Shown in pieces: positions 1-64,000 of a DNA stretch of 64,000 bases. The notes under the pieces are model-generated. The model ran no database searches, was not told where the DNA came from, and saw only the letters and a program-made list of their open reading frames with translations. The stretch's first letter is position 1; every line of letters starts with the position of its first letter. Source of the stretch: Simplicispira metamorpha (GTDB lineage Bacteria; Pseudomonadota; Gammaproteobacteria; Burkholderiales; Burkholderiaceae_C); assembly GCF_004341365.1 (NCBI RefSeq), contig NZ_SLXH01000017.1, positions 1-64,000 of the forward strand, given 5' to 3'. The position numbers were made by a program, and so were the translations under genes.

Positions 1-114
1 GCGCGCGAGATTCTGGTGGAGATGGGCCGGCGCGGCATGGTCGGTGGCCAGGAGGACATGATTGAAGACACGGCGCTGACCATGGCCAAGGCGCGCGGCC
101 TGATGGCCGCATAA
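1..114 (+). CDS. 4-hydroxy-2-oxovalerate aldolase, C-terminal end (partial)
   Basis: Only the last 37 codons are in the window; the 5' part lies upstream. The tail contains [18 protein letters not shown], which I recognise as the conserved C-terminus of the DmpG/MhpE-type aldolase that splits 4-hydroxy-2-oxovalerate into pyruvate and acetaldehyde at the end of the meta-cleavage pathway. The assignment is supported by 4-oxalocrotonate decarboxylase and tautomerase genes downstream on the same strand. A chemoreceptor follows after 18 bases. The family call rests on a short tail, so it is good but not certain. Confidence 0.75.
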
Positions 115-132
115 CGCCGCCATCAGCGATAT

Positions 133-1569
133 ATGGGCACGTTGCTCGGCTTTGCCGTGGTGCTGCTGTTGGCTGCATTGGCCTGGCCCGCCTGGTCATG
201 GCCCTGGGATGGCTTGCGTGAGCTGGCCCTCCTTGGTCTGGCCCTGCTGGCGCTGGTCGGCGTGGCGGGGCGTGCCCGTGGCGGGTGGGCCCGCGTGGGC
301 CGCCGTGCCATGGCAGCGGCGCTGGGGCGGCTGGACCAGCAGGCCCTGGATGTCACAGTGAACAACGCCAGCATGATGTCGTCGTTTACCAAAGTGGTGA
401 GCGCCTCGCGCGCGCAGGCTGGCGTTCTGGCACAGCTGCTCGATGGCGTTGGTGCGCTCAACCGCAGCGTGGAAACGGTGGCGCAAGCGGCTGCCGTCAC
501 CCGCAACGAGGTCGATTCCATGCATGCGCTGGCCGTGCAGGGCGATGGCCTGCTGCACCAGACCATGGAGCGCATTGCCGCGCTGGAGCCATCGGCCCAG
601 GGCCTGGAAGAGCGCTTTCGCGAGGTCATGCGACACCGCGACAACATCGAAACCATCCTGGACATCATCCAGAAGGTGGCCATGCAGACCAACCTGCTGT
701 CGCTCAATGCCGCCGTTGAGGCTGCCCGCGCCGGTGAACACGGGCGGGGTTTCAGCGTAGTGGCCCAGGAAGTGCGCCAGCTGGCCACCCGCACCAACGA
801 GGCCACGCTGCAAATCCGCCAGATGGTGTCCGGCATCACCCACAGCACGGTGGCCGCAGACAGCTATTTGCAACAGGTGCTGCAAGACATCCACGGCAGC
901 ATTGAGCGCACCCGCGACACCAGCACCGCGCTGGCCGACATCCGCACCCGCGCGGGCCGCACCCTGGAGGCTGCCAGCGACATGGCCGCCGCCGCCCATA
1001 CCCAGGAGGGCCTGAGCCAGGACTTGGTGGCCAACGCCCAGGCCCTGTCGGCAGCGGCGCAGCAATCGGTGGAATCGATTGGTGCCAGCAATGCCCAGCT
1101 GCGCACGGTGCAGGGCCTGATCGGGCAGCTCAAGCGCGAAACCTCGCAGCTGCTGCCTGGCCGCGCTCCGCTGGCGGTACTGGCCGATTGCATCGAAGAG
1201 CTGCGCGCCTGCAACATCCTCATCATGAATGCCGATGCCTGCCGCGAGATTGGCGCGGTGGTGGAGCGCATTGGGCAACTCGATCAACTCATCGACAGCA
1301 CCTGGTCGCATTACCAACGCGGCCTGCGCGAGCCGTCGCAGGTGGCCGCAGCGCAGGCGTTTGCCACCGCCTTGCAAACCTACCGCCGGTTGCGCAACGA
1401 CATGCTGGCGCTGGCCCAGTCCGAGCAGTTTGACCAGGTGCGCATCCATGTACCCCAGCGGGTGCGCCCCGCCTACGACCTGGTCAAAAGCAGCCTGGCG
1501 CAGCTGGGCCCGCCCGCCCCGTTGGCCCGCCGCCCCCTGGCGAGCCTGGTGGCCCGGCTGCCACGCTGA
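133..1569 (+). CDS. Methyl-accepting chemotaxis protein with N-terminal membrane hairpin and C-terminal helical domain
   Basis: 478 aa. Two hydrophobic segments (about residues 3-21 and 30-46) lie at the extreme N-terminus with almost no periplasmic loop between them. A cytoplasmic coiled coil follows, with the conserved chemoreceptor hairpin around residues 180-215 ([20 protein letters not shown]). After the signalling domain, about residues 345-460 form another helical region (ID-x-TW-x-HY, then an Arg/Leu-rich helix) that resembles a four-helix-bundle sensor but sits C-terminal instead of N-terminal. It should contact CheW/CheA and, having no periplasmic domain, probably senses a cytoplasmic or membrane signal. 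It sits inside a meta-cleavage operon, suggesting chemotaxis linked to aromatic metabolism (inference). No clear Shine-Dalgarno; the start was chosen as the first ATG before the membrane segment. Confidence 0.85.
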   Translation: MGTLLGFAVVLLLAALAWPAWSWPWDGLRELALLGLALLALVGVAGRARGGWARVGRRAMAAALGRLDQQALDVTVNNASMMSSFTKVVSASRAQAGVLAQLLDGVGALNRSVETVAQAAAVTRNEVDSMHALAVQGDGLLHQTMERIAALEPSAQGLEERFREVMRHRDNIETILDIIQKVAMQTNLLSLNAAVEAARAGEHGRGFSVVAQEVRQLATRTNEATLQIRQMVSGITHSTVAADSYLQQVLQDIHGSIERTRDTSTALADIRTRAGRTLEAASDMAAAAHTQEGLSQDLVANAQALSAAAQQSVESIGASNAQLRTVQGLIGQLKRETSQLLPGRAPLAVLADCIEELRACNILIMNADACREIGAVVERIGQLDQLIDSTWSHYQRGLREPSQVAAAQAFATALQTYRRLRNDMLALAQSEQFDQVRIHVPQRVRPAYDLVKSSLAQLGPPAPLARRPLASLVARLPR

Positions 1570-1631
1570 GCAGCGCGGTGCCCGCTGCTCCCATTCCCCC
1601 GATTTTTCCACTCTACGACGAAGGCCCCTCC

Positions 1632-2420
1632 ATGCCACTGCAAACCCACACCCTCGCTGAACTGGCCCAGCACCTGGAAAACTGCCAACTGCAAGCCCAG
1701 GACACCCTGAAAATCACCGAAGCCCACCCCGATATGGACTGGGACGATGCCTACGCCATCCAGGACTTGATTCTGGCCAGCAAGCTGCGCAAGGGCGCGC
1801 GCGTGGTGGGCTACAAGGCCGGTTTGACCTCGCACGCCAAAATGAAACAAATGGGCGTGACCGACCCGGTGTTCGGCTTCCTGGTGGATGAATACGTCGT
1901 GGCCGAGGGCGCCGAGGTCAAGGTCAGCGAGCTGATCCACCCCAAGGTGGAGCCCGAAATTTGCTTCATCACCCGCACCGAACTCACCGGCCCCGGTTGC
2001 CACATCGGCGCTGTGCTGGCCGCCAGCGATGTGGTGCTGCCCGGCATCGAAGTGATCGACAGCCGCTACCGCGACTTCAAGTTCGACCTGAAAAGCGTGA
2101 TTGCCGACAACACCTCGGCGGCGCGTTTCGTGGTCGGTGGCCGCGTGGCCCCGGCGCGTGACCTGGACTTGCGCACCTTGGGCGTGGTGCTGGAAAAGAA
2201 CGGCCAGCCCGTGGCCCTGGGGGCAGGCGCTGCCGTGCTGGGCCACCCCGCCGCCGCTGTGGCCATGCTGGTCAACCACCTGGGGCGCCGTGGCCAATCG
2301 CTGCCCGCTGGCAGCCTGGTGCTGTCGGGCGGCATCACCGAAGCCGTGCCGGTGCAGGCGGGCGACAACGTCACCTTGCGCATCCAGAACCTGGGAAGCG
2401 TGTCGGTTCGGTTCGTGTAA
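1632..2420 (+). CDS. dmpH: 4-oxalocrotonate decarboxylase (2-oxo-3-hexenedioate decarboxylase)
   Basis: 262 aa, the usual family length. It converts 2-oxo-3-hexenedioate to 2-oxopent-4-enoate in the oxalocrotonate branch of meta-cleavage degradation; the family is Mg-dependent and pairs with the hydratase. Visible landmarks are the HPKVEPEICF motif with its acidic metal ligands, GPGCHIG, and VIDSRYRDFKFDL followed by a VIADN motif, all typical of the DmpH/DmpE superfamily. DmpH is preferred over the hydratase DmpE because of the RYRDFKFDL block and the tautomerase gene nearby, but the two are close homologues. The start at 1632 (MPLQTHT) is preferred to a longer frame because homologues begin there. 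Confidence 0.85.
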   Translation: MPLQTHTLAELAQHLENCQLQAQDTLKITEAHPDMDWDDAYAIQDLILASKLRKGARVVGYKAGLTSHAKMKQMGVTDPVFGFLVDEYVVAEGAEVKVSELIHPKVEPEICFITRTELTGPGCHIGAVLAASDVVLPGIEVIDSRYRDFKFDLKSVIADNTSAARFVVGGRVAPARDLDLRTLGVVLEKNGQPVALGAGAAVLGHPAAAVAMLVNHLGRRGQSLPAGSLVLSGGITEAVPVQAGDNVTLRIQNLGSVSVRFV

Positions 2421-2440
2421 CCCAGAAAAGAGACAACACC

Positions 2441-3427
2441 ATGCAACGCAGACAATTCATCGCCACCGGCGCTGGCGCCGCCCTGTCCGCCTCCGTGGCT
2501 GCGCTTCCCGCGTGGGCGCAAGAGGCCTGGCCGACCAAGCCGGTCAAGCTGATCGTGCCGTTCCCGCCCGGCGGGCCCACCGATGTGATGGGGCGCACGG
2601 CGGCCAAGGTCATGGCAGAAAAACTGGGCCAACCCTTTGTGGTGGAAAACAAGGCCGGTGCGGGTGGCAACATCGGTACCGAGGCCGTGGCCAAGGCCGC
2701 TGCCGATGGCTACACCATCGGCCTGTCGGCCATCAGCAGCCTGGCCATTGCGCCGCACCTGTACGCCAAAGTGCCGTTCTCGGTCGAAAAAGACTTTGCG
2801 CCGATCTCGCTGGTGGGCACCTCGCCCTGCGTCATCGTCGTACACCCGAGCGCGCCCTTCAGCGACCTCAAGGGCCTGGTGGCCTACGCCAAGGCCAACC
2901 CGGGCAAACTCAACTACGCCACCTCGGGCATCGGCACCAGCAACCACCTGGCGGCGGAGTTGTTGCAGGCCACGGCGGGCATCCAGCTGACCAGCGTGCC
3001 GTACAAAGGCTCCAGCCAGATCGTGCCCGACCTGCTGTCGGGCGTGCTGCTGATGAGCATGGAAAGCTCGCTGGCCACCACGCTGCAACACATCAAGGCG
3101 GGCAAGCTCAAGGCGATAGCCGTGACCTCGCCCAAGCGCTCGCGCGCCCTGCCCCAGGTGCCCACCATTGCCGAGTCGGGCTACCCCGGTTTTGAAGTGG
3201 AGACCTGGTTCGGGCTGGTGGCGCCGGTGGGCACGCCACGCGCCATCGTGGACAAGCTCCAATCGGCCTGGAGCGAGGGCTCCAAGCTGACCGATGCCAC
3301 CAACGCCTTCGAGGCCATCTCTGCCGACATCCGGGTGCAGACACCGGCACAGTTTGCCGATTTCATCCGCGCAGAAAACCTGCGCTGGGGCAGCTTGATC
3401 CAGAAGCTGGGTATCAAGCTCGATTGA
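2441..3427 (+). CDS. Bug-family (TTT) periplasmic substrate-binding receptor
   Basis: 328 aa with an N-terminal export signal (MQRRQFIATG then a hydrophobic stretch, cleavage likely after ALPAWA near residue 26). The mature protein starts with the family hallmark WPTKPVKLIVPFPPGGPTD and carries the GxxGN and PYKGSSQ motifs of tripartite tricarboxylate transporter receptors. These proteins bind carboxylates or aromatic acids in the periplasm. Most Bug receptors in Burkholderiales have no adjacent membrane components, and none are seen here. Its place between dmpH and the tautomerase suggests it binds an aromatic acid or pathway intermediate (inference). Spacing to dmpH is 20 bases. Confidence 0.88.
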   Translation: MQRRQFIATGAGAALSASVAALPAWAQEAWPTKPVKLIVPFPPGGPTDVMGRTAAKVMAEKLGQPFVVENKAGAGGNIGTEAVAKAAADGYTIGLSAISSLAIAPHLYAKVPFSVEKDFAPISLVGTSPCVIVVHPSAPFSDLKGLVAYAKANPGKLNYATSGIGTSNHLAAELLQATAGIQLTSVPYKGSSQIVPDLLSGVLLMSMESSLATTLQHIKAGKLKAIAVTSPKRSRALPQVPTIAESGYPGFEVETWFGLVAPVGTPRAIVDKLQSAWSEGSKLTDATNAFEAISADIRVQTPAQFADFIRAENLRWGSLIQKLGIKLD

Positions 3428-3466
3428 TGGCCCCCTTCGTTCTTTGACCATTGCCAGGAAACCGCC

Positions 3467-3658
3467 ATGCCATTTGCCCAGATTTACATGATTGAAGGCC
3501 GCACCGAAGCGCAGAAAAAAGCCGTCATCGAAAAAGTCACCCAGGCCCTGCACGAGGCCGTGGGCGCGCCCAAAGAGAACGTGCGCGTCTGGATCCACGA
3601 CGTGCCCAAAGAGAACTGGGGCATTGCCGGCGTCAGCGCCAAAGACCTGGGCCGCTGA
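3467..3658 (+). CDS. dmpI: 4-oxalocrotonate tautomerase
   Basis: 63 aa, typical length. It isomerises 2-hydroxymuconate to 2-oxo-3-hexenedioate. After removal of Met the chain begins with the catalytic Pro1; Arg11 (EGRTEAQ) and Arg39 (NVRVWI) of the active site are both present in the correct spacing. The residue equivalent to Phe50 of the classical enzyme is Trp (KENWGIAG), a conservative change. It is the last gene of the meta-cleavage operon; a palindromic repeat lies just downstream, before the convergent gspE-like gene. Confidence is high for the family; the exact substrate is inferred from the operon. Confidence 0.92.
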   Translation: MPFAQIYMIEGRTEAQKKAVIEKVTQALHEAVGAPKENVRVWIHDVPKENWGIAGVSAKDLGR

Positions 3659-3689
3659 GCGCCTTCTGGCGGCTGGTTTTGGTGCATTT

Positions 3690-3743
3690 TTGATAGCTGC
3701 TAGCGCCCGTCCCGAAAGGGCTGGAGGCACTTTTGGCTATCAA
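3690..3743. repeat. Dispersed palindromic repeat, copy R1 (archetype)
   Basis: Bounded by perfect 8-base terminal inverted repeats TTGATAGC and GCTATCAA. The interior contains GATAGCTGCTAGCGC and GGGCTGGAGGC. It lies between two convergent genes and ends one base before the stop codon of the gspE-like gene, so it may also act as a bidirectional terminator. It is the most symmetric of about 13 related copies in the window. Confidence 0.8.
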
Positions 3744-3744
3744 T

Positions 3745-5703
3745 TCACAGGTTGGTGGCCGCCAGCACCTCGGGCATATCGGTCAGGCCCTGCAAGACTT
3801 TGTCGATGCCATCCTGGCGCAGGGTGCGCATGCCCGCTTGCAGCGCGCTGTGGCGAATCTCGGTGGCGCTGGCGCGCTGGCGGATGTGCTGGCGGATGGC
3901 GTCGTCGCTTTGCATCAGCTCGTGGATGCCCAGGCGCCCCCGGTAGCCGTGGCCGTCGCACTGGGGGCAGCCTTGGCGCTGCCACAGCGTGACCGTGCCG
4001 CCGCTGCTGCTGCCGTAGCTGCTGCGCCAGCGCGCCACCTGCGCGGCGCGCGCCTCGGGCGTGTTCTGTACGCCGCTGGCCAGGTACTGCGAGGCCATGG
4101 CCAGCAGCGTGTCATTGTCTGCCGGGTGCGGCTGGCGGCAGGCCACGCACAGGCGGCGCACCAGGCGCTGCGCCAGAATGGCCAGCAGCGAATCAGAAAA
4201 GTTGAACGGGTCGAGGCCAATTTCGAGCAGCCGCGTGATGCTCTCGGGCGCCGAGTTGGTGTGCAGCGTCGATAGCACCAGGTGCCCCGTCAGCGAGGCT
4301 TCGATGGCGATGCGCGCGGTTTCCTCATCGCGCATTTCGCCAATCAGGATCACATCGGGGTCGGCGCGCAAAAACGTGCGCATGGCGGCGGCAAACGTCC
4401 AGCCGATGCGCGGGTTGACCTGCACCTGGCGCAGCCCCGACTGGGTGATTTCGATGGGGTCTTCGGCCGTCCAGATTTTGCGGCCTTCGGTGTTGATGTC
4501 GCTCACCACCGAATGCAGCGTGGTCGTCTTGCCGCAGCCCGTGGGGCCGCACACCAGCACCAGGCCGTAGCTTTTGTGCACCACGGCGCGCAGCACTTGC
4601 AGGTGGGCGGGGCTCAGGCCGATGTGCTCCAGCGGTATGGGCTTGGCGCTGGCCAGCAGGCGCAGCACCACGTCTTCCAGCCCGTGCGAGGTGGGCACCG
4701 TCACCACGCGCAGCTCCACCGGCGGGCCGCCAAAGCGGGCAAAGTCGATCTTGCCGTCCTGGGGCTTGCGGTGCTCGGAAATGTCCAGGCTGGCCATGAT
4801 CTTGATGCGCGCCACCATGGCAAAGCGAAACCGCGCGGGCAGCTCCAGGTAGGGCGCCAGCTCGCCATCGACGCGCAGGCGGATGCGCACGTTCTGCGGC
4901 GCCGGTTCGGTCTCGATGTGGATGTCGGAGGCGCGGTGCGCAATGGCCTCGTTGATGACGGAGTTGATCAGCCGCACCAGCGTGTTGTCCGACTCGCTGA
5001 CCACATCGGCTTGCTGGGCATCGCCCTCGGGCAGGGCGCTGGTGAGGTCGCTGGCCAGCTCCTGGGCGCTGGCGCGCTGCATGGCCAGCGGCGGCGGGTT
5101 GCCTGCGGCCTTGGTCAGGGAGCGCGGCGTGCCGGTGGTTGGTGGGTTGCCCGGGTGGGTGCGGTAGGCCCGGGCAATGGCGGGCAGCAGGGTGCCCGGC
5201 GCGGCCTGCACCGGCACCAGCCGCCGCTGGGTCAGAAAGCGCAGCTCATCGAGCAGCACGCGGTCCAGCGGGTCGGCCATCAGCACCACCAGCGCGTCCT
5301 CGCGCGCCAGCAGGGGCAGCACGGATTCGCGCTCGGCCACGGCGCGCGGCACCAGCGCCAGCGCGGCGGCGTCGGGGGGCAGCTCGCTGGGGTCCACCAT
5401 GTAGCCGCCCAGCCAGCTGCCAATCACCTGGCGCAGCCGCTCTTGCGTCAGGTCGCCCTGGGCCACCAGGATTTGGCCCACGGGGCGGTGCTGCCCACAC
5501 TCACGCTCTTGTTGCTGGATTTGCAGGCTGCGCAGCAGCGCTGCCGGTGTGACCAACCCAGCCTGCACCAGCGCCTCGCCCAGGTGGTGCGCATTGCCCA
5601 CCAGGGGGTGCGGCGCATTCACCAGCCGCCACAGGCTGTCTGCGTCTTTGGGGTGCAGGCAGGTGGACGGCGGTGCGTCGGTGGTCATCAGGGAGTCGGG
5701 CAT
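3745..5703 (-). CDS. GspE/PilB-family secretion ATPase
   Basis: 652 aa. An N-terminal GspE_N/MshE-like region (about 38-180, with LGEALVQAGL and VGQILVAQGDL repeats) is followed by a proline/alanine linker and the C-terminal hexameric ATPase. Walker A is GPTGCGKT at 386-393; the Asp and His boxes and Walker B (DPDVILIGEMRDEET, about 448-462) are intact; a zinc-binding pair of CxxC motifs lies at 519/522 and 579/582. Such ATPases drive type IV pilus or type II pseudopilus assembly. No other pilus or Gsp gene is in the window, so the partner system is unknown. Start 5703 (MPDSLMTTD) was chosen because the longer frame upstream has no homology-like content; 5688 is an alternative. Confidence 0.88.
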   Translation of the reverse strand: MPDSLMTTDAPPSTCLHPKDADSLWRLVNAPHPLVGNAHHLGEALVQAGLVTPAALLRSLQIQQQERECGQHRPVGQILVAQGDLTQERLRQVIGSWLGGYMVDPSELPPDAAALALVPRAVAERESVLPLLAREDALVVLMADPLDRVLLDELRFLTQRRLVPVQAAPGTLLPAIARAYRTHPGNPPTTGTPRSLTKAAGNPPPLAMQRASAQELASDLTSALPEGDAQQADVVSESDNTLVRLINSVINEAIAHRASDIHIETEPAPQNVRIRLRVDGELAPYLELPARFRFAMVARIKIMASLDISEHRKPQDGKIDFARFGGPPVELRVVTVPTSHGLEDVVLRLLASAKPIPLEHIGLSPAHLQVLRAVVHKSYGLVLVCGPTGCGKTTTLHSVVSDINTEGRKIWTAEDPIEITQSGLRQVQVNPRIGWTFAAAMRTFLRADPDVILIGEMRDEETARIAIEASLTGHLVLSTLHTNSAPESITRLLEIGLDPFNFSDSLLAILAQRLVRRLCVACRQPHPADNDTLLAMASQYLASGVQNTPEARAAQVARWRSSYGSSSGGTVTLWQRQGCPQCDGHGYRGRLGIHELMQSDDAIRQHIRQRASATEIRHSALQAGMRTLRQDGIDKVLQGLTDMPEVLAATNL

Positions 5704-5758
5704 GGGAAGGCAGCGGTGGAGATGGCGGGCGGGGCGCTGGCGGTGGGCCAGTCGCGGC

Positions 5759-6574
5759 TCAGAGTGTGAAGGCGTAATCCACCGTGATGGGCGCGTGGTC
5801 AGAGAATTTCTCGCCCTTGTAGATGTGCTCGGCCTGCGCCAGCGCAGCCAGGGCGGGGGTGGCCAGGTGGTAATCCAGCCGCCAGCCCACGTTGTTGGCG
5901 TAGGCCTGGCCCCGGTTGCTCCACCAGGTGTAGGCCGCATCGGTGGCCTCGGGTTGCAGGCGGCGGTACACATCCACCAGCCCGCCGCTGGGCTCGGTGG
6001 GGTGCAGCAGCTGGCTCACCCAGGCGCGCTCTTCGGGGGTAAAGCCGCTGTTTTTCTGGTTGCTGCGCCAGTTTTTCAGGTCGATGCTCTGGTGGGCGAT
6101 GTTCAGGTCGCCGCACAAAATGAACTCGCGCTCGGCCTTGGTCTGCATCAGGTGCGGGTGGAACCCGGCCAGAAACCGGAACTTGGCCTGCTGGCGCGCC
6201 TCGCCCGAGGCGCCGCTGGGAAAGTAGGCGCTGATGACCGAGAGCTTGCGCGCGGGCGTGTCAAAGCGCAGCTCCAGGTAGCGGCCTTCGGCATCGAACT
6301 CGGGCGAGCCATAGCCCGCCACCACATCGCTGGGCTCGTGGCGGGTATAAATGCCCACGCCCGAATAGCCTTTTTTCTCGGCGTAATGGAAATACCCGCG
6401 CAGGCCCGCCAGCTCCTCGAACTTGCCTTCTATATCGGCGGCCTGGGCTTTGATTTCCTGCACGCAAATACAATCCGGGCGCAGGCTGGCCATCCAGTCT
6501 TCGGCGCCTTTGCGGGTGGCGGAGCGGATGCCATTGAGGTTGAGGCTGGTTAACTTGAACAAGGAATTTCCCAT
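5759..6574 (-). CDS. xthA: Exodeoxyribonuclease III
   Basis: 271 aa, usual size. This DNA repair enzyme is a 3'-5' exonuclease and AP endonuclease of the EEP superfamily. Visible motifs are LTSLNLNGIRSA at the N-terminus, VQEIKA (metal-binding Glu), YSGVGIYTR, GDLNIAH (Asp/Asn) and the C-terminal SDHAPITVDY with the catalytic Asp-His pair. The start codon at 6574 overlaps the pyrE start on the other strand by two bases, so the two genes are divergently transcribed from within each other's 5' coding region. No strong Shine-Dalgarno is seen for this start, but the MGNSLFKLTSLNLNG beginning matches the family. Confidence 0.94.
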   Translation of the reverse strand: MGNSLFKLTSLNLNGIRSATRKGAEDWMASLRPDCICVQEIKAQAADIEGKFEELAGLRGYFHYAEKKGYSGVGIYTRHEPSDVVAGYGSPEFDAEGRYLELRFDTPARKLSVISAYFPSGASGEARQQAKFRFLAGFHPHLMQTKAEREFILCGDLNIAHQSIDLKNWRSNQKNSGFTPEERAWVSQLLHPTEPSGGLVDVYRRLQPEATDAAYTWWSNRGQAYANNVGWRLDYHLATPALAALAQAEHIYKGEKFSDHAPITVDYAFTL

Positions 6575-7262
6575 GGTGGTTGGTGGCGCGCAAGCAATAG
6601 AGAAAGACCGTCTGGCACAGGATTTTGTGCGTTTTGCGGTGGAGTCGGGCGTGCTGCGCTTTGGCGAGTTCAAGACCAAGGCCGGGCGCCTGAGTCCGTA
6701 TTTTTTCAACGCCGGTTTGTTTGATGACGGTGCCAAGATGGGTCGGCTGGCCGAATTCTATGCACAAGCCCTGATGGAGAGCGGCATCGAATTCGACATG
6801 GTGTTTGGCCCCGCCTACAAGGGCATTCCGTTGGCCGCCACCGTGGCCGTGGAGCTGGCGCGCCGGGGCCGCAACGTGCCCTTTGCCTACAACCGCAAAG
6901 AGGTCAAAGACCATGGCGAAGGCGGCACCCTGGTGGGCGCGCCGCTGCAAGGGCGCGTGCTCATCGTCGATGACGTGATGTCGGCAGGCACCGCAGCGCG
7001 CGAATCCATTGCGCTGATCCAGGCCGCAGGCGCCACGCCCCACGCCGTGGTCATCGCCCTGGACCGCCAGGAAAAAGCCACCGAAAACGGCCAGGACGTG
7101 AACCACAGCGCCGTGCAATACGTGCGCCAGCAACTGGGCTTGCAGGTGTGCGCCATCGCCACGCTGGCCGATTTGTTGCAGTATTTGCAGCAAGATGACG
7201 GCTCGGGCGTATCGGCCCACCACGAGCGGGTGCTGGCCTACCGCCAGCGCTACGGCGTGTAA
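6573..7262 (+). CDS. pyrE: Orotate phosphoribosyltransferase
   Basis: 229 aa. It catalyses orotate plus PRPP to OMP, the fifth step of pyrimidine synthesis. The N-terminal FGEFKTKAGRLSPYFFNAG block and the PRPP-binding loop RVLIVDDVMSAGTA are both intact. AAGGA at 6561-6565 is a well-placed ribosome binding site and supports the start at 6573. That site lies inside the divergent xthA coding sequence, so any promoter for pyrE must also lie in xthA, and the reverse holds too. Confidence 0.95.
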   Translation: MVVGGAQAIEKDRLAQDFVRFAVESGVLRFGEFKTKAGRLSPYFFNAGLFDDGAKMGRLAEFYAQALMESGIEFDMVFGPAYKGIPLAATVAVELARRGRNVPFAYNRKEVKDHGEGGTLVGAPLQGRVLIVDDVMSAGTAARESIALIQAAGATPHAVVIALDRQEKATENGQDVNHSAVQYVRQQLGLQVCAIATLADLLQYLQQDDGSGVSAHHERVLAYRQRYGV

Positions 7263-7315
7263 CGCCATTGCCCGTGTCCTGTGTGGCGCAACTGTTTTGT
7301 GGAAAGGGCCCGGCG

Positions 7316-8053
7316 ATGACACCTTTGCGACCCCACCGTGCCTGGATGGCGGCCCGCACGCTGGCCTTGGCAACCGGCCTGGCGGCCACGGGCTGCACGC
7401 TGGCGTGGGCCCAGCCTCTGGCGCAGGGTTCGGGCATTTACACCTGCATCGACAAAAACGGCCGCAAGCTGACTGCCGACCGCCCCATCGTGGAGTGCCT
7501 TGACCGCGAACAGCGCGAGCTGAGCCCCTCGGGCACCGTGCGCCGGGTGGTGGGCCCCACCCTGACCGAACAAGAGCGCGCCGCCCAGGAAGTGCAGCGG
7601 CGCAAAGAGCAGGAAGAGCGCAACCGCATTGCCGACGACCGCCGCCGCGATCGTGCCCTGCTGGCGCGCTACCCCGACAAAGCTGCGCATGACGCCGAGC
7701 GCGCCAACGCCATCGCCCAGGTGGAAGAAGTGAGCAACGCCGCCGCCAAGCGCATTGTGGATTTGCAGGCCCAGCGCAAAACGTTGGATGTGGAGCTGGA
7801 GTTCTACCGCAACGACCCGCTCAAGGCGCCCATGGCGCTGCGCCGCCAACTGGCGGAAAACGACGAAGGCATCCTGGAGCAACAGCGCTTTATCACCGGC
7901 CAAGACCGCGAGAAGCGCCGCGTCCACCAACGCTTTGACATAGAGCTGGGGCAACTGCGGCGCCTGTGGGCCATGCAGCACGCCGCGCCCGCACCGGGCG
8001 GGGCGCCGCCCGCCGCCGACACCCCCCCGGCAGCAGCGGCTGCGGGGCGTTAA
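7316..8053 (+). CDS. Exported DUF4124-type protein with coiled coil
   Basis: 245 aa. An N-terminal signal sequence (hydrophobic stretch around residues 14-32, ending near LAWAQ) is followed by the compact IYTCIDKNGRKLTADRP motif typical of DUF4124, a small domain of periplasmic proteins. A long charged coiled-coil region with heptad-like Glu/Arg repeats (about 85-215) and a Pro/Ala-rich tail come next. A GAAAGG ribosome binding site precedes the start at 7316. Function is unknown; the domain recurs in Burkholderiales envelope proteins. It ends 8 bases before ureD, so the two may be co-transcribed, but a shared role is not implied. Confidence 0.75.
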   Translation: MTPLRPHRAWMAARTLALATGLAATGCTLAWAQPLAQGSGIYTCIDKNGRKLTADRPIVECLDREQRELSPSGTVRRVVGPTLTEQERAAQEVQRRKEQEERNRIADDRRRDRALLARYPDKAAHDAERANAIAQVEEVSNAAAKRIVDLQAQRKTLDVELEFYRNDPLKAPMALRRQLAENDEGILEQQRFITGQDREKRRVHQRFDIELGQLRRLWAMQHAAPAPGGAPPAADTPPAAAAAGR

Positions 8054-8061
8054 TTTTTTGT

Positions 8062-8892
8062 ATGCCCTGGCACGCCCATCTCCAACTTGACTACCGCCGC
8101 GAAGGCGCCCGCACCGTGGTGCGCCATGCACACAACGGCCCGCTGCGCATCCTGAAAAGCCTGTACCCCGAAGGCGACGCCATTTGCCACAACGTGCTGG
8201 TACACCCGCCCAGCGGCCTGGTGGGCGGCGACACGCTGGATATCCGCGCCCAGGTGGCCAGCGGCGCGCACGCCCTCATCACCACGCCGGGGGCCACGCG
8301 CTTTTACCGATCTACGGGTGAACTGGCGTTGCAACGCACCCACGCCGTGCTGGACGCGGGCGCCCGGCTGGAATGGCTGCCGCTGGAAGCCATTGCCTAC
8401 AGCGACTGCGAGGCCGAAAACCGCCTGACGCTGGAGCTGGCGCCGGGCGCCGAATTTTTGGGCTGGGACGCCACCGCCCTGGGCCTGCCCCACGCCGACC
8501 AGCCCTTTGCGGCGGGCCGCTTTGTGCAGCACATCGACGTGCCCGGCGTGTGGCTGGAGCGCGGCAACATTGCCGCCACCGACGACCTGCTGCTGAACAG
8601 CCCGCTGGGGCTGGCCGGGCAGCGCTGCATGGCGTCGATTTTTTTCATCACCGGATCGGCGCTGGAGCGCACCCGCCGCGACACCGCCCTGGACTTGGCC
8701 CGCGCCGTGATCGACGCCCACCCGCTGGCCGCCACCGCAGGCGCCACCAGCCCCAACCCGCAAGTGGTGGTGGTGCGCGCCCTGGCCCCGATGGTGGAGC
8801 CCGCCATGGCCCTGCTGCAACAGGTCTGGGCCGCGTGGCGCGCGCATTTTTGGCAGTTGGAAGCACAGAGGCCGCGTATTTGGGCGATGTGA
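8062..8892 (+). CDS. ureD: Urease accessory protein UreD (UreH)
   Basis: 276 aa. UreD is the scaffold that binds apo-urease and recruits UreF and UreG for nickel insertion and lysine carbamylation. Motifs seen are VHPPSGLVGGDTL, TTPGATRFYR and the C-terminal PRIW. In relatives it usually lies next to ureA; here it is about 18 kb upstream of ureA and is separated from it by the minus-strand urt operon, the Anbu cluster and a sensor kinase. The gene looks intact. It follows the DUF4124 gene after 8 bases, so it probably uses that gene's promoter. The next gene (9067) has quite different base composition. Confidence 0.93.
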   Translation: MPWHAHLQLDYRREGARTVVRHAHNGPLRILKSLYPEGDAICHNVLVHPPSGLVGGDTLDIRAQVASGAHALITTPGATRFYRSTGELALQRTHAVLDAGARLEWLPLEAIAYSDCEAENRLTLELAPGAEFLGWDATALGLPHADQPFAAGRFVQHIDVPGVWLERGNIAATDDLLLNSPLGLAGQRCMASIFFITGSALERTRRDTALDLARAVIDAHPLAATAGATSPNPQVVVVRALAPMVEPAMALLQQVWAAWRAHFWQLEAQRPRIWAM

Positions 8893-9066
8893 TGGGGGGT
8901 GTCGCATTCTGTTTACCCAGTTTTTGCATACCCCCGTTTCCACTGTTTGTTTGCCTCAGATATTTGGGTTTGACATATTTCGTGTCAATCGTGAAGCAAG
9001 TTTTACTGGATACATTACGCCAAGCGTCATAGCCCACACTTCTTCATCATCTACCAGAACTTCCCA

Positions 9067-10260
9067 ATGGCTCGAACTGAATCTGTACTCTCGATTTTTC
9101 TCGCTTCACCTGGCGATGTCACCGACGAGAGAAATCGTTTGGGAGATGCCATCCGCGAATGGAACAGAACTTGGGCGCGTAATTTAGGTGTCCGACTTGA
9201 AGTAATTCGTTGGGAGGATGATGCATACCCCGGCGTTGGCGTAGATGCGCAGGATGTGATTAATCAGCAGTTGCCACAGGACTACGACTTGTTTGTCGGC
9301 ATCATGTGGTCGCGATTCGGTACGCCCACAGGAAGGGCTGGCTCAGGAACTGCTGAAGAGTTTGACCGCGCGCTTCAAATGAATCGGCGAGGGCTTGGTA
9401 ATCCAGAAATACTTTTCTATTTCAAAGACACGCCAATCCCGCCGAGCAAGATCGACAGTGAGCAGCTTATGAAACTCCAAGAGTTCAAACAGCGACTGAA
9501 AATCGAAGGCGTCCTGCATTGGGATTTTGCAGACAGCGATCAGTTCGAAAGACTCGTGATTTTGCACATTACAAAACACGTTCAGTCTTGGCGGCATATC
9601 CCGAGAAGCACAACTGCAATCCTCACGAACTTCTCCGATTCACCAAAAGCAGATCGGCACAGCATGACAATGCAAAGCGAAGTGACTTCAGAGGAAGATG
9701 ACGGCTTGCTCGATTTGATCGAAACATTCGAAGAGCGAATAGGAGAGGTAACCAGCATAGTGAATCGTCTGAGCGATGCACAAAATGAACTGGCGTCTAA
9801 GACTGTCCAGGGCACTGCTGAATTACAAGCTCTTCAGGCTGCGCCGGAAGGAGCTACTGCGAAACAGGCACGCCGACTCATCGCCAAAGTTGCAGATGAA
9901 ATGATGCAGTTTGCTGCCCGAACCGAAGCAGAAATTCCTCTGTTCCATGCAGCTATGAACGATTCGGTGGCTGCGCTGACAAAAGCAGCCGCACTATCTG
10001 TGGCATTTGGTAGTGAGCAAACACAAACTGCAAAAACTGCTGCCTTGGCTCTCTTAAGCTCCCTTCCTACAGCTAGGGAATCGATGATCGGTTTTAAGGC
10101 GACAACTGTCGCGTTGCCACGCATCACCAAGGAACTCAATCAAGCAAAGCGCAAGCAGGAATCTGTACTTGACGCACTCATTGCTGAGCTTGAAAGTGCC
10201 GAACGTCTCCTCACCGAGGCAATCGGCGTAATGGACACACTGCTTGGTGGAGCAAACTAG
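9067..10260 (+). CDS. DUF4062-domain protein, probably horizontally acquired
   Basis: 397 aa. The N-terminal ~150 residues show the DUF4062 pattern: IFLASPGDVTDERNRL, WEDDAYPGVGVDAQDVIN, YDLFVGIMWSRFGTPTG and GTAEEFDRA. This fold is a TIR/SLOG-like putative nucleotide- or signal-binding module often placed at the head of STAND NTPase and defence proteins. Here there is no NTPase: the remaining ~230 residues look alpha-helical (long Glu/Ala/Lys-rich helices, GATAKQARRLIAKVADEM) with no recognisable effector domain. Base composition is clearly AT-richer than the neighbours, and no gene partner is present. It could be a single-gene stress or anti-phage signalling protein; that is inference. Function unknown. 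Confidence 0.7.
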   Translation: MARTESVLSIFLASPGDVTDERNRLGDAIREWNRTWARNLGVRLEVIRWEDDAYPGVGVDAQDVINQQLPQDYDLFVGIMWSRFGTPTGRAGSGTAEEFDRALQMNRRGLGNPEILFYFKDTPIPPSKIDSEQLMKLQEFKQRLKIEGVLHWDFADSDQFERLVILHITKHVQSWRHIPRSTTAILTNFSDSPKADRHSMTMQSEVTSEEDDGLLDLIETFEERIGEVTSIVNRLSDAQNELASKTVQGTAELQALQAAPEGATAKQARRLIAKVADEMMQFAARTEAEIPLFHAAMNDSVAALTKAAALSVAFGSEQTQTAKTAALALLSSLPTARESMIGFKATTVALPRITKELNQAKRKQESVLDALIAELESAERLLTEAIGVMDTLLGGAN

Positions 10261-10320
10261 CGATGCTGGACTAAAACTGGGTAGCGTTCATGCGCATGGT
10301 GCTCCTCTGAAGAGTCTAGT

Positions 10321-10380
10321 GCTTTTAGCTTCTAAGCCTTACGTGATAAGCGCTATAAGCTATTGTTTTAATAGCAAAAT
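10321..10380 (-). repeat. Dispersed palindromic repeat, copy R2 (degraded)
   Basis: Read on the minus strand it gives CAATAGCTTATAGCGCTTAT followed by AAGGCTTAGAAGC, matching the family core TAGCTGCT-GCGCTTAT and AGGCTGGAGGC with several changes. It sits at the right edge of the AT-rich segment containing the DUF4062 gene. Confidence 0.55.
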
Positions 10381-10503
10381 AGGCGGCAGCATCACCGGCT
10401 CAGATACGCCTCGATTCCCCGCCTGTTTGACTGCTCCAGCCCCGCCCCGCCAAAACCCACCCACCCCAGTGCGATACCCCCGCGCTGCTACGATCGCGCC
10501 CCT

Positions 10504-10632
10504 ATGCCTTCCCAGCCCTCCATGCACTTCCAGCCCGGCCCCTTGCGCGGCGGCTTGATCGTGGGCTGGGGCGGGGTGGCGCGTGCGCTCTGGCCCTACA
10601 AGCCGGTCGCACATTCCTCCGCCCGGCGATAA
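10504..10632 (+). other. Short open frame, possible gene remnant
   Basis: 42 codons from ATG, encoding a Gly/Trp-rich peptide (PGPLRGGLIVGWGGVARALW in the middle). No Shine-Dalgarno and no recognised family. It could be the surviving 5' end of a gene disrupted when the AT-rich segment to its left was acquired, or chance. Kept only as a pointer. Confidence 0.2.
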
Positions 10633-10850
10633 CCTTTCCTCCCCCATCTGCGCAGAACATCCATCGCCGGGCACCCGCCCAGCGCGATGGCGGCCTGCGG
10701 ATGTGCGCCTTTGCGCACCGGCACGGGCCGCTCCCCCCAGAGATGCCCCATGCACCCAGATTCTGTTGGTGGGCCTACGCCCATAGCTTCGTTCCTCGTC
10801 CACCCACCGCCCGCGTTCGCGCGCCCGCTGCCATGCCAGGGGTGATGGCC

Positions 10851-11723
10851 ATGGAATTCACCAAAAAATTCTTGCGCGCCAAGAGCCCCTGCGCCGATGG
10901 CTTCCGCTGGTTCAGCCGCCATGTCGAGGACGGCAGCGGCTACCAGCAGGCGCTCGATACCCTGGTCAACGCCGGGCGCGTGGGTGATGCCTGCTGGCTG
11001 CTGTCGCAGTTCGGCCCCACCAACGAGGTGCTGACGCTCGACCGCCTGGAGGCCGACGCCCTCGTGTTTGCGGGCACGCTGGTGGTGCGCGGCAACGTCG
11101 ATGTGTCGGGCGTGTTGCAGACGGGGCGCTCCATTCGGGCGGGCGGCGGCCTGCGCGCTGGCGAATCCATCGTGGTGGGCGAGGACGTCCGCGTCGCGGG
11201 CGCCATCGTCAGCCAGGGCTTGCTGCAAGTGGGCGGCGACCTGCGCGCGGACTGGGGCGTGGAGGCCGAGGGCGATATCCGCTGCGGCGGCGACCTGCGC
11301 GCCGGGTGGGATCTGGTGTGCCACGGCACGCTGGCGCTCAAAGGCGGCGCGTTTGTCGGGCAAGACCTGATCGCCCACGGCAGCGTGGAGTGCGACAAGG
11401 GCGTGCGCGTGGGCGGGCACCTGACGGGCGCGGCCAGCGTGCGCGTGGGGCAGGGCATTTGGGTGGGCGGCGCCATCACCGGCGTGCAGCACCTGGAGGC
11501 GGGCTGGGGCATCAAGGCGGGCGAGTGCATCCATGCGGGCGGCGCGATCAAGGCGGGCGAGAGCCTGTCGGCGGGCGAGGACATTCGCGCGGGCGACGGT
11601 TACGGCGTGTTCGCCGGGCTGCATGTGCAGGTGGACACCTGGGACGCCAGCGCCCAGGTGTGGGCGCAGCAGCCGCCCGAGCGCCTGCGCAGCGGCGTGT
11701 GGCTGGGGCCTTGTGTGGTGTAA
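10851..11723 (+). CDS. Bactofilin-like beta-helix repeat protein, function unknown
   Basis: 290 aa. An N-terminal ~60-residue helical part (FLRAKSPCADGFRWFSRHVE; Cys and Trp conserved-looking) is followed by about 200 residues of short repeats with the rhythm V-x-x-G-x-(L/I)-x-A-G-x-x-(I/V), for example SIRAGGGLRAGESIVVGEDV. This pattern predicts a right-handed parallel beta-helix similar to bactofilins (polymer-forming cytoskeletal proteins). There is no signal peptide, so it is probably cytosolic. The start at 10851 was chosen because AGGGG lies 8 bases upstream; 10845 is also possible. It lies convergent to urtE, with repeat R3 in between. I do not recognise a named family. Confidence 0.65.
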   Translation: MEFTKKFLRAKSPCADGFRWFSRHVEDGSGYQQALDTLVNAGRVGDACWLLSQFGPTNEVLTLDRLEADALVFAGTLVVRGNVDVSGVLQTGRSIRAGGGLRAGESIVVGEDVRVAGAIVSQGLLQVGGDLRADWGVEAEGDIRCGGDLRAGWDLVCHGTLALKGGAFVGQDLIAHGSVECDKGVRVGGHLTGAASVRVGQGIWVGGAITGVQHLEAGWGIKAGECIHAGGAIKAGESLSAGEDIRAGDGYGVFAGLHVQVDTWDASAQVWAQQPPERLRSGVWLGPCVV

Positions 11724-11751
11724 GGCGCTGGCGCCTGAATCAATCCTGAAA

Positions 11752-11803
11752 TGATAGCTGCTTGCGCTTATCTGGCGGGCATTAGAGCCTGATTGGATGC
11801 TGT
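11752..11803 (+). repeat. Dispersed palindromic repeat, copy R3
   Basis: Contains TGATAGCTGCTTGCGCTTAT and the AGAGCCTGATTGGAT half. It lies between the convergent beta-helix gene and urtE. Confidence 0.7.
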
Positions 11804-11840
11804 TTTTTGGCGGTTCTGGTGCCGTGCGCCGTGCGCTGCC

Positions 11841-12545
11841 TCAAATCGCCACCAGCCGCTGGATGCCTTTTTCCTGCATCTCGCTGCCCGGCCCGTGGGC
11901 GATGACTTCGCCGCGCTCCATCACCAGGTAGGCGTCGGCCAGCTCTTCGGCAAAGTCGTAGTACTGCTCGCACAGCAGCACGGCCACGGGGTGGCCGTCC
12001 AGGCCGTGGTCGGCCAGCTGGCGGATGACGCGGCCAATGTCTTTGATGATGCTGGGCTGTATGCCTTCGGTGGGCTCGTCCAGGATCAGCAGGCTGGGGC
12101 TGGGCGCCAGCGCGCGGGCAATGGCCAGTTGCTGCTGCTGCCCGCCCGAGAGGTCGCCGCCGCGCCGTTTCAGCATCTGCTTGAGCACCGGAAACAGCGT
12201 GTACAGGTGCTCGGGGATGGGCGTGGAGCCGCTTTTGTAGGCCAGGCCCATGCGCAGGTTGTCTTCCACGGTGAGGCGGCCAAAAATCTCGCGGCCCTGG
12301 GGCACAAAGCCGATGCCGCTGCGGGCGCGCTCGTAGGGCGTTTGGTGCTGTATGGGCTGGCCATTCCAGGTGATGGTGCCGCTTTTGATGGGCACCAGGC
12401 CCATCAGGCTTTTGAGCAGCGTGGTCTTGCCCACGCCGTTGCGCCCCAGCAGCACGGTGACTTGGCCGGGGGCGGCGCTCAGGCCCACGTCGCGCAGGAT
12501 GTGGGAGCCGCCGTAGTACTGGTGGAGGTTCTGGACGGTGAGCAT
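11841..12545 (-). CDS. urtE: Urea ABC transporter ATP-binding protein UrtE
   Basis: 234 aa, last gene of urtABCDE. It is an ABC ATPase of the LivF type. Walker A GRNGVGKTTL, signature LSGGQQQQLAIARAL, Walker B LLILDEPTEGIQPS and the following switch His region are intact. It begins with MLTVQNLHQYYGGSHILRDV, typical of UrtE, which separates it from generic LivF. It works with UrtD as the nucleotide-binding pair on the UrtBC channel at the inner membrane. A repeat copy (R4) lies between it and urtD, so the operon is continuous but not overlapping here. Confidence 0.93.
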   Translation of the reverse strand: MLTVQNLHQYYGGSHILRDVGLSAAPGQVTVLLGRNGVGKTTLLKSLMGLVPIKSGTITWNGQPIQHQTPYERARSGIGFVPQGREIFGRLTVEDNLRMGLAYKSGSTPIPEHLYTLFPVLKQMLKRRGGDLSGGQQQQLAIARALAPSPSLLILDEPTEGIQPSIIKDIGRVIRQLADHGLDGHPVAVLLCEQYYDFAEELADAYLVMERGEVIAHGPGSEMQEKGIQRLVAI

Positions 12546-12560
12546 GGTGGTTTTGTAGTG

Positions 12561-12612
12561 TTTTTGGGCTCTGGCGCTGATACAGTAAGCGCGAGCAGCT
12601 ATGGTTTTGATA
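12561..12612 (-). repeat. Dispersed palindromic repeat, copy R4
   Basis: On the minus strand it reads CATAGCTGCTCGCGCTTACT followed by GCGCCAGAGCCC. It sits in the urtD-urtE gap inside the urt operon, where it could affect mRNA stability or downstream expression. Confidence 0.7.
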
Positions 12613-12630
12613 GTTGGCTGGGCGGCGGTA

Positions 12631-13509
12631 TCAGCGGCCCAGGTACACCTCGATCACGCGCTCGTCGGCCTGCACCTGGTCCAGCGTGCCTTCGGCCAGC
12701 ACGGCGCCATCGCACAGCACGGTGACTTTTTCGCTGATGGTGCGGATGAACGACATGTCGTGCTCCACCACCATCAGCGAGTGCTGGCCCTTGAGCGTCA
12801 AGAACAGCTCGGCGGTGCGGGCGGTTTCGTCGTCGGTCATGCCGGCCACGGGCTCGTCCAGCAGCAGCAGCTGGGGCTCTTGCATCAGCAACATGCCAAT
12901 CTCCAGCCACTGCTTTTGTCCGTGGCTCAGGTTGCCTGACTGGCGCGCCACGCTGTCCGCCAGGTGGATGGTGTGCAGGATGTCGGCCAGCCGGTCGGAC
13001 TGCGCTGAGTCCAGCTGGAAGAACATGCTCGATGCCACGCCCTTGTGGGTTTTGAGGGCCAGCTCCAGGTTCTCGAACACCGTGAGCTGCTCGAACACGG
13101 TGGGTTTCTGGAACTTGCGGCCAATGCCCAGGCTGGCAATCTCGGGCTCGTTGTGGCGCAGCAGGTCGATGGTGCTGCCAAAGAACACGCTGCCCTGCTG
13201 GGGCCGCGTCTTGCCGGTGATGATGTCCATCATGGTGGTCTTGCCCGCGCCGTTGGGGCCGATGATGCAGCGCAGCTCGCCGGGAGCAATGTCCAGGTTC
13301 AGGCCGTTGATGGCCTTGAAGCCGTCAAAGCTCACATGCACGTCTTCCAGGTACAGGATGCGGCCATGGGTCACGTCCACGGCGCCGGGCGTGGCAATGC
13401 GCGAGAAGCCTGCGGCGCGGCCCCCGGATTCGGTGTGGCCCGGGGTGGCCACGGCTGCCTGCGCCTTGTGCAGGCGCCGGGCGCCTTCGTCCATCAGGTC
13501 GGGGGTCAT
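12631..13509 (-). CDS. urtD: Urea ABC transporter ATP-binding protein UrtD
   Basis: 292 aa. It is a LivG-type ABC ATPase with Walker A GPNGAGKTTMMD, signature LSHGQKQWLEIGMLL (the LSHGQKQWLEIGM form is characteristic of UrtD), and Walker B LLLLDEPVAGMT. An N-terminal extension of about 45 residues precedes the ATPase core. The start at 13509 overlaps the urtC stop by 4 bases (ATGA), showing translational coupling. The longer upstream frame was discarded because it runs through urtC. It energises urea import with UrtE. Confidence 0.93.
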   Translation of the reverse strand: MTPDLMDEGARRLHKAQAAVATPGHTESGGRAAGFSRIATPGAVDVTHGRILYLEDVHVSFDGFKAINGLNLDIAPGELRCIIGPNGAGKTTMMDIITGKTRPQQGSVFFGSTIDLLRHNEPEIASLGIGRKFQKPTVFEQLTVFENLELALKTHKGVASSMFFQLDSAQSDRLADILHTIHLADSVARQSGNLSHGQKQWLEIGMLLMQEPQLLLLDEPVAGMTDDETARTAELFLTLKGQHSLMVVEHDMSFIRTISEKVTVLCDGAVLAEGTLDQVQADERVIEVYLGR

Positions 13510-14669
13510 GGTGCGGCTCCTGGGGAGGTTTTGCTTTTGAGTTTTTTCACCAGGCCCACCACGCCGTGGGGCAGGAACAGCGTCACGGCGATGAACAGCG
13601 CGCCCAGAAAATACAGCCAGAACTCGGGCGCCGTCACCGTGAGCCAGCTCTTGGCGCCGTTGACGATGAAGGCGCCCACAATCGGCCCGATCAGCGTGGC
13701 TCGCCCGCCCACGGCGGCCCAGACGGCGATCTCGATGGAGTTGGCGGCGCTCATCTCGCCGGGGTTGATGATGCCCACCTGCGGCACATACAGCGCCCCG
13801 GCCACGCCGCACATCATGGCGCTGATCGTCCAGATGGTGAGCTTGTAGGGCAGCGGCGAGTAGCCCGAGAACATGACGCGCGTTTCAGCGTCGCGCACGG
13901 CTTGCAGCACGCGGCCAAACTTGCTGCGCACCAGCCAGCGCGCCAGCAAAAAGAAGCCCAGCAGCGCCACGCCGGTGAGCACAAACAGCGTCATGCGCAT
14001 GTTCTGCGTGGCCAGGGGCATGCCCAGAATGCGCTTGAAGTCGGTAAAGCCGTTGTTGCCGCCAAAGCCTGTTTCGTTGCGGAAGAACAGCAGCATGGCC
14101 GCATAGGTGAGCGCCTGCGTGATGATGGAAAAGTACACGCCCTTGATGCGCGAGCGAAAGGCAAAGTAGCCAAACACAAAGGCGATCACGCCCGGCACGG
14201 CCAGCACCAGAATCAGCGTGGCGGCAAAGCTGTCGGACAGCGCCCAGTGCCAGGGCAGCTCCTTCCAGTCGAGGAACACCATGAAGTCGGGCAGGTCGCT
14301 GTGGTAGTTGCCGTCGCGGCCAATCTGGCGCATCAGGTACATGCCCATCACGTAGCCACCCAGCGCAAAGAACAGGCCGTGGCCCAGGCTCAGGATGCCG
14401 GTGTAGCCCCAGATCAGGTCCATGGCCAGCGCGCAGATGGCGTAGCACATGATCTTGCCCAGCAGCGCCACAGCGTAGTCTGACAGGTGCAGCGGGCTGC
14501 CCGCAGGCACCCACAGGTTGAGCAGCGGCGCCACCGCGCACACCACGATCAGCGCGGCGGCAAAGGCCGACCAGCCCGTGCGCGTGAGCAGCGGCGCCGG
14601 GGCCGGGAGCTGCAACGCGGGTGCGGCAACGGCGGCGGCAGGGGTAGAGGGAGAAGAGGAGGTGGTCAT
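13506..14669 (-). CDS. urtC: Urea ABC transporter permease UrtC
   Basis: 387 aa, LivM-type inner-membrane permease. An Ala/Pro-rich cytoplasmic leader of ~30 residues precedes about ten membrane segments. GYTGILSLGHGLFFALGGY and the EAA-like loop ESRVMFSGY-equivalent (AVRDAETRVMFSGYSPLPYK) are typical. It pairs with UrtB to form the channel. It starts 2 bases from the urtB stop and overlaps urtD by 4 bases. Confidence 0.93.
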   Translation of the reverse strand: MTTSSSPSTPAAAVAAPALQLPAPAPLLTRTGWSAFAAALIVVCAVAPLLNLWVPAGSPLHLSDYAVALLGKIMCYAICALAMDLIWGYTGILSLGHGLFFALGGYVMGMYLMRQIGRDGNYHSDLPDFMVFLDWKELPWHWALSDSFAATLILVLAVPGVIAFVFGYFAFRSRIKGVYFSIITQALTYAAMLLFFRNETGFGGNNGFTDFKRILGMPLATQNMRMTLFVLTGVALLGFFLLARWLVRSKFGRVLQAVRDAETRVMFSGYSPLPYKLTIWTISAMMCGVAGALYVPQVGIINPGEMSAANSIEIAVWAAVGGRATLIGPIVGAFIVNGAKSWLTVTAPEFWLYFLGALFIAVTLFLPHGVVGLVKKLKSKTSPGAAP

Positions 14670-14671
14670 GG

Positions 14672-16258
14672 TCAGGCTTCCGCGCTGCGGCCTTTCATGG
14701 CAAAAATGCCTTGGGGGCGCTTCTGGATGAAGACGATGATGAGCACCAGCACGGCAATCTTGGCCAGCACGGCGCCCATCCAGCCTTCGAGAAATTTGTT
14801 CAGCACGCCCAGGCCCAGGGCGGCGTACACCGTGCCCGCCAGCTGGCCCACGCCGCCCAGCACCACCACCATGAACGCATCGACGATGTAGCCCTGGCCC
14901 AGGTCAGGCCCCACGTTGCCGACCTGGCTCAGCGCGCAGCCCGCCAGCCCCGCAATGCCCGAGCCCAGCGCAAAGGCGTAGGTGTCGATGCGCGCGGTGT
15001 TCACGCCCATGCACGCGGCCATGGGGCGGTTTTGCGTCACGCCGCGCACAAACAGGCCCAGCCGCGTCTGGCTGATGAGAAAGGCCACGCCCGCCAGCAC
15101 GGCAAAGGCAAAGGCGACGATGAGCACGCGGTTCCAGGGCAGCTGCAGGTTGTCCATGAGCTGCACGCCGCCGCTCATCCAGGCGGGGTTTTCTACGCCC
15201 ACGTTTTGCGCGCCGAACACGCTGCGCACCAGCTGTTGCAGCACCAGGCTGATGCCCCAGGTGGCCAGCAAGGTCTCCAGCGGGCGGCCATACAAAAAGC
15301 GGATCACGCTGCGCTCGAGCACCGCGCCCATCAGCGCCGAGGCGCCAAACGCCACCGGCAGGGCCGCTACCAGGTACCAGTCAAAGGCGCCGGGCAGGTA
15401 TTTTTGGAACAGGCCCTGCACCACGTAGGTGGCGTAGGCGCCCACCATCATCAGCTCGCCGTGCGCCATGTTGATGACGCCCATCAGCCCGTAGGTGATG
15501 GCCAGGCCCAGCGCCACCAGCAGCAAGATGCTGCCCAGGCTCAGTCCCGAGAACAGCGCGGCCAGTTTCTCGCCCCATTGCAGGCGCCCTTCCACGGCGG
15601 TCAAGGCTGACTGCATGGCGGCCCGGGCCTTCGGGTCGGCCTCCTGGCGCAGTTGCTCCAGCAGCACGGTGCGCGTGGCCGGGTTGCCGCTGTGGGTCAG
15701 GTACTGCGCGGCCTCCAGGCGGCGCTCTGCGCTGGGGCTGGCCAGCAGGATGCGGGCGCGGATGGCTTCGAGCTGCGCTTGCAGGCGGGTGTCTTTTTCC
15801 AGTGCCAGGGCTTTTTCTATCAGGGGCAGGCGCGCTTCGTCGGTGTCTTCTTTCAGCGCCTCGATGGCGGCACGGCGCTGGGCCGCGTCGGGCGAGAGCA
15901 GTTGCAGCGCGGCCAGCGCGGCGTCGAATTCGCCGCGCATGCGGTTGTTGTTGACGATGTCTTCGGCGTCGTCGGGCACGCTCACCTCGGCGCCGGTGAC
16001 AGGATCGAGTCCCTTGCCGTCTTTCAGGACGATGGCGCGCTCGCCCGCCACCTTGACGGCGTCGTCGGCCATGGCGCGGATGAAGGCCAGCGTGGCGTCG
16101 TCGGGCGTGGCCGTGGCGCGTTGCAGGGCGGCGATGCGCTCGTCGGTATCGCCTGCGGCCATGGCCCGCGCCGCCTCGGGCGTGAGGGCGTGGGCCTGCA
16201 CGGCTGCGCACCAGAGCAGCAGGCAGACAAACCAGCGGTAAAAGATTCTGGAAGGCAT
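14672..16258 (-). CDS. urtB: Urea ABC transporter permease UrtB
   Basis: 528 aa. UrtB proteins are longer than LivH because of a large N-terminal periplasmic region: here a signal sequence (around residues 5-25) and about 210 helical residues precede the permease core that begins near GLSLGSILLLVALGLAITYG. The core has GVINMAHGELMMVGAY and the CMGVNTARIDTYAFALGSG loop that docks on the ATPase. Start 16258 (MPSRIFYRW) was chosen over a longer frame because the signal sequence starts there. A 131-base gap separates it from urtA. Confidence 0.93.
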   Translation of the reverse strand: MPSRIFYRWFVCLLLWCAAVQAHALTPEAARAMAAGDTDERIAALQRATATPDDATLAFIRAMADDAVKVAGERAIVLKDGKGLDPVTGAEVSVPDDAEDIVNNNRMRGEFDAALAALQLLSPDAAQRRAAIEALKEDTDEARLPLIEKALALEKDTRLQAQLEAIRARILLASPSAERRLEAAQYLTHSGNPATRTVLLEQLRQEADPKARAAMQSALTAVEGRLQWGEKLAALFSGLSLGSILLLVALGLAITYGLMGVINMAHGELMMVGAYATYVVQGLFQKYLPGAFDWYLVAALPVAFGASALMGAVLERSVIRFLYGRPLETLLATWGISLVLQQLVRSVFGAQNVGVENPAWMSGGVQLMDNLQLPWNRVLIVAFAFAVLAGVAFLISQTRLGLFVRGVTQNRPMAACMGVNTARIDTYAFALGSGIAGLAGCALSQVGNVGPDLGQGYIVDAFMVVVLGGVGQLAGTVYAALGLGVLNKFLEGWMGAVLAKIAVLVLIIVFIQKRPQGIFAMKGRSAEA

Positions 16259-16389
16259 GGAACGGGGGCGCACTGCGCGGTAGGTGTCATGTGTGCGCCG
16301 AACACAGCCCGGGGCACAGGGGCGGGCGCGCGGTGCGCCCTCGTCCGGCCCGGCCCCCGCTGCAACGCGGGCGCCGGGGCCGGTGGCTG

Positions 16390-17661
16390 TCACATTGCGG
16401 ATTTGCCTTGTGGCTCGTCCTTCTTCTTGTCGTTGCCTTCGATGTAGGGCGACCAGGGCTTGGCCTTGACGGGGCCGGGCGTTTTCCAGACCACGTTGAA
16501 CTGGCCGTCGGCCTTGATCTCACCGATGAACACGCTCTTGTGCAGGTGGTGGTTCTTCTCGTCCATCTTGCTGACGATGCCGCTGGGCGCCTTGAAGGTC
16601 TGGCCCGCCATGGCGGCAATCACCTTGTCCACATCGGTGCTCTTGGCTTTTTCTACGGCCTGCTTCCACATGTGGATGCCGATGTAGGTGGCCTCCATCG
16701 GGTCGTTGGTCAGCGGCTTGTCTTTGTGGCCCGCAATGTTCTTGGCCTTGGCGTAATCGCTCCACTGTTTGATGAAGGCCGCGTTGGTCGGGTTCTTGAG
16801 GGACATGAAGTAGTTCCACGCCGCCAGGTGGCCCACCAGCGGCTTGGTGTCCACGCCGCGCAGTTCTTCCTCGCCCACGCTGAATGCCACCACGGGCACG
16901 TCCTTGGCCTTCAGGCCCGCGTTGCCCAGCTCTTTGTAGAACGGCACGTTGGAGTCGCCGTTGATGGTGGACACCACGGCCGTCTTGCCGCCCTGGCTGA
17001 ACTTCTTGATGTCGGCCACGATGGTCTGGTAGTCAGAGTGGCCAAACGGCGTGTATTTTTCGTCGATGTCGCTGTCTTTTACGCCCTTGGATTTCAGGTA
17101 GGCGCGCAGGATTTTGTTGGTGGTGCGCGGGTACACGTAGTCGGTGCCCAGCAGCACCCAGCGCTTGGCTGCACCGCCGTCCTTGCTCATCAGGTAGTCC
17201 ACCGCCGGGATGGCCTGCTGGTTGGGCGCGGCGCCGGTGTAGAACACGTTTTTCGACAGCTCTTCGCCCTCGTACTGCACGGGGTAGAACAGCAGGCCGT
17301 TCATTTCTTCGACCACGGGCAGCACCGATTTGCGGCTCACCGATGTCCAGCAGCCAAAGATCACCGAGACCTTGTCCTGGCCCAGCAGCTGCTTGGTTTT
17401 TTCTGCGAACAGCGGCCAGTTGGAGGCCGGATCGACCACCACGGGTTCGAGCTGCTTGCCCAGCACGCCGCCCTTGGCGTTGATCTCGTCAATGGCCATC
17501 AGCACCGTGTCCTTGAGCACGGTTTCCGAAATGGCCATGGTGCCCGAGAGGCTGTGCAGGATGCCGACCTTGATGGTGTCGGCGGCGTGGGCGGGAAGGG
17601 CAGACAGGCCCGCCAGGGCCATGGCGGCGGTCAGTGCCTTGAGGGTGGATCGACGTTGCAT
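16390..17661 (-). CDS. urtA: Urea-binding periplasmic protein UrtA
   Basis: 423 aa, first gene of the urt operon. A signal peptide is cleaved near SALPAHA (about residue 26). The mature protein begins DTIKVGILHSLSGTMAISE, the diagnostic start of urea/short-chain-amide binding UrtA, and contains GCWTSVSRKSVLPVVEE, NGLLFYPVQYEGEE and VLLGTDYVYPRTTNKILR. It delivers urea to UrtBCDE. The upstream region (17662-17958) shows no convincing sigma-54 motif by eye, unlike ureA and amt, so its control is unresolved. Confidence 0.95.
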   Translation of the reverse strand: MQRRSTLKALTAAMALAGLSALPAHAADTIKVGILHSLSGTMAISETVLKDTVLMAIDEINAKGGVLGKQLEPVVVDPASNWPLFAEKTKQLLGQDKVSVIFGCWTSVSRKSVLPVVEEMNGLLFYPVQYEGEELSKNVFYTGAAPNQQAIPAVDYLMSKDGGAAKRWVLLGTDYVYPRTTNKILRAYLKSKGVKDSDIDEKYTPFGHSDYQTIVADIKKFSQGGKTAVVSTINGDSNVPFYKELGNAGLKAKDVPVVAFSVGEEELRGVDTKPLVGHLAAWNYFMSLKNPTNAAFIKQWSDYAKAKNIAGHKDKPLTNDPMEATYIGIHMWKQAVEKAKSTDVDKVIAAMAGQTFKAPSGIVSKMDEKNHHLHKSVFIGEIKADGQFNVVWKTPGPVKAKPWSPYIEGNDKKKDEPQGKSAM

Positions 17662-17838
17662 GAGCGGCTCCAGGGAGTGAAAGGGTGGTGGTCGCTGTGT
17701 CTGCCGCGCTGTTTGTTCTTTGCGGCAGTCTTGTCAGCGATGAACCGATTCTGGAGACACCCCTGTGCCCGGCCAATACGCCAGGTGGCGTACTGGCGCT
17801 GTCCGGGCGGGGCGCAATGCGCCACAGGACAGCGCTAG

Positions 17839-17900
17839 TTTGCTATTTTTTCGATAGCTGCTGGCGCTTTACCAGATTGGCCTCAAGGCCAAAATGATCC
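17839..17900 (+). repeat. Dispersed palindromic repeat, copy R5
   Basis: TTGCTATTTTTTCGATAGCT followed by GCTGGCGCTTTACC and GGCCTCAAGGCC. It lies in the 297-base gap between urtA and the Anbu gene, which both run on the minus strand, so it is downstream of anbu and upstream of urtA. Confidence 0.7.
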
Positions 17901-17958
17901 CAATAGAGCCGGGGCCTCTGGTAGCGGCCCCGGCGGGTGCTGCCCGGCGCACAGCCGG

Positions 17959-18702
17959 TCAGCGAAACCAGTCTTCGTCGGGCAGCCTGGCAAAGGTGCG
18001 GCGCAGCCCCTCGCCCCAGCCCCGGCTCAGTTTGAGGAAGTAGGGGTCGTCTGCGGTGATGCGGTGCGGCGCTGCCGGGGCAAAGGAGTCGGTGCGGTAC
18101 AGCAGCATGTCGATGGGCAAACCCACCGACAGGTTGCTGCGTATCGTCGAGTCGAACGAGATCAGCGTGCACTTGGCGGCTTCTTTCAGCGAGGTGTCGT
18201 GGCGCACCACGCGGTCGATGATGGGTTTGCCGTATTTGGATTCGCCAATCTGGAAGTACGGCGTGTCTTGCCCCGCTTCAATGAAATTGCCCTGGGCATA
18301 GACATGGAACAGACGCGGCTCCTCGCCCCGAATCTGCCCGCCGACCAGAAAGTTGCCGCCAAAGTCCACCCCTTGCCCCAAGGTTTGGGCATTGGCATCG
18401 CGGGCTACCGTTTCCTTGACGGTGCGCCCTACCAGTTCGGCCACGTCGTACATCGAGGCGCGGTTGAACAAATGCTCTCCCTCGGGCACGCCTTTGTGCG
18501 CCAGCCGCTGGCGCAGCAAGCTGACCACGCTCTGGGTGGTGGCCAGATTCCCGGCGCTCAGCAGCGTGATCAGGCGCTCGCCGGGCACTTCAAACACATT
18601 CATCTTGCGGAAGGTGGCGATGTGATCGACCCCGGCATTGGTGCGCGAGTCCGAGGCAAACAGCAGGCCGGCATCCAGCCGCATGGCAACACAGTAGGTC
18701 AT
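17959..18702 (-). CDS. Anbu (proteasome/HslV-type) peptidase-like protein
   Basis: 247 aa. It begins MTYCVAMRLDAGLLFASDSRTNAG, the N-terminal nucleophile-hydrolase pattern of Anbu; Thr2 would become the N-terminal residue after Met removal. GGNFLVGGQIRGEE, the Lys/Asp around SDSRTN and SFDSTIRSNLSVG are typical. Anbu forms ring- or lock-washer-like oligomers and its proteolytic activity is debated in the literature. It is the last gene of a four-gene cluster (ATP-grasp, alpha-E, transglutaminase, Anbu), an association known from comparative genomics and proposed to make or remodel a peptide. It lies immediately upstream of the urt operon on the same strand, with 297 bases between. Confidence 0.88.
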   Translation of the reverse strand: MTYCVAMRLDAGLLFASDSRTNAGVDHIATFRKMNVFEVPGERLITLLSAGNLATTQSVVSLLRQRLAHKGVPEGEHLFNRASMYDVAELVGRTVKETVARDANAQTLGQGVDFGGNFLVGGQIRGEEPRLFHVYAQGNFIEAGQDTPYFQIGESKYGKPIIDRVVRHDTSLKEAAKCTLISFDSTIRSNLSVGLPIDMLLYRTDSFAPAAPHRITADDPYFLKLSRGWGEGLRRTFARLPDEDWFR

Positions 18703-18760
18703 GGTGAGAGAGAAAGAAGGAGAAGGCGCGTTGAATCGGCACGATTATCCCTTGCCTGAT

Positions 18761-19567
18761 TCACTGCTCAGCCCCTTTGCCGCCGTGGCTGACCTGCACC
18801 GCCGTTTGCAGGTGCTCCACCCCACCGCCCAGGCGCATACCGCGCACCGGACAGGCATCGGCGTAGTCGGCGCCGATGGCCAGGCGCACGTAGCGGCCAT
18901 TGGCCAGGCATTGGTTGGACACATCAAAACCCAGCCAGCCCTGGGGCAGGCGTACTTCGGTCCAGGCGTGGCTGGCCACATGCTCGCTATCGGTCGCCAG
19001 ATAACCGCTGACGTAGCGCGCGGGCAGGCCCAGCAGCCGCGCACAGGTGGCAAAGACCTGTGCGTGGTCCTGGCAAACGCCGTTCTGGTTGGCAAAGGCC
19101 TCGGCGGCCGGGGTGGCTGCGTCGGTGCTGCCCGGTGTATAGGGCATGACCACGACCAACGCCTGCATCATGTGCAGCAGGCCCGCCAGCGGGTCGGACG
19201 CCACCTGCGCCGCATGCCCGTGGGCAAACTGGCGCAGCGCAGCGTCTGCGCGCGTCAGGGCTGAGTCGCGCAGGAACAGCTGCGCGGGCCACTCGTCCTC
19301 GGGGTCGGGCGTGGGCGCACGGTCGTCGGTCTCGACTTCGCCGCGCGCCAGCAGGTGGATTTCGCTCACCGGCTTGTCCAGCGTCAGCACATGCATGGTG
19401 TTGCCGTAGGCATCCAGGCAGCGCGATGCCGGGGCCGGCAGCGTGAGCTGCCAGGACAGCACCTTCAGGCCGTGGCCGGGGCGCGGTGTGAGGCGCAGGT
19501 ACTGCGTGCTGCGCTGGACCAGGCGGTCGTAGCGGTAAACGGTCTCGTGGGCAATGAGCAGGTGCAT
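18761..19567 (-). CDS. Transglutaminase-like cysteine peptidase family protein
   Basis: 268 aa. An N-terminal beta-sandwich (YRYDRLVQRSTQYLRLTPR) is followed by the transglutaminase core with the complete Cys-His-Asp triad: C165 in NGVCQDHAQVF, H200 in VASHAWTEV and D215 in GFDVSN. Such proteins usually act as peptidases or amidotransferases on isopeptide-like bonds. It belongs to the Anbu cluster, with 33 bases from alpha-E and 58 to Anbu. The clustering suggests it cleaves or forms the amide made by the ATP-grasp partner (inference). Confidence 0.88.
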   Translation of the reverse strand: MHLLIAHETVYRYDRLVQRSTQYLRLTPRPGHGLKVLSWQLTLPAPASRCLDAYGNTMHVLTLDKPVSEIHLLARGEVETDDRAPTPDPEDEWPAQLFLRDSALTRADAALRQFAHGHAAQVASDPLAGLLHMMQALVVVMPYTPGSTDAATPAAEAFANQNGVCQDHAQVFATCARLLGLPARYVSGYLATDSEHVASHAWTEVRLPQGWLGFDVSNQCLANGRYVRLAIGADYADACPVRGMRLGGGVEHLQTAVQVSHGGKGAEQ

Positions 19568-19600
19568 GTCGTTTCCTTGCGGGGTTCAAAAAACCGGCGC

Positions 19601-20569
19601 TCAATTGGCTTCGAGGTAGGCCTTGCCGATGGCGTCGCCCAGCCGGGCCGACTGGGCCAGAAAATCGGTCAGCCAGTGGTGCACGCCAGCGTCCAGGATT
19701 TCATCGACCGCGCCATATTCCAGCTTCAGCGCCAGCTTGCCCGCCAGCATCTTGACCTCCCGACCCGCGTCCATGGCGCCCGGCAGGGCCTTGATGTCCG
19801 GCAGGATGCTGCGGATTTCGTCGCAGCAGGCGCGCAGGCTGCGTGGCACGTCGGGGCGCAGGATCAAGAGTTCCGTGACGCGCCGGCCATCGAGCGCATC
19901 GCGGTACACCTCGTGGTAGGCCTCAAAGGCCGACAGCGAGCGCAGCAGCGCGCTCCAGGCATAAAACTCGGGGGCGCTTTCCTGCGGCAGATGGACTGGC
20001 GCCAAACCGGCCACGGCAGGCTCGATCAGTTGCGATTTGACGTCGAGCAGGCGCGCCGTGTTGTCGGCGCGCTCAATGAAGGTGCCCAGGCGGATGAAGC
20101 AGTAGGCATCGTTGCGCTGCAAGGTGCCGTAGGTGGCGCCGCGAAACAGGTGCGAGCGCTCCTTGATCCAGTCAAAAAAGCCCGACACATCGGTGATGCC
20201 GCGCCGGGGCATCTCGCGCGCTTCGAGCCAGCTGGCGTTGATCGCCTCCCACATTTCGGCGGTGATCTTGCCGCGCACGGCATGGGCGTTTTCGCGCGCC
20301 AGCTTCAGGCACGACAGCACCGAGGCGGGGTTGTCCAGATCGAGCGCCATGTAGTGAAACAGCGCCTCGCCATCGAGCTTGCGGTTTTGTGCGATGTACG
20401 GGCTCAGCGTGCCGGTGACGGCCAGCGGCGCGGCAAACTCGGTCATGGCCCCGCGCGATTGCGGCAGCAGCGACAGCGAGTGCGTCACATCGAGCATGCG
20501 CACCAGGTTTTCCGCGCGCTCCAGGTAGCGGCTCATCCAGAAGAGTTGGGCGGCAGTACGTGACAGCAT
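19601..20569 (-). CDS. Alpha-E domain protein (DUF403)
   Basis: 322 aa, all-helical. It starts MLSRTAAQLFWMSRYLERAE, the signature of the alpha-E family, with a second ERAD-type motif (GTFIERADNTARLLDVK). No catalytic residues are known for the family. It nearly always accompanies the circularly permuted ATP-grasp gene, here separated by a single base, so the two are surely co-translated and probably form a complex. The start at 20569 was chosen because the family begins MLSR. Confidence 0.9.
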   Translation of the reverse strand: MLSRTAAQLFWMSRYLERAENLVRMLDVTHSLSLLPQSRGAMTEFAAPLAVTGTLSPYIAQNRKLDGEALFHYMALDLDNPASVLSCLKLARENAHAVRGKITAEMWEAINASWLEAREMPRRGITDVSGFFDWIKERSHLFRGATYGTLQRNDAYCFIRLGTFIERADNTARLLDVKSQLIEPAVAGLAPVHLPQESAPEFYAWSALLRSLSAFEAYHEVYRDALDGRRVTELLILRPDVPRSLRACCDEIRSILPDIKALPGAMDAGREVKMLAGKLALKLEYGAVDEILDAGVHHWLTDFLAQSARLGDAIGKAYLEAN

Positions 20570-20570
20570 C

Positions 20571-21998
20571 TCAGGCCTCCAGAATCCAGGTGTCCTTGGT
20601 GCCACCACCCTGGGACGAGTTGACCACCAGCGAGCCTTCTTTCAGGGCCACGCGCGTCAGGCCACCGGCCACCATCGACACCTCGCGGCCACTGAGCACA
20701 AACGGGCGCAGGTCGATGTGGCGCGGCGCAATGCCGCTCTCGACAAAGGTCGGGCAGCTGGACAGGCACAGCGTGGGCTGGGCGATGTAGTTGCTGGGGT
20801 TGGCGCGCACGCGCTCTTTGAAGTCGGCCACCTCGGCGGCTGTGGATGCAGGCCCGACCAACATGCCGTAGCCGCCCGCGCCATGCACCTCTTTGACCAC
20901 CAGCTCGGCCATGTGCTTCAGCACATGGGCCAGGTCGTCCGGCTTGCGGCATTGCCAGGTGGGCACGTTGTGCAGGATCGGCTCCTCGTTCAGGTAGAAG
21001 CGGACCATGTCGGGCACGTAGGGGTAGATCGACTTGTCGTCGGCCACGCCGGTGCCGATGGCATTGGCCAAGATCAGGTGGCCCTGCTTGTACACCGACA
21101 AGAGGCCCGGCACGCCGAGCATGGAGTCGGCGTTGAAGGCCAGCGGGTCGAGAAAGGCGTCGTCAATGCGCCGGTAGATCACGTCCACCCGCTGCGCGCC
21201 CACGGTGGTGCGCATGTAAAGGTAGTCGTCCTTGACGAACAGGTCCTGCCCCTCCACCAGCTCGACGCCCATTTGCTGGGCCAGGAAGGCGTGCTCGAAG
21301 TAGGCCGAGTTGCACGGCCCCGGTGTCAGTACCACCACGCTGGGGTTTTCCACTTCGCTGGAGTGGCGCAGGGTATCGAGCAGCAAGGTCGGGTAGTGCG
21401 CCACCGGGGCCACCGGATAGCGGGCAAACAGCTCGGGAAACAGCCGCATCATCATCTTGCGGTTTTCCAGCATGTAGCTCACGCCGGAAGGCACGCGCAA
21501 GTTGTCTTCCAGCACGTAGTAGCCGCCATCGCAATGGCGGATCAGATCGACCCCGGTGATGTGCGCGTAAATGCCGTGTGGCAAGTCCAGGCCCTGCATG
21601 GCGGGCTGGTACTGGGCGTTGGCAAATACCTGTTCGGCGGGAATGAGCCCGGCTTTGATGATGTCGTGGTCGTGGTAGATGTCCCACAAGAAGCGGTTCA
21701 GCGCCGTCACCCGCTGGCGCAGGCCCGCTTCCAGCATCTTCCACTCGTTGGAATGCACGATGCGCGGCACGGTGTCAAACGGAATCAAGCGCTCGGCCCC
21801 GGCCTCGTCGCCATACACCGCAAAGGTGATGCCGACCTTGTGGAACAGCAAATCGGCCTCGGCGTGTTTCTTGGCCAGCGCCTGGGGCGTTTGCGCGTGC
21901 AGCCAGTTGGCAAAGGATTGGTAATGCGGCCGGATGGCGCCACTGGGCAGCAGCATCTCGTCGTAATGGTCCGCAGCGGGTAAGGTCAATGCGTGCAT
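20571..21998 (-). CDS. Circularly permuted ATP-grasp protein (DUF404/DUF407 type)
   Basis: 475 aa, predicted amidoligase. The start is MHALTLPAADHYDEM; landmarks are FHKVGITFAVYGDEAGAERL, VLEDNLRVPSGVSYMLENR (substrate/metal loop), VVVLTPGPCNSAYFEHAFLA, VDVIYRRIDDAFLDPL and VKEVHGAGGYGMLVGP (ATP-binding Lys). The frame continues upstream without similarity, so the first ATG before the family start was used. It is first in the Anbu cluster and is thought to ligate amino acids into a peptide or onto a protein. The substrate is unknown. Confidence 0.9.
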   Translation of the reverse strand: MHALTLPAADHYDEMLLPSGAIRPHYQSFANWLHAQTPQALAKKHAEADLLFHKVGITFAVYGDEAGAERLIPFDTVPRIVHSNEWKMLEAGLRQRVTALNRFLWDIYHDHDIIKAGLIPAEQVFANAQYQPAMQGLDLPHGIYAHITGVDLIRHCDGGYYVLEDNLRVPSGVSYMLENRKMMMRLFPELFARYPVAPVAHYPTLLLDTLRHSSEVENPSVVVLTPGPCNSAYFEHAFLAQQMGVELVEGQDLFVKDDYLYMRTTVGAQRVDVIYRRIDDAFLDPLAFNADSMLGVPGLLSVYKQGHLILANAIGTGVADDKSIYPYVPDMVRFYLNEEPILHNVPTWQCRKPDDLAHVLKHMAELVVKEVHGAGGYGMLVGPASTAAEVADFKERVRANPSNYIAQPTLCLSSCPTFVESGIAPRHIDLRPFVLSGREVSMVAGGLTRVALKEGSLVVNSSQGGGTKDTWILEA

Positions 21999-22063
21999 GG
22001 GAACTCCGTCGGCTAGAGCCCTGTGCCACGCAAGGACTGTGCCACGTTGCGGGCTACTGGGGC

Positions 22064-23101
22064 CTACCCCTCGAACTGCGGGTGCGACTGCCGGATGCGC
22101 GCCATGGCCATGCCCGCCGCCGCCGTGCGCGTTTCCACGCCCAGCTTGACGTACACCCGCTCCAGGTGCTTTTTGACGGTGGCCGGGCTGCTGCCCAGAA
22201 TCTCGCCAATGTCGCGGTTGGTCTTGCCCTTGACCAGCCAGTACAGCACTTCGGCCTCGCGCGCCGTGAGCTTGAAGCCCAGGCCCAGGCAGGCGATCAC
22301 GGCGGTATCGGACACCTCGCGCATCACGATCAGCCAGTCGCCGCCGCCCTCGCCATCGCCGGTCTGCTGGTGCAGCCGAAAACTCAGGCAGCGCGCGCCC
22401 TGCTGCACGTTCAGGCGCGGCGGCTCTTGCTGCTGCTGCGCCAGCCGCTCCAGGTCGGGCAGGTGCTGGCGCAGCCAGTCCAGCACCACGGTGGGCGCAT
22501 AGGGCGCGCTGCTGCCAAAGTAATCGAGCAGCAGGTCGCGCGCCAGCGGGGTTTGCCACATCAGCCGCCCATCGCCCACGCGCACCGTGATGCTGGCGTA
22601 GCCAAAGGCGTCCAGCGCGTTGCGCGCCTGTCCGGCCTGGCGCACCTCCTGGCGGGCGCGGCGCGCGCCTTGCAGGTGCACGTTCATGCGCGCCAGCACT
22701 TCCTTGGGCTTGATGGGCTTGGTCACGTAGTCCACGCCGCCCGCCTCCAGCGCCGCCACCAGGTGCTCGGTCTCCGTCAGCCCGGTCATGAAGATGATGG
22801 GAATGTGCGCCGTCTGCGCCATGGCCTTCAGGCGCCGCGCCACCTCGAAGCCGTCCATGCCGGGCATCAGGGCGTCCAGCAGCACGATGTCGGGCAGCGC
22901 CTGTGCGGCACGTTGCAGCGCCGCTTCGCCGCGCGTGGCCACCAGCACGGTGTAGCCCGATTCATCGAGCGCATCGTGCAGCACGGCCAGGTTGTCGGGC
23001 ACGTCATCGACGATCAGCACCACGTCGCTGTGCGCGCGGTCGAGGATCGGGGGTGCCGACGTGGGCTCAGGGGGAAGCTCAGGGGGTAGGTGGGGGTGCA
23101 T
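22064..23101 (-). CDS. Response regulator with LuxR-type HTH
   Basis: 345 aa. The receiver domain spans about 25-150 with acidic pocket VDD (31-33), phospho-acceptor D76 (IVLLDALMPGMDG) and the conserved Lys in TKPIKPKEV. A middle PAS-like or linker region (about 160-270) follows. The C-terminal helix-turn-helix has LTAREAEVLYWLVKGKTNRD and SPATVKKHLERVYVKLGV. Its 5' end overlaps the 3' end of the upstream sensor kinase by 23 bases, so the pair is translationally coupled and is very probably a cognate two-component system. Targets may include the adjacent ure or urt genes (inference). Confidence 0.9.
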   Translation of the reverse strand: MHPHLPPELPPEPTSAPPILDRAHSDVVLIVDDVPDNLAVLHDALDESGYTVLVATRGEAALQRAAQALPDIVLLDALMPGMDGFEVARRLKAMAQTAHIPIIFMTGLTETEHLVAALEAGGVDYVTKPIKPKEVLARMNVHLQGARRARQEVRQAGQARNALDAFGYASITVRVGDGRLMWQTPLARDLLLDYFGSSAPYAPTVVLDWLRQHLPDLERLAQQQQEPPRLNVQQGARCLSFRLHQQTGDGEGGGDWLIVMREVSDTAVIACLGLGFKLTAREAEVLYWLVKGKTNRDIGEILGSSPATVKKHLERVYVKLGVETRTAAAGMAMARIRQSHPQFEG

Positions 23102-26100
23102 GGGGTGCCTGTTGAAGAATCTGCTCCATGGCCTCGAACTGGAACGCCTGGGCCAGTGCGCGCAGGGTCTGCACGAAGGCGGCGTGGCCGCTGTGGCTGC
23201 GCTCGATCTCGTCCAGCGCGTTCAGGATGCCCCGGTAGTAGCCCAGCGACACGCTGTGCTGCAACGCCGCCAGCGCCGCGCCCTCCGGAAACACCAGCGG
23301 CGCGGGCGCCGCCACCGGGGCGGCGGCGGGCGCAGCGGGCGCTGGCGCATCGACCCACACCAGGGCCAGGCGGCGCTCCAGCCAGTCCAGCAGCTCGCTG
23401 TGGCGGATGGGTTTGACGATGAAATCCCCGGGGCCGATGCCCAGCGCGTTCTCCAGCCCCTTGTCAAAGGCGTTGGCCGAGACGATGGCGCAGTGCAGAT
23501 CGGGCAGCGCCATCTGGCGCACGCGCCGCAGCGTCTCCCAGCCGTCAATGCCGGGCATGGCCAGGTCGATCAGCAGGGCGTCGGGCCGGTAGCCGCTGGC
23601 CAGCAGGTCGAGCGCGTCGTGCCCGCTGCAGGCCTGGCGCAAGGCAAACCCCCGGGGTTCCAGCAGTTGCACCAGCAGTTCGCGGTCGGCCTCCTCGTTG
23701 TCCACCACCAGGATGCGGCGGCGCGCACCGGCATAGGCGCGGCGCGGTGGGGCTGCGCGCGCGCGGGCCGGGGCCTGGCCCCAGGCATCGGCATGCACCT
23801 CGGGCAGGAACAGCTTGATGTGGAAGGCCGAGCCCACGCCGGGCTGGCTGGTGAGCGTGAGTTCGCCGCCCATCAGCTCGGTCAGCATCTTGGCAATGGT
23901 CAGCCCCAGGCCCGCGCCCGGCACGGGCGCTGCGGCGCTGGCGCCCGAGGTGCCCGGCGCACCGCCCCGCGCAAACGGCTCGAAGATGTGGGCGATTTCT
24001 GCCTCCGTCAGGCCCGGGCCGGTGTCTTGCACGCTGATGCGCGCCATCTCGCGGGCGTAGCGCACGCGCAGCGTGACGCTGCCCTGTGCCGTGAACTTGA
24101 TGGCGTTGCCCAGCAGGTTGATGAGGATCTGGCGCAGGCGCTTTTCGTCGGCGCGCACCACCTCGGGCAGCACGCCCTGCACGTCGAACACAAAGGCCAG
24201 GCCCTTGGCGGCGGCTTGCAGCTCGAACAGGTCGGCCATCTCGTGCAGGCCGTCGGCCAGGCGCATGGGGGCCACGTCCAGGGTGAGCTTGCCGGATTCG
24301 ATGCGCGCAATGTCCAGCGTGCCCTCGATCAGCGACAGCAGGTGCTCGCCGCCCCGGCGGATCACGTTCACCGCCTGCTGGCGGTGCGGCGGCACGCTGG
24401 CGTCGTCGCCCATGAGCTGGGCATAGCCCAGGATGCTGTTGAGCGGCGTGCGCAGTTCGTGGCTGATGGCGCTGATGTAGCGGCTCTTGGCCTGGTTGGC
24501 CTGGTCGGCCACGCGCCGCGCCTCCTGCAAGGCCTGGTCGGTCTGGTGGTGCAGGGCGATTTCGCGTTGCAGCAAATGCGTTTGCCGGTTGGATTCCTGC
24601 TGCGCCACCTGGCGGCTCTGGTGCGCCAGCACCAGCCACCAGGCCACGATGCCGGCAATCAGCAGCAGCGCCAGGTAGGCCTTGAGCAGGCCCGACTGCA
24701 AGGCGCTGGCCGTGTCCTGCTGCGCGCTGGCATCGGCGCCGGCCAGCGCCAGCGTCTGCAACTCCTGGTGGTAGAACAGCCCGAACACCGCCGCCAGCAG
24801 CGGCGCAATCACCAGCATCAGCAGCAAGAAGTGCCCCAGCCCCTTGTCCAGCGAGCGCCACACGCGCCGTGGCAGCAGCCAGCGCAAGGCCGCCGACCAC
24901 TGCACCGCCAGGCTGGCGTGCGGCTTGCACATGTCGCCGCAGCGCGCGTCCAGGGTGCAGCACAGCGAGCAGATGGCGCCCCGGTAGGCGGGGCACTGCG
25001 CCATGTCGGGCGCTTCGTACGCGCGCTCGCACACCACGCAGCGCTGCACGGCCACTGCCGCCCGGCCCGCCCCGTGCGGGCGCGGCGCCGCCGCCGGGCC
25101 GACCCCCGGTGCATCCGCCCCGGCGCAGGGGCGTGACCCGTGCGGCGGCGCAGCAGCGGCACGCGCCAGGTAGTAGCGCCCCTGCGTGGCCCAGGCTATC
25201 AGCGGCGCCGCGACAAACGCCGTCACCATGGCAATCACCGCCGAGAACGCCTGCGCCAGCGCCCCAAACAGGCCCAGGTGCGCGGCCATCGACAGCAGCG
25301 AGGCCAGCGCCATCGCGCCCACGCCCACCGGGTTGATGTCGTACAGGTGCGCCCGCTTGAACTCGATGCCCCGGGGCGACAGCCCCAGCGGCTTGTTGAT
25401 GACCAGATCGGCCACCACGGCCATGATCCAGGCAATGGCCAGGTTCGAGTACAGGCCCAGCACCTCGCCCAGCGCCCGAAAGACGTTCATCTCCATCAGC
25501 ATGAAAGCGATCAGCGTGTTGAACACCACCCACACCACGCGCCCCGGGTGGCTGTGCGTGAGGCGCGAGAAGAAGTTGCTCCACGCCAGCGAGCCGGCAT
25601 AGGCATTGGTGACGTTGATCTTGAGTTGCGACACCACCACGAACAGCGCCGTGGCCGCCACCGCCCAGCCGTAGTGTGGAAACACGTACTCGTAGGCCGC
25701 CAGGTACATCTGGTTGGGGTCTACCGCGCGGTCCACGGGCACGCTGTGCGTGATGGCCAGGTAGGCCAGTAGCGCGCCGCCCAGCATCTTGAGCACGCCC
25801 AGCACCACCCAGCCCGGGCCACCGGCCAGCACGCCCAGCCACCAGCGCCAGCGCTGGGCCGGTGCGCGCGCGGGCATGAAGCGCAGGTAATCGGCCTGCT
25901 CGCCCATCTGCGTGATGAGCGCAATGCCCACGGTGAGCGCCGCACCGAACAGGGGCAGGCTGAACGCCGTGGCCCGGCCCGATTCACCGCCGTAGTGCGT
26001 GACCCCGGCAAACGCACCAGGATCGCGCACCAGCACGAACACATACGGCACCACCAGCATCACCAGCCACAGCGGCTGTGTCCACATCTGCAGGCGGCTG

Positions 26101-26684
26101 ATGGTGGACACGCCGTGCGTCACCAGCGGAATCACCACCAGCGCGCACACCAGGTAGCCCCAGCGCGGCGGCACGTCCAGCGCCAGCTCCAGCGCGTAGG
26201 CCATCACGGCGGCCTCCAGCGCAAAAAAGATGAAGGTGAAGGTGGCGTAGAGCAGCGACGTGACCGTCGAGCCGATGTAGCCAAAGCCCGCGCCGCGCGT
26301 GAGCAAGTCCATGTCCACGCCGTAGCGGGCGGCGTACACGCTGATGGGCAGGCCCGCCAGAAAGATGATCAGCCCCGTGGCCAGGATGGCCCAGAAGGCG
26401 TTGACAAAGCCGTACTGCACCAGCAGCGTGGCGCCCACGGCCTCCAGCACCAGAAACGATGCCGCGCCAAACGCCGTGTTGGCCACGCGCCATTCCGACC
26501 ACTGGCGAAAGCGCTGCGGCGTGTAGCGCAGCGCGTAGTCCTCCAGGGTTTCGGTGGCCACCCAGCGGTTGTAGTCGCGGCGCACCTTGACCACCTGCTG
26601 GGGCGCGCCCGCTGGCGTGTCCGCAGGCGCCGCCGGGGGCGGGGCGCCTGCGTGGCTGGGCGGGGCGGTGGAGGGCTGCGGCAT
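23079..26684 (-). CDS. NCS1 permease-histidine kinase-receiver fusion (hybrid sensor)
   Basis: 1201 aa in one frame. Residues ~35-505 are a complete nucleobase/hydantoin (NCS1) permease with about 12 membrane segments (WRVANTAFGAASFLVLE, TRGAGFGYIGS, VVSQLKINVTNAYAGSLAWS). A Cys-rich cluster follows at 549-588 (C549, C552, C564, C572, C575, C576, C582, C586), probably metal-binding. Two more membrane helices (about 617-637 and 668-687) precede the kinase: H742 in ISHELRTPLNS, N860 in NLLGNAIKF and the GAGLGLTIAK ATP lid. A receiver with phospho-acceptor D1040 and a C-terminal helical Hpt-like tail (about 1130-1190, no obvious His in the usual context) complete it. The design recalls transporter-kinase fusions such as CbrA, but with an NCS1 module. 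It is divergent from ureA and coupled to a LuxR regulator. Confidence 0.88.
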   Translation of the reverse strand: MPQPSTAPPSHAGAPPPAAPADTPAGAPQQVVKVRRDYNRWVATETLEDYALRYTPQRFRQWSEWRVANTAFGAASFLVLEAVGATLLVQYGFVNAFWAILATGLIIFLAGLPISVYAARYGVDMDLLTRGAGFGYIGSTVTSLLYATFTFIFFALEAAVMAYALELALDVPPRWGYLVCALVVIPLVTHGVSTISRLQMWTQPLWLVMLVVPYVFVLVRDPGAFAGVTHYGGESGRATAFSLPLFGAALTVGIALITQMGEQADYLRFMPARAPAQRWRWWLGVLAGGPGWVVLGVLKMLGGALLAYLAITHSVPVDRAVDPNQMYLAAYEYVFPHYGWAVAATALFVVVSQLKINVTNAYAGSLAWSNFFSRLTHSHPGRVVWVVFNTLIAFMLMEMNVFRALGEVLGLYSNLAIAWIMAVVADLVINKPLGLSPRGIEFKRAHLYDINPVGVGAMALASLLSMAAHLGLFGALAQAFSAVIAMVTAFVAAPLIAWATQGRYYLARAAAAPPHGSRPCAGADAPGVGPAAAPRPHGAGRAAVAVQRCVVCERAYEAPDMAQCPAYRGAICSLCCTLDARCGDMCKPHASLAVQWSAALRWLLPRRVWRSLDKGLGHFLLLMLVIAPLLAAVFGLFYHQELQTLALAGADASAQQDTASALQSGLLKAYLALLLIAGIVAWWLVLAHQSRQVAQQESNRQTHLLQREIALHHQTDQALQEARRVADQANQAKSRYISAISHELRTPLNSILGYAQLMGDDASVPPHRQQAVNVIRRGGEHLLSLIEGTLDIARIESGKLTLDVAPMRLADGLHEMADLFELQAAAKGLAFVFDVQGVLPEVVRADEKRLRQILINLLGNAIKFTAQGSVTLRVRYAREMARISVQDTGPGLTEAEIAHIFEPFARGGAPGTSGASAAAPVPGAGLGLTIAKMLTELMGGELTLTSQPGVGSAFHIKLFLPEVHADAWGQAPARARAAPPRRAYAGARRRILVVDNEEADRELLVQLLEPRGFALRQACSGHDALDLLASGYRPDALLIDLAMPGIDGWETLRRVRQMALPDLHCAIVSANAFDKGLENALGIGPGDFIVKPIRHSELLDWLERRLALVWVDAPAPAAPAAAPVAAPAPLVFPEGAALAALQHSVSLGYYRGILNALDEIERSHSGHAAFVQTLRALAQAFQFEAMEQILQQAPHAPPPTP

Positions 26685-26769
26685 GGTGGAGTGGGGGCCA
26701 AGGCGTACCCGGCGCGGGCACACAGCAGCCGGGTGCAGTTTTCATGCCATCTCCCGGCGCCCGCCGGGC

Positions 26770-26785
26770 AGGCACGATGTTTGCT
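26770..26785 (+). promoter_or_regulatory. Sigma-54 (-24/-12) promoter for the urease operon
   Basis: AGGCACGATGTTTGCT matches the sigma-54 consensus (TGGCACG-N4-TTGCT) at every conserved position except the first T. GG (26771-26772) and GC (26783-26784) are exactly 10 bases apart. Predicted transcription start is near 26796, about 110 bases before ureA. Nitrogen control through an NtrC-type activator is the natural inference; no activator site was identified by eye. Confidence 0.75.
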
Positions 26786-26905
26786 GACAAGCCTGCATAC
26801 CCCGCACCCCGCACCCCGGAGCCCGCGCATGGAACCCACGCCCCGTGCTCGGCCAGCGTGTTCTGGCCGCATGGGCTGACTGACCAAAGCATGGAGTGAA
26901 ACGAC

Positions 26906-27208
26906 ATGGAACTCACGCCCCGTGAAAAAGACAAACTGCTGATCTTCACCGCCGCGCTGCTGGCCGAGCGCCGCCGCGCGCGCGGCCTGCAGCTCAACTA
27001 CCCCGAGGCCGTGGCCCTCATCAGCGCTGCCGTGATGGAGGGCGCGCGCGACGGCAAGACCGTGGCGCAACTGATGAGCGAGGGCCGCAACGTGCTCACG
27101 CGCGCCGACGTGATGGACGGCATCGCCGAGATGGTTTCTGACATCCAGGTCGAGGCCACCTTTCCCGATGGCACCAAGCTGGTCACCGTCCACCAGCCCA
27201 TTGTCTGA
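26906..27208 (+). CDS. ureA: Urease gamma subunit
   Basis: 100 aa, full length. It begins [23 protein letters not shown] and contains [21 protein letters not shown] and [24 protein letters not shown] (quoted in parts), all conserved in UreA. It assembles with UreB and UreC into the nickel urease that hydrolyses urea to ammonia and carbamate. First gene of ureA-ureJ-ureBCEFG, behind a sigma-54-like promoter. A GGAGTG sequence precedes the start. Confidence 0.97.
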
Positions 27209-27215
27209 CGCCTGA

Positions 27216-27272
27216 ATTTCAAGCCTTTTTGGCTTCCAGCCCTTTATCCACCTGCGCTACCAGCTATGAAAA
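27216..27272 (-). repeat. Dispersed palindromic repeat, copy R6, containing the ureJ start codon
   Basis: On the minus strand it reads TTTTTCATAGCTGGTAGCGC then AAAGGGCTGGAAGCC. The right end on the plus strand is CAGCTATGAAAAAC, where other copies have CAGCTATCAAAA; the C-to-G difference creates the ATG used by ureJ. Confidence 0.75.
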
Positions 27273-27850
27273 ACAAAGCACTTTCCATGGCCTTGGCCAC
27301 CCTGACCCTGCTGCCCGCGCTGGCCTGGGCCCATGCCGGCCATGCCGACCACGGCCCCGGCGGCTTGCTGCAAGGGCTGCTGCACCCGATCACCGGCCCC
27401 GACCACCTGGCCGCCATGCTGGCCGTGGGCGTGTGGAGCGCGCTGGCCGTGCGGCCGGCGTGGCTGGCGCCAGCGGCCTTTGTGGCGCTGCTGGCCGTGG
27501 GGGCGGTGGCGGGCTTTGTCGGCGTGGCGGTGCCGGGCGTGGAGCCCATGGTGGCCGCCTCGCTGCTGGTGCTGGGCCTGTTGCTGGCGCAGCGCCGCCA
27601 GCTGCCCCTGGCGCTGACCACCGTGCTGGTCGGCGCTTTTGCCTTCTTCCACGGCGCGGCGCACGGCACCGAGCTGGGCGGCGCGGGCCAATGGCTGGCG
27701 CTGGTGGGCATGCTGGTCAGCACGGCGCTGCTGCACGGCACGGGCATGGCCCTGGGCCACGCCGTGGTGGCGCGCCACCGCTGGCTGGCCGTGCTGGCGG
27801 GCGCATCCACCGCGCTGCTGGGCGCGGCGCTGCTGGTGCGCATGGCCTGA
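27266..27850 (+). CDS. ureJ: HupE/UreJ-family membrane protein (putative nickel permease)
   Basis: 194 aa. A cleavable-looking signal ([20 protein letters not shown]) is followed by the family motif [19 protein letters not shown] with its metal-binding His/Asp, and about six membrane helices; a second His motif is [11 protein letters not shown]. UreJ/HupE proteins import nickel for urease or hydrogenase. It is nested in the urease operon between ureA and ureB, as in many Burkholderiales. The start codon lies inside a dispersed repeat and has no Shine-Dalgarno, so expression may be low or leader-dependent. Confidence 0.9.
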
Positions 27851-27885
27851 ACCACCCCCGCCCCCCCGCGCTTGAAAGGCCCCCC

Positions 27886-28191
27886 ATGACCCCCGGCGAA
27901 CTCCTCATCAACGACGGCGCGCACGCGCTCAACACCGGGCGGCGCACGCTCACCCTGGTGGTGCGCAACACCGGCGACCGGCCCATCCAGGTCGGCTCGC
28001 ACTACCACTTTGCCGAAACCAACGCTGCGCTCGGTTTTGACCGCGCTAGCGCGCGCGGCATGCGGCTGAACATCACCAGCGGCACGGCGGTGCGCTTTGA
28101 ACCCGGCCAGCAGCGCACCGTCGAGCTGGTGGACTACGCGGGCGAGCGCGCGGTGTTCGGCTTTCGCGGCCTGACACAAGGGCTGCTCTGA
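27886..28191 (+). CDS. ureB: Urease beta subunit
   Basis: 101 aa, full length. It begins [19 protein letters not shown] (Acidovorax-like) and has the conserved [21 protein letters not shown] and FGFRGLTQG segments. It packs against UreC in the (ABC)3 urease. The start at 27886 is the only plausible one; AAAGG lies 9 bases upstream. Another repeat copy (R7) separates it from ureC. Confidence 0.97.
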
Positions 28192-28257
28192 AAAATATGA
28201 ACCAAATCGGCCTCCAGCGCTTGTGCAGTCAGCGCGAGCAGCTATCAAAACCATAGA
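28192..28257 (-). repeat. Dispersed palindromic repeat, copy R7
   Basis: On the minus strand it reads TTTTGATAGCTGCTCGCGCT then AAGCGCTGGAGGCCGATTTG. It fills nearly the whole 78-base ureB-ureC gap. Confidence 0.8.
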
Positions 28258-28269
28258 AAGCCCTTGCCC

Positions 28270-29988
28270 ATGGCCACCATCGAACGCCGCGCTTACGCTG
28301 AAATTTTTGGCCCCACCGTGGGCGACCGCGTGCGCCTGGCCGACACCGACCTGATCGCCGAGGTCGAAAAAGACTTCACCCTGCAAGCGGGCAGCTACGG
28401 CGAAGAAGTGAAGTTTGGCGGCGGCAAGACCATCCGCGACGGCATGGCGCAAAGCCAGCGCAGCCGCGCAGAAGGCGCCATGGACACGGTGCTGACCAAT
28501 GCGCTGATCTTCGACCACTGGGGCATCGTCAAGGCCGACATTGGCCTCAAGGGCGGGCGCATCGCATCCATAGGCAAGGCTGGCAACCCCGACACCCAGC
28601 CGGGCGTGGACATCGCCATCGGCCCCGGCACGGAGATCATCAGCTGCGAGGGCCACATCGTCACGGCGGGCGGCGTGGACAGCCACATCCACTTCATCTG
28701 CCCGCAGCAGATCGAAGAAGCCCTGGCCAGCGGCGTGACCACCCTGCTGGGCGGCGGCACCGGCCCGGCCACCGGCACGCTGGCCACCACCTGCACGCCC
28801 GGCCCCTGGCACCTGGAGCGCATGTTGCAGGCGGCCGATGCCTTTCCCATGAACCTGGGCTTTCTCGGCAAGGGCAACGCCAGCCTGCCGGCCGCGCTGC
28901 ACGAGCAGATCAGCGCCGGCGCCATTGGCCTGAAGCTGCACGAGGACTGGGGCAGCACCCCCGCCGCCATCGACAACTGCCTGAACGTGGCCGAAGAGAC
29001 GGACACGCAGGTGGCCATCCACACCGACACGCTGAACGAATCGGGCTTTGTCGAAGACACCGTGGCGGCGTTCAAGGGCCGCACCATCCACACCTTCCAC
29101 ACCGAGGGCGCGGGCGGCGGCCATGCGCCCGATATTTTGAAAGTGGTGGGCGAGGCCAACGTGCTGCCCAGCTCCACCAACCCCACGCGCCCCTACACCA
29201 TCAACACGCTGGACGAGCATGTGGACATGCTCATGGTGTGCCACCACCTGAGCCCCGCCATTGCCGAAGACCTGGCTTTTGCCGAGAGCCGCATCCGCAA
29301 GGAAACCATCGCCGCCGAAGACATCCTGCACGACCTGGGCGCCATCAGCATGATGAGCAGCGACAGCCAGGCCATGGGCCGCGTCGGCGAGGTCATCCTC
29401 CGCACCTGGCAGACGGCGCACAAGATGAAGCAGCAGCGCGGCGCACTCCCCGGCGACGGCGCGCGCAACGACAACTTCCGCATCCAGCGCTACCTGGCCA
29501 AATACACCATCAACCCCGCCATTGCGCACGGCATCGGCCACGAAGTGGGCAGCATCGAGGTGGGCAAATGGGCCGATCTGGTGGTCTGGAAGCCGGCGTT
29601 TTTTGGCGTCAAGCCGTCGCTCATTTTGAAGGGCGGCTGCATCGCCATGGCCGCCATGGGCGACCCCAACGGCTCCATCCCCACGCCGCAGCCGGTGCAC
29701 TACCGGCCCATGTTCGGCGCCTTTGGCGGGGCCATCGCCAGGACCTCGCTCACCTTTGTTTCGCAGGCCGGGCTGGCGGCGGGCATTGGCGATCGCTTTG
29801 GCCTGCACAAAACGCTCAGCGCCGTCAAAGGCATTCGCGGCCTGGGCAAGCGGCACATGATCCACAACGACTACGCGCCGCGCATGGAGGTGGACGCGCA
29901 AACCTACGTGGTGCGCGCCGATGGCCAGCTGCTGACCTGCGAGCCCGCCACCAGCCTGCCGATGGCGCAGCGCTACTTCCTGTTCTGA
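28270..29988 (+). CDS. ureC: Urease alpha (catalytic) subunit
   Basis: 572 aa. All active-site residues are visible: nickel ligands H139 and H141 (VDSHIHF), carbamylated Lys K222 (GLKLHEDWG), H251 (AIHTDT), H277 ([12 protein letters not shown]) and D365 (SSDSQAMG); the flap residues C324 and H325 (MVCHHLSPA) are also present. Hydrolyses urea to ammonia and carbamate in the cytoplasm. The ATG at 28270 (MATIERRAY) is used rather than an in-frame TTG six bases earlier. It is followed after 27 bases by ureE. Confidence 0.98.
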
Positions 29989-30015
29989 ACCCCGAACCCT
30001 GAGCCCTGAACCACC

Positions 30016-30606
30016 ATGCTCCACGTCTCCAAACTGTTGCCCCGTGGCCAGCACCTGGCGCCCGTGCTGCTGCAACGCGCCGCCGAGGTGGTGCTGGACT
30101 GGGACACGCGCCAGAAAAGCCGCTTCCAGGCCACCGACAGCCAGGGCCGCACGCTGGGCGTGTTTTTGCCGCGCGGCAGCGTGGTGCGCGGCGGCGACGT
30201 GCTGGTGGCCGAGGACGGCACGCTGGTGCGCGTGGTGGCCGCGCCGCAGGCGGTGCTGCGCATCACGCCCTGCCCGCAGCACGGTACGCCGTTTGATCTG
30301 GTGCGCGCCGCCTACCACCTGGGCAACCGCCATGTGCCCATCGAGCTGACCCCGGCCTATTTGCAGATCGAGCCCGACCATGTGCTGGCCGACATGCTGC
30401 GCGCCATGCACCTGGCGGTGCAGGAACAGCAGGCCGCCTTCGAGCCCGAAAGCGGCGCCTACGGCGACCACGCTGCCAGCCACGGGCATGGGCATAGCCA
30501 CAGTCATCCCGGTAGCCCCCCGAACGGCTCTGCGCACACCCACGGCCCCGCGCACGAGCACGAGCACGAGCACGGCCATGGGCACGCCCCGCACGGACAC
30601 CGATGA
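30016..30606 (+). CDS. ureE: Urease accessory nickel metallochaperone UreE
   Basis: 196 aa. The N-terminal peptide-binding domain ([30 protein letters not shown]) and central metal-binding domain ([13 protein letters not shown], with the interface His) are standard. The C-terminal ~50 residues are a His-rich tail with alternating HGHGHSHSH and [11 protein letters not shown] runs, expected to bind several nickel ions. The last 4 bases overlap the ureF start (ATGA), so the genes are translationally coupled. Delivers nickel to the UreDFG-urease complex. Confidence 0.96.
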
Positions 30607-31310
30607 GCACCGCCCCCGCGCCCCTGCCCGCTGCCAGCCTGCTGCAACTGATCTGGCTGGCCTCGCCAGCGCTGCCCGTGGGCGGGTTTTCTTACTCCGA
30701 AGTGCTGGAAGTGGCCGTGGAGCGGGCGGGAGTAGCTACAGAAAGTGCAGCATCCGACTGGCTCATCGACCAACTGCGGCTGACCCAGGCGCGCGCCGAT
30801 CTGGCCGTGCTGGGCCGGGCCCTGGCCGCCTGGCGGCGGGGCGACCACGCCACCGTGCGCACGCTGAACGACTGGGTGCTGCACACGCGCGAGAGCAGCG
30901 AAATGCGCTTGCAGACCGAGCAGATGGGCCGCTCCCTGGCCGACTGGCTGCGCAACCAGCACGCCGGCGTGCCCGAGCGCCTGGAGGGCGTTGCCGCGCT
31001 GGCGGCGCTGCCGCCCACCTACCCGGTGTCTTTCGCGCTGGCCGCCGCCAGCACCGAGGCTGGCGCGCGCGACGTGCTGTTGGCTTATGCCTTTGGCTGG
31101 GCCGAGAACATGGTGCAGGCCGCGCTCAAGGCCGTGCCGCTGGGCCAGAGCGCGGGCCAGCGCATCCTGGCGCGCCTGGCCGCCGCCATCCCCGCTGCCG
31201 CAGACCATGCGCTGGGGCTGACCGACGACCAGCGCCAGTCTTTTTCGCCCATGCTGGCCATCTTGTCGGCCCAGCATGAAACCCAATACTCCCGCCTGTT
31301 CCGCTCATGA
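30603..31310 (+). CDS. ureF: Urease accessory protein UreF
   Basis: 235 aa, all-helical. Motifs seen are [21 protein letters not shown] near the N-terminus and [22 protein letters not shown] later, as in UreF. It acts with UreD and UreG in the pre-activation complex and has been described as a GTPase-regulating partner of UreG. Overlaps ureE and ureG by 4 bases on each side. Confidence 0.96.
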
Positions 31311-31981
31311 CCAACGCACTGCACCACATCCCCCGCCGCACCAAACCCCTGCCGCCGCTGCGCGTGGGCATTGGCGGCCCCGTCGGCTCGGGTAAGACCA
31401 CGCTGCTGGAAATGCTCTGCAAAACCATGCGCGAGCACTACGACCTGATCGCCATCACCAACGACATCTACACCAAGGAAGACCAGCGCCTGCTCACCGT
31501 GAGCGGCGCGCTGCCCGCCGAGCGCATCCTGGGCGTGGAAACCGGCGGCTGCCCGCACACCGCCATCCGCGAAGATGCTTCCATCAACCTCGAAGCGATT
31601 GACCGCATGCTGGTGCAGTTTCCCGAGGCCGACATCGTTTTCATCGAGAGCGGCGGTGACAACCTGGCCGCCACCTTCAGCCCCGAGCTGAGCGACCTGA
31701 CGATCTACGTCATCGACGTGGCGGCGGGCGAGAAAATCCCGCGCAAGGGCGGTCCCGGCATCACCAAAAGTGATCTGTTCGTCATCAACAAGACCGACCT
31801 GGCCCCCTACGTGGGCGCCAACCTGGCTGTGATGGACGCCGATACCCGCCGCATGCGCACCAACGCCCAGGGCCTCAAGCCCTTCGTGATGACGAATCTG
31901 AAAACGCTGGAGGGGCTGGCGCAGGTGGTGGACTTCATCGTCACCCGGGGCATGCTGGCGCCGGGCGCCGCAGTTTCTTAG
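31307..31981 (+). CDS. ureG: Urease accessory GTPase UreG
   Basis: 224 aa, SIMIBI-class GTPase that powers nickel transfer. P-loop [10 protein letters not shown], nickel-binding CPH motif ([13 protein letters not shown]), [16 protein letters not shown] and the guanine-specificity NKTD are intact. Last gene of the urease operon; no clear terminator hairpin follows in the 130 bases before the convergent DsbA-like gene. Confidence 0.97.
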
Positions 31982-32111
31982 CGCGTTATCAAGCTGAGCG
32001 TGGCAGGCCTTTTTTCACAGCCCTCGACGGGCCTCTGAACATGCTGCCGCTGGCAACGGGCGATAGAACGGCCAGGGCACCCCGGCCGGGAGTGCGCACC
32101 GGGCTATCGGG

Positions 32112-32816
32112 CTATGCGGACTGCACAGACGCCGCCGACGTGTTGGCCGCGCCCGCCACCTGGCGCAGTGCGCGTTCAAACACCTCGACCGGCTGGCCGC
32201 CGGAAATCAAATGCTGGCGGTTCAGGATGATGGCCGGCACGGAATGGATGCCGGCGTCCAGAAACTCCTGCTCGCGCTGGCGCGTCGCTTGGGCGTATTC
32301 GTCGCTGGCCAGCACTTCGCGCGCCTGCGCGGTATTCAAACCCGCCTCGCCAGCCAGGCGCACCAGCACGTCGTGGTCAGACGGGTTCTCGCCATCGGTG
32401 AGGTAGGCCTTGAGCAGCGCTTGCTTGAGCGCCAGCTGCTGCGCCGGCCCTTGCAGCTCGGCCCAGTGCAGCAGGCGGTGGGCGTCAAAGGTGTTCCAGA
32501 CGCGGCTGCGCCGCTCGGGGTCGTAGGTGAAGCCGACGGCTGCGCCGCGCTCGCGGATGGCTTGGCCGTTGGCGCGCGCCTGCTCGGCGCTGATGCCGTA
32601 CTTTTGCGTCAGGTGCTCGATGGTGTCCTGGCCTTCGGCGGGCATGTGGGGGTTCAGCTCAAACGGCTGAAAGTGCAGCTCGGCGGTGATGTCCGGCGCC
32701 ACGCGGGCGAGAGCGGCTTGCAGCGCGCCCAGGCCGACGGCGCACCAGGGGCAGGAAACGTCGGAGACAAAGTCGATGCGCAAGGTGGGGGGAGGGGAAT
32801 AGGTCATAGCGCACAT
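32112..32816 (-). CDS. DsbA/FrnE-family thiol oxidoreductase
   Basis: 234 aa. The redox motif CPWC lies early (DFVSDVSCPWCAVGL) within a thioredoxin fold with helical insertion, and the cis-Pro loop HSVPAIILN is near the C-terminus. This is the cytoplasmic FrnE / 2-hydroxychromene-carboxylate-isomerase-like branch, with no signal peptide. Often linked to disulfide stress. Start 32816 is used because GGTGA lies just upstream; 32807 is an alternative ATG. No functional link to the flanking urease or gat genes is evident. Confidence 0.85.
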   Translation of the reverse strand: MCAMTYSPPPTLRIDFVSDVSCPWCAVGLGALQAALARVAPDITAELHFQPFELNPHMPAEGQDTIEHLTQKYGISAEQARANGQAIRERGAAVGFTYDPERRSRVWNTFDAHRLLHWAELQGPAQQLALKQALLKAYLTDGENPSDHDVLVRLAGEAGLNTAQAREVLASDEYAQATRQREQEFLDAGIHSVPAIILNRQHLISGGQPVEVFERALRQVAGAANTSAASVQSA

Positions 32817-32998
32817 TCTTCACCGCACGGCACACCTTGTGTCGCTTTCTGTTTTTTGGCCCTGGCAGGAAGTGGGTTTGCTCACATGGCAGGAAGGAAA
32901 AAATGGTTTCGGCAACGGCTGCTCATTGCAGTACCGCATCCCGTTGCTGCGCCATATCCTGACCGTTTGGCGCCCTGGTCAGCCAGCCAAAAACAGCG

Positions 32999-34447
32999 CT
33001 AGCCGCCCAGCCGCGCGCGCAGCAAATCAGTGGCCTGCTGCGGGTTGGCCTTGCCCTTGCTGGCCTTCATGATCTGGCCAATCAGGGCGTTGAACGCCTT
33101 GTCCTTGCCGGCCTTGAACTGCTCGACGTTGCCGGGGTTGGCGGCAATCACCTCATCGACGATTTTTTCCAGCGCGCCGCTGTCATTCATCTGCTTGAGG
33201 CCCTTGGCCTCGATGACCGCATCGACATCGCTGGCCTCGCCGCTCCACAGCGCCTCGAACACCTGGCGCGCGGCGTTGTTGCTGATGGTGCCGTCCTGGA
33301 TGCGGCCAATCAGCGCGGCCAGTTGCGCGGCGCTGACGGCGGCGCTTTCGATGCCGCTGTCTTGCGCGTTCAGGCGGCGCGAAATCTCGCCCATGATCCA
33401 GTTGCTGGCCAGCTTGGCCTGGCCGCTGGCCTGGGCGGCGGCTTCAAAGTAGGCGGCCATGGCCTTGCTTTGCGTGAGGAGGGTGGCGTCGTACTCGGGC
33501 AGGCCGTAGTCCTGCACAAAGCGCGCCGCCATCACGCGCGGCAGCTCGGCCATGTCGGCGCGCACGCGCTCCACCCACTCGGGCGCAATCACCAGCGGCG
33601 GCAGGTCGGGGTCGGGGAAGTAGCGGTAATCGGCCGCGTCTTCCTTGGTGCGCATGGCGCGCGTCTCGCCCGTGTCGGGGTTGAACAGCACGGTGGCCTG
33701 CTGGATGGCGCGGCCATCTTCAATCTCTTCAATCTGCCAGCGGATCTCGTAGTCGATCGCCTGCTGCATGTTCTTGAAGCTGTTGAGGTTCTTGATCTCG
33801 CGGCGCGTGCCCAGCGGCTGGCCGGGCTTGCGCACCGAGACGTTGGCATCGCAGCGAAACGACCCCTCTTGCATGTTGCCGTCGCACACGCCAATCCAGG
33901 TGACGAGCTTGTGCAGCTCTTTGGCGTAGGCCACGGCCTCTTCGGACGAGCGCATATCGGGCTCTGTCACGATCTCCAGCAGCGGCGTGCCCGCGCGGTT
34001 CAGGTCGATGCCCGACTGGCCGAGAAAGTCTTCGTGCAGCGATTTGCCCGCGTCTTCTTCCAGGTGGGCGCGCACCAGGCGCACGGTTTTCTTCTCACCC
34101 TCCAGAAAGAACGACACCTCGCCGCCCTGCACCACCGGAATCTCGAACTGGCTGATCTGGTAGCCCTTGGGCAGGTCGGGGTAGAAGTAATTTTTGCGCG
34201 CAAAAATGCTGACGGGCGCAATGTGCGAGCCCAGCGCCAGCCCGAGCTTGATGGCGCAGGCCACGGCCTCGCGGTTCATCACCGGCAGCGTGCCGGGCAG
34301 GGCCAGATCGACGGCGCAGGCCTGGGTGTTGGGCTCGGCGCCAAAGGCGGTGCTGGCGCGGCTGAAGATTTTGCTCTTCGTGGCCAGCTGGGCGTGGGTT
34401 TCAAAGCCGATGACGACTTCGTAACCGTGGATGAGTTTCGCAGACAT
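32999..34447 (-). CDS. gatB: Aspartyl/glutamyl-tRNA amidotransferase subunit B
   Basis: 482 aa. GatB activates the misacylated Glu-tRNA(Gln) or Asp-tRNA(Asn) for transamidation. It begins [21 protein letters not shown]; the cradle domain ([36 protein letters not shown]) and the C-terminal YqeY tail domain are complete. AAGGA 8 bases upstream supports the start at 34447. Separated from gatA by a pair of dispersed repeats (R8/R9). Confidence 0.96.
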
Positions 34448-34458
34448 GGGGCTGTCCT

Positions 34459-34557
34459 TGGCTATCAAAATGGGAGCTGCTGGCGCACGGCTGGCGGCGT
34501 TATCAGCATGATTTGGTGCTGAATCGCTTGCGTGGCGTGCGCTGGCAGCTATGGTTT

Positions 34558-34560
<3 letters not shown>
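34459..34560. repeat. Two dispersed repeats in opposite orientation (R8 and R9)
   Basis: R8 (34459-34515) starts GGCTATCAAAATGGGAGCTG; R9 (about 34513-34560) runs the other way and on the minus strand reads AAACCATAGCTGCCAGCGCA. They meet around a shared ATTTGGTGCTGAATC segment. The pair fills almost the whole gatA-gatB gap; the last base of R9 is also the first base of the gatA stop codon (complement). Confidence 0.65.
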
Positions 34561-36051
<1,491 letters not shown>

Positions 36052-36058
36052 GCGTGCG

Positions 36059-36358
36059 TCACTCAATCACTTTGGGCACCAGGAACAGGCCGCGCTCCAC
36101 GGCGGGAGCGCTCTTCTGGTTGGCTTCGCGCTGGTTGGGTTCACTGGCAACATCGTCGCGCAGGCGAAGCTGTACGTCCTGGATGGTGGCCACCGGGTGG
36201 GCCAGGGGTTCGATACCGCTGGTGTCCACCGCACGCATCTGCTCCACGGTGGCAAAAAAGCCATTGAGTTGTGTGAGCATGCGCTCGCTCTCGGATGGGC
36301 TGAGTTCAAGCCGTGCCAGATGGGCAATGCGGCCAATATCCTGGGGGGTCAGTGCCAT
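36059..36358 (-). CDS. gatC: Aspartyl/glutamyl-tRNA amidotransferase subunit C
   Basis: 99 aa. It begins [21 protein letters not shown] and includes [18 protein letters not shown], typical of GatC, the small belt subunit that stabilises GatA-GatB. First of gatCAB, divergent from mreB. The 229 bases between them must contain promoters for both operons; a TATTAT hexamer at 36449-36454 is a plausible -10 element for mreB but no good -35 was placed. Confidence 0.95.
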
Positions 36359-36587
36359 AGGGGGAATGGGTGTCAGATGGGCGTCAGAAACCAGATGTAA
36401 AGCTGTGTCTGCGGATGTACCAAAAAGGGTTGTCCACAGGGGATGCGGTATTATCCCGCCTTTGCCGCAATACCATGCCCACTGCCGGTCATTGTGCGAA
36501 AAAGAGCCACTTTAGACCCCGTAAACACCCCGTTACATACCCGGCGACTGCAAGCCGAAGCGCATGCCGTGCCCGAGAGGATTTTGA

Positions 36588-37631
<1,044 letters not shown>

Positions 37632-37750
37632 GGCGGCCTGGCCTGCCCGGCAGGCCGACATGCCGCAATTGCATGACCGCTTTTGCCACCTTCCGAGCCG
37701 ATGCTGCGCTGGTGCGTGCCGGGCAGCGCAACGCCTGAACGGAGGCCCCC

Positions 37751-38671
37751 ATGTCCCTGGGAACCCTGGACCGCACCACGCCCTCTTTTATGCGCCAAGG
37801 GCCATCTGCCCTGTCGCAAATCGTTTTGTATATTGCGCTGGCGCTGTTGCTGATGCTGGCGGATGTGCGCTGGCGCATCACCGACCCGCTGCGCCAGGTG
37901 GTGTCCACGGTGCTGTATCCGGTGCAGTGGCTGATGGTGCAGCCGCTGGAGTTTTTCAGCCGCGGGGCAGACTATTTTCACGCCCTGCAAACCGCACAGG
38001 ATCAGGCCGACACCGCGCGCAAAGAGGTGTTGCAGCTGTCGCTGCGTGCCAACCAGGCCCAGGAGCTGCTACAGGAGAACGAGCGGCTGCGCAAGCTGCT
38101 CGATTTGCGCGAGCGGCTGCAAGCGCCTGCACGGGCGGCGCAAATCCTGTACGACACGGCCGACCCCTACACGCGGCGCGTGGTCGTGGACCAGGGCCAG
38201 GTACACGGGGTGGAACTGGGCTCGCCGGTGCTAGACGACGCTGGCGTGCTGGGCCAGGTCACGCGGGTGCACCCGTTTCTGAGTGAGGTGACGCTGCTGG
38301 TGGACCGCGACCAGGCCATTCCCGTGCTCAATATCCGCACGGGGGCGCGCGGCGTGGCCTATGGCGACCCGGTGGCCAGCCACGGCGGCGGTCTGGAACT
38401 GCGTTTCGTCTCGGCCAACGCCGATGTGCAAGAGGGCGATGTGCTCACCACCAGCGGACTCGATGGTGTCTACCCCTCTGGCCTGCCCGTGGCACGGGTG
38501 GTACGGGTAGAGCGGCGCGCCGACTCCGCATTTGCGCGCATTTATTGCACGCCCACCGCGCGGGTAGAGGGTGCGCGCCATGTGATGCTGATTACACCGA
38601 CGGCGGGCACCGATCCGGCGCGCCCCACCGCCGAGCCCGCGGCAGTGCTCAAGAAGGGCAAACAAAAATGA
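37751..38671 (+). CDS. mreC: Rod shape-determining protein MreC
   Basis: 306 aa. A short cytoplasmic N-terminus, one membrane helix (about 22-40, IVLYIALALLLMLADV), a periplasmic coiled coil (QTAQDQADTARKEVLQLSLR onward) and the double beta-barrel domain with LDDAGVLGQVTRVHPFLSEV. It activates PBP2 and bridges MreB to the periplasmic synthesis machinery. Ends with a basic Pro/Lys-rich tail. GGAGG precedes the start; 119 bases from mreB. Confidence 0.95.
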   Translation: MSLGTLDRTTPSFMRQGPSALSQIVLYIALALLLMLADVRWRITDPLRQVVSTVLYPVQWLMVQPLEFFSRGADYFHALQTAQDQADTARKEVLQLSLRANQAQELLQENERLRKLLDLRERLQAPARAAQILYDTADPYTRRVVVDQGQVHGVELGSPVLDDAGVLGQVTRVHPFLSEVTLLVDRDQAIPVLNIRTGARGVAYGDPVASHGGGLELRFVSANADVQEGDVLTTSGLDGVYPSGLPVARVVRVERRADSAFARIYCTPTARVEGARHVMLITPTAGTDPARPTAEPAAVLKKGKQK

Positions 38672-38720
38672 AACGCCAGCCACTTCCAGGGCACCTGCGG
38701 CGCACAGGGCGGGAGGCACC

Positions 38721-39239
38721 ATGATCATGCCCCGTGGACAGCAACTGCTGCTGCCAGTCAACCCGGTCTTCATTGGCGCCAGCTTGGCAGCGGCGCTGGC
38801 CATCAACATGCTGCCCCTGGGCCGCGTGCTCTGGATGCCCGATGTGTTGATGGTGCTGCTGGCCTTCTGGGGCGTACACCAGCCTCTGCGTGTGGGCATG
38901 GGGCTGGCCTTTGTGTTCGGTCTGTGCATGGACGTTCACCAGTCTGCGCTGCTGGGCCAGCATGCGCTGGCCTATGCGCTGGTGCTGTTTGGCACCTCCA
39001 TGACGCACCGGCGGCTGCTGTGGTTTCGGGCCTGGTTGCAGGCGCTACAAATGTTGGGTCTGTTTGTGGGCGCACATGCGCTACAGGCGCTGATTCGGTT
39101 GTTGTCGGGGGGCGTGTTTCCGGAGTGGGACATTTTGTGGGCGCCGGTGCTGGAGGCCTTGCTGTGGCCGCTGGCCAGCATGTTGCTGCTGGCGCCGCAA
39201 CGCCGCGCTCCCGACCAGGATGCCAACCGGCCGTTATGA
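38721..39239 (+). CDS. mreD: Rod shape-determining protein MreD
   Basis: 172 aa inner-membrane protein with about five helices; LGRVLWMPDVLMVLLAFWG and GLAFVFGLCMDVHQSALLGQ match MreD. Two start codons are possible (38721 and 38727); GGGAGG upstream suits either. Part of the elongasome with MreC and PBP2. Confidence 0.93.
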   Translation: MIMPRGQQLLLPVNPVFIGASLAAALAINMLPLGRVLWMPDVLMVLLAFWGVHQPLRVGMGLAFVFGLCMDVHQSALLGQHALAYALVLFGTSMTHRRLLWFRAWLQALQMLGLFVGAHALQALIRLLSGGVFPEWDILWAPVLEALLWPLASMLLLAPQRRAPDQDANRPL

Positions 39240-39327
39240 GCGAGATGTGCTCTGGCTTGGCGGTAGGGTATGGCCTGCGTGGTGCCAGCGCAGTGCCTGA
39301 GTGCAGGTGCCAACCAGGGGGTGCGCC

Positions 39328-41271
39328 TTGACCGAGCTGCGCAATGTGGAGCTGGATGCGGCGCGTTTTCGCGCCCGTGTGCTGGTGGTGGGGCTGGCGG
39401 TGTTGCTGGCGTTCTGCCTGGTGGTGGCGCGCCTGGTTTTTTTGCAGGTGGTGCGCCACGAGGATTTGGCCGAACAGGCCGAGAGCAACCGCACTGCCGT
39501 GCTGCCGGTGGTTCCCAACCGGGGCCTCATTCTGGATCGCAATGGCGTGGTGCTGGCCACCAACTACGCCGCCTACACGCTGGAGATCACACCCTCCAAG
39601 GCCGGGGTGCTGGAAGAAACCATTCAGGAGCTGTCCAAGGTGGTGGACATCCACGCCCGTGACAAACGCCGCTTCAAGCGCCTGATGGAAGAGTCGCGCA
39701 GCTTTGATTCGCTGCCCATCCGTACCCGCCTGACCGACGAAGAGGTGGCCCGTTTCACGGCCCAGCGCTACCGCTTTCCGGGCGTGGACATCAAGGCGCG
39801 GCTGTTTCGCAACTACCCGCTGGGCGAGGTGGCCAGCCACGCCATTGGCTACATCGGGCGCATCAACCAAAAAGAAAAAGAGCGCATCGAAGACTCCGAA
39901 GAAGAAGCCAATTACCGGGGCACCGAGTACATCGGCAAGCTGGGCATAGAGCAAAGCTTTGAAGCGCAGCTGCACGGCATCACCGGCGTGGAGCAAATGG
40001 AAACCTCGGCGGGCGGGCGCGCCGTGCGCCGGCTCAACAGCTTTCCTGCCACGCCGGGCCATACGGTGGCCTTGTCGCTGGACATCAAGCTGCAAAAGCT
40101 CATTGAAGACCTGTATGGCGATCGCCGGGGTGCGCTGGTGGCCATAGACCCGCGCAATGGCGAGGTGCTGGCACTGGTGAGCAAGCCCACGTTCGATCCC
40201 AACCTGTTCGTCGAGGGGATTGACCAGGAAAACTGGAGCGCGCTCAACGAGTCCATTGACAAACCGCTGCTCAACCGGGCGCTGCGCGGCACCTACCCGC
40301 CGGGCTCGACCTACAAACCGTTCATGGGGCTGGCGGCGCTGGAGACGGGCAAGCGCACCGCAGGCACCATCATCCACGATGGTGGCTCCTGGACGTTTGG
40401 TGGCCATACCTTCCGCAGCCATGGCGACCACGGCCTGGGTGCGGTGGATTTGTACCGCAGCATCGTGCAGTCGAGCAACGTGTACTACTACCAGCTGGCC
40501 AATGACATGGGCGTCGATGCCATGCACGACTTCATGAAACCGCTGGGCTTTGGCCAGTTCACCGGCATTGACCTCAATGGCGAGCTGCGCGGCGTGCTGC
40601 CCAGCCAGGAGTGGAAGCGCAACGCCTACCGCCGGCCCGAGCAGAGAAGGTGGTATGCGGGCGAAACCATCTCGCTGGGCATTGGTCAGGGTTACAACAG
40701 TTTCACCATGCTGCAACTGGCCTACGCCACGGCCACGTTGGCCAATGGTGGCGTGCAGCACCGCCCGCACCTGGGCATGGCCACCATCGATGCGGTCACG
40801 CGCGAGCGCCGCTCCATCGAGCCCCCGGCGCCGGTCAACCTGGGCTACAAGAGTGAGCACATCGAGGCCGTGCGCCGCGCCATGGTGGGCGTGACGCAGG
40901 GCGGCACCTCGACGCGGGTGTTTGCTGGCGCGCGCTACGTGTCGGCGGGCAAAACCGGCACGGCGCAGGCCGTCACCATCGGCCAGAAAGACAAGTACAA
41001 CGCCGCGCGCCTGCAAGAGCGCCAGCGCGATCACGCCCTCTACATCGCCTTTGCCCCGGCGGATGCGCCGCGCATTGCGCTGGCCGTGATTGTGGAGAAC
41101 GCCGGTTTTGGCGGTGCCCAGGCGGCGCCCATCGCCCGGCGCGTGTTCGATTACTGGCTGCTGGACGAATACCCCAGCGAAGAAGACATTGCCGCCGTGC
41201 GCAAAGGCCAGGCCATGGCGCCCGTCGGCAAGTCCCGGCCCGTGGCCGAGATCGAGCTGCCGGTGCGCTGA
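39328..41271 (+). CDS. mrdA: Penicillin-binding protein 2 (elongasome transpeptidase)
   Basis: 647 aa. One N-terminal membrane helix (about 18-40), dimerisation domain with NRGLILDRNGVVLATNYAAY, and a transpeptidase domain with the catalytic S327-x-x-K330 (PGSTYKPF), SSN motif (VQSSNVYYYQ) and KTG (SAGKTGTAQ). Cross-links peptidoglycan during elongation with RodA. The start is a TTG at 39328 (TELRNVELDAARF), chosen because AGGGGG lies 7 bases upstream and relatives begin this way. A strong palindromic hairpin starts at its stop codon. No rodA gene follows; the next gene is convergent. Confidence 0.95.
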   Translation: MTELRNVELDAARFRARVLVVGLAVLLAFCLVVARLVFLQVVRHEDLAEQAESNRTAVLPVVPNRGLILDRNGVVLATNYAAYTLEITPSKAGVLEETIQELSKVVDIHARDKRRFKRLMEESRSFDSLPIRTRLTDEEVARFTAQRYRFPGVDIKARLFRNYPLGEVASHAIGYIGRINQKEKERIEDSEEEANYRGTEYIGKLGIEQSFEAQLHGITGVEQMETSAGGRAVRRLNSFPATPGHTVALSLDIKLQKLIEDLYGDRRGALVAIDPRNGEVLALVSKPTFDPNLFVEGIDQENWSALNESIDKPLLNRALRGTYPPGSTYKPFMGLAALETGKRTAGTIIHDGGSWTFGGHTFRSHGDHGLGAVDLYRSIVQSSNVYYYQLANDMGVDAMHDFMKPLGFGQFTGIDLNGELRGVLPSQEWKRNAYRRPEQRRWYAGETISLGIGQGYNSFTMLQLAYATATLANGGVQHRPHLGMATIDAVTRERRSIEPPAPVNLGYKSEHIEAVRRAMVGVTQGGTSTRVFAGARYVSAGKTGTAQAVTIGQKDKYNAARLQERQRDHALYIAFAPADAPRIALAVIVENAGFGGAQAAPIARRVFDYWLLDEYPSEEDIAAVRKGQAMAPVGKSRPVAEIELPVR

Positions 41272-41308
41272 AAGCGCCGCGCGGCGGCATGTCCCCGCGC
41301 GGCGCTTT
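41271..41308. terminator. Bidirectional terminator-like hairpin between mrdA and arginase
   Basis: A perfect 14-bp stem, AAAGCGCCGCGCGG (41271-41284) and its complement CCGCGCGGCGCTTT (41295-41308), with a 10-base loop. It joins the stop codons of two convergent genes. The flanking AAA/TTT is short, so termination strength is uncertain. Confidence 0.7.
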
Positions 41309-42243
41309 CAGCGCGCGCGCATCAGCGTGCTTTTGCCAAACAGGCTCTCCAGCAAGTCCACGGCCAGTTCGGCGCTCTGGTTGCGCACGTCGCGCGTCGG
41401 GTTCAGTTCCACCACATCCACCGAGCCCAGCGCACCGCAGTCGGCCAGTATCTCCATGCACAGCTGGATTTCGCGGTAGGTGGGGCCGCCGCGCACGGGC
41501 GTGCCTACCCCGGGTGCCACGGTGGGGTCGAGGCAGTCCAGGTCAAAGCTGACGTGCAGGTGGGTGTGCCGGTCCACACCGTACAGGGCCTGCGCCATGG
41601 TGGCGCGCATGCCCACCTCGTCGATGTAGCGCATGTCGTACACCTCGATGCCCAGGGCGTTGACGAAGCGTTTTTCTGCCGCGTCCACGCTGCGCACGCC
41701 CAGCAGGGCCAGTTGCGCGGGCACCAGCGCCGGGCTGTGCTCCGCCAGGTGCGTCAGGCCCTGCGGCCCGTGGCCCAGCAGGCAGGCCACGGGCATGCCG
41801 TGCAGATTGCCACTGGGGCTGGTGGCCGGGGTGTTGGCATCGGCATGGGCGTCCAGCCACAGCACTTTCAGGCGCTGGCCGCGCTGGCGGCAGTGCCGGG
41901 CCACAGCGCTGATGGAGCCCACGGCCAGGCTGTGGTCGCCGCCCAGCAGCAGCGGCAGGTGGCCTGCCGCCAGCGCTTCGGCGACGGCGCCACACACCGC
42001 CGCATTCCACTGCGCCACCTCGGCCAGATGCCGAAAACCCTGCTGCGGCGCGTGCCCGGCGTGGTGGTCTACGCCGGGGCCACTCAGGTTGCCTTGGTCG
42101 ATGGCGTGCAGGCCGCGTGCGCGCAGCGCTGGGGCGATACCGGCAATGCGCAGGGCGTCTGGCCCCAGGCTGGTGCCGGGCAGGTTGGCGCCTGCATCGC
42201 TGGGTGCGCCGATCAGGGCGATGGAGGGGCGGGGTGTGGGCAT
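41308..42243 (-). CDS. rocF: Arginase (ureohydrolase)
   Basis: 311 aa. It hydrolyses arginine to ornithine and urea with a binuclear manganese centre. Metal motifs are intact: GGDHSLAVG, WLDAHADANT and SFDLDCLDPTVAPG. It begins IALIGAPSDAGANLPGTSLGP, as in arginases rather than agmatinases. The urea it makes would feed the urease in the same window (pathway inference). Convergent with mrdA; a TSUP permease gene lies 90 bases upstream on the same strand and may be co-transcribed. Confidence 0.9.
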   Translation of the reverse strand: MPTPRPSIALIGAPSDAGANLPGTSLGPDALRIAGIAPALRARGLHAIDQGNLSGPGVDHHAGHAPQQGFRHLAEVAQWNAAVCGAVAEALAAGHLPLLLGGDHSLAVGSISAVARHCRQRGQRLKVLWLDAHADANTPATSPSGNLHGMPVACLLGHGPQGLTHLAEHSPALVPAQLALLGVRSVDAAEKRFVNALGIEVYDMRYIDEVGMRATMAQALYGVDRHTHLHVSFDLDCLDPTVAPGVGTPVRGGPTYREIQLCMEILADCGALGSVDVVELNPTRDVRNQSAELAVDLLESLFGKSTLMRAR

Positions 42244-42333
42244 GGCAGGGGCCTTTCGGGTGGCAAAGCGGCGCAGGCGGGCGACCGTGTGGACAAAGGC
42301 CGCAGGGCGGGCCGGTGTGGCCGGCCCTGGCGC

Positions 42334-43092
42334 TCAGCGCAGAAAGGCGTCGTAACCCGTTTTCAGGATGAGCAGGCTGACCACGGCAATGAATATGCCA
42401 CGCACAAACCCCGTGCCGTGCTTGAGCGCCATGTGCGTGCCCAACACGCTGCCCAGCACGTTGGCCACGGCCAGCGGCAGGGCAAAGTGCCACCAGACAT
42501 GGCCTTTGAGCGAGAACAGGATGATGGCAGCCACGTTGGTGGCCACATTGAGCAGCTTGGCCGATGCCGAGGCGTTCAAAAAGTCGTAGCCCAGCAGGCG
42601 CACGAACAAAAACACGAAAAAGCTCCCCGTGCCCGGCCCAAAAAAACCATCGTAAAAGCCGATGCTGGCGCCGATCAGGCTGGCGGCCACCCACTCGGCG
42701 CGGCCCGCAAAGCGCGGCTGGTGGTGGCGCCCCAGCTCTTTTTTGGCCAGCGTGTAGCCCAGCACCGCCAGCAGCACCAGCGGCAGCAGCTTGCGCAAAA
42801 AGTCGGGTGAGAGCACCGTCACTGCCCAGGCTCCGGCAAAAGCGCCCGCAAACCCGGCCAGCGCCGCTGGCAGCATGGCCGCCCAGCGCAGTTGCACGCG
42901 GCGGCTGTATTGCCAGGTGGCGATGGCCGTGCCCCAGACAGCGCCTGCCTTGTTCGTGCCCATCAGCGTGGCCGGTGCCGTGCTGGGGAAGGTGGCAAAC
43001 AGCGCTGGCAGCAAAACCAGGCCACCGCCGCCCACGATGGCATCCACAAAACCGGCCAGCAGCGAGGCCAGCGTGACAACAATCCATTCCAT
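42334..43092 (-). CDS. TSUP (TauE/SafE) family membrane permease
   Basis: 252 aa with about eight membrane segments. The family motifs GFVDAIVGGGGLVLLPALF near the N-terminus and GFYDGFFGPGTGSFFVF in the second half are both clear. TSUP proteins move sulfite, sulfonates or other organic anions; the substrate cannot be read from the sequence. Start 43092 (MEWIVVTLAS) was chosen because the frame further upstream has no family content. Upstream of arginase on the same strand. Confidence 0.9.
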   Translation of the reverse strand: MEWIVVTLASLLAGFVDAIVGGGGLVLLPALFATFPSTAPATLMGTNKAGAVWGTAIATWQYSRRVQLRWAAMLPAALAGFAGAFAGAWAVTVLSPDFLRKLLPLVLLAVLGYTLAKKELGRHHQPRFAGRAEWVAASLIGASIGFYDGFFGPGTGSFFVFLFVRLLGYDFLNASASAKLLNVATNVAAIILFSLKGHVWWHFALPLAVANVLGSVLGTHMALKHGTGFVRGIFIAVVSLLILKTGYDAFLR

Positions 43093-43110
43093 GGGCCGAT
43101 TGTCGCACCC

Positions 43111-43178
43111 AATTTTGCTATGGACTTGAGAGCTTCTGGCGCTTTCTGCGTAAGGCCTGGAGGCTGTTTTTATCTGAG
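43111..43178 (+). repeat. Dispersed palindromic repeat, copy R10 (diverged)
   Basis: AATTTTGCTATGGACTTGAG followed by AGCTTCTGGCGCTTTCTGCG and AAGGCCTGGAGGC. It lies just upstream of the TSUP gene start. Confidence 0.6.
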
Positions 43179-43210
43179 AAATACAACCAGTGCGTGAATG
43201 CGGCACAGGC

Positions 43211-43243
43211 AAAAAAAAGGCGCCGACACAGGGGCGGCGCCTT
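43211..43243 (-). terminator. Rho-independent terminator on the minus strand, upstream of any known minus-strand gene
   Basis: A 9-bp perfect stem AAGGCGCCG (43217-43225) / CGGCGCCTT (43235-43243); on the minus strand it is followed by a run of eight T. In the plus direction no T-run follows, so it is oriented to stop leftward transcription. The only upstream source on that strand is the region 43244-43505, between this hairpin and amt, which has no annotated gene. Confidence 0.8.
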
Positions 43244-43257
43244 GGCAAGAGGGCATC

Positions 43258-43383
43258 TCATGGCGGATGCTTGGGAATATGGTTGTGGCTCGGTAGGTTG
43301 TCTCCTCGGCCCCTCTTTGGGCGCGCCGTGGTGGTGCGCCGTTGAGTGGCGTGACTGTAACGGCATGCACCCTGGCGGTGCAT
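43258..43383 (-). other. Possible small RNA or 41-residue Arg-rich ORF (antisense to the amt leader)
   Basis: This stretch lies directly upstream of the minus-strand terminator. It can encode a 41-residue peptide starting MHRQGACRYSHATQRR, rich in Arg, His and Pro, with an AGGGA about 9 bases before the ATG; a perfect 7-bp hairpin ATGCACC / GGTGCAT (43365-43383) covers the start. Alternatively it is a non-coding transcript. No homology is recognised, and no promoter was pinned down; only the terminator argues for a transcript. Confidence 0.3.
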
Positions 43384-43452
43384 AGGGAGTTTCCCTCCCC
43401 CTTTTCTGGGGCGCTGGCAGTGCAGGTGGCCCCGGTGCTGGCGTTGGCGCGC

Positions 43453-43468
43453 TGGCATGGCTTGTGCT
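43453..43468 (+). promoter_or_regulatory. Sigma-54-like promoter for amt
   Basis: TGGCATGGCTTGTGCT: GG (43454-43455) and GC (43466-43467) are spaced by exactly 10 bases and 14 of 16 positions fit the consensus. The predicted start is near 43479, inside a 12-base palindrome TGGATATATCCA (43476-43487), with GGGAGG and the amt start 27 bases on. Ammonium transporters are classic sigma-54/NtrC targets. Confidence 0.65.
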
Positions 43469-43505
43469 GTACCAGTGGATATATCCAAGTCGGGAGGGCG
43501 CTGCC

Positions 43506-44867
43506 ATGCACAGAAAAGCACACCACATCATGCAGACCATGGCCGTATGGCTGGCTGTGCAGGCGCCCGCCTGGGCCCAGACGGCAGACAGCGCAGGCGC
43601 GCCGGGGGCTGCGGCAGCGCTGGTGCGGCCCATGCTGGTGGCGCAGGAGTCCATCCGCGCCGCAGACACCGCCTGGGTCATGACTGCCACGGCCCTGGTG
43701 CTGCTGATGACGCTGCCGGGGGTGGCGCTGTTCTATGCCGGCATGGTGCGCCGCAAGAACGTGCTCAACACCATGGCCAGTGTGCTGGCGGTGGCGGCGC
43801 TGGTCAGCGTGCTGTGGTTTGCGGTGGGCTACTCGTGGGCTTTTACGCCGGGCTCGTCCTGGCTGGGCGGCGGTTCGCGCATGTGGTTTGACGGGCTGGA
43901 CTACGTGATGGCCAGCGGCAAAGTGGCGGTCAGCCATCTGGCGCCGCACATTCCCGAGTCGGTGTACGCCATGTTCCAGCTGGGCTTTGCCATCATCACA
44001 GCGGCGCTGGTGGTGGGGGCCGTGGTGGAGCGCATGCGTTTTTCGGCGCTGCTGCTGTTCATCGGGCTGTGGACGGTGCTGGTCTATGCGCCCATTGCCC
44101 ACTGGGTGTGGGAGCCGGGCGGCTGGCTGGTGCAGCTGGGGGCGCTGGATTTTGCCGGGGGCGCGGTGGTACACATCAACGCCGGGGTGGCCGGGCTGGT
44201 GTGCGCCTGGTTTCTGGGCCCGCGCCGGGGCTATGGCCGTGAACCTTTTGAGCCGTACAACCTGGGCCTGACCATGGTGGGGGCGTGTTTGCTGTGGGTG
44301 GGCTGGTTCGGGTTCAACGCGGGCTCGGCGGTGGCCGCAGATGGGCGTGCCGGGCTGGCACTGGTGGTCACGCACATTGCCGCCGCCGCCGGTGCCATCG
44401 CCTGGATGATGGGCGAGTGGGTGGTGCGCCAGCGCCCCTCGCTGCTGGGGTTGTGTTCGGGGCTGGTGGCTGGTTTGGTGGCCATCACGCCCGCAGCGGG
44501 CTTTGTCACACCCGTCTCGGCCTTGTTGATCGGGGCGGTGGCCGGGTTGGCCTGCTACTGGGGCGCTACAGGACTCAAGCGCTGGTTGGGGGCCGATGAC
44601 TCCCTGGACGTGTTTGGTGTGCATGGCATTGGCGGCATCGTCGGCTCGCTGCTGACCGGGGTGCTGGCCGACAAGGCCATCGGCGGTGTCGGTGCCAGCC
44701 TGAGCGTGCAGGCGCTGGGCGTGCTGGCCGTGATGGGCTACAGCGTGGTCGCCACGGCCCTGTTGCTGTGGCTGACGCGCCTGCTGGTGGTGGATTTGCG
44801 CGTGGACGATGCCTCCGAGCTGACCGGACTGGACATCGCCCTGCACCGCGAGCGCCTGGGCGGATAA
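43506..44867 (+). CDS. amt: Ammonium transporter Amt/MEP family
   Basis: 453 aa. A cleavable signal (ending near PAWAQ, about residue 25) precedes about 11 membrane helices. Landmarks are ALFYAGMVRRKNVLNTM, FAGGAVVHINAGVAGLV (pore His), WVGWFGFNAGSA and FGVHGIGGIVGSLLTG with the second pore His. It conducts ammonium across the inner membrane. GGGAGG precedes the start at 43506. No glnK (PII) gene accompanies it here; instead a small unknown gene follows after 13 bases. Confidence 0.95.
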   Translation: MHRKAHHIMQTMAVWLAVQAPAWAQTADSAGAPGAAAALVRPMLVAQESIRAADTAWVMTATALVLLMTLPGVALFYAGMVRRKNVLNTMASVLAVAALVSVLWFAVGYSWAFTPGSSWLGGGSRMWFDGLDYVMASGKVAVSHLAPHIPESVYAMFQLGFAIITAALVVGAVVERMRFSALLLFIGLWTVLVYAPIAHWVWEPGGWLVQLGALDFAGGAVVHINAGVAGLVCAWFLGPRRGYGREPFEPYNLGLTMVGACLLWVGWFGFNAGSAVAADGRAGLALVVTHIAAAAGAIAWMMGEWVVRQRPSLLGLCSGLVAGLVAITPAAGFVTPVSALLIGAVAGLACYWGATGLKRWLGADDSLDVFGVHGIGGIVGSLLTGVLADKAIGGVGASLSVQALGVLAVMGYSVVATALLLWLTRLLVVDLRVDDASELTGLDIALHRERLGG

Positions 44868-44880
44868 GGAGGATGCGACC

Positions 44881-45189
44881 ATGAACACCAGCGATACCCT
44901 GGCCGTGGCTGCCCACTTGCATGTGCTGCTGCGGCGCAAGACGGGCCGGGTCACGGACACCGAATGGATGGCCTGCAATGCCGAATACGCCCGCGCCATC
45001 GTGCGCTTTGCCTGCGAGCAGGCCCAGGAGCGCGACCTCCCCGAGCTGGCCGAATGGGCGCAGCGCCTGGAGCGCGCCTGGCCCCAGCCCCTGGGTGCAG
45101 CCAGCGCCCCGGGGGCAGCGCGCGCCAGCACGGGCCATGCGGCGCCAGCGCCGCCTGACCTGCCGCGCTACGTGGGCGGCATCCGTTAA
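44881..45189 (+). CDS. Small hypothetical protein downstream of amt
   Basis: 102 aa. Predicted helical N-terminal ~65 residues (HLHVLLRRKTGRVTDTEWM, FACEQAQERDLPELAEWAQR) followed by an Ala/Pro-rich linker and a short PDLPRYVGGIR end. No signal peptide or known domain. AAGGAGG precedes the start, and the 13-base gap to amt suggests one operon, so it may modulate ammonium transport or be unrelated. It overlaps the convergent GMC oxidoreductase gene by 4 bases. Confidence 0.7.
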   Translation: MNTSDTLAVAAHLHVLLRRKTGRVTDTEWMACNAEYARAIVRFACEQAQERDLPELAEWAQRLERAWPQPLGAASAPGAARASTGHAAPAPPDLPRYVGGIR

Positions 45190-46865
45190 GCGCGCCCGAG
45201 CGCCTCGGCGCGCATCCAATGCGCCGCTTTTTCGGCCAGCATCAGCGTGGGGGCGTTGGTGTTGCCGCTGGTGATGGTGGGCATGGCACCCGCATCCACC
45301 ACGCGCAGCCCGGCCACGCCGCGCACGCGCAACTGGGCGTCCAGCACCGCCAGGGGGTCGCTCTCGCGCCCCATCTTGGTGGTGCCTACGGGGTGGAAGA
45401 TGGTGGTGGCAATGTCGCCCGCCAGGCGCGCCAGATCGGCATCGCTGTCGAACTGCACGCCGGGCTTGTATTCCTGGGGCTGGTAGCGTGCCAGCGCCGG
45501 TTGCGCCACGATGCGGCGCGTCAGGCGCAGGCTGTCGGCGGCCACCTGGCGGTCTTCGGCGGTGCTGAGGTAGTGGGGGGCAATGGCCGGGGCGCTGCGG
45601 AAGTCGGCGCTCTGGATGTGTACCGTGCCCCGGCTGGTGGGGTTGAGGTTGCACACGCTGGCGGTGAACGCCGGAAACGGGTGCAGCGGCTCGCCAAAAG
45701 CGTCGAGCGACAGCGGCTGCACGTGGTACTCGATGTTGGGGTGCGGCTGTGCGGGGCTGGAGCGGGTGAAAGCGCCCAGCTGCGAAGGCGCCATGCTCAT
45801 GGGGCCGGTGCGCTGGAGTGCATATTCCAGCCCGATCTTGGCCTTGCCCCACAGGGAGTTGGCCAGCGTGTTGAGCGTGGGCACGCCCTGCACCTTGAAC
45901 ACGGCGCGGATTTGCAGGTGGTCTTGCAGGTTGGCGCCCACGCCGGGCAGGTCATGCACCACCTCGATGCCGTGCGCGCGCAGCAGCGGCGCCGGGCCTA
46001 TGCCCGAGAGCTGCAACAGCTGCGGCGAGTTGATGGCGCCTGCGCTCAGCACCACCTCGCGCGTGGCGTGCGCCGTGACCATCTCCTGGCCGTTCCAGAC
46101 CTGCACGCCGGTGCAGCGCGGGCGGCCATCGGGCTGCGGGGCCAGCAGCAGCCGGGTGGCCTGAGCGCGCGTCCACAGCGTGAAGTTGGCCCGGCCCGTG
46201 CAGGTGGGGCGCAAAAACGCCTTGGCCGTGTTCCAGCGCCAGCCGCTTTTCTGGTTGACCTCGAAATAGCCCACGCCCTCGTTGCAGCCCCGGTTGAAGT
46301 CGTCGGTGGCGGCAATGCCCGCCTGCTGTGCGGCCTGGGCAAAGGCGTCGAGCACGTCCCAGCGCAGGCGCTGTTTTTCGACGCGCCACTCGCCCGTGCT
46401 GCCGGTGTTGCGGTGGCCGTGCAGGCGCTGAAAGTCGCTGCTGGCGGTGCCGGGCTGGTCCAGGCGCCAGTGGTCTTCGTGCTGGCGAAAGGCGGGCAGC
46501 ACGTTGTCCCAGCGCCAGGTGTCGTCGCCCGTCAGGTGCGCCCACTGGTCGTAGTCGCGCGCCTGGCCGCGCATGTAAATCATGCCGTTGATGCTGCTGC
46601 ACCCGCCCAGCGTTTTGCCGCGCGGGTAGCGCAGGCGCCGGCCATTGAGCCCCGCGTCGGGCTCGGTCTGGTAGAGCCAGTCGGTGCGCGGGTTGCCGAT
46701 GCAGTACAGGTAGCCCACAGGGATGTGGATCCAGTGGTAGTCGTCTTTGCGCCCGGCCTCGATCAGCAGCACGCGGTGCTGCGGATTGGCGCTGAGGCGG
46801 TTGGCCAGCAGGGCGCCTGCCGTGCCCGCGCCGATGATGATGTAGTCGAAAGTGGTGTCGCTCAC
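45186..46865 (-). CDS. GMC-family FAD oxidoreductase (choline/alcohol dehydrogenase-like)
   Basis: 559 aa. The FAD-binding motif is IIGAGTAGALLANRLS; GMC signatures RGKTLGGCSSINGMIYMRGQ and EVVLSAGAINSPQLLQLSGI are present; the C-terminal active site includes FHPVGTTKMG and GNTNAPTLMLAE. Such enzymes oxidise alcohols (choline, polyethylene glycol, other primary alcohols); substrate is not readable from the sequence. The gene lies alone between the amt and mla operons. Confidence 0.9.
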   Translation of the reverse strand: MSDTTFDYIIIGAGTAGALLANRLSANPQHRVLLIEAGRKDDYHWIHIPVGYLYCIGNPRTDWLYQTEPDAGLNGRRLRYPRGKTLGGCSSINGMIYMRGQARDYDQWAHLTGDDTWRWDNVLPAFRQHEDHWRLDQPGTASSDFQRLHGHRNTGSTGEWRVEKQRLRWDVLDAFAQAAQQAGIAATDDFNRGCNEGVGYFEVNQKSGWRWNTAKAFLRPTCTGRANFTLWTRAQATRLLLAPQPDGRPRCTGVQVWNGQEMVTAHATREVVLSAGAINSPQLLQLSGIGPAPLLRAHGIEVVHDLPGVGANLQDHLQIRAVFKVQGVPTLNTLANSLWGKAKIGLEYALQRTGPMSMAPSQLGAFTRSSPAQPHPNIEYHVQPLSLDAFGEPLHPFPAFTASVCNLNPTSRGTVHIQSADFRSAPAIAPHYLSTAEDRQVAADSLRLTRRIVAQPALARYQPQEYKPGVQFDSDADLARLAGDIATTIFHPVGTTKMGRESDPLAVLDAQLRVRGVAGLRVVDAGAMPTITSGNTNAPTLMLAEKAAHWMRAEALGRA

Positions 46866-46961
46866 GGTGTCTCCTGTGCCGAGGTTCAGCCGTCTGCGCG
46901 GCTGTGGCGGCCATTGTGCGGCGGTGTGCTGGCGGGTGCGGGCCAGGCGGTGGTAGTGCCT

Positions 46962-47028
46962 GGTTTTTGCTATTTAAAAGATAGCTGCTTGCGCTTATCC
47001 TGCTTGCCTTGGAGGCGTTTTTTGATAA
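46962..47028 (+). repeat. Dispersed palindromic repeat, copy R11
   Basis: GGTTTTTGCTATTTAAAAGA, then TAGCTGCTTGCGCTTATCC and CCTTGGAGGCGTTTTTTGAT. It occupies part of the 257-base gap between the divergent GMC oxidoreductase gene and the mla operon. No promoter motif was placed in the rest of the gap. Confidence 0.75.
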
Positions 47029-47122
47029 TATTTCACGCGCTGGCCATGGCAGCTGCGGCGCTGCCCGGCACGGTGCCGCTACCATCGGCGCCTTGGCCCT
47101 GTACTTTTTTTTACACTGACCC

Positions 47123-48247
47123 ATGTCCGATTCCTCCCCCCGCTTAGAGCGCACCGACACGCCCGATGGCCCGTGCGTGCGCCTGCTGGGCCGCTGGGGC
47201 GCGGCGCAACTGGGCACCCGTGCGCAGTGGCGCGCGCTGTCGGTACAACTGCGGGGCCAGCGCGCCGCTGCGGGCCTGGGCTGGGACTTGCGCGGCCTGG
47301 AGTGGCTGGACCACGTGGGCGCGCAGCTGTTATGGAACCACTGGGGCCGCGCCTGGCCCGAGCGCCTGGCGCTGGACGCCTCCCAGCGCGCCATGCTCGA
47401 TCGCGTGGCGCGCTTGAGCTGTACCGCCGCGCCGCCCGAGCCCTGGCGCCTGGCCGACCAGATCGACCGCCTGGGCACGCTGGTCATGCACGGCGTGGAC
47501 CATGCCCGCCACCTGCTGCTGCTGGTGGGGCAGTTGCTGCTCGACAGCCTGCGCGTGCTGCGCGCGCCGCGCCGGGCGCCCTGGCGCGACGTGTCGGGCC
47601 ACCTCTACAGCATGGGCGCCATGGCCCTGCCGATTACGGCGCTGGTGGGTTTTCTGATTGGCGTGGTGCTGGCCTACCTGATGAGCCTGCAATTGCGCCA
47701 GTTTGGCGCCGAGGCGTTCATCGTCAATATTTTGGGCATCTCGCTGATCCGCGAGCTGGGGCCGCTGCTGGGTGCCATTTTGGTGGCGGGGCGATCGGGC
47801 TCGGCCATCACGGCGCAGATCGGCGTCATGCGCGTGACCGAAGAATTGGATGCCATGAGCGTCATGGGCATACCGCACGGCTTTCGGCTGGTGCTGCCGC
47901 GCGCGCTGGCACTGGCCATTGCCATGCCGCTCATCAGCATCTGGACTACGCTGGCCGCACTGGCGGGCGGCATGCTGGCCGCTGACATGGCCATGGGTAT
48001 CTCGCCCGCCTATTTTTTCGAGGCCATGCCCGCCGCAGTGAAGGTGGGCAACCTGTGGCTGGCGCTGTCCAAATCGGTGGTGTTTGGCACCTTGATTGCG
48101 CTGATTGGCTGCCACTGGGGCCTGCGCGTCAAACCCAACACGCAAAGCCTGGGCGAGGGCACGACGGCCTCGGTGGTCACGTCCATCACCGTGGTCATCA
48201 TCGTGGATGCGGTGTTTGCCGTGGTCTTCAAGAATGTGGGGTTCTGA
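47123..48247 (+). CDS. MlaE-family ABC permease with N-terminal STAS-like extension
   Basis: 374 aa. The C-terminal ~250 residues are the MlaE permease (GHLYSMGAMALPITALVGFL, RELGPLLGAILVAGRSGSAI, EELDAMSVMGIPHGFRLVLP). The first ~115 residues are an extra soluble domain (VRLLGRWGAAQ, GLGWDLRGLEWLDHVGAQLL) that looks like a STAS/MlaB module fused in, replacing a separate MlaB. The complex moves phospholipids between the inner and outer membrane or handles another lipid. First gene of a four-gene operon. Confidence 0.88.
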   Translation: MSDSSPRLERTDTPDGPCVRLLGRWGAAQLGTRAQWRALSVQLRGQRAAAGLGWDLRGLEWLDHVGAQLLWNHWGRAWPERLALDASQRAMLDRVARLSCTAAPPEPWRLADQIDRLGTLVMHGVDHARHLLLLVGQLLLDSLRVLRAPRRAPWRDVSGHLYSMGAMALPITALVGFLIGVVLAYLMSLQLRQFGAEAFIVNILGISLIRELGPLLGAILVAGRSGSAITAQIGVMRVTEELDAMSVMGIPHGFRLVLPRALALAIAMPLISIWTTLAALAGGMLAADMAMGISPAYFFEAMPAAVKVGNLWLALSKSVVFGTLIALIGCHWGLRVKPNTQSLGEGTTASVVTSITVVIIVDAVFAVVFKNVGF

Positions 48248-48248
48248 C

Positions 48249-49043
48249 ATGGCTGCCGTGCCCGCACCCGTGGTGCAAATTGCTGGCCTGTGGACGGTGT
48301 TTGGCAAAGGCGACAAGGCGTTCTCTGTCCACCAAGACCTGGACTTGACCGTGCAGCGCGGCGAAATCCTGGCCCTGGTGGGCGGATCGGGCACCGGCAA
48401 AACCGTGCTCTTGCGCCAGATACTGGGCCTGATGCAGCCCACGCGCGGCAGCGTCACGGCGCTGGGTCGTCCCGCGCGCGAGATGACCGGCGAGGGCGCC
48501 GCCAGCCGCGTGGGCATGTTGTTCCAGCACGGCGCGCTGTTTTCGGCCTTCAACGTGCTCGACAACATCGCCTTTGCCCTGAACGAGCAGGGCACGCTGC
48601 CTGCCGATCTGGTGCGCGACGCCGCCATGGTCAAGCTGCAAATGGTGGGCCTCAAGCCCGAGCACGCCACGCGCATGCCCGCCGATTTGTCCGGCGGCAT
48701 GATCAAGCGCGTGGCGCTGGCGCGCGCCCTCATCATGGACCCGCCGCTGCTCTTGCTGGACGAGCCCACGGCGGGCCTGGACCCCCACGGCTCGGATGAG
48801 TTTTGCGCCTTGGTGCGTGAGTTGCAGGCCGAGCTGGGCGTGACCATGGTGATGGTCACGCACGACCTGGACACGCTGTTTGCCCTGGCCACGCGCGTGG
48901 CCGTGCTGGCCGACAAGCGCGTCATCACCACCGGCACGCCCACCGAAGTGGCGCACTTTGCCCACCCCTTCGTTGAACAATTCTTCCTGGGTGAGCGTGG
49001 CCGCCGCGCCATGGCACCGCCCACCCCCCTCAAGGAATCCTGA
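48249..49043 (+). CDS. MlaF-family ABC ATP-binding protein
   Basis: 264 aa. Walker A GGSGTGKTVLL, signature LSGGMIKRVALARALIMDPP (MlaF type, with M-x-K-R), Walker B LLLLDEPTAGLDP and switch His in MVTHDLDTL. It energises the MlaE permease. The start at 48249 is one base after the permease stop, and the stop overlaps the mlaD-like start by one base (TGATG). Confidence 0.93.
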   Translation: MAAVPAPVVQIAGLWTVFGKGDKAFSVHQDLDLTVQRGEILALVGGSGTGKTVLLRQILGLMQPTRGSVTALGRPAREMTGEGAASRVGMLFQHGALFSAFNVLDNIAFALNEQGTLPADLVRDAAMVKLQMVGLKPEHATRMPADLSGGMIKRVALARALIMDPPLLLLDEPTAGLDPHGSDEFCALVRELQAELGVTMVMVTHDLDTLFALATRVAVLADKRVITTGTPTEVAHFAHPFVEQFFLGERGRRAMAPPTPLKES

Positions 49044-50035
49044 TGCAAAACAAAGCCCACGCCATGGCCGCTGGCCTGTTCGTGCTCATCGTGTCGCTGC
49101 TGGTGGCGGGCCTGGGCATGTGGCTCACCCGCGACAACGGCAATTACCACACCTACGAGCTTTCCAGCCGCGAGGGCGTCAGCGGCCTGCAGCCGCAGGC
49201 GGCGGTGCGCTACAAGGGCGTGGCCGTGGGCAAGGTCACGCACATCGGTTTTGACCCGCAGGTCAGCGGCAATGTGCTGATCCGCATCGACGTGAATGAA
49301 GAGACGCCCATCACAGCCTCCACGTTTGCCGTGCTGGGCTACCAGGGCGTGACCGGCCTGGCCTACGTGCTGCTGGACGACGCAGGCGAAGACCACCCCC
49401 CGCTGCCCCCCGGCGACAGCGGCCTGCCGCGCCTGCCGCTCGAATCCTCGCCCTTCAGCAAGCTGGCCGACCAGGGGCCGGTGATCCTGGGCCGCCTGGA
49501 CGACGCCGTGCAACGCCTGAACCAGGTGCTGGGCGAAGAAAACCAGAAACACATCACCAGTGCGCTGGTGAACATCGGCCAGGCGGCAGGCAGCGTGCAT
49601 GCCCTGAGCTTGAAGCTCGATGCCACCGTCACCCAGCGGCTCGACCCCGCGCTGGCCGCTGTGCCCGCCCTGGCCGCGCAGGCGCGCCAGACCCTACAGA
49701 CGCTGCAACAGGCCGGTGCCAACACCGCCAGTGCCGCCGCCGACATGGGCCAGGTGGCCCGGCGCTTGAACGAGCCCGATGGCGTCATCGACCAGACCGC
49801 GCGCGGCACCCTGGCGCTGAGCCGCTCGCTGGAGCGCTTCAACGCCGTCACCCTGCCCCGGGTGGAGGCCGCCACCGACGCCACCGCCCGCGCCGCGCGC
49901 CAGTTTGGCCGCATGACAGCGGGCGTCAGCGACAACCCCCAGGCCCTCATTTACGGCCCCGGCGCGCCCTTGCCCGGCCCCGGTGAGGCCGGTTTTGTGG
50001 CCCCCGTGCCTGCTGTCGCACCTGCCAAGCCCTGA
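49043..50035 (+). CDS. MlaD/MCE-family periplasmic lipid-binding protein
   Basis: 330 aa. One N-terminal membrane anchor (about 7-27, AAGLFVLIVSLLVAGLGMWL), then the MCE domain (GVSGLQPQAAVRYKGVAVGK, LIRIDVNEETPITASTFAVL, GYQGVTGLAYVLL) and a long helical C-terminal region (about 145-290) with heptad-like Ala/Leu repeats. MCE proteins form hexameric rings or tubes that shuttle lipids across the periplasm. Ends in a Pro-rich tail. Confidence 0.9.
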   Translation: MQNKAHAMAAGLFVLIVSLLVAGLGMWLTRDNGNYHTYELSSREGVSGLQPQAAVRYKGVAVGKVTHIGFDPQVSGNVLIRIDVNEETPITASTFAVLGYQGVTGLAYVLLDDAGEDHPPLPPGDSGLPRLPLESSPFSKLADQGPVILGRLDDAVQRLNQVLGEENQKHITSALVNIGQAAGSVHALSLKLDATVTQRLDPALAAVPALAAQARQTLQTLQQAGANTASAAADMGQVARRLNEPDGVIDQTARGTLALSRSLERFNAVTLPRVEAATDATARAARQFGRMTAGVSDNPQALIYGPGAPLPGPGEAGFVAPVPAVAPAKP

Positions 50036-50046
50036 CAAGGATTGCT

Positions 50047-50709
50047 ATGAATGCTCTTAAAAAAATAGCTGCTAGCGCCCGTCCAGCAAGCGTTGTAGCC
50101 ACTTTTGCTGCTATTTTTCTGGCTGGATGCTCGGCCCTGCCCCAGCCGCCGGTGCGTCCCGTGCTCTACGACCTGGGGCCGGGCCAACTGGCCCCCGCCG
50201 CCGAGCAGCCACCGCTGCCCGCACTGGCGCTGGCCGATGTGCAAAGCGCCGGCCCGGTCGATGGCAGCACCGCCGTGCACTACCGCCTGGCCTACGCCGA
50301 CGCCCGCCAGTTGCGCCCCTACCAAAGCGCGCGCTGGAGCCAGCCGCCCGCCCAACTGCTGGAGCAGCGCCTGCGCGCCGTGCTGGGTGAGCGCCGTGCC
50401 GTGCTGCGCGCCGACAAAGCGCTGATTGCCGCGCGCCAGGGCCAAGCGCCCACAGCGGTGCTGCGCGTGGAGCTGGAAGAGTTCAGCCAGATTTTCACGA
50501 GCGAGCAGGGCAGCACCGGCGTGGTGCGCCTGCGCGCCACCCTGGTCGAGCCCACGCCCACGGGCGAGCAGTTGCTGGGCCAGCGCCTGTTTGTGGCCCA
50601 GCAGGCCGCCACCAGTGCCGACGCCGCCGGTGGCACCCGCGCCCTGGCCGAAGCCACGCAGCAGGCCGCGCAGGCGCTGGCGCAGTGGCTGGAGCAGCAG
50701 GGCCGCTGA
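50047..50709 (+). CDS. ABC-type transport auxiliary lipoprotein (PqiC-like), signal peptide encoded by a dispersed repeat
   Basis: 220 aa. A lipoprotein signal ends with lipobox LAGC (C28), so the protein is membrane-anchored in the periplasm. The mature domain (RPVLYDLGPGQLAP, VHYRLAYADARQLRPYQSAR) matches the ABC-transport auxiliary / PqiC family that accompanies MCE systems. AAGGA precedes the start, 11 bases after the mlaD stop. Residues ~4-24 of the signal peptide (KKIAASARPASVVATFAAIF) are read from repeat copy R12, apparently domesticated as coding sequence. Confidence 0.88.
   Translation: MNALKKIAASARPASVVATFAAIFLAGCSALPQPPVRPVLYDLGPGQLAPAAEQPPLPALALADVQSAGPVDGSTAVHYRLAYADARQLRPYQSARWSQPPAQLLEQRLRAVLGERRAVLRADKALIAARQGQAPTAVLRVELEEFSQIFTSEQGSTGVVRLRATLVEPTPTGEQLLGQRLFVAQQAATSADAAGGTRALAEATQQAAQALAQWLEQQGR
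50058..50118 (+). repeat. Dispersed palindromic repeat, copy R12, inside a lipoprotein gene
   Basis: ATAGCTGCTAGCGCCCGTCC is identical to the first 20 bases of that core in R1; the second half continues GCCACTTTTGCTGCTATTTT. The whole element is in frame and encodes the basic and hydrophobic parts of the signal peptide. Confidence 0.75.
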
Positions 50710-50941
50710 TGCCCGGCTGAGGCCCCGCCTGCGCGCAAGCAGCCGCGCAGCCCCGCCGTTGTCTCGTGCCCGGGGCGCGCGGTTGTCCTGCACGAAAGTA
50801 GGCAAGCACTGACGTGCTGTGCCCCGCGCTGCCTACGCGGCGGGCGCGCCCTCGGACGTAGAGTCTCCCCATCGCCCATGCAGGTGTTCCACACACAACG
50901 GGTGGATGGCGCAGGCGAGACTTTTTCTGAGGATCAAAGCC

Positions 50942-51160
50942 ATGAACGAAGACCGCATCAAAGGCAACTGGAAGCAATTTACCGGCAAGCTGCAAGAGCA
51001 GTGGGGCAAGCTCACCAACGATGACCTGGACGTGATCGCTGGCAAGCGCGACCAATTTCTGGGCAAGCTGCAAGAGCGCCACGGCTTGGCCCGCGACGCC
51101 GCAGAAACGCAGCTCAAGGAATGGCAGGCACGCCACCCCGAATTCCGGTTTGACGACTGA
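50942..51160 (+). CDS. CsbD-family stress protein
   Basis: 72 aa. MNEDRIKGNWKQFTGKLQEQ followed by WGKLTNDDLDVIAGKRDQFL is the classic CsbD sequence, a small hydrophilic protein induced by general stress; molecular role unknown. The start at 50942 matches the family. In the 232-base gap before it, AGCAC-TGAC-GTGCT (50805-50818) is a small inverted repeat of unknown role. Confidence 0.92.
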   Translation: MNEDRIKGNWKQFTGKLQEQWGKLTNDDLDVIAGKRDQFLGKLQERHGLARDAAETQLKEWQARHPEFRFDD

Positions 51161-51207
51161 GAGCGAATCGGATTTTGGCCATTCTTTATTCTTCAGGAGC
51201 ATTCAGC

Positions 51208-51789
51208 ATGACAAGCTTGACCCGTAATTTTGTGGCCCTCATGGCCGCTGGCATGGTCGCCAGTGTCTCGATGGCCATGCAGCCAGCCGAGCACACGGCG
51301 GCCAAAGAGCGCATCAGCGCCGATTACAAAATGCACAAGGACAAGTGCAGTGCCATGCATGGCAATGCCAAAGACATTTGCATGCAAGAGGCCAAAGGCG
51401 CCGAGAAGGTGGCCAAGGCCGAGCTGGAAGCACAGTACCGCCCCAGCGACAAAACCCAGTACAAGGCCCGTGTTGCCCACGCCGATGCCGCGTACGACGT
51501 GGCCAAAGAAAAGTGCGACGACCTGACTGGCAATGCCAAGGACGTGTGCCGCAAGGATGCCAAGGCCGCCCATGTGCGCGCCGTGGAAAACGCCAAGGTC
51601 GCCCAGGTGCAGGCCCAGCCCGCCGCCACCGCCGCTGAAAAAGGCGCCGCCGTTGCCGAAGCCCGCAAGGACGCCGCTGCCGAGAAGCGTGAAGCCGATT
51701 ACAAGGCCGCCGCCGAGCGCTGCGATGCCATGACCGGCGACCTGAAAGCCAAGTGCGTGGATGACGCCAAACGGATGTACGCCCAGTAA
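51208..51789 (+). CDS. Exported Cys-repeat protein, function unknown
   Basis: 193 aa. A signal-like N-terminus (MTSLTRNFVALMAAGMVASV) is followed by three copies of a motif with two cysteines about 12 residues apart: KCSAMHGNAKDICMQEAK, KCDDLTGNAKDVCRKDAK and RCDAMTGDLKAKCVDDAK. The linkers are Lys/Ala/Glu-rich helices. Paired cysteines in an exported protein suggest intra-motif disulfides forming helical hairpins. CAGGAG precedes the start. It directly follows csbD (47-base gap) and is probably co-expressed under stress (inference). I do not recognise a named family. Confidence 0.75.
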   Translation: MTSLTRNFVALMAAGMVASVSMAMQPAEHTAAKERISADYKMHKDKCSAMHGNAKDICMQEAKGAEKVAKAELEAQYRPSDKTQYKARVAHADAAYDVAKEKCDDLTGNAKDVCRKDAKAAHVRAVENAKVAQVQAQPAATAAEKGAAVAEARKDAAAEKREADYKAAAERCDAMTGDLKAKCVDDAKRMYAQ

Positions 51790-51814
51790 CGGCCCCGCAG
51801 GGCCGCCATGGCGC

Positions 51815-51850
51815 AGCGCCCACACCTGCCACAGCGCAGGGGTGGGCGCT
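51815..51850. terminator. Terminator-like hairpin between convergent genes
   Basis: AGCGCCCACACCTG (51815-51828) pairs with CAGGGGTGGGCGCT (51837-51850) with one mismatch; loop of 8 bases. It lies between the Cys-repeat gene and pepP. No long T-run in either direction. Confidence 0.55.
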
Positions 51851-51857
51851 GCTGCTT

Positions 51858-53237
51858 TCAGCGCATCAGCGCCTCAATGTCATCGGCCTTGACTGGTACG
51901 CCGCGCGTGATCAACTCGCAGCCCGTGTCGGTGACGATGGCGTCGTCTTCGATGCGGATGCCGATGCCGTGGAACTGCGCAGGCACATCGGCGCCGGGGC
52001 GCACGTACAGGCCCGGCTCAATGGTCAGCACCATGCCTGCGCGCAGGATGCGGCTGGGCCGGTCTTGGATGACTTCGCCCGAGAGCGGGTCGCGCCGCTG
52101 GCTGACCTGGCCGATCTCAGCGGGCTCCACGTAGCTGCCGCAGTCGTGTACGTCCATGCCCAGCCAGTGGCCGGTGCGGTGCATGTAGAACGGGAAATAG
52201 GCCCGGTTGGCGATCACGTCCTGCACGGTGCCCACCTTGGTTTTGTCCAGCAGGCCCAGGTCGAGCAAGCCTTGCGCCAGCACGGCCACGGTGGCCTCGT
52301 GCGGGTCGGTGAAGCGGGCGCCTGCGCGCGTGGCAGCAATGGCCGCTTCCTGGCTGGCCAGCACCAGGTCGTAGAGCGCGCGCTGCGGCCCCGTGAACTG
52401 GCCGTTGGCGGGAAAAGTGCGCGTGATGTCGCTGGCGTAGCCATCGAGTTCGCAGCCTGCGTCGATCAGCACCAGCTCGCCTGCCCGGATGGGGGCGGTA
52501 TCGGCGCGGTAGTGCAGCACGCAGGCATTGGCGCCCGCCGCGACGATGCTGTTGTAGGCCACCGACTGCGCCCCGTGGCGGCGGAACTCGTGCAGCAGCT
52601 CGGCTTCGAGGTGGTATTCGCGCACATCCTGGCCCGCGCGCAGCATCTGTGCCGACGTCTGCATGGCACGCACATGGGCGCCAGCGCTGATCTGCGCGGC
52701 GCGGCGCATCACGTCCTGCTCGTGCGTGTCTTTGACCAGGCGCATTTCATCCAGCAGCACGCACAGGTCGTTTTGTTGCGTGGGACACAGCGCGCCAAAG
52801 CGCACCCGCGCGCGCACGGGCGCCAGCCAGCCTTCCACGCGCGCGGCCAGGCCGCTGTGGGTAGCAAACGGGTACCAGACGGCGCTGTGGTTTTCCAGCA
52901 GGCGCGGCAGGCGTGCGTCGAGTTCGCCCACCGCCAGGGCGGCATCCACGCCCAGCGCGCCGGGCGCGGCCTCGGGGCCCAGGCGGTAGCCGTCCCAGAT
53001 TTCGCGTTCCAGGTCTTTGGGCTGGCAAAACAGTGTGCTGTGGCCATCGCCCGTGAGCACCAGCCAGGCGTGGGGCTCGGTAAAGCCGGTGAGGTAGTAA
53101 AAATAGCTGTCGTGGCGGTACGGGAAGTCGCTGTCGCGGTTGCGCGGGCGCTCAGGGGCCGTGGGGATGATGGCGACGGCGTGGGGGCCGAGTTGCGCGG
53201 CCAGGCGCGCACGGCGTTGGGCATAGACGGAGTTCAT
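51858..53237 (-). CDS. pepP: Xaa-Pro aminopeptidase P
   Basis: 459 aa. The N-terminal domain has RNRDSDFPYRHDSYFYYLTG; the C-terminal pita-bread metallopeptidase carries the metal ligands: two Asp in LIDAGCELDGYASDITRTFP, His in HRTGHWLGMDVHD and Glu in LTIEPGLYV and GIRIEDD. It removes N-terminal residues ahead of proline in the cytoplasm. In many Burkholderiales it stands upstream of ubiH-type genes; here the upstream gene is a small unknown. Confidence 0.94.
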   Translation of the reverse strand: MNSVYAQRRARLAAQLGPHAVAIIPTAPERPRNRDSDFPYRHDSYFYYLTGFTEPHAWLVLTGDGHSTLFCQPKDLEREIWDGYRLGPEAAPGALGVDAALAVGELDARLPRLLENHSAVWYPFATHSGLAARVEGWLAPVRARVRFGALCPTQQNDLCVLLDEMRLVKDTHEQDVMRRAAQISAGAHVRAMQTSAQMLRAGQDVREYHLEAELLHEFRRHGAQSVAYNSIVAAGANACVLHYRADTAPIRAGELVLIDAGCELDGYASDITRTFPANGQFTGPQRALYDLVLASQEAAIAATRAGARFTDPHEATVAVLAQGLLDLGLLDKTKVGTVQDVIANRAYFPFYMHRTGHWLGMDVHDCGSYVEPAEIGQVSQRRDPLSGEVIQDRPSRILRAGMVLTIEPGLYVRPGADVPAQFHGIGIRIEDDAIVTDTGCELITRGVPVKADDIEALMR

Positions 53238-53324
53238 CCGACCATCGTAATGCGCCCCGAGGACGCGCGCCCGCGCGCCCCACAGCGTGCCCCCACTGGC
53301 GGCGGGGACTGCGCCGGTGCCGAC

Positions 53325-53612
53325 TCAGCCAGTGGCCTGGGCGTCGGTCTGGGTCAGTACGCGAAAGGGCGCCCGCTCGCCGCGCTGCCCGTCCTGAGAT
53401 AGCGCTGGCGCTGCGGCCTGGGCCTGCGGGTGCGGTTCGGTGCGGCGTGTGTGCCCTTCGAGCCGGGCCACACGCTCTGCGTACATGCGTGCCAGGGCGC
53501 TGTGGTGTTCTGCGGCGGCTTCATGTTCCAGTTGGGCAAAGCGCGCTTCACGCAGCATGGTTTCTGCGCGCCGGGCATAGGCTTTCGAACTCAGATTGAA
53601 AAAGTCGAACAT
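53325..53612 (-). CDS. Small coiled-coil hypothetical protein
   Basis: 95 aa. It begins MFDFFNLSSKAYARRAETML; residues ~12-52 form a charged amphipathic helix, and the C-terminal half is Pro/Ala/Gln-rich. No signal peptide or known domain. The perfect AGGAGGT Shine-Dalgarno 7-8 bases upstream strongly supports that it is translated. Confidence 0.65.
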   Translation of the reverse strand: MFDFFNLSSKAYARRAETMLREARFAQLEHEAAAEHHSALARMYAERVARLEGHTRRTEPHPQAQAAAPALSQDGQRGERAPFRVLTQTDAQATG

Positions 53613-53734
53613 GGCACACCTCCTGAACCGCCGGGCGCAGCAAAGCCCGTATCCCCATTGTGTGGCGTGGTGCAGGTGCGGGTGTCGGACGCGGGCGCAT
53701 CCGGTTGTAGTCCACCCGGGCAGGCGGCGTGTGG

Positions 53735-54583
53735 CTAGAAGGCTGTGGTGTTGAGTGCGGCCAGCCGCTCGGGCGTGCCCACGTCTGTCCAGCGGCCTTC
53801 GTAGAGCTGCGCCGACACTCTGCCCGCATCCATGGCGCGGCGCAGCAGCGGGCCCAGCGGTGCCGCTTCGCCCTGCGGGTTACCCGGGGCGATGTTGCAC
53901 CACGGTGGGCCAAACAGTTCGGCGCGCAGCAGGGCGATGGTGCTGTAGGTGTAGCGCGGGCCGGGGTGCTCGGCGCCCAGGTTCAGCGCCAGGCCATCGG
54001 GGCTGAGGCCGAAGTCGCCACGCGGGTGGTGCGCTGGGTTGGGCACCAGCCACAGGTGGGCCAGCATGGGGCTGGCGGCAAACGCGTGCAGCGCCTCGGG
54101 GGCAAAGACAAAGTCGGGCGCAAACACGTCGCCTGCGGCCAGCCAGAAGATGTCGTCCAGCAGCGGCAGGGCGCGTGCAATGCCGCCTGCTGTCTCCAGC
54201 GCGGCACCAAAGTCGCGGCCTTCTTGGGAGTAAAAAATTGATAGCTGCTCGCGCTTATCGGCAAAGGGCTGGAGGCCAAAATGGCTTCCAAAATAATCAC
54301 TGATCTGCGCGCCCAGCCAGGCGGTGTTGATGGCCACGGCGCCCAGCCCGGCAGCGGCCAGCGCCTCCAGGTGCCACTGCAGTAGCGGCTGGCCCTGCAC
54401 CACCAGCAGGGGCTTGGGGGTGGCATCGGTCAGGGGGCGCATGCGCTCGCCCCGGCCAGCGGCCAGCAGCAGCGCGCGGGCGCGGGTCGGGTGCGCGGGC
54501 TGGGCCGTGGACAGGACGGTGGGCGTGGGCAGGGCAGCGCCTGCACAGGCGCTGGCAGAGGGCGAAGGGGGCAGGCGGTTCAT
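53735..54583 (-). CDS. Nucleotidyltransferase, probable MurNAc-1-phosphate uridylyltransferase (MurU)
   Basis: 282 aa. The core starts at ARALLLAAGRGERMRPLTDATPKPLL, the nucleotide-binding loop of sugar-phosphate nucleotidyltransferases, with the catalytic Lys in TPKPLL and the metal Asp in LAAGDVFAPD. GRDFGAALETAGGIARALPL is typical of MurU, which makes UDP-MurNAc in cell-wall recycling; mannose-1-phosphate guanylyltransferase is the alternative. The first ~33 residues are a non-conserved Pro/Ala-rich leader, so the true start may be further in. Residues ~97-117 (HFGLQPFADKREQLSI) are encoded by repeat R13 inserted in frame. Confidence 0.8.
   Translation of the reverse strand: MNRLPPSPSASACAGAALPTPTVLSTAQPAHPTRARALLLAAGRGERMRPLTDATPKPLLVVQGQPLLQWHLEALAAAGLGAVAINTAWLGAQISDYFGSHFGLQPFADKREQLSIFYSQEGRDFGAALETAGGIARALPLLDDIFWLAAGDVFAPDFVFAPEALHAFAASPMLAHLWLVPNPAHHPRGDFGLSPDGLALNLGAEHPGPRYTYSTIALLRAELFGPPWCNIAPGNPQGEAAPLGPLLRRAMDAGRVSAQLYEGRWTDVGTPERLAALNTTAF
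54233..54294 (+). repeat. Dispersed palindromic repeat, copy R13, in frame inside murU
   Basis: AAAAATTGATAGCTGCTCGC then GCTTATCGGCAAAGGGCTGG and AGGCCAAAATGGC. It is opposite in orientation to the host gene, which reads through it without a stop. Confidence 0.8.
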
Positions 54584-54693
54584 GGCGCGCACTGTAGTGC
54601 ATGGCCTGCGCGCCGGGGTGCGCGCAGCAGGGGGCGCGGGGCGCACCGCTAAAATCGCCGGTTTTTCCCTCACCTCCTGACCGGAACCGCCCC

Positions 54694-57761
<3,068 letters not shown>

Positions 57762-57788
57762 TCACCGCACCGCACTGAGCAAAAAGAG

Positions 57789-57810
57789 CGCGCCTTCGGG
57801 CGCGTTTTTT
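57789..57810 (+). terminator. Rho-independent terminator of tkt-gapA
   Basis: CGCGCC-TTCG-GGCGCG stem-loop (57789-57804) with a stable UUCG tetraloop, followed by six T. It marks the left border of the AT-rich insertion. Confidence 0.92.
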
Positions 57811-57975
57811 CGTGCACTAACACGACTGACTACCCAAATTTTGCAATTAGATTCAGCAAAAGTTATTTATCAGATTTTTATAGCTAAAAACTATATTTAT
57901 AAAAATACAATAGTTTTTTTTAATTTGCAAATATTGAAATTCTTATAAATAATCATTTTATCTATTTTATTTATA

Positions 57976-58176
57976 ATGACTATTATGCACGCAACTACTG
58001 AAAATCCAGTAAGCATCGAAAAATCGTACACGCTTAAGTTTCTCAAATCGAATCCTGCTGTGGAAACAGATGAAGCACACTGGACTTGGACTCCTGTAAA
58101 GCACCGTGGTTCTTTAGATATTAAGACTGCTACATTTAGTGGAAAAAATCAGGCTGACGATTATACTAACGAATGA
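57976..58176 (+). CDS. Putative graspetide (ATP-grasp RiPP) precursor peptide
   Basis: 66 aa. The N-terminal ~45 residues look like a leader (SYTLKFLKSNP may be the recognition helix); the C-terminus has ring donors T51, T53 and S55 followed by acids D61, D62 and E66 (TATFSGKNQADDYTNE), the donor-then-acid layout of side-chain ester or amide rings made by ATP-grasp enzymes. It sits directly upstream of such an enzyme. Start 57976 overlaps a TATAAT box (57972-57977); the in-frame ATG at 57985 is an alternative, and neither has a Shine-Dalgarno. The 165 bases upstream are strongly AT-rich with no other clear feature. The whole segment differs from the GC-rich flanks, so it is likely transferred. 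The exact ring pattern is inference. Confidence 0.7.
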   Translation: MTIMHATTENPVSIEKSYTLKFLKSNPAVETDEAHWTWTPVKHRGSLDIKTATFSGKNQADDYTNE

Positions 58177-58202
58177 AAAAAGCGCCGTAAGGCGCTTTTT
58201 TA
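58175..58202 (+). terminator. Terminator/attenuator between graspetide precursor and maturase
   Basis: AGCGCC-GTAA-GGCGCT stem-loop (58181-58196) flanked by AAAAAA before and TTTTT after. It starts at the precursor stop codon and ends 14 bases before the maturase start. Partial read-through would give much more precursor than enzyme. Confidence 0.88.
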
Positions 58203-58215
58203 AATCCTTAATTAT

Positions 58216-59241
58216 ATGATTGCAATTTTTGGTAGTCTCGAAGATCCTCATGCACAAGAAATAGAGCAAAAGATTCGTCTTTTGGGTTACCCATGTGCCA
58301 TCATCTCTACAGCGAGAAAAGATTTAAAAAATACCAGTTTTGTTTTTTTACTTAATGATGAAAAATCAAGCATAGAAATTACTCAGGGAAATATTACATT
58401 AAATACTAACAGTATCCATTCCGCGTGGGTGTGTCAGCCAATTTTTTCACTTTTTTCGACAACAGAAGAAAAATTCAGTCAAGAATTAAAGTTTTGGTTT
58501 TTCACATGGCGAGAATCGCTAAATGGGATTTATGCGCTCCTTGAGCAGCGCGGTATTTTGGTAAATGGATCTATTTCTGAGGCCGTTGCTAATCAAAATA
58601 AAATTAGATACATTGGCAATATTTCTAAAAATATTCTCAAGCAACCTAAATCCATTATTAGCAACGATCGGGAGTCGCTATTAAATTTTTTTCGAAATTC
58701 GGATTCCTGTGTGGTTTTAAAAACACTGCATCAAATGCAATTAAGTGTTGATGGCGAACCAACTATGCTTCTAGCATCAATAGTGCAAGAAGACGATTTT
58801 CTTGATTTCCAACAAAAAAATGAGTGTCCAATATTTCTTCAGGAGTATGTCGAAAAAATCTATGATGTGCGTCTAACAATTGTTGGTGATCATATTTTTT
58901 CTTGCAAAATTGATGCAACCCATTCCGATGCAGGCCGTATAGACTGGAGGGCTTATGATTTGGCGAATACTCCACATTCTCAATATGATCTTCCTTCTGC
59001 TATTGCTGAAGAAATAATTGGCATTTGCAGAAAAATGAAACTTGATTATGCGACCATAGATCTTTGTGTAGATCAAGGTGGGAATTATTATCTTCTTGAT
59101 ATCAATCCATTTGGTAGATATTTATGGATTGAAGATGCTATTGGGGCGCCTATTACTGATGCTATAGCTAAATTTTTGATAAAAAAGCAAAACTCAACTA
59201 ATACGATCCACCGGCCATTCTGCTTGGCTGGCCTGCAATAA
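58216..59241 (+). CDS. ATP-grasp graspetide synthetase (MvdC/MvdD-like peptide maturase)
   Basis: 341 aa. An N-terminal pre-ATP-grasp domain (MIAIFGSLEDPHAQEIEQKI, WFFTWRESLNGIYALL) precedes an ATP-grasp core with ATP-binding K169 (VVLKT), the substrate motif YDVRLTIVGDHIFSCKID (D217, R219), DWRAYDLANTPHSQYDLP, and metal ligands D282, D295 and N297 (LLDINPFGRY). This matches RimK-like enzymes that join Thr/Ser or Lys to Asp/Glu side chains in microviridin-type peptides. No transporter, protease or acetyltransferase gene accompanies it. AT-rich codon use indicates transfer. Its 3' end overlaps the convergent yhaV gene by 48 bases. Confidence 0.88.
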   Translation: MIAIFGSLEDPHAQEIEQKIRLLGYPCAIISTARKDLKNTSFVFLLNDEKSSIEITQGNITLNTNSIHSAWVCQPIFSLFSTTEEKFSQELKFWFFTWRESLNGIYALLEQRGILVNGSISEAVANQNKIRYIGNISKNILKQPKSIISNDRESLLNFFRNSDSCVVLKTLHQMQLSVDGEPTMLLASIVQEDDFLDFQQKNECPIFLQEYVEKIYDVRLTIVGDHIFSCKIDATHSDAGRIDWRAYDLANTPHSQYDLPSAIAEEIIGICRKMKLDYATIDLCVDQGGNYYLLDINPFGRYLWIEDAIGAPITDAIAKFLIKKQNSTNTIHRPFCLAGLQ

Positions 59242-59661
59242 ATCTTCCCAGCCATTGGGCGGATGTCCGCGCTGGAGCATCTTGCAAAACACCGCATAAG
59301 GATCGGTGCTGCTGCCTGATGCGCGCAAACTGTGCTCATCGTTGATCCAAGCAAAAATGATGATTTTGCTTTTGGAGTCGAAACGGAAAAACAGGCGGAA
59401 GCGCCGTCCGATTTTGGCCCGGCGCCAGTGCCTGAACACTGGCCCCATGGTGTTGCCTTGGCGGAACTCGTCGCGCCCGGGGTTGCTGGGTATGGTCTCC
59501 AGCATCAACTGCGCTAGCGCGTTGAACAGTTTGACGTTGGCGTTGGTGCCATACCCATCCGGGTCTTGGGCTTTGGCCCGCGCGGTAGCGGTGGCCAGTT
59601 TTTGTAGCTGCGCTATCAAGCAGTCATGAAACAGCAGCGTCCAGCCGTGGCGCTGCATCAC
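59194..59661 (-). CDS. yhaV: YhaV-family toxin (RelE-like ribonuclease)
   Basis: 155 aa, usual length. MQRHGWTLLFHDCLIAQLQK, DEFRQGNTMGPVFRHWRRAK and GRRFRLFFRFDSKSKIIIFAWINDE are the YhaV landmarks; the toxin is a RelE-superfamily mRNA interferase that cleaves mRNA. The start overlaps the antitoxin stop by 4 bases. Its C-terminal 16 codons overlap the end of the graspetide synthetase gene on the opposite strand. Confidence 0.9.
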   Translation of the reverse strand: MMQRHGWTLLFHDCLIAQLQKLATATARAKAQDPDGYGTNANVKLFNALAQLMLETIPSNPGRDEFRQGNTMGPVFRHWRRAKIGRRFRLFFRFDSKSKIIIFAWINDEHSLRASGSSTDPYAVFCKMLQRGHPPNGWEDLLQASQAEWPVDRIS

Positions 59662-59975
59662 AAATCCACATCGCCAGCGATGTCGGCATCCAAATCCACG
59701 GATTGGGCTGCAGCCGCTACCAGCGCCCTGGCCAAATCATCGGGCAGGCTGCTGATGTGGAGGCCCGATTGAATGTCTTGTTCCAGCATCTGCAAAAAGC
59801 CAGCAATGGCGGGGTCTTCATGAGCTGTTGGCGCTCGACTCACAACGACCTTGTCACCCAGAAAATCAAACGCCACCTTGCCTCCCACGTCTACCCCCAA
59901 GGCTTGGCGGATAGCCTTGGGCAAAGTGATTTGCCCCTTGGCGGTGATGGCTGCAACTTCGTGGATAGCGTTCAT
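59658..59975 (-). CDS. prlF: PrlF-family antitoxin (AbrB/SpoVT fold)
   Basis: 105 aa. The N-terminal swapped-hairpin AbrB domain is AAITAKGQITLPKAIRQALGVD; the C-terminal half (about 55-105, acidic) would bind YhaV. It represses its own operon in known systems. It runs first in the operon, with the inverted repeat at 60004-60021 just upstream as the probable operator. Confidence 0.9.
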   Translation of the reverse strand: MNAIHEVAAITAKGQITLPKAIRQALGVDVGGKVAFDFLGDKVVVSRAPTAHEDPAIAGFLQMLEQDIQSGLHISSLPDDLARALVAAAAQSVDLDADIAGDVDL

Positions 59976-60003
59976 AGCTAACTCCTGAGAGGAAATTTCT
60001 ATT

Positions 60004-60021
60004 GTAAGGATTTTTCCTTAC
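60004..60021. promoter_or_regulatory. Inverted-repeat operator candidate of prlF-yhaV
   Basis: GTAAGGA-TTTT-TCCTTAC: perfect 7-bp arms, 29 bases upstream of prlF. A third half-site, GTAAGGAT, occurs at 60143-60150 on the side facing yjcH-actP. Confidence 0.55.
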
Positions 60022-60173
60022 TTTTGGCGAAGACGGATGTGGTGGCCAAGTCACCGGTCTGCCGCTCTGCTCGGGCTTTTTTGTGGGCGCTTGGGAGCCT
60101 CGTGAAAATGCGTTTCCATACGCCAGAAGCTGGTATTTTTCTGTAAGGATTTAACAGGATTGACTTCCTAGAA

Positions 60174-60189
60174 TGGCGCCTTTTTAGCG
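60174..60189 (+). promoter_or_regulatory. Weak sigma-54-like element before yjcH-actP
   Basis: TGGCGCCTTTTTAGCG has GG and GC ten bases apart (60175-60176 and 60187-60188), but the -12 part reads TAGC instead of TTGC. A predicted start near 60200 would leave AGGGAGG and the yjcH start just downstream. Only suggestive. Confidence 0.35.
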
Positions 60190-60222
60190 CGGTCAGCAGG
60201 CTGCGATTCTTTAGGGAGGCCC

Positions 60223-60543
60223 ATGTCCAATCCACTGTACGAAAACATCAAGCGCGACCCGCGCTACGCCGAGCTGATACAGCAGCGCGGGCGCTTTGCC
60301 ACCATGCTGGCCTTGATGGTGATCGGCGTTTTTTTCAGTTTTGTGCTGCTGGTGGCATTTGTGCCCAGCGCCATTGCAGTGCGCATTTTTGCGGGCAGCA
60401 ATTTGACGGTGGGCGTGGCGCTGGGGTTTTTCCAGTTCGTGTTCTTCTGCCTGCTTACCTGGGTGTATGTGCGCCGTGCCAATGGCGAGTTCGACACCCT
60501 GAATGAACAAATCATCCAAGACGCCCTGAGGAAAACCAAATGA
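60223..60543 (+). CDS. yjcH: DUF485 membrane protein YjcH
   Basis: 106 aa with two membrane helices (about 27-50 and 60-84). MSNPLYENIKRDPRYAELIQ followed by QRGRFATMLALMVIGVFFSF is typical. Accompanies ActP acetate permease and overlaps it by 4 bases. AGGGAGG precedes the start. Confidence 0.92.
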   Translation: MSNPLYENIKRDPRYAELIQQRGRFATMLALMVIGVFFSFVLLVAFVPSAIAVRIFAGSNLTVGVALGFFQFVFFCLLTWVYVRRANGEFDTLNEQIIQDALRKTK

Positions 60544-62228
60544 CCCGAACGCCCCCTCTGCTTTCTTCCCCCGGGCGTGTGCTGGCGGCTGCGCTGCTGT
60601 GCCTGCCCGCGCTGGCCCTGGCAGGCCCCGACCTGGGCGCCACGGAAAAACAACCGCTGAACTTGCACGCTATCGGCATGTTCTTTGCCTTCGTGCTGAT
60701 GACGCTGGGCATCACCTACTGGGCGGCGGGCCGCTCCAAGTCGGCATCGGACTTCTATACCGCCGGTGGCGGCATCAGCGGCAAGCAAAACGGCCTGGCC
60801 ATTGCCGGCGACTTCATGTCTGCCGCCACGCTGCTGGGGCTGACGGCCATGATCTACGGCCAAGGCGTGGATGGCTATATCTACATGGTCGCGTTCTTCG
60901 TCGGCTGGCCCATCATCCTGTTCCTGATGGCCGAGCGCCTGCGCAACCTGGGCAAGTTCACCTTTGCCGATATCACCGCCTACCGCCTCAACCAGGGCCA
61001 GGTGCGCACCATGGCCGCGATCAGTTCGCTGGTGGTGGTGTGCTTTTACCTGGTGGCGCAAATGGTGGGTGCCGGGCAACTCATCAAGCTGCTGTTCGGG
61101 CTGGAATACAACGTGGCCCTGGTCATCGTCGGTGTGCTGATGATGGTGTACGTCATCTTTGGCGGCATGGTCGCCACCACCTGGGTGCAGATCATCAAGG
61201 CGTGCATGCTGCTGACGGGCGGCACCGCCATCATGCTGCTGGCGTTCAGCCAGTTTGGCTTCAGCTTCGAGACCCTGACCAACCGCGCCATGGAAGTGCA
61301 CAAGCTGGGCCCCAATCTGCTGGCCTCGGGCAGCCTGCTGGCCGATCCGGTGACGGCCATTTCGATGGGCCTGGGCCTGATGTTCGGCATTGCCGGATTG
61401 CCGCACATCCTGATGCGCTTTTTTACCGTGACCAACGCCAAAGAAGCGCGCAAGTCGGTGTTTTATGCCTCCGGCATCATCGCCTTCTTCTTCCACGTGA
61501 TTGCCTTCATGGGCCTGTGCTCCATTGTGCTGGTGGGCACCGACCCGCAGTTCTTTGAGGGCGGCGACGTCGCTGGCAAGCTGATTGGCGGCGGCAACAT
61601 GGTGGCGCTGCACCTGGCCAAGGCCGCAGGCGGCAATTTGCTGCTGGGCTTTTTGTCGGCGGTGGCTTTTGCCACCATCCTGGCCGTGGTGGCGGGTCTG
61701 GCCCTGGCGGGTGCATCGGCCATTTCGCACGACCTGTATGCGCGCGTCATCATGAAAGGCAATGTGTCCGAAGAAAAGGAGATCCGTGTCTCCAAGATGG
61801 CCACGCTGGGTTTGGGCGTGGTGGCGGTGCTGTTGGGTGTGGCCTTCGAGAAGATGAACGTGGCTTTCATGGTGGCGCTGGCTTTTGGCGTGGCCTCCTG
61901 CGCCAACTTTCCGGTGCTGCTGATGTCCATGTACTGGCGCGGCCTGACCACGCGCGGCGCGCTGGTGGGTGGCTATACCGGCCTGATCAGCTCGGTGCTG
62001 TTCGTGGTGTTCTCCAAGTCGGTGTGGGTGGATGTGCTGGGCAACGCGGCACCGCTGTTCCCGTACACCCAGCCAGCGCTGTTTGCCATGCCGCTGGCCT
62101 TCCTTTGCATTTACGTGTTCTCCAAGCTGGACAACAGTGAACAAGCCCGGATGGAGCGTGCCGCCTTTGACGACCAGTACGTTCGTGCCCAAACGGGCGT
62201 GGGCGCAGCCAGCGCCGCTGCACACTGA
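60540..62228 (+). CDS. actP: Cation/acetate symporter ActP
   Basis: 562 aa, sodium:solute symporter family. A cleaved N-terminal signal (up to about LALAGPD, residue 30) precedes about 13 membrane helices; SDFYTAGGGISGKQNGLAIA and GDFMSAATLLGLTAMIYGQG are hallmark sequences, with FGIAGLPHILMRFFTV later. Imports acetate and related short carboxylates. Translationally coupled to yjcH. A CCGCT-GACA-AGCGG hairpin follows the stop. Confidence 0.95.
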   Translation: MTRTPPLLSSPGRVLAAALLCLPALALAGPDLGATEKQPLNLHAIGMFFAFVLMTLGITYWAAGRSKSASDFYTAGGGISGKQNGLAIAGDFMSAATLLGLTAMIYGQGVDGYIYMVAFFVGWPIILFLMAERLRNLGKFTFADITAYRLNQGQVRTMAAISSLVVVCFYLVAQMVGAGQLIKLLFGLEYNVALVIVGVLMMVYVIFGGMVATTWVQIIKACMLLTGGTAIMLLAFSQFGFSFETLTNRAMEVHKLGPNLLASGSLLADPVTAISMGLGLMFGIAGLPHILMRFFTVTNAKEARKSVFYASGIIAFFFHVIAFMGLCSIVLVGTDPQFFEGGDVAGKLIGGGNMVALHLAKAAGGNLLLGFLSAVAFATILAVVAGLALAGASAISHDLYARVIMKGNVSEEKEIRVSKMATLGLGVVAVLLGVAFEKMNVAFMVALAFGVASCANFPVLLMSMYWRGLTTRGALVGGYTGLISSVLFVVFSKSVWVDVLGNAAPLFPYTQPALFAMPLAFLCIYVFSKLDNSEQARMERAAFDDQYVRAQTGVGAASAAAH

Positions 62229-62239
62229 GCGGTATTACC

Positions 62240-62299
62240 CCGCTGACAAGCGGACTTTGTGAACTACTCCATCCTTTGCCGCGCACAGGGTGGAGTAGT
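62240..62299. repeat. Two inverted repeats downstream of actP
   Basis: CCGCT-GACA-AGCGG (62240-62253) may weakly terminate actP. A second, wider repeat pairs ACTACTCCA (62263-62271) with TGGAGTAGT (62291-62299), 19 bases apart, 75 bases before the next chemoreceptor gene; it could be an operator or an alternative hairpin. Confidence 0.5.
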
Positions 62300-62373
62300 G
62301 CGATAAAACGGCATTCTTGCCTCGGTCCACTGCACTTTGCACCCCCTTCAACAGGGCGTTGCCACATCTGCCT

Positions 62374-64000
62374 ATGTTTTCCTCTCTCCGAACACGCATG
62401 GTGGCACTGTGCGTTGGCATCGTTATGTTGGCGATGGTGATCGTTGCTACCACCAATTTGCTGATGACCCGCAGCAGCAGTATGGACATGATCAACAGCC
62501 AGTCTGCCGCGCTGGTGCGTGCCCACAGCACTGCGCTAGGCCAGTGGCTGCAGGCCAAGCAACGTGTGGTGGCGTCACTCAAGCCCCATGTGGCCTCTGA
62601 CAATCCGGTGCCGATGCTGCAAACTGCGGTGCAGGCGGCGCAATTCGATCAGGCCTACATGGGTTTTCCAGACAAGCATTTTGTTTTTTCTGAAAACCGG
62701 GCGCGCGCTGCCGATTACGACCCCACCCAGCGCGCCTGGTACAAGGGGGCGGTGCGAGCAGGCGGGGCGGCGATTACCCAGCCGTTCATCGGTGCCAGCA
62801 CGGGCAAGCTGATCATCACGTTTTCTGATTTGGTCGGCAGCCCTGGCCAGGTGCAGGCCGTGGTGGCCGGTGACGTCATGCTGGAGGCGGTCATTACCGC
62901 GATTGGCGCCATCCGGCCCACGCCCCACAGCTTTGCTTTTCTGGTCAGCGGCACCGGCACGGTGATTGCACATCCCGACCGGGATTTGACGCTCAAGCCG
63001 ATCACGGCCATTCACCCCGATTTGTCGCTGCCGCTGCTGGAGCCCACCCGCACCACAGAAGTACCCACCCTGGATTTCAGTGGGCGCGCCGCCATGGTGT
63101 ACTCCCACGTGGTGCCAGGCTCGGATTGGCGCCTGGCACTCGTCATCGACCATGCCGAAGTCACCGCTGGTCTGGGCACGATGCTCACGACCTCGGTGTT
63201 GTCATCGGTGGTCATTGCACTGGTGGCTGCCGCCCTGCTGTACTTCGCTATCAGCCGGGCGCTGGCGCGGTTGCAGGGCCTGCGTCTGGCCATCACCGCG
63301 GCTGGAGAGGGTAATTTCACGCACCGCCTGGAGGCATCGGGGTCGGACGAACTCACCCAGATCGCCCAGGCCTATAACCGTTTTGCCGACAACATTGCCA
63401 CCGTGCTGCACCAGATACGCGACACCAGCAGGTCGGTGGAAACCGCCACCTCTGAAATCGCCTCGGGCAACCGCGACCTGTCGGCGCGCACCGAGCAGCA
63501 AGCCCACGCGCTGGGCAATACAGTGGCCTCGGTGGACAAGCTCACCCAGACCGTTCGGCGCAATGCCGACAGTGCGGCCCAGGCCAACCACCAGGCCCAG
63601 TCGGCATCGCAGGTGGCACTCAAGGGTGGCGCCGTGGTGTCGGGCGTGGTGACGATGATGGATGAGATCAACCAGTCGTCGCGCAAGATTGCCGACATCA
63701 ATGGCGTGATTGACTCCATCGCGTTCCAGACCAACATCCTGGCGCTCAACGCAGCCGTGGAAGCGGCGCGCGCGGGCGAGCAGGGACGCGGCTTTGCCGT
63801 GGTGGCCAGCGAGGTGCGCAACCTGGCGCAGCGCTCCTCAGCTGCGGCACGGGAGATCAGTGCGCTGGTCAACGATTCGGTCAACAAGGCGCAAAGTGGT
63901 GGCGCGCTGGTGCAGGAGGCGGGCCAGACCATGCAGGAGATCGTGGCCAATGTGCAGCGCGTCACCGGCATCATGGCCGAGATCAGCCAGGCCAGCAGCG
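62374..64000 (+). CDS. Methyl-accepting chemotaxis protein with periplasmic Cache domain (3' end outside window)
   Basis: At least 542 residues, open to the window edge. First membrane helix about 8-30 ([20 protein letters not shown]), a periplasmic dCache-like sensor (about 33-265, with [17 protein letters not shown] and [19 protein letters not shown]), second helix near 270-292, a HAMP domain ([20 protein letters not shown]) and the signalling domain with the conserved hairpin ([20 protein letters not shown]). dCache receptors of this type often bind organic acids or amino acids; nearness to actP hints at acetate or another carboxylate (inference). Confidence 0.9.

Follow-up and report, generated by a model that had tools for sequence, protein, structure and literature searches.

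The 64,000-nucleotide stretch of Simplicispira metamorpha DNA analysed here (the window) contains, within an AT-rich island, a small peptide gene followed by an ATP-grasp gene, which very probably form a self-contained, horizontally acquired graspetide cassette whose enzyme would close rings in the peptide by the mechanism proposed below. The first-pass annotation had placed this pair between the gapA terminator and a toxin-antitoxin pair, and both open reading frames were found at the positions it had given. The island has a GC content of 33.8%, versus 66.0% in the rest of the window, and its neighbours are as described: upstream lies a gapA-like gene, named from its sequence, with a terminator-like hairpin, and downstream, on the opposite strand, a PrlF/YhaV toxin-antitoxin pair. 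The lack of a protease or exporter at the locus was borne out too, the ORF listing holding no third sizeable frame from gapA to yhaV that could encode one. The locus is organized as follows:

57811 to 59190, no strand: AT-rich island with the two-gene locus, 33.8% GC
57976 to 58176, forward strand: graspetide precursor gene, 66 aa (63 aa from an alternative start at 57985, Met4); conserved in the close relative L004
58176 to 58201, forward strand: terminator-like hairpin and T-run in the gap between precursor and enzyme, with an 11-bp stem and a z of -3.35; proposed attenuator
58216 to 59241, forward strand: graspetide synthetase (ATP-grasp) of 341 aa, homologous to L004 up to near residue 324 (about 59187)
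59194 to 59661, reverse strand: YhaV-type toxin (Pfam PF11663, 7.3e-55), its 3′ end overlapping the enzyme 3′ end, tail to tail
59658 to 59975, reverse strand: PrlF-type antitoxin (Pfam PF15937, 5e-12)

Its sequence, its conserved residues and its predicted fold identify the enzyme as a graspetide synthetase. A search with graspetide profiles, suggested at first as a check, gave a divided answer when the four ORFs of the locus (precursor, synthetase, YhaV and PrlF) were scanned for families: NCBIfam graspetide maturase models match the enzyme with E values down to 4.7e-40, but its scores lie far below all four curated cut-offs (137.7 against 350 bits for TIGR04187, 136.3 against 425 for TIGR04185, 124.8 against 475 for TIGR04184 and 78.7 against 230 for TIGR04192), and the precursor matches no family. 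The DVRLTIVGD motif pointed out earlier does occupy enzyme residues 217-225, and the nine residues that are invariant across 37 enzymes are all kept in the window enzyme. An AlphaFold2 model based on an alignment of 20 sequences reached a pLDDT of 85.7 (two sequences only gave a useless model, with a pLDDT of 36.7), and a Foldseek search with it returned RiPP macrocyclases as the top matches, with RimK next. The Chryseobacterium RiPP ligase CdnC (7mgv) came at rank 1 and the plesiocin synthetase PsnB (7drm) from rank 17 on, both with a fold in common with the window enzyme at about 17-22% identity. These data place the protein among the ATP-grasp enzymes of the MvdC/MvdD/TgmB/PsnB class. Three sites deserve mention, among which D282 is presumably a metal ligand, as expected for ATP-grasp enzymes:

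58864 to 58872, forward strand: D217-V-R219, acidic-x-Arg motif; R219 is present in 37 of 37 aligned enzymes
59059 to 59061, forward strand: D282, predicted metal ligand, present in 37 of 37 enzymes
59098 to 59106, forward strand: D295-I-N297, predicted as metal ligands; Glu occupies position 295 in 35 of the 37 enzymes, and Asp only in the window and L004

The last codons of the enzyme are antisense to the 3′ end of yhaV, and since this tail-to-tail overlap covers 48 bases and the homology to L004 stops short of it, the residues at its very end probably arose by chance where the two sequences were joined.

The close relative just named, L004, belongs to a Hydrogenophaga MAG and was the one near relative found in a scan of 84,980 species genomes, which used six exact 8-residue patterns and therefore sees near relatives only. 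Its enzyme is 67% identical to that of the window and has directly upstream a 63-aa peptide, 70% identical to the window precursor, whose start aligns with Met4, so that the window precursor may be 63 aa long as well. The last 16 residues, TATFSGKNQADDYTNE, are identical in both loci (16 of 16), while 10 of their 16 codons differ silently; amino-acid changes affect 19 of 47 codons in the leader and 104 of 324 in the enzyme, and if the core had changed at the rate of the enzyme, the probability of finding all 16 residues intact would be 0.002. Between the two loci, synonymous sites have reached saturation or are close to it, and amino-acid change is much rarer than silent change. With an identical core, all the proposed donors and acceptors are kept, a conservation seen in one comparison, as only one close relative is known. 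Conservation of the upstream peptide had been set beforehand as a test of the pair, and the sole close homologue found does carry it, with the same last 16 residues. The reading of the two genes as a graspetide pair is thus supported by profiles, catalytic residues, predicted fold and a precursor kept in that homologue. In the precursor, for which the initial residue numbering (T51, T53, S55, D61, D62, E66) proved correct, the following segments can be recognized:

58027 to 58047, forward strand: leader segment YTLKFLK, residues 18-24, proposed by analogy as the counterpart of the microviridin PFFARFL helix
58081 to 58095, forward strand: WTWTP (WxWxP motif), common to L004 and to the ORF adjoining the sister enzyme in L058
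58126 to 58173, forward strand: predicted core TATFSGKNQADDYTNE, with candidate donors T51, T53, S55, K57 and T64 and candidate acceptors D61, D62 and E66

The locus therefore has a linked precursor, a leader conserved in one relative, and a core with Ser/Thr/Lys donors and Asp/Glu acceptors. The core, the WxWxP leader motif and the predicted metal-ligand change from Glu to Asp are its distinctive features. A hairpin with a T-run lies between the two genes in L004 too, with the same z of -3.35 as in the window; of the two hairpins, a simple terminator scan picked up only that of L004.

Whether the pair is active in its present host is a separate question. By eye, neither the precursor start nor the enzyme start in the window is preceded by a recognizable ribosome-binding site (AAGGAA precedes the L004 precursor), and promoter-like sites are at chance level (7 found, versus 5.5 expected with a sd of 2.2), which, together with the unconserved C-terminal tail of the enzyme, make expression in this host uncertain. 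The island could then be decaying or silent, a graspetide locus by descent whose product is no longer made here, and the enzyme tail that runs into yhaV, the single copy and the failure to find it in the genus sample would fit such a history. We regard this as unlikely, given that both frames are open, that the nine invariant residues are intact and that amino-acid replacements are so much scarcer than silent ones between the two loci, a pattern with which a very recent loss remains compatible.

With respect to its origin, the graspetide pair is probably an acquired cassette, since the enzyme was not found in same-genus genomes (no match at E 1e-8 in 25 genomes, 10 of them less than 90% complete) and one syntenic site lacks the insert. 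Neither the enzyme nor the precursor, YhaV or PrlF had a match in the same-genus gapA loci L029-L052, two of which end at most 200 bp from gapA. The content downstream of gapA varies among these loci, and one genome, G009, keeps the order of the window (gapA, terminator, about 72 bp, DUF485 and ActP) without the insert, whereas in the window about 2.3 kb with the graspetide pair and the toxin-antitoxin pair replaces those 72 bp. This empty site and the absence from the genus sample support the AT-rich insertion proposed by the first-pass annotation, with these boundaries:

57747 to 57759, forward strand: gapA 3′ end, first copy of a 13-nt repeat, GTGGTGGCCAAGT
57819 to 60138, no strand: segment absent from the gapA-DUF485 gap of G009 (about 72 bp there), from flank alignments and synteny with this one genome
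60039 to 60051, forward strand: second copy of the 13-nt repeat, on the far side of the toxin-antitoxin pair, a possible insertion scar

The 13-nt repeat has two copies in 64 kb, versus 0.01 expected, and the likeness continues past a 3-nt gap, which suggests that the copy beyond the insert is a scar of insertion or integration; no integrase-sized ORF is present in the island besides those described. The same two genes lie at different places in two genomes, with a foreign composition in both (the L004 pair has 44-46% GC, versus 61% for its locus as a whole), which points to a mobile cassette. In L004, a Tn5-family transposase remnant (PF02281, 7.6e-46) precedes the pair; the flanks hold this C-terminal remnant at 5180-5551 and a possible DDE transposase scrap at 7101-7265 (PF13751, E 0.034, below cut-off). 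In another locus of the same genus, L086 (G004:C31:269500-276200), a full gapA precedes a cargo of about 2.9 kb that includes an AT-rich unknown gene and an antidote gene of an addiction module (PF21716, 2.2e-41); after the cargo comes a 610-bp partial second copy of the gapA 3′ part. Insertions in this genus may thus favour the 3′ end of gapA as a hotspot.

As the graspetide genes and yhaV are adjacent and share one inserted segment in the window, the peptide might instead act inside the cell, for example with YhaV as a single addiction or defence module. Such a role is very improbable: the 13-kb L004 stretch gave no match for YhaV or PrlF (tblastn, E 0.1), PADLOC defence models matched none of the precursor, synthetase, YhaV and PrlF, and the AT-rich composition stops where yhaV begins, so that the graspetide pair and yhaV look joined from different sources. 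A PHROGs search gave no match either.

For the acquired graspetide cassette we infer a pathway that spans the reaction on this peptide, the number and pairing of its rings, attenuation, cleavage and function. It would start with one transcript encoding the precursor (leader about 1-50, core about 51-66) and the ATP-grasp macrocyclase. At the intergenic hairpin, most naturally read as an attenuator, many transcripts would stop once the precursor has been copied, so that substrate stays in excess. Leader binding by the enzyme would involve the YTLKFLK region, perhaps with help from WxWxP. The enzyme would then phosphorylate with ATP the side chains of D61, D62 and E66, which T51, T53 and S55 (possibly K57 or T64) would attack to form up to three omega-ester (or amide) rings, each at the cost of 18 Da; with three acidic residues in the core, no more than three are possible. 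Finally, an unlinked protease would cut off the leader, unless it stays in place. The precursor sequence has no double-Gly site, the genome itself (98.6% complete) yielded no C39 peptidase at E 0.001, and the island has no further sizeable ORF, so maturation would depend on unlinked proteins unless the leader is retained. In a recent survey, microviridins and plesiocin are described as serine protease inhibitors (PMC13097080), and by analogy the most likely role, as a guess, would be that of an inhibitor resistant to proteases or of a peptide used in competition. Protease inhibitors are known among the graspetides, and the enzymes of this class are under study for peptide stapling.

The core had also been presented as unlike the patterns of known graspetides, which holds in so far as inspection shows no fit to microviridin and the profile of the TKT cores described below is negative, but its novelty is smaller than claimed, many patterns being present in surveys. 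Microviridins carry the core TxKYPSD, and plesiocin-type peptides carry TTxxxxEE repeats. By inspection, the window precursor lacks both the PFFARFL leader with the TxKYPSD core of the microviridins (MdnA with MdnC/MdnB; AMdnB) and the TTxxxxEE repeats of plesiocin. In addition, the microviridin-type locus L056 (core TYKYPSD) and its tree neighbour L027 have two synthetases, versus one in the window. PFFARFL is given as the leader of microviridins (group 1) in a survey that counts 174 graspetide precursor families with many patterns, of which 115 were then new (PMC8939145). A side observation from the window's family is L019, where a two-core microviridin-like precursor (798-1052), with PFFARFLE followed by two LKYPSDGDD, lies beside two synthetases. 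Groups with only precursor and synthetase have already been described as well: in a 2026 RODEO survey (PMC13097080), groups 27, 28 and 35 resemble the window in this respect, a likeness in gene content. According to the same survey, graspimiditides (group 13) almost always have an adjacent isoaspartyl-methyltransferase-like gene (PMC13097080), and the window has no further sizeable ORF from gapA to yhaV. With so many precursor families and two-gene groups on record, finding a two-gene graspetide of unfamiliar type is no surprise.

A tree of 37 synthetases (midpoint-rooted, the root serving for drawing only) joins the window and L004 with a support of 100/100, and places L058, from the same phylum and with an enzyme 28-30% identical, as their sister at 98/95. 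Besides the own genome, enzyme matches in the overlapping samples of family, order, class, phylum and relatives are at most 36% identical where a value is given. In plasmids and phages the enzyme matches are distant (below 60% identity, and about 23-34% among the rows listed) and the precursor had no match, and IMG/VR yielded no further close relatives; Hydrogenophaga is not mentioned among the literature matches listed. In the case of L058, an ORF (2452-2658) lies directly after, not before, the synthetase, behind AGGAGG, and its FLE and WxWxP segments resemble the FLK and WxWxP of the window. None of 5000 shuffles was as good as this ORF against the L004 precursor, whereas 85 of 5000 were so against the window precursor, for which 4 other ORFs of the background set (703, the L058 ORF itself included) score higher. 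From its sequence, it is a probable precursor with a different core.

Several other related synthetases adjoin precursors with two to five cores of the LLELxTKTxxxxExDD type (L007, L025, L026, L060, L063, L071 and L073, with variants on the Leptospira phage-type contigs L022/L067, L069). As in the window, the precursor adjoins a related synthetase (21-25% identical to the window enzyme in the five aligned), T-x-T is followed by D-D, and an aromatic segment precedes the core; the window differs in its single core, without internal Glu, with one extra residue before DD and with a C-terminal Glu. A descent of the window core from these tandem TKTxxxxExDD cores looked good by eye and was rejected, because a profile of 17 of the 20 core units (three irregular L063 units left out) does not recognize it: the window core scored -0.2 bits, a value reached or exceeded by 616 of 2000 shuffles and by 20 of 490 other window ORFs, and the L004 core 1.4 bits, with 101 of 2000 shuffles as good. 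The ring topology of tandem-TKT graspetides is therefore not transferable to the window. Pairwise alignments with the precursors of L021 (two), L022, L024, L026, L056, L061 and L062 were no better than shuffles (286-901 of 1000 as good). The pattern TxTx[ST]x(3-6)DD, chosen after the data were seen, is present beside several graspetide synthetases, and among 606 small ORFs of the control loci L028-L055 it occurs once, in the window precursor itself (L028 is the window). What remains between the window and tandem-TKT cores is a resemblance in residue order.

That the enzyme is a RimK-like ligase, adding amino acids to the C-terminal Glu of the peptide instead of closing side-chain rings, would suit that last residue, the weak match to RimK-family models (4.2e-09; TIGR00768 at 36.2 bits, under its cut-off of 143.4) and the place of RimK as the next structural group, but it is extremely improbable, as graspetide models and structures score far better, the whole 16-residue core is fixed and not the C-terminus alone, and enzymes of the same tree adjoin multi-core or microviridin-type precursors.

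Read as a graspetide cassette, the locus adds a small new lineage to a class that already has many members. Three points are of interest, namely the pattern of its core, the Asp in place of Glu at a predicted metal ligand, and a cassette of two genes only. It is possible, though we put it forward tentatively and without expecting all of it to hold, that the window, Hydrogenophaga and distant sister L058 loci form a lineage with a Glu-to-Asp change at the metal ligand of the synthetase and an undescribed three-ring TxTxSxxxxxDDxxxE pattern, which would spread between hosts as a bare two-gene cassette and whose peptide would act without a dedicated protease or exporter. In any case, a cassette with one enzyme and one fixed 16-residue core offers an easy system for an unfamiliar ring pattern, and also suits asking whether Asp can replace the Glu that is usual for the metal site. 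Two-gene graspetide cassettes on phage and virus-collection contigs are a further outcome of the comparison: tandem-TKT cassettes, with the precursor overlapping or just before the synthetase, are found in L022/L067, L069, L071 and L073, that is, in 4 of the 19 IMG/VR loci taken (L067, L069, L071 and L073) and also in the Leptospira phage vB_LalZ_80412-LE1.
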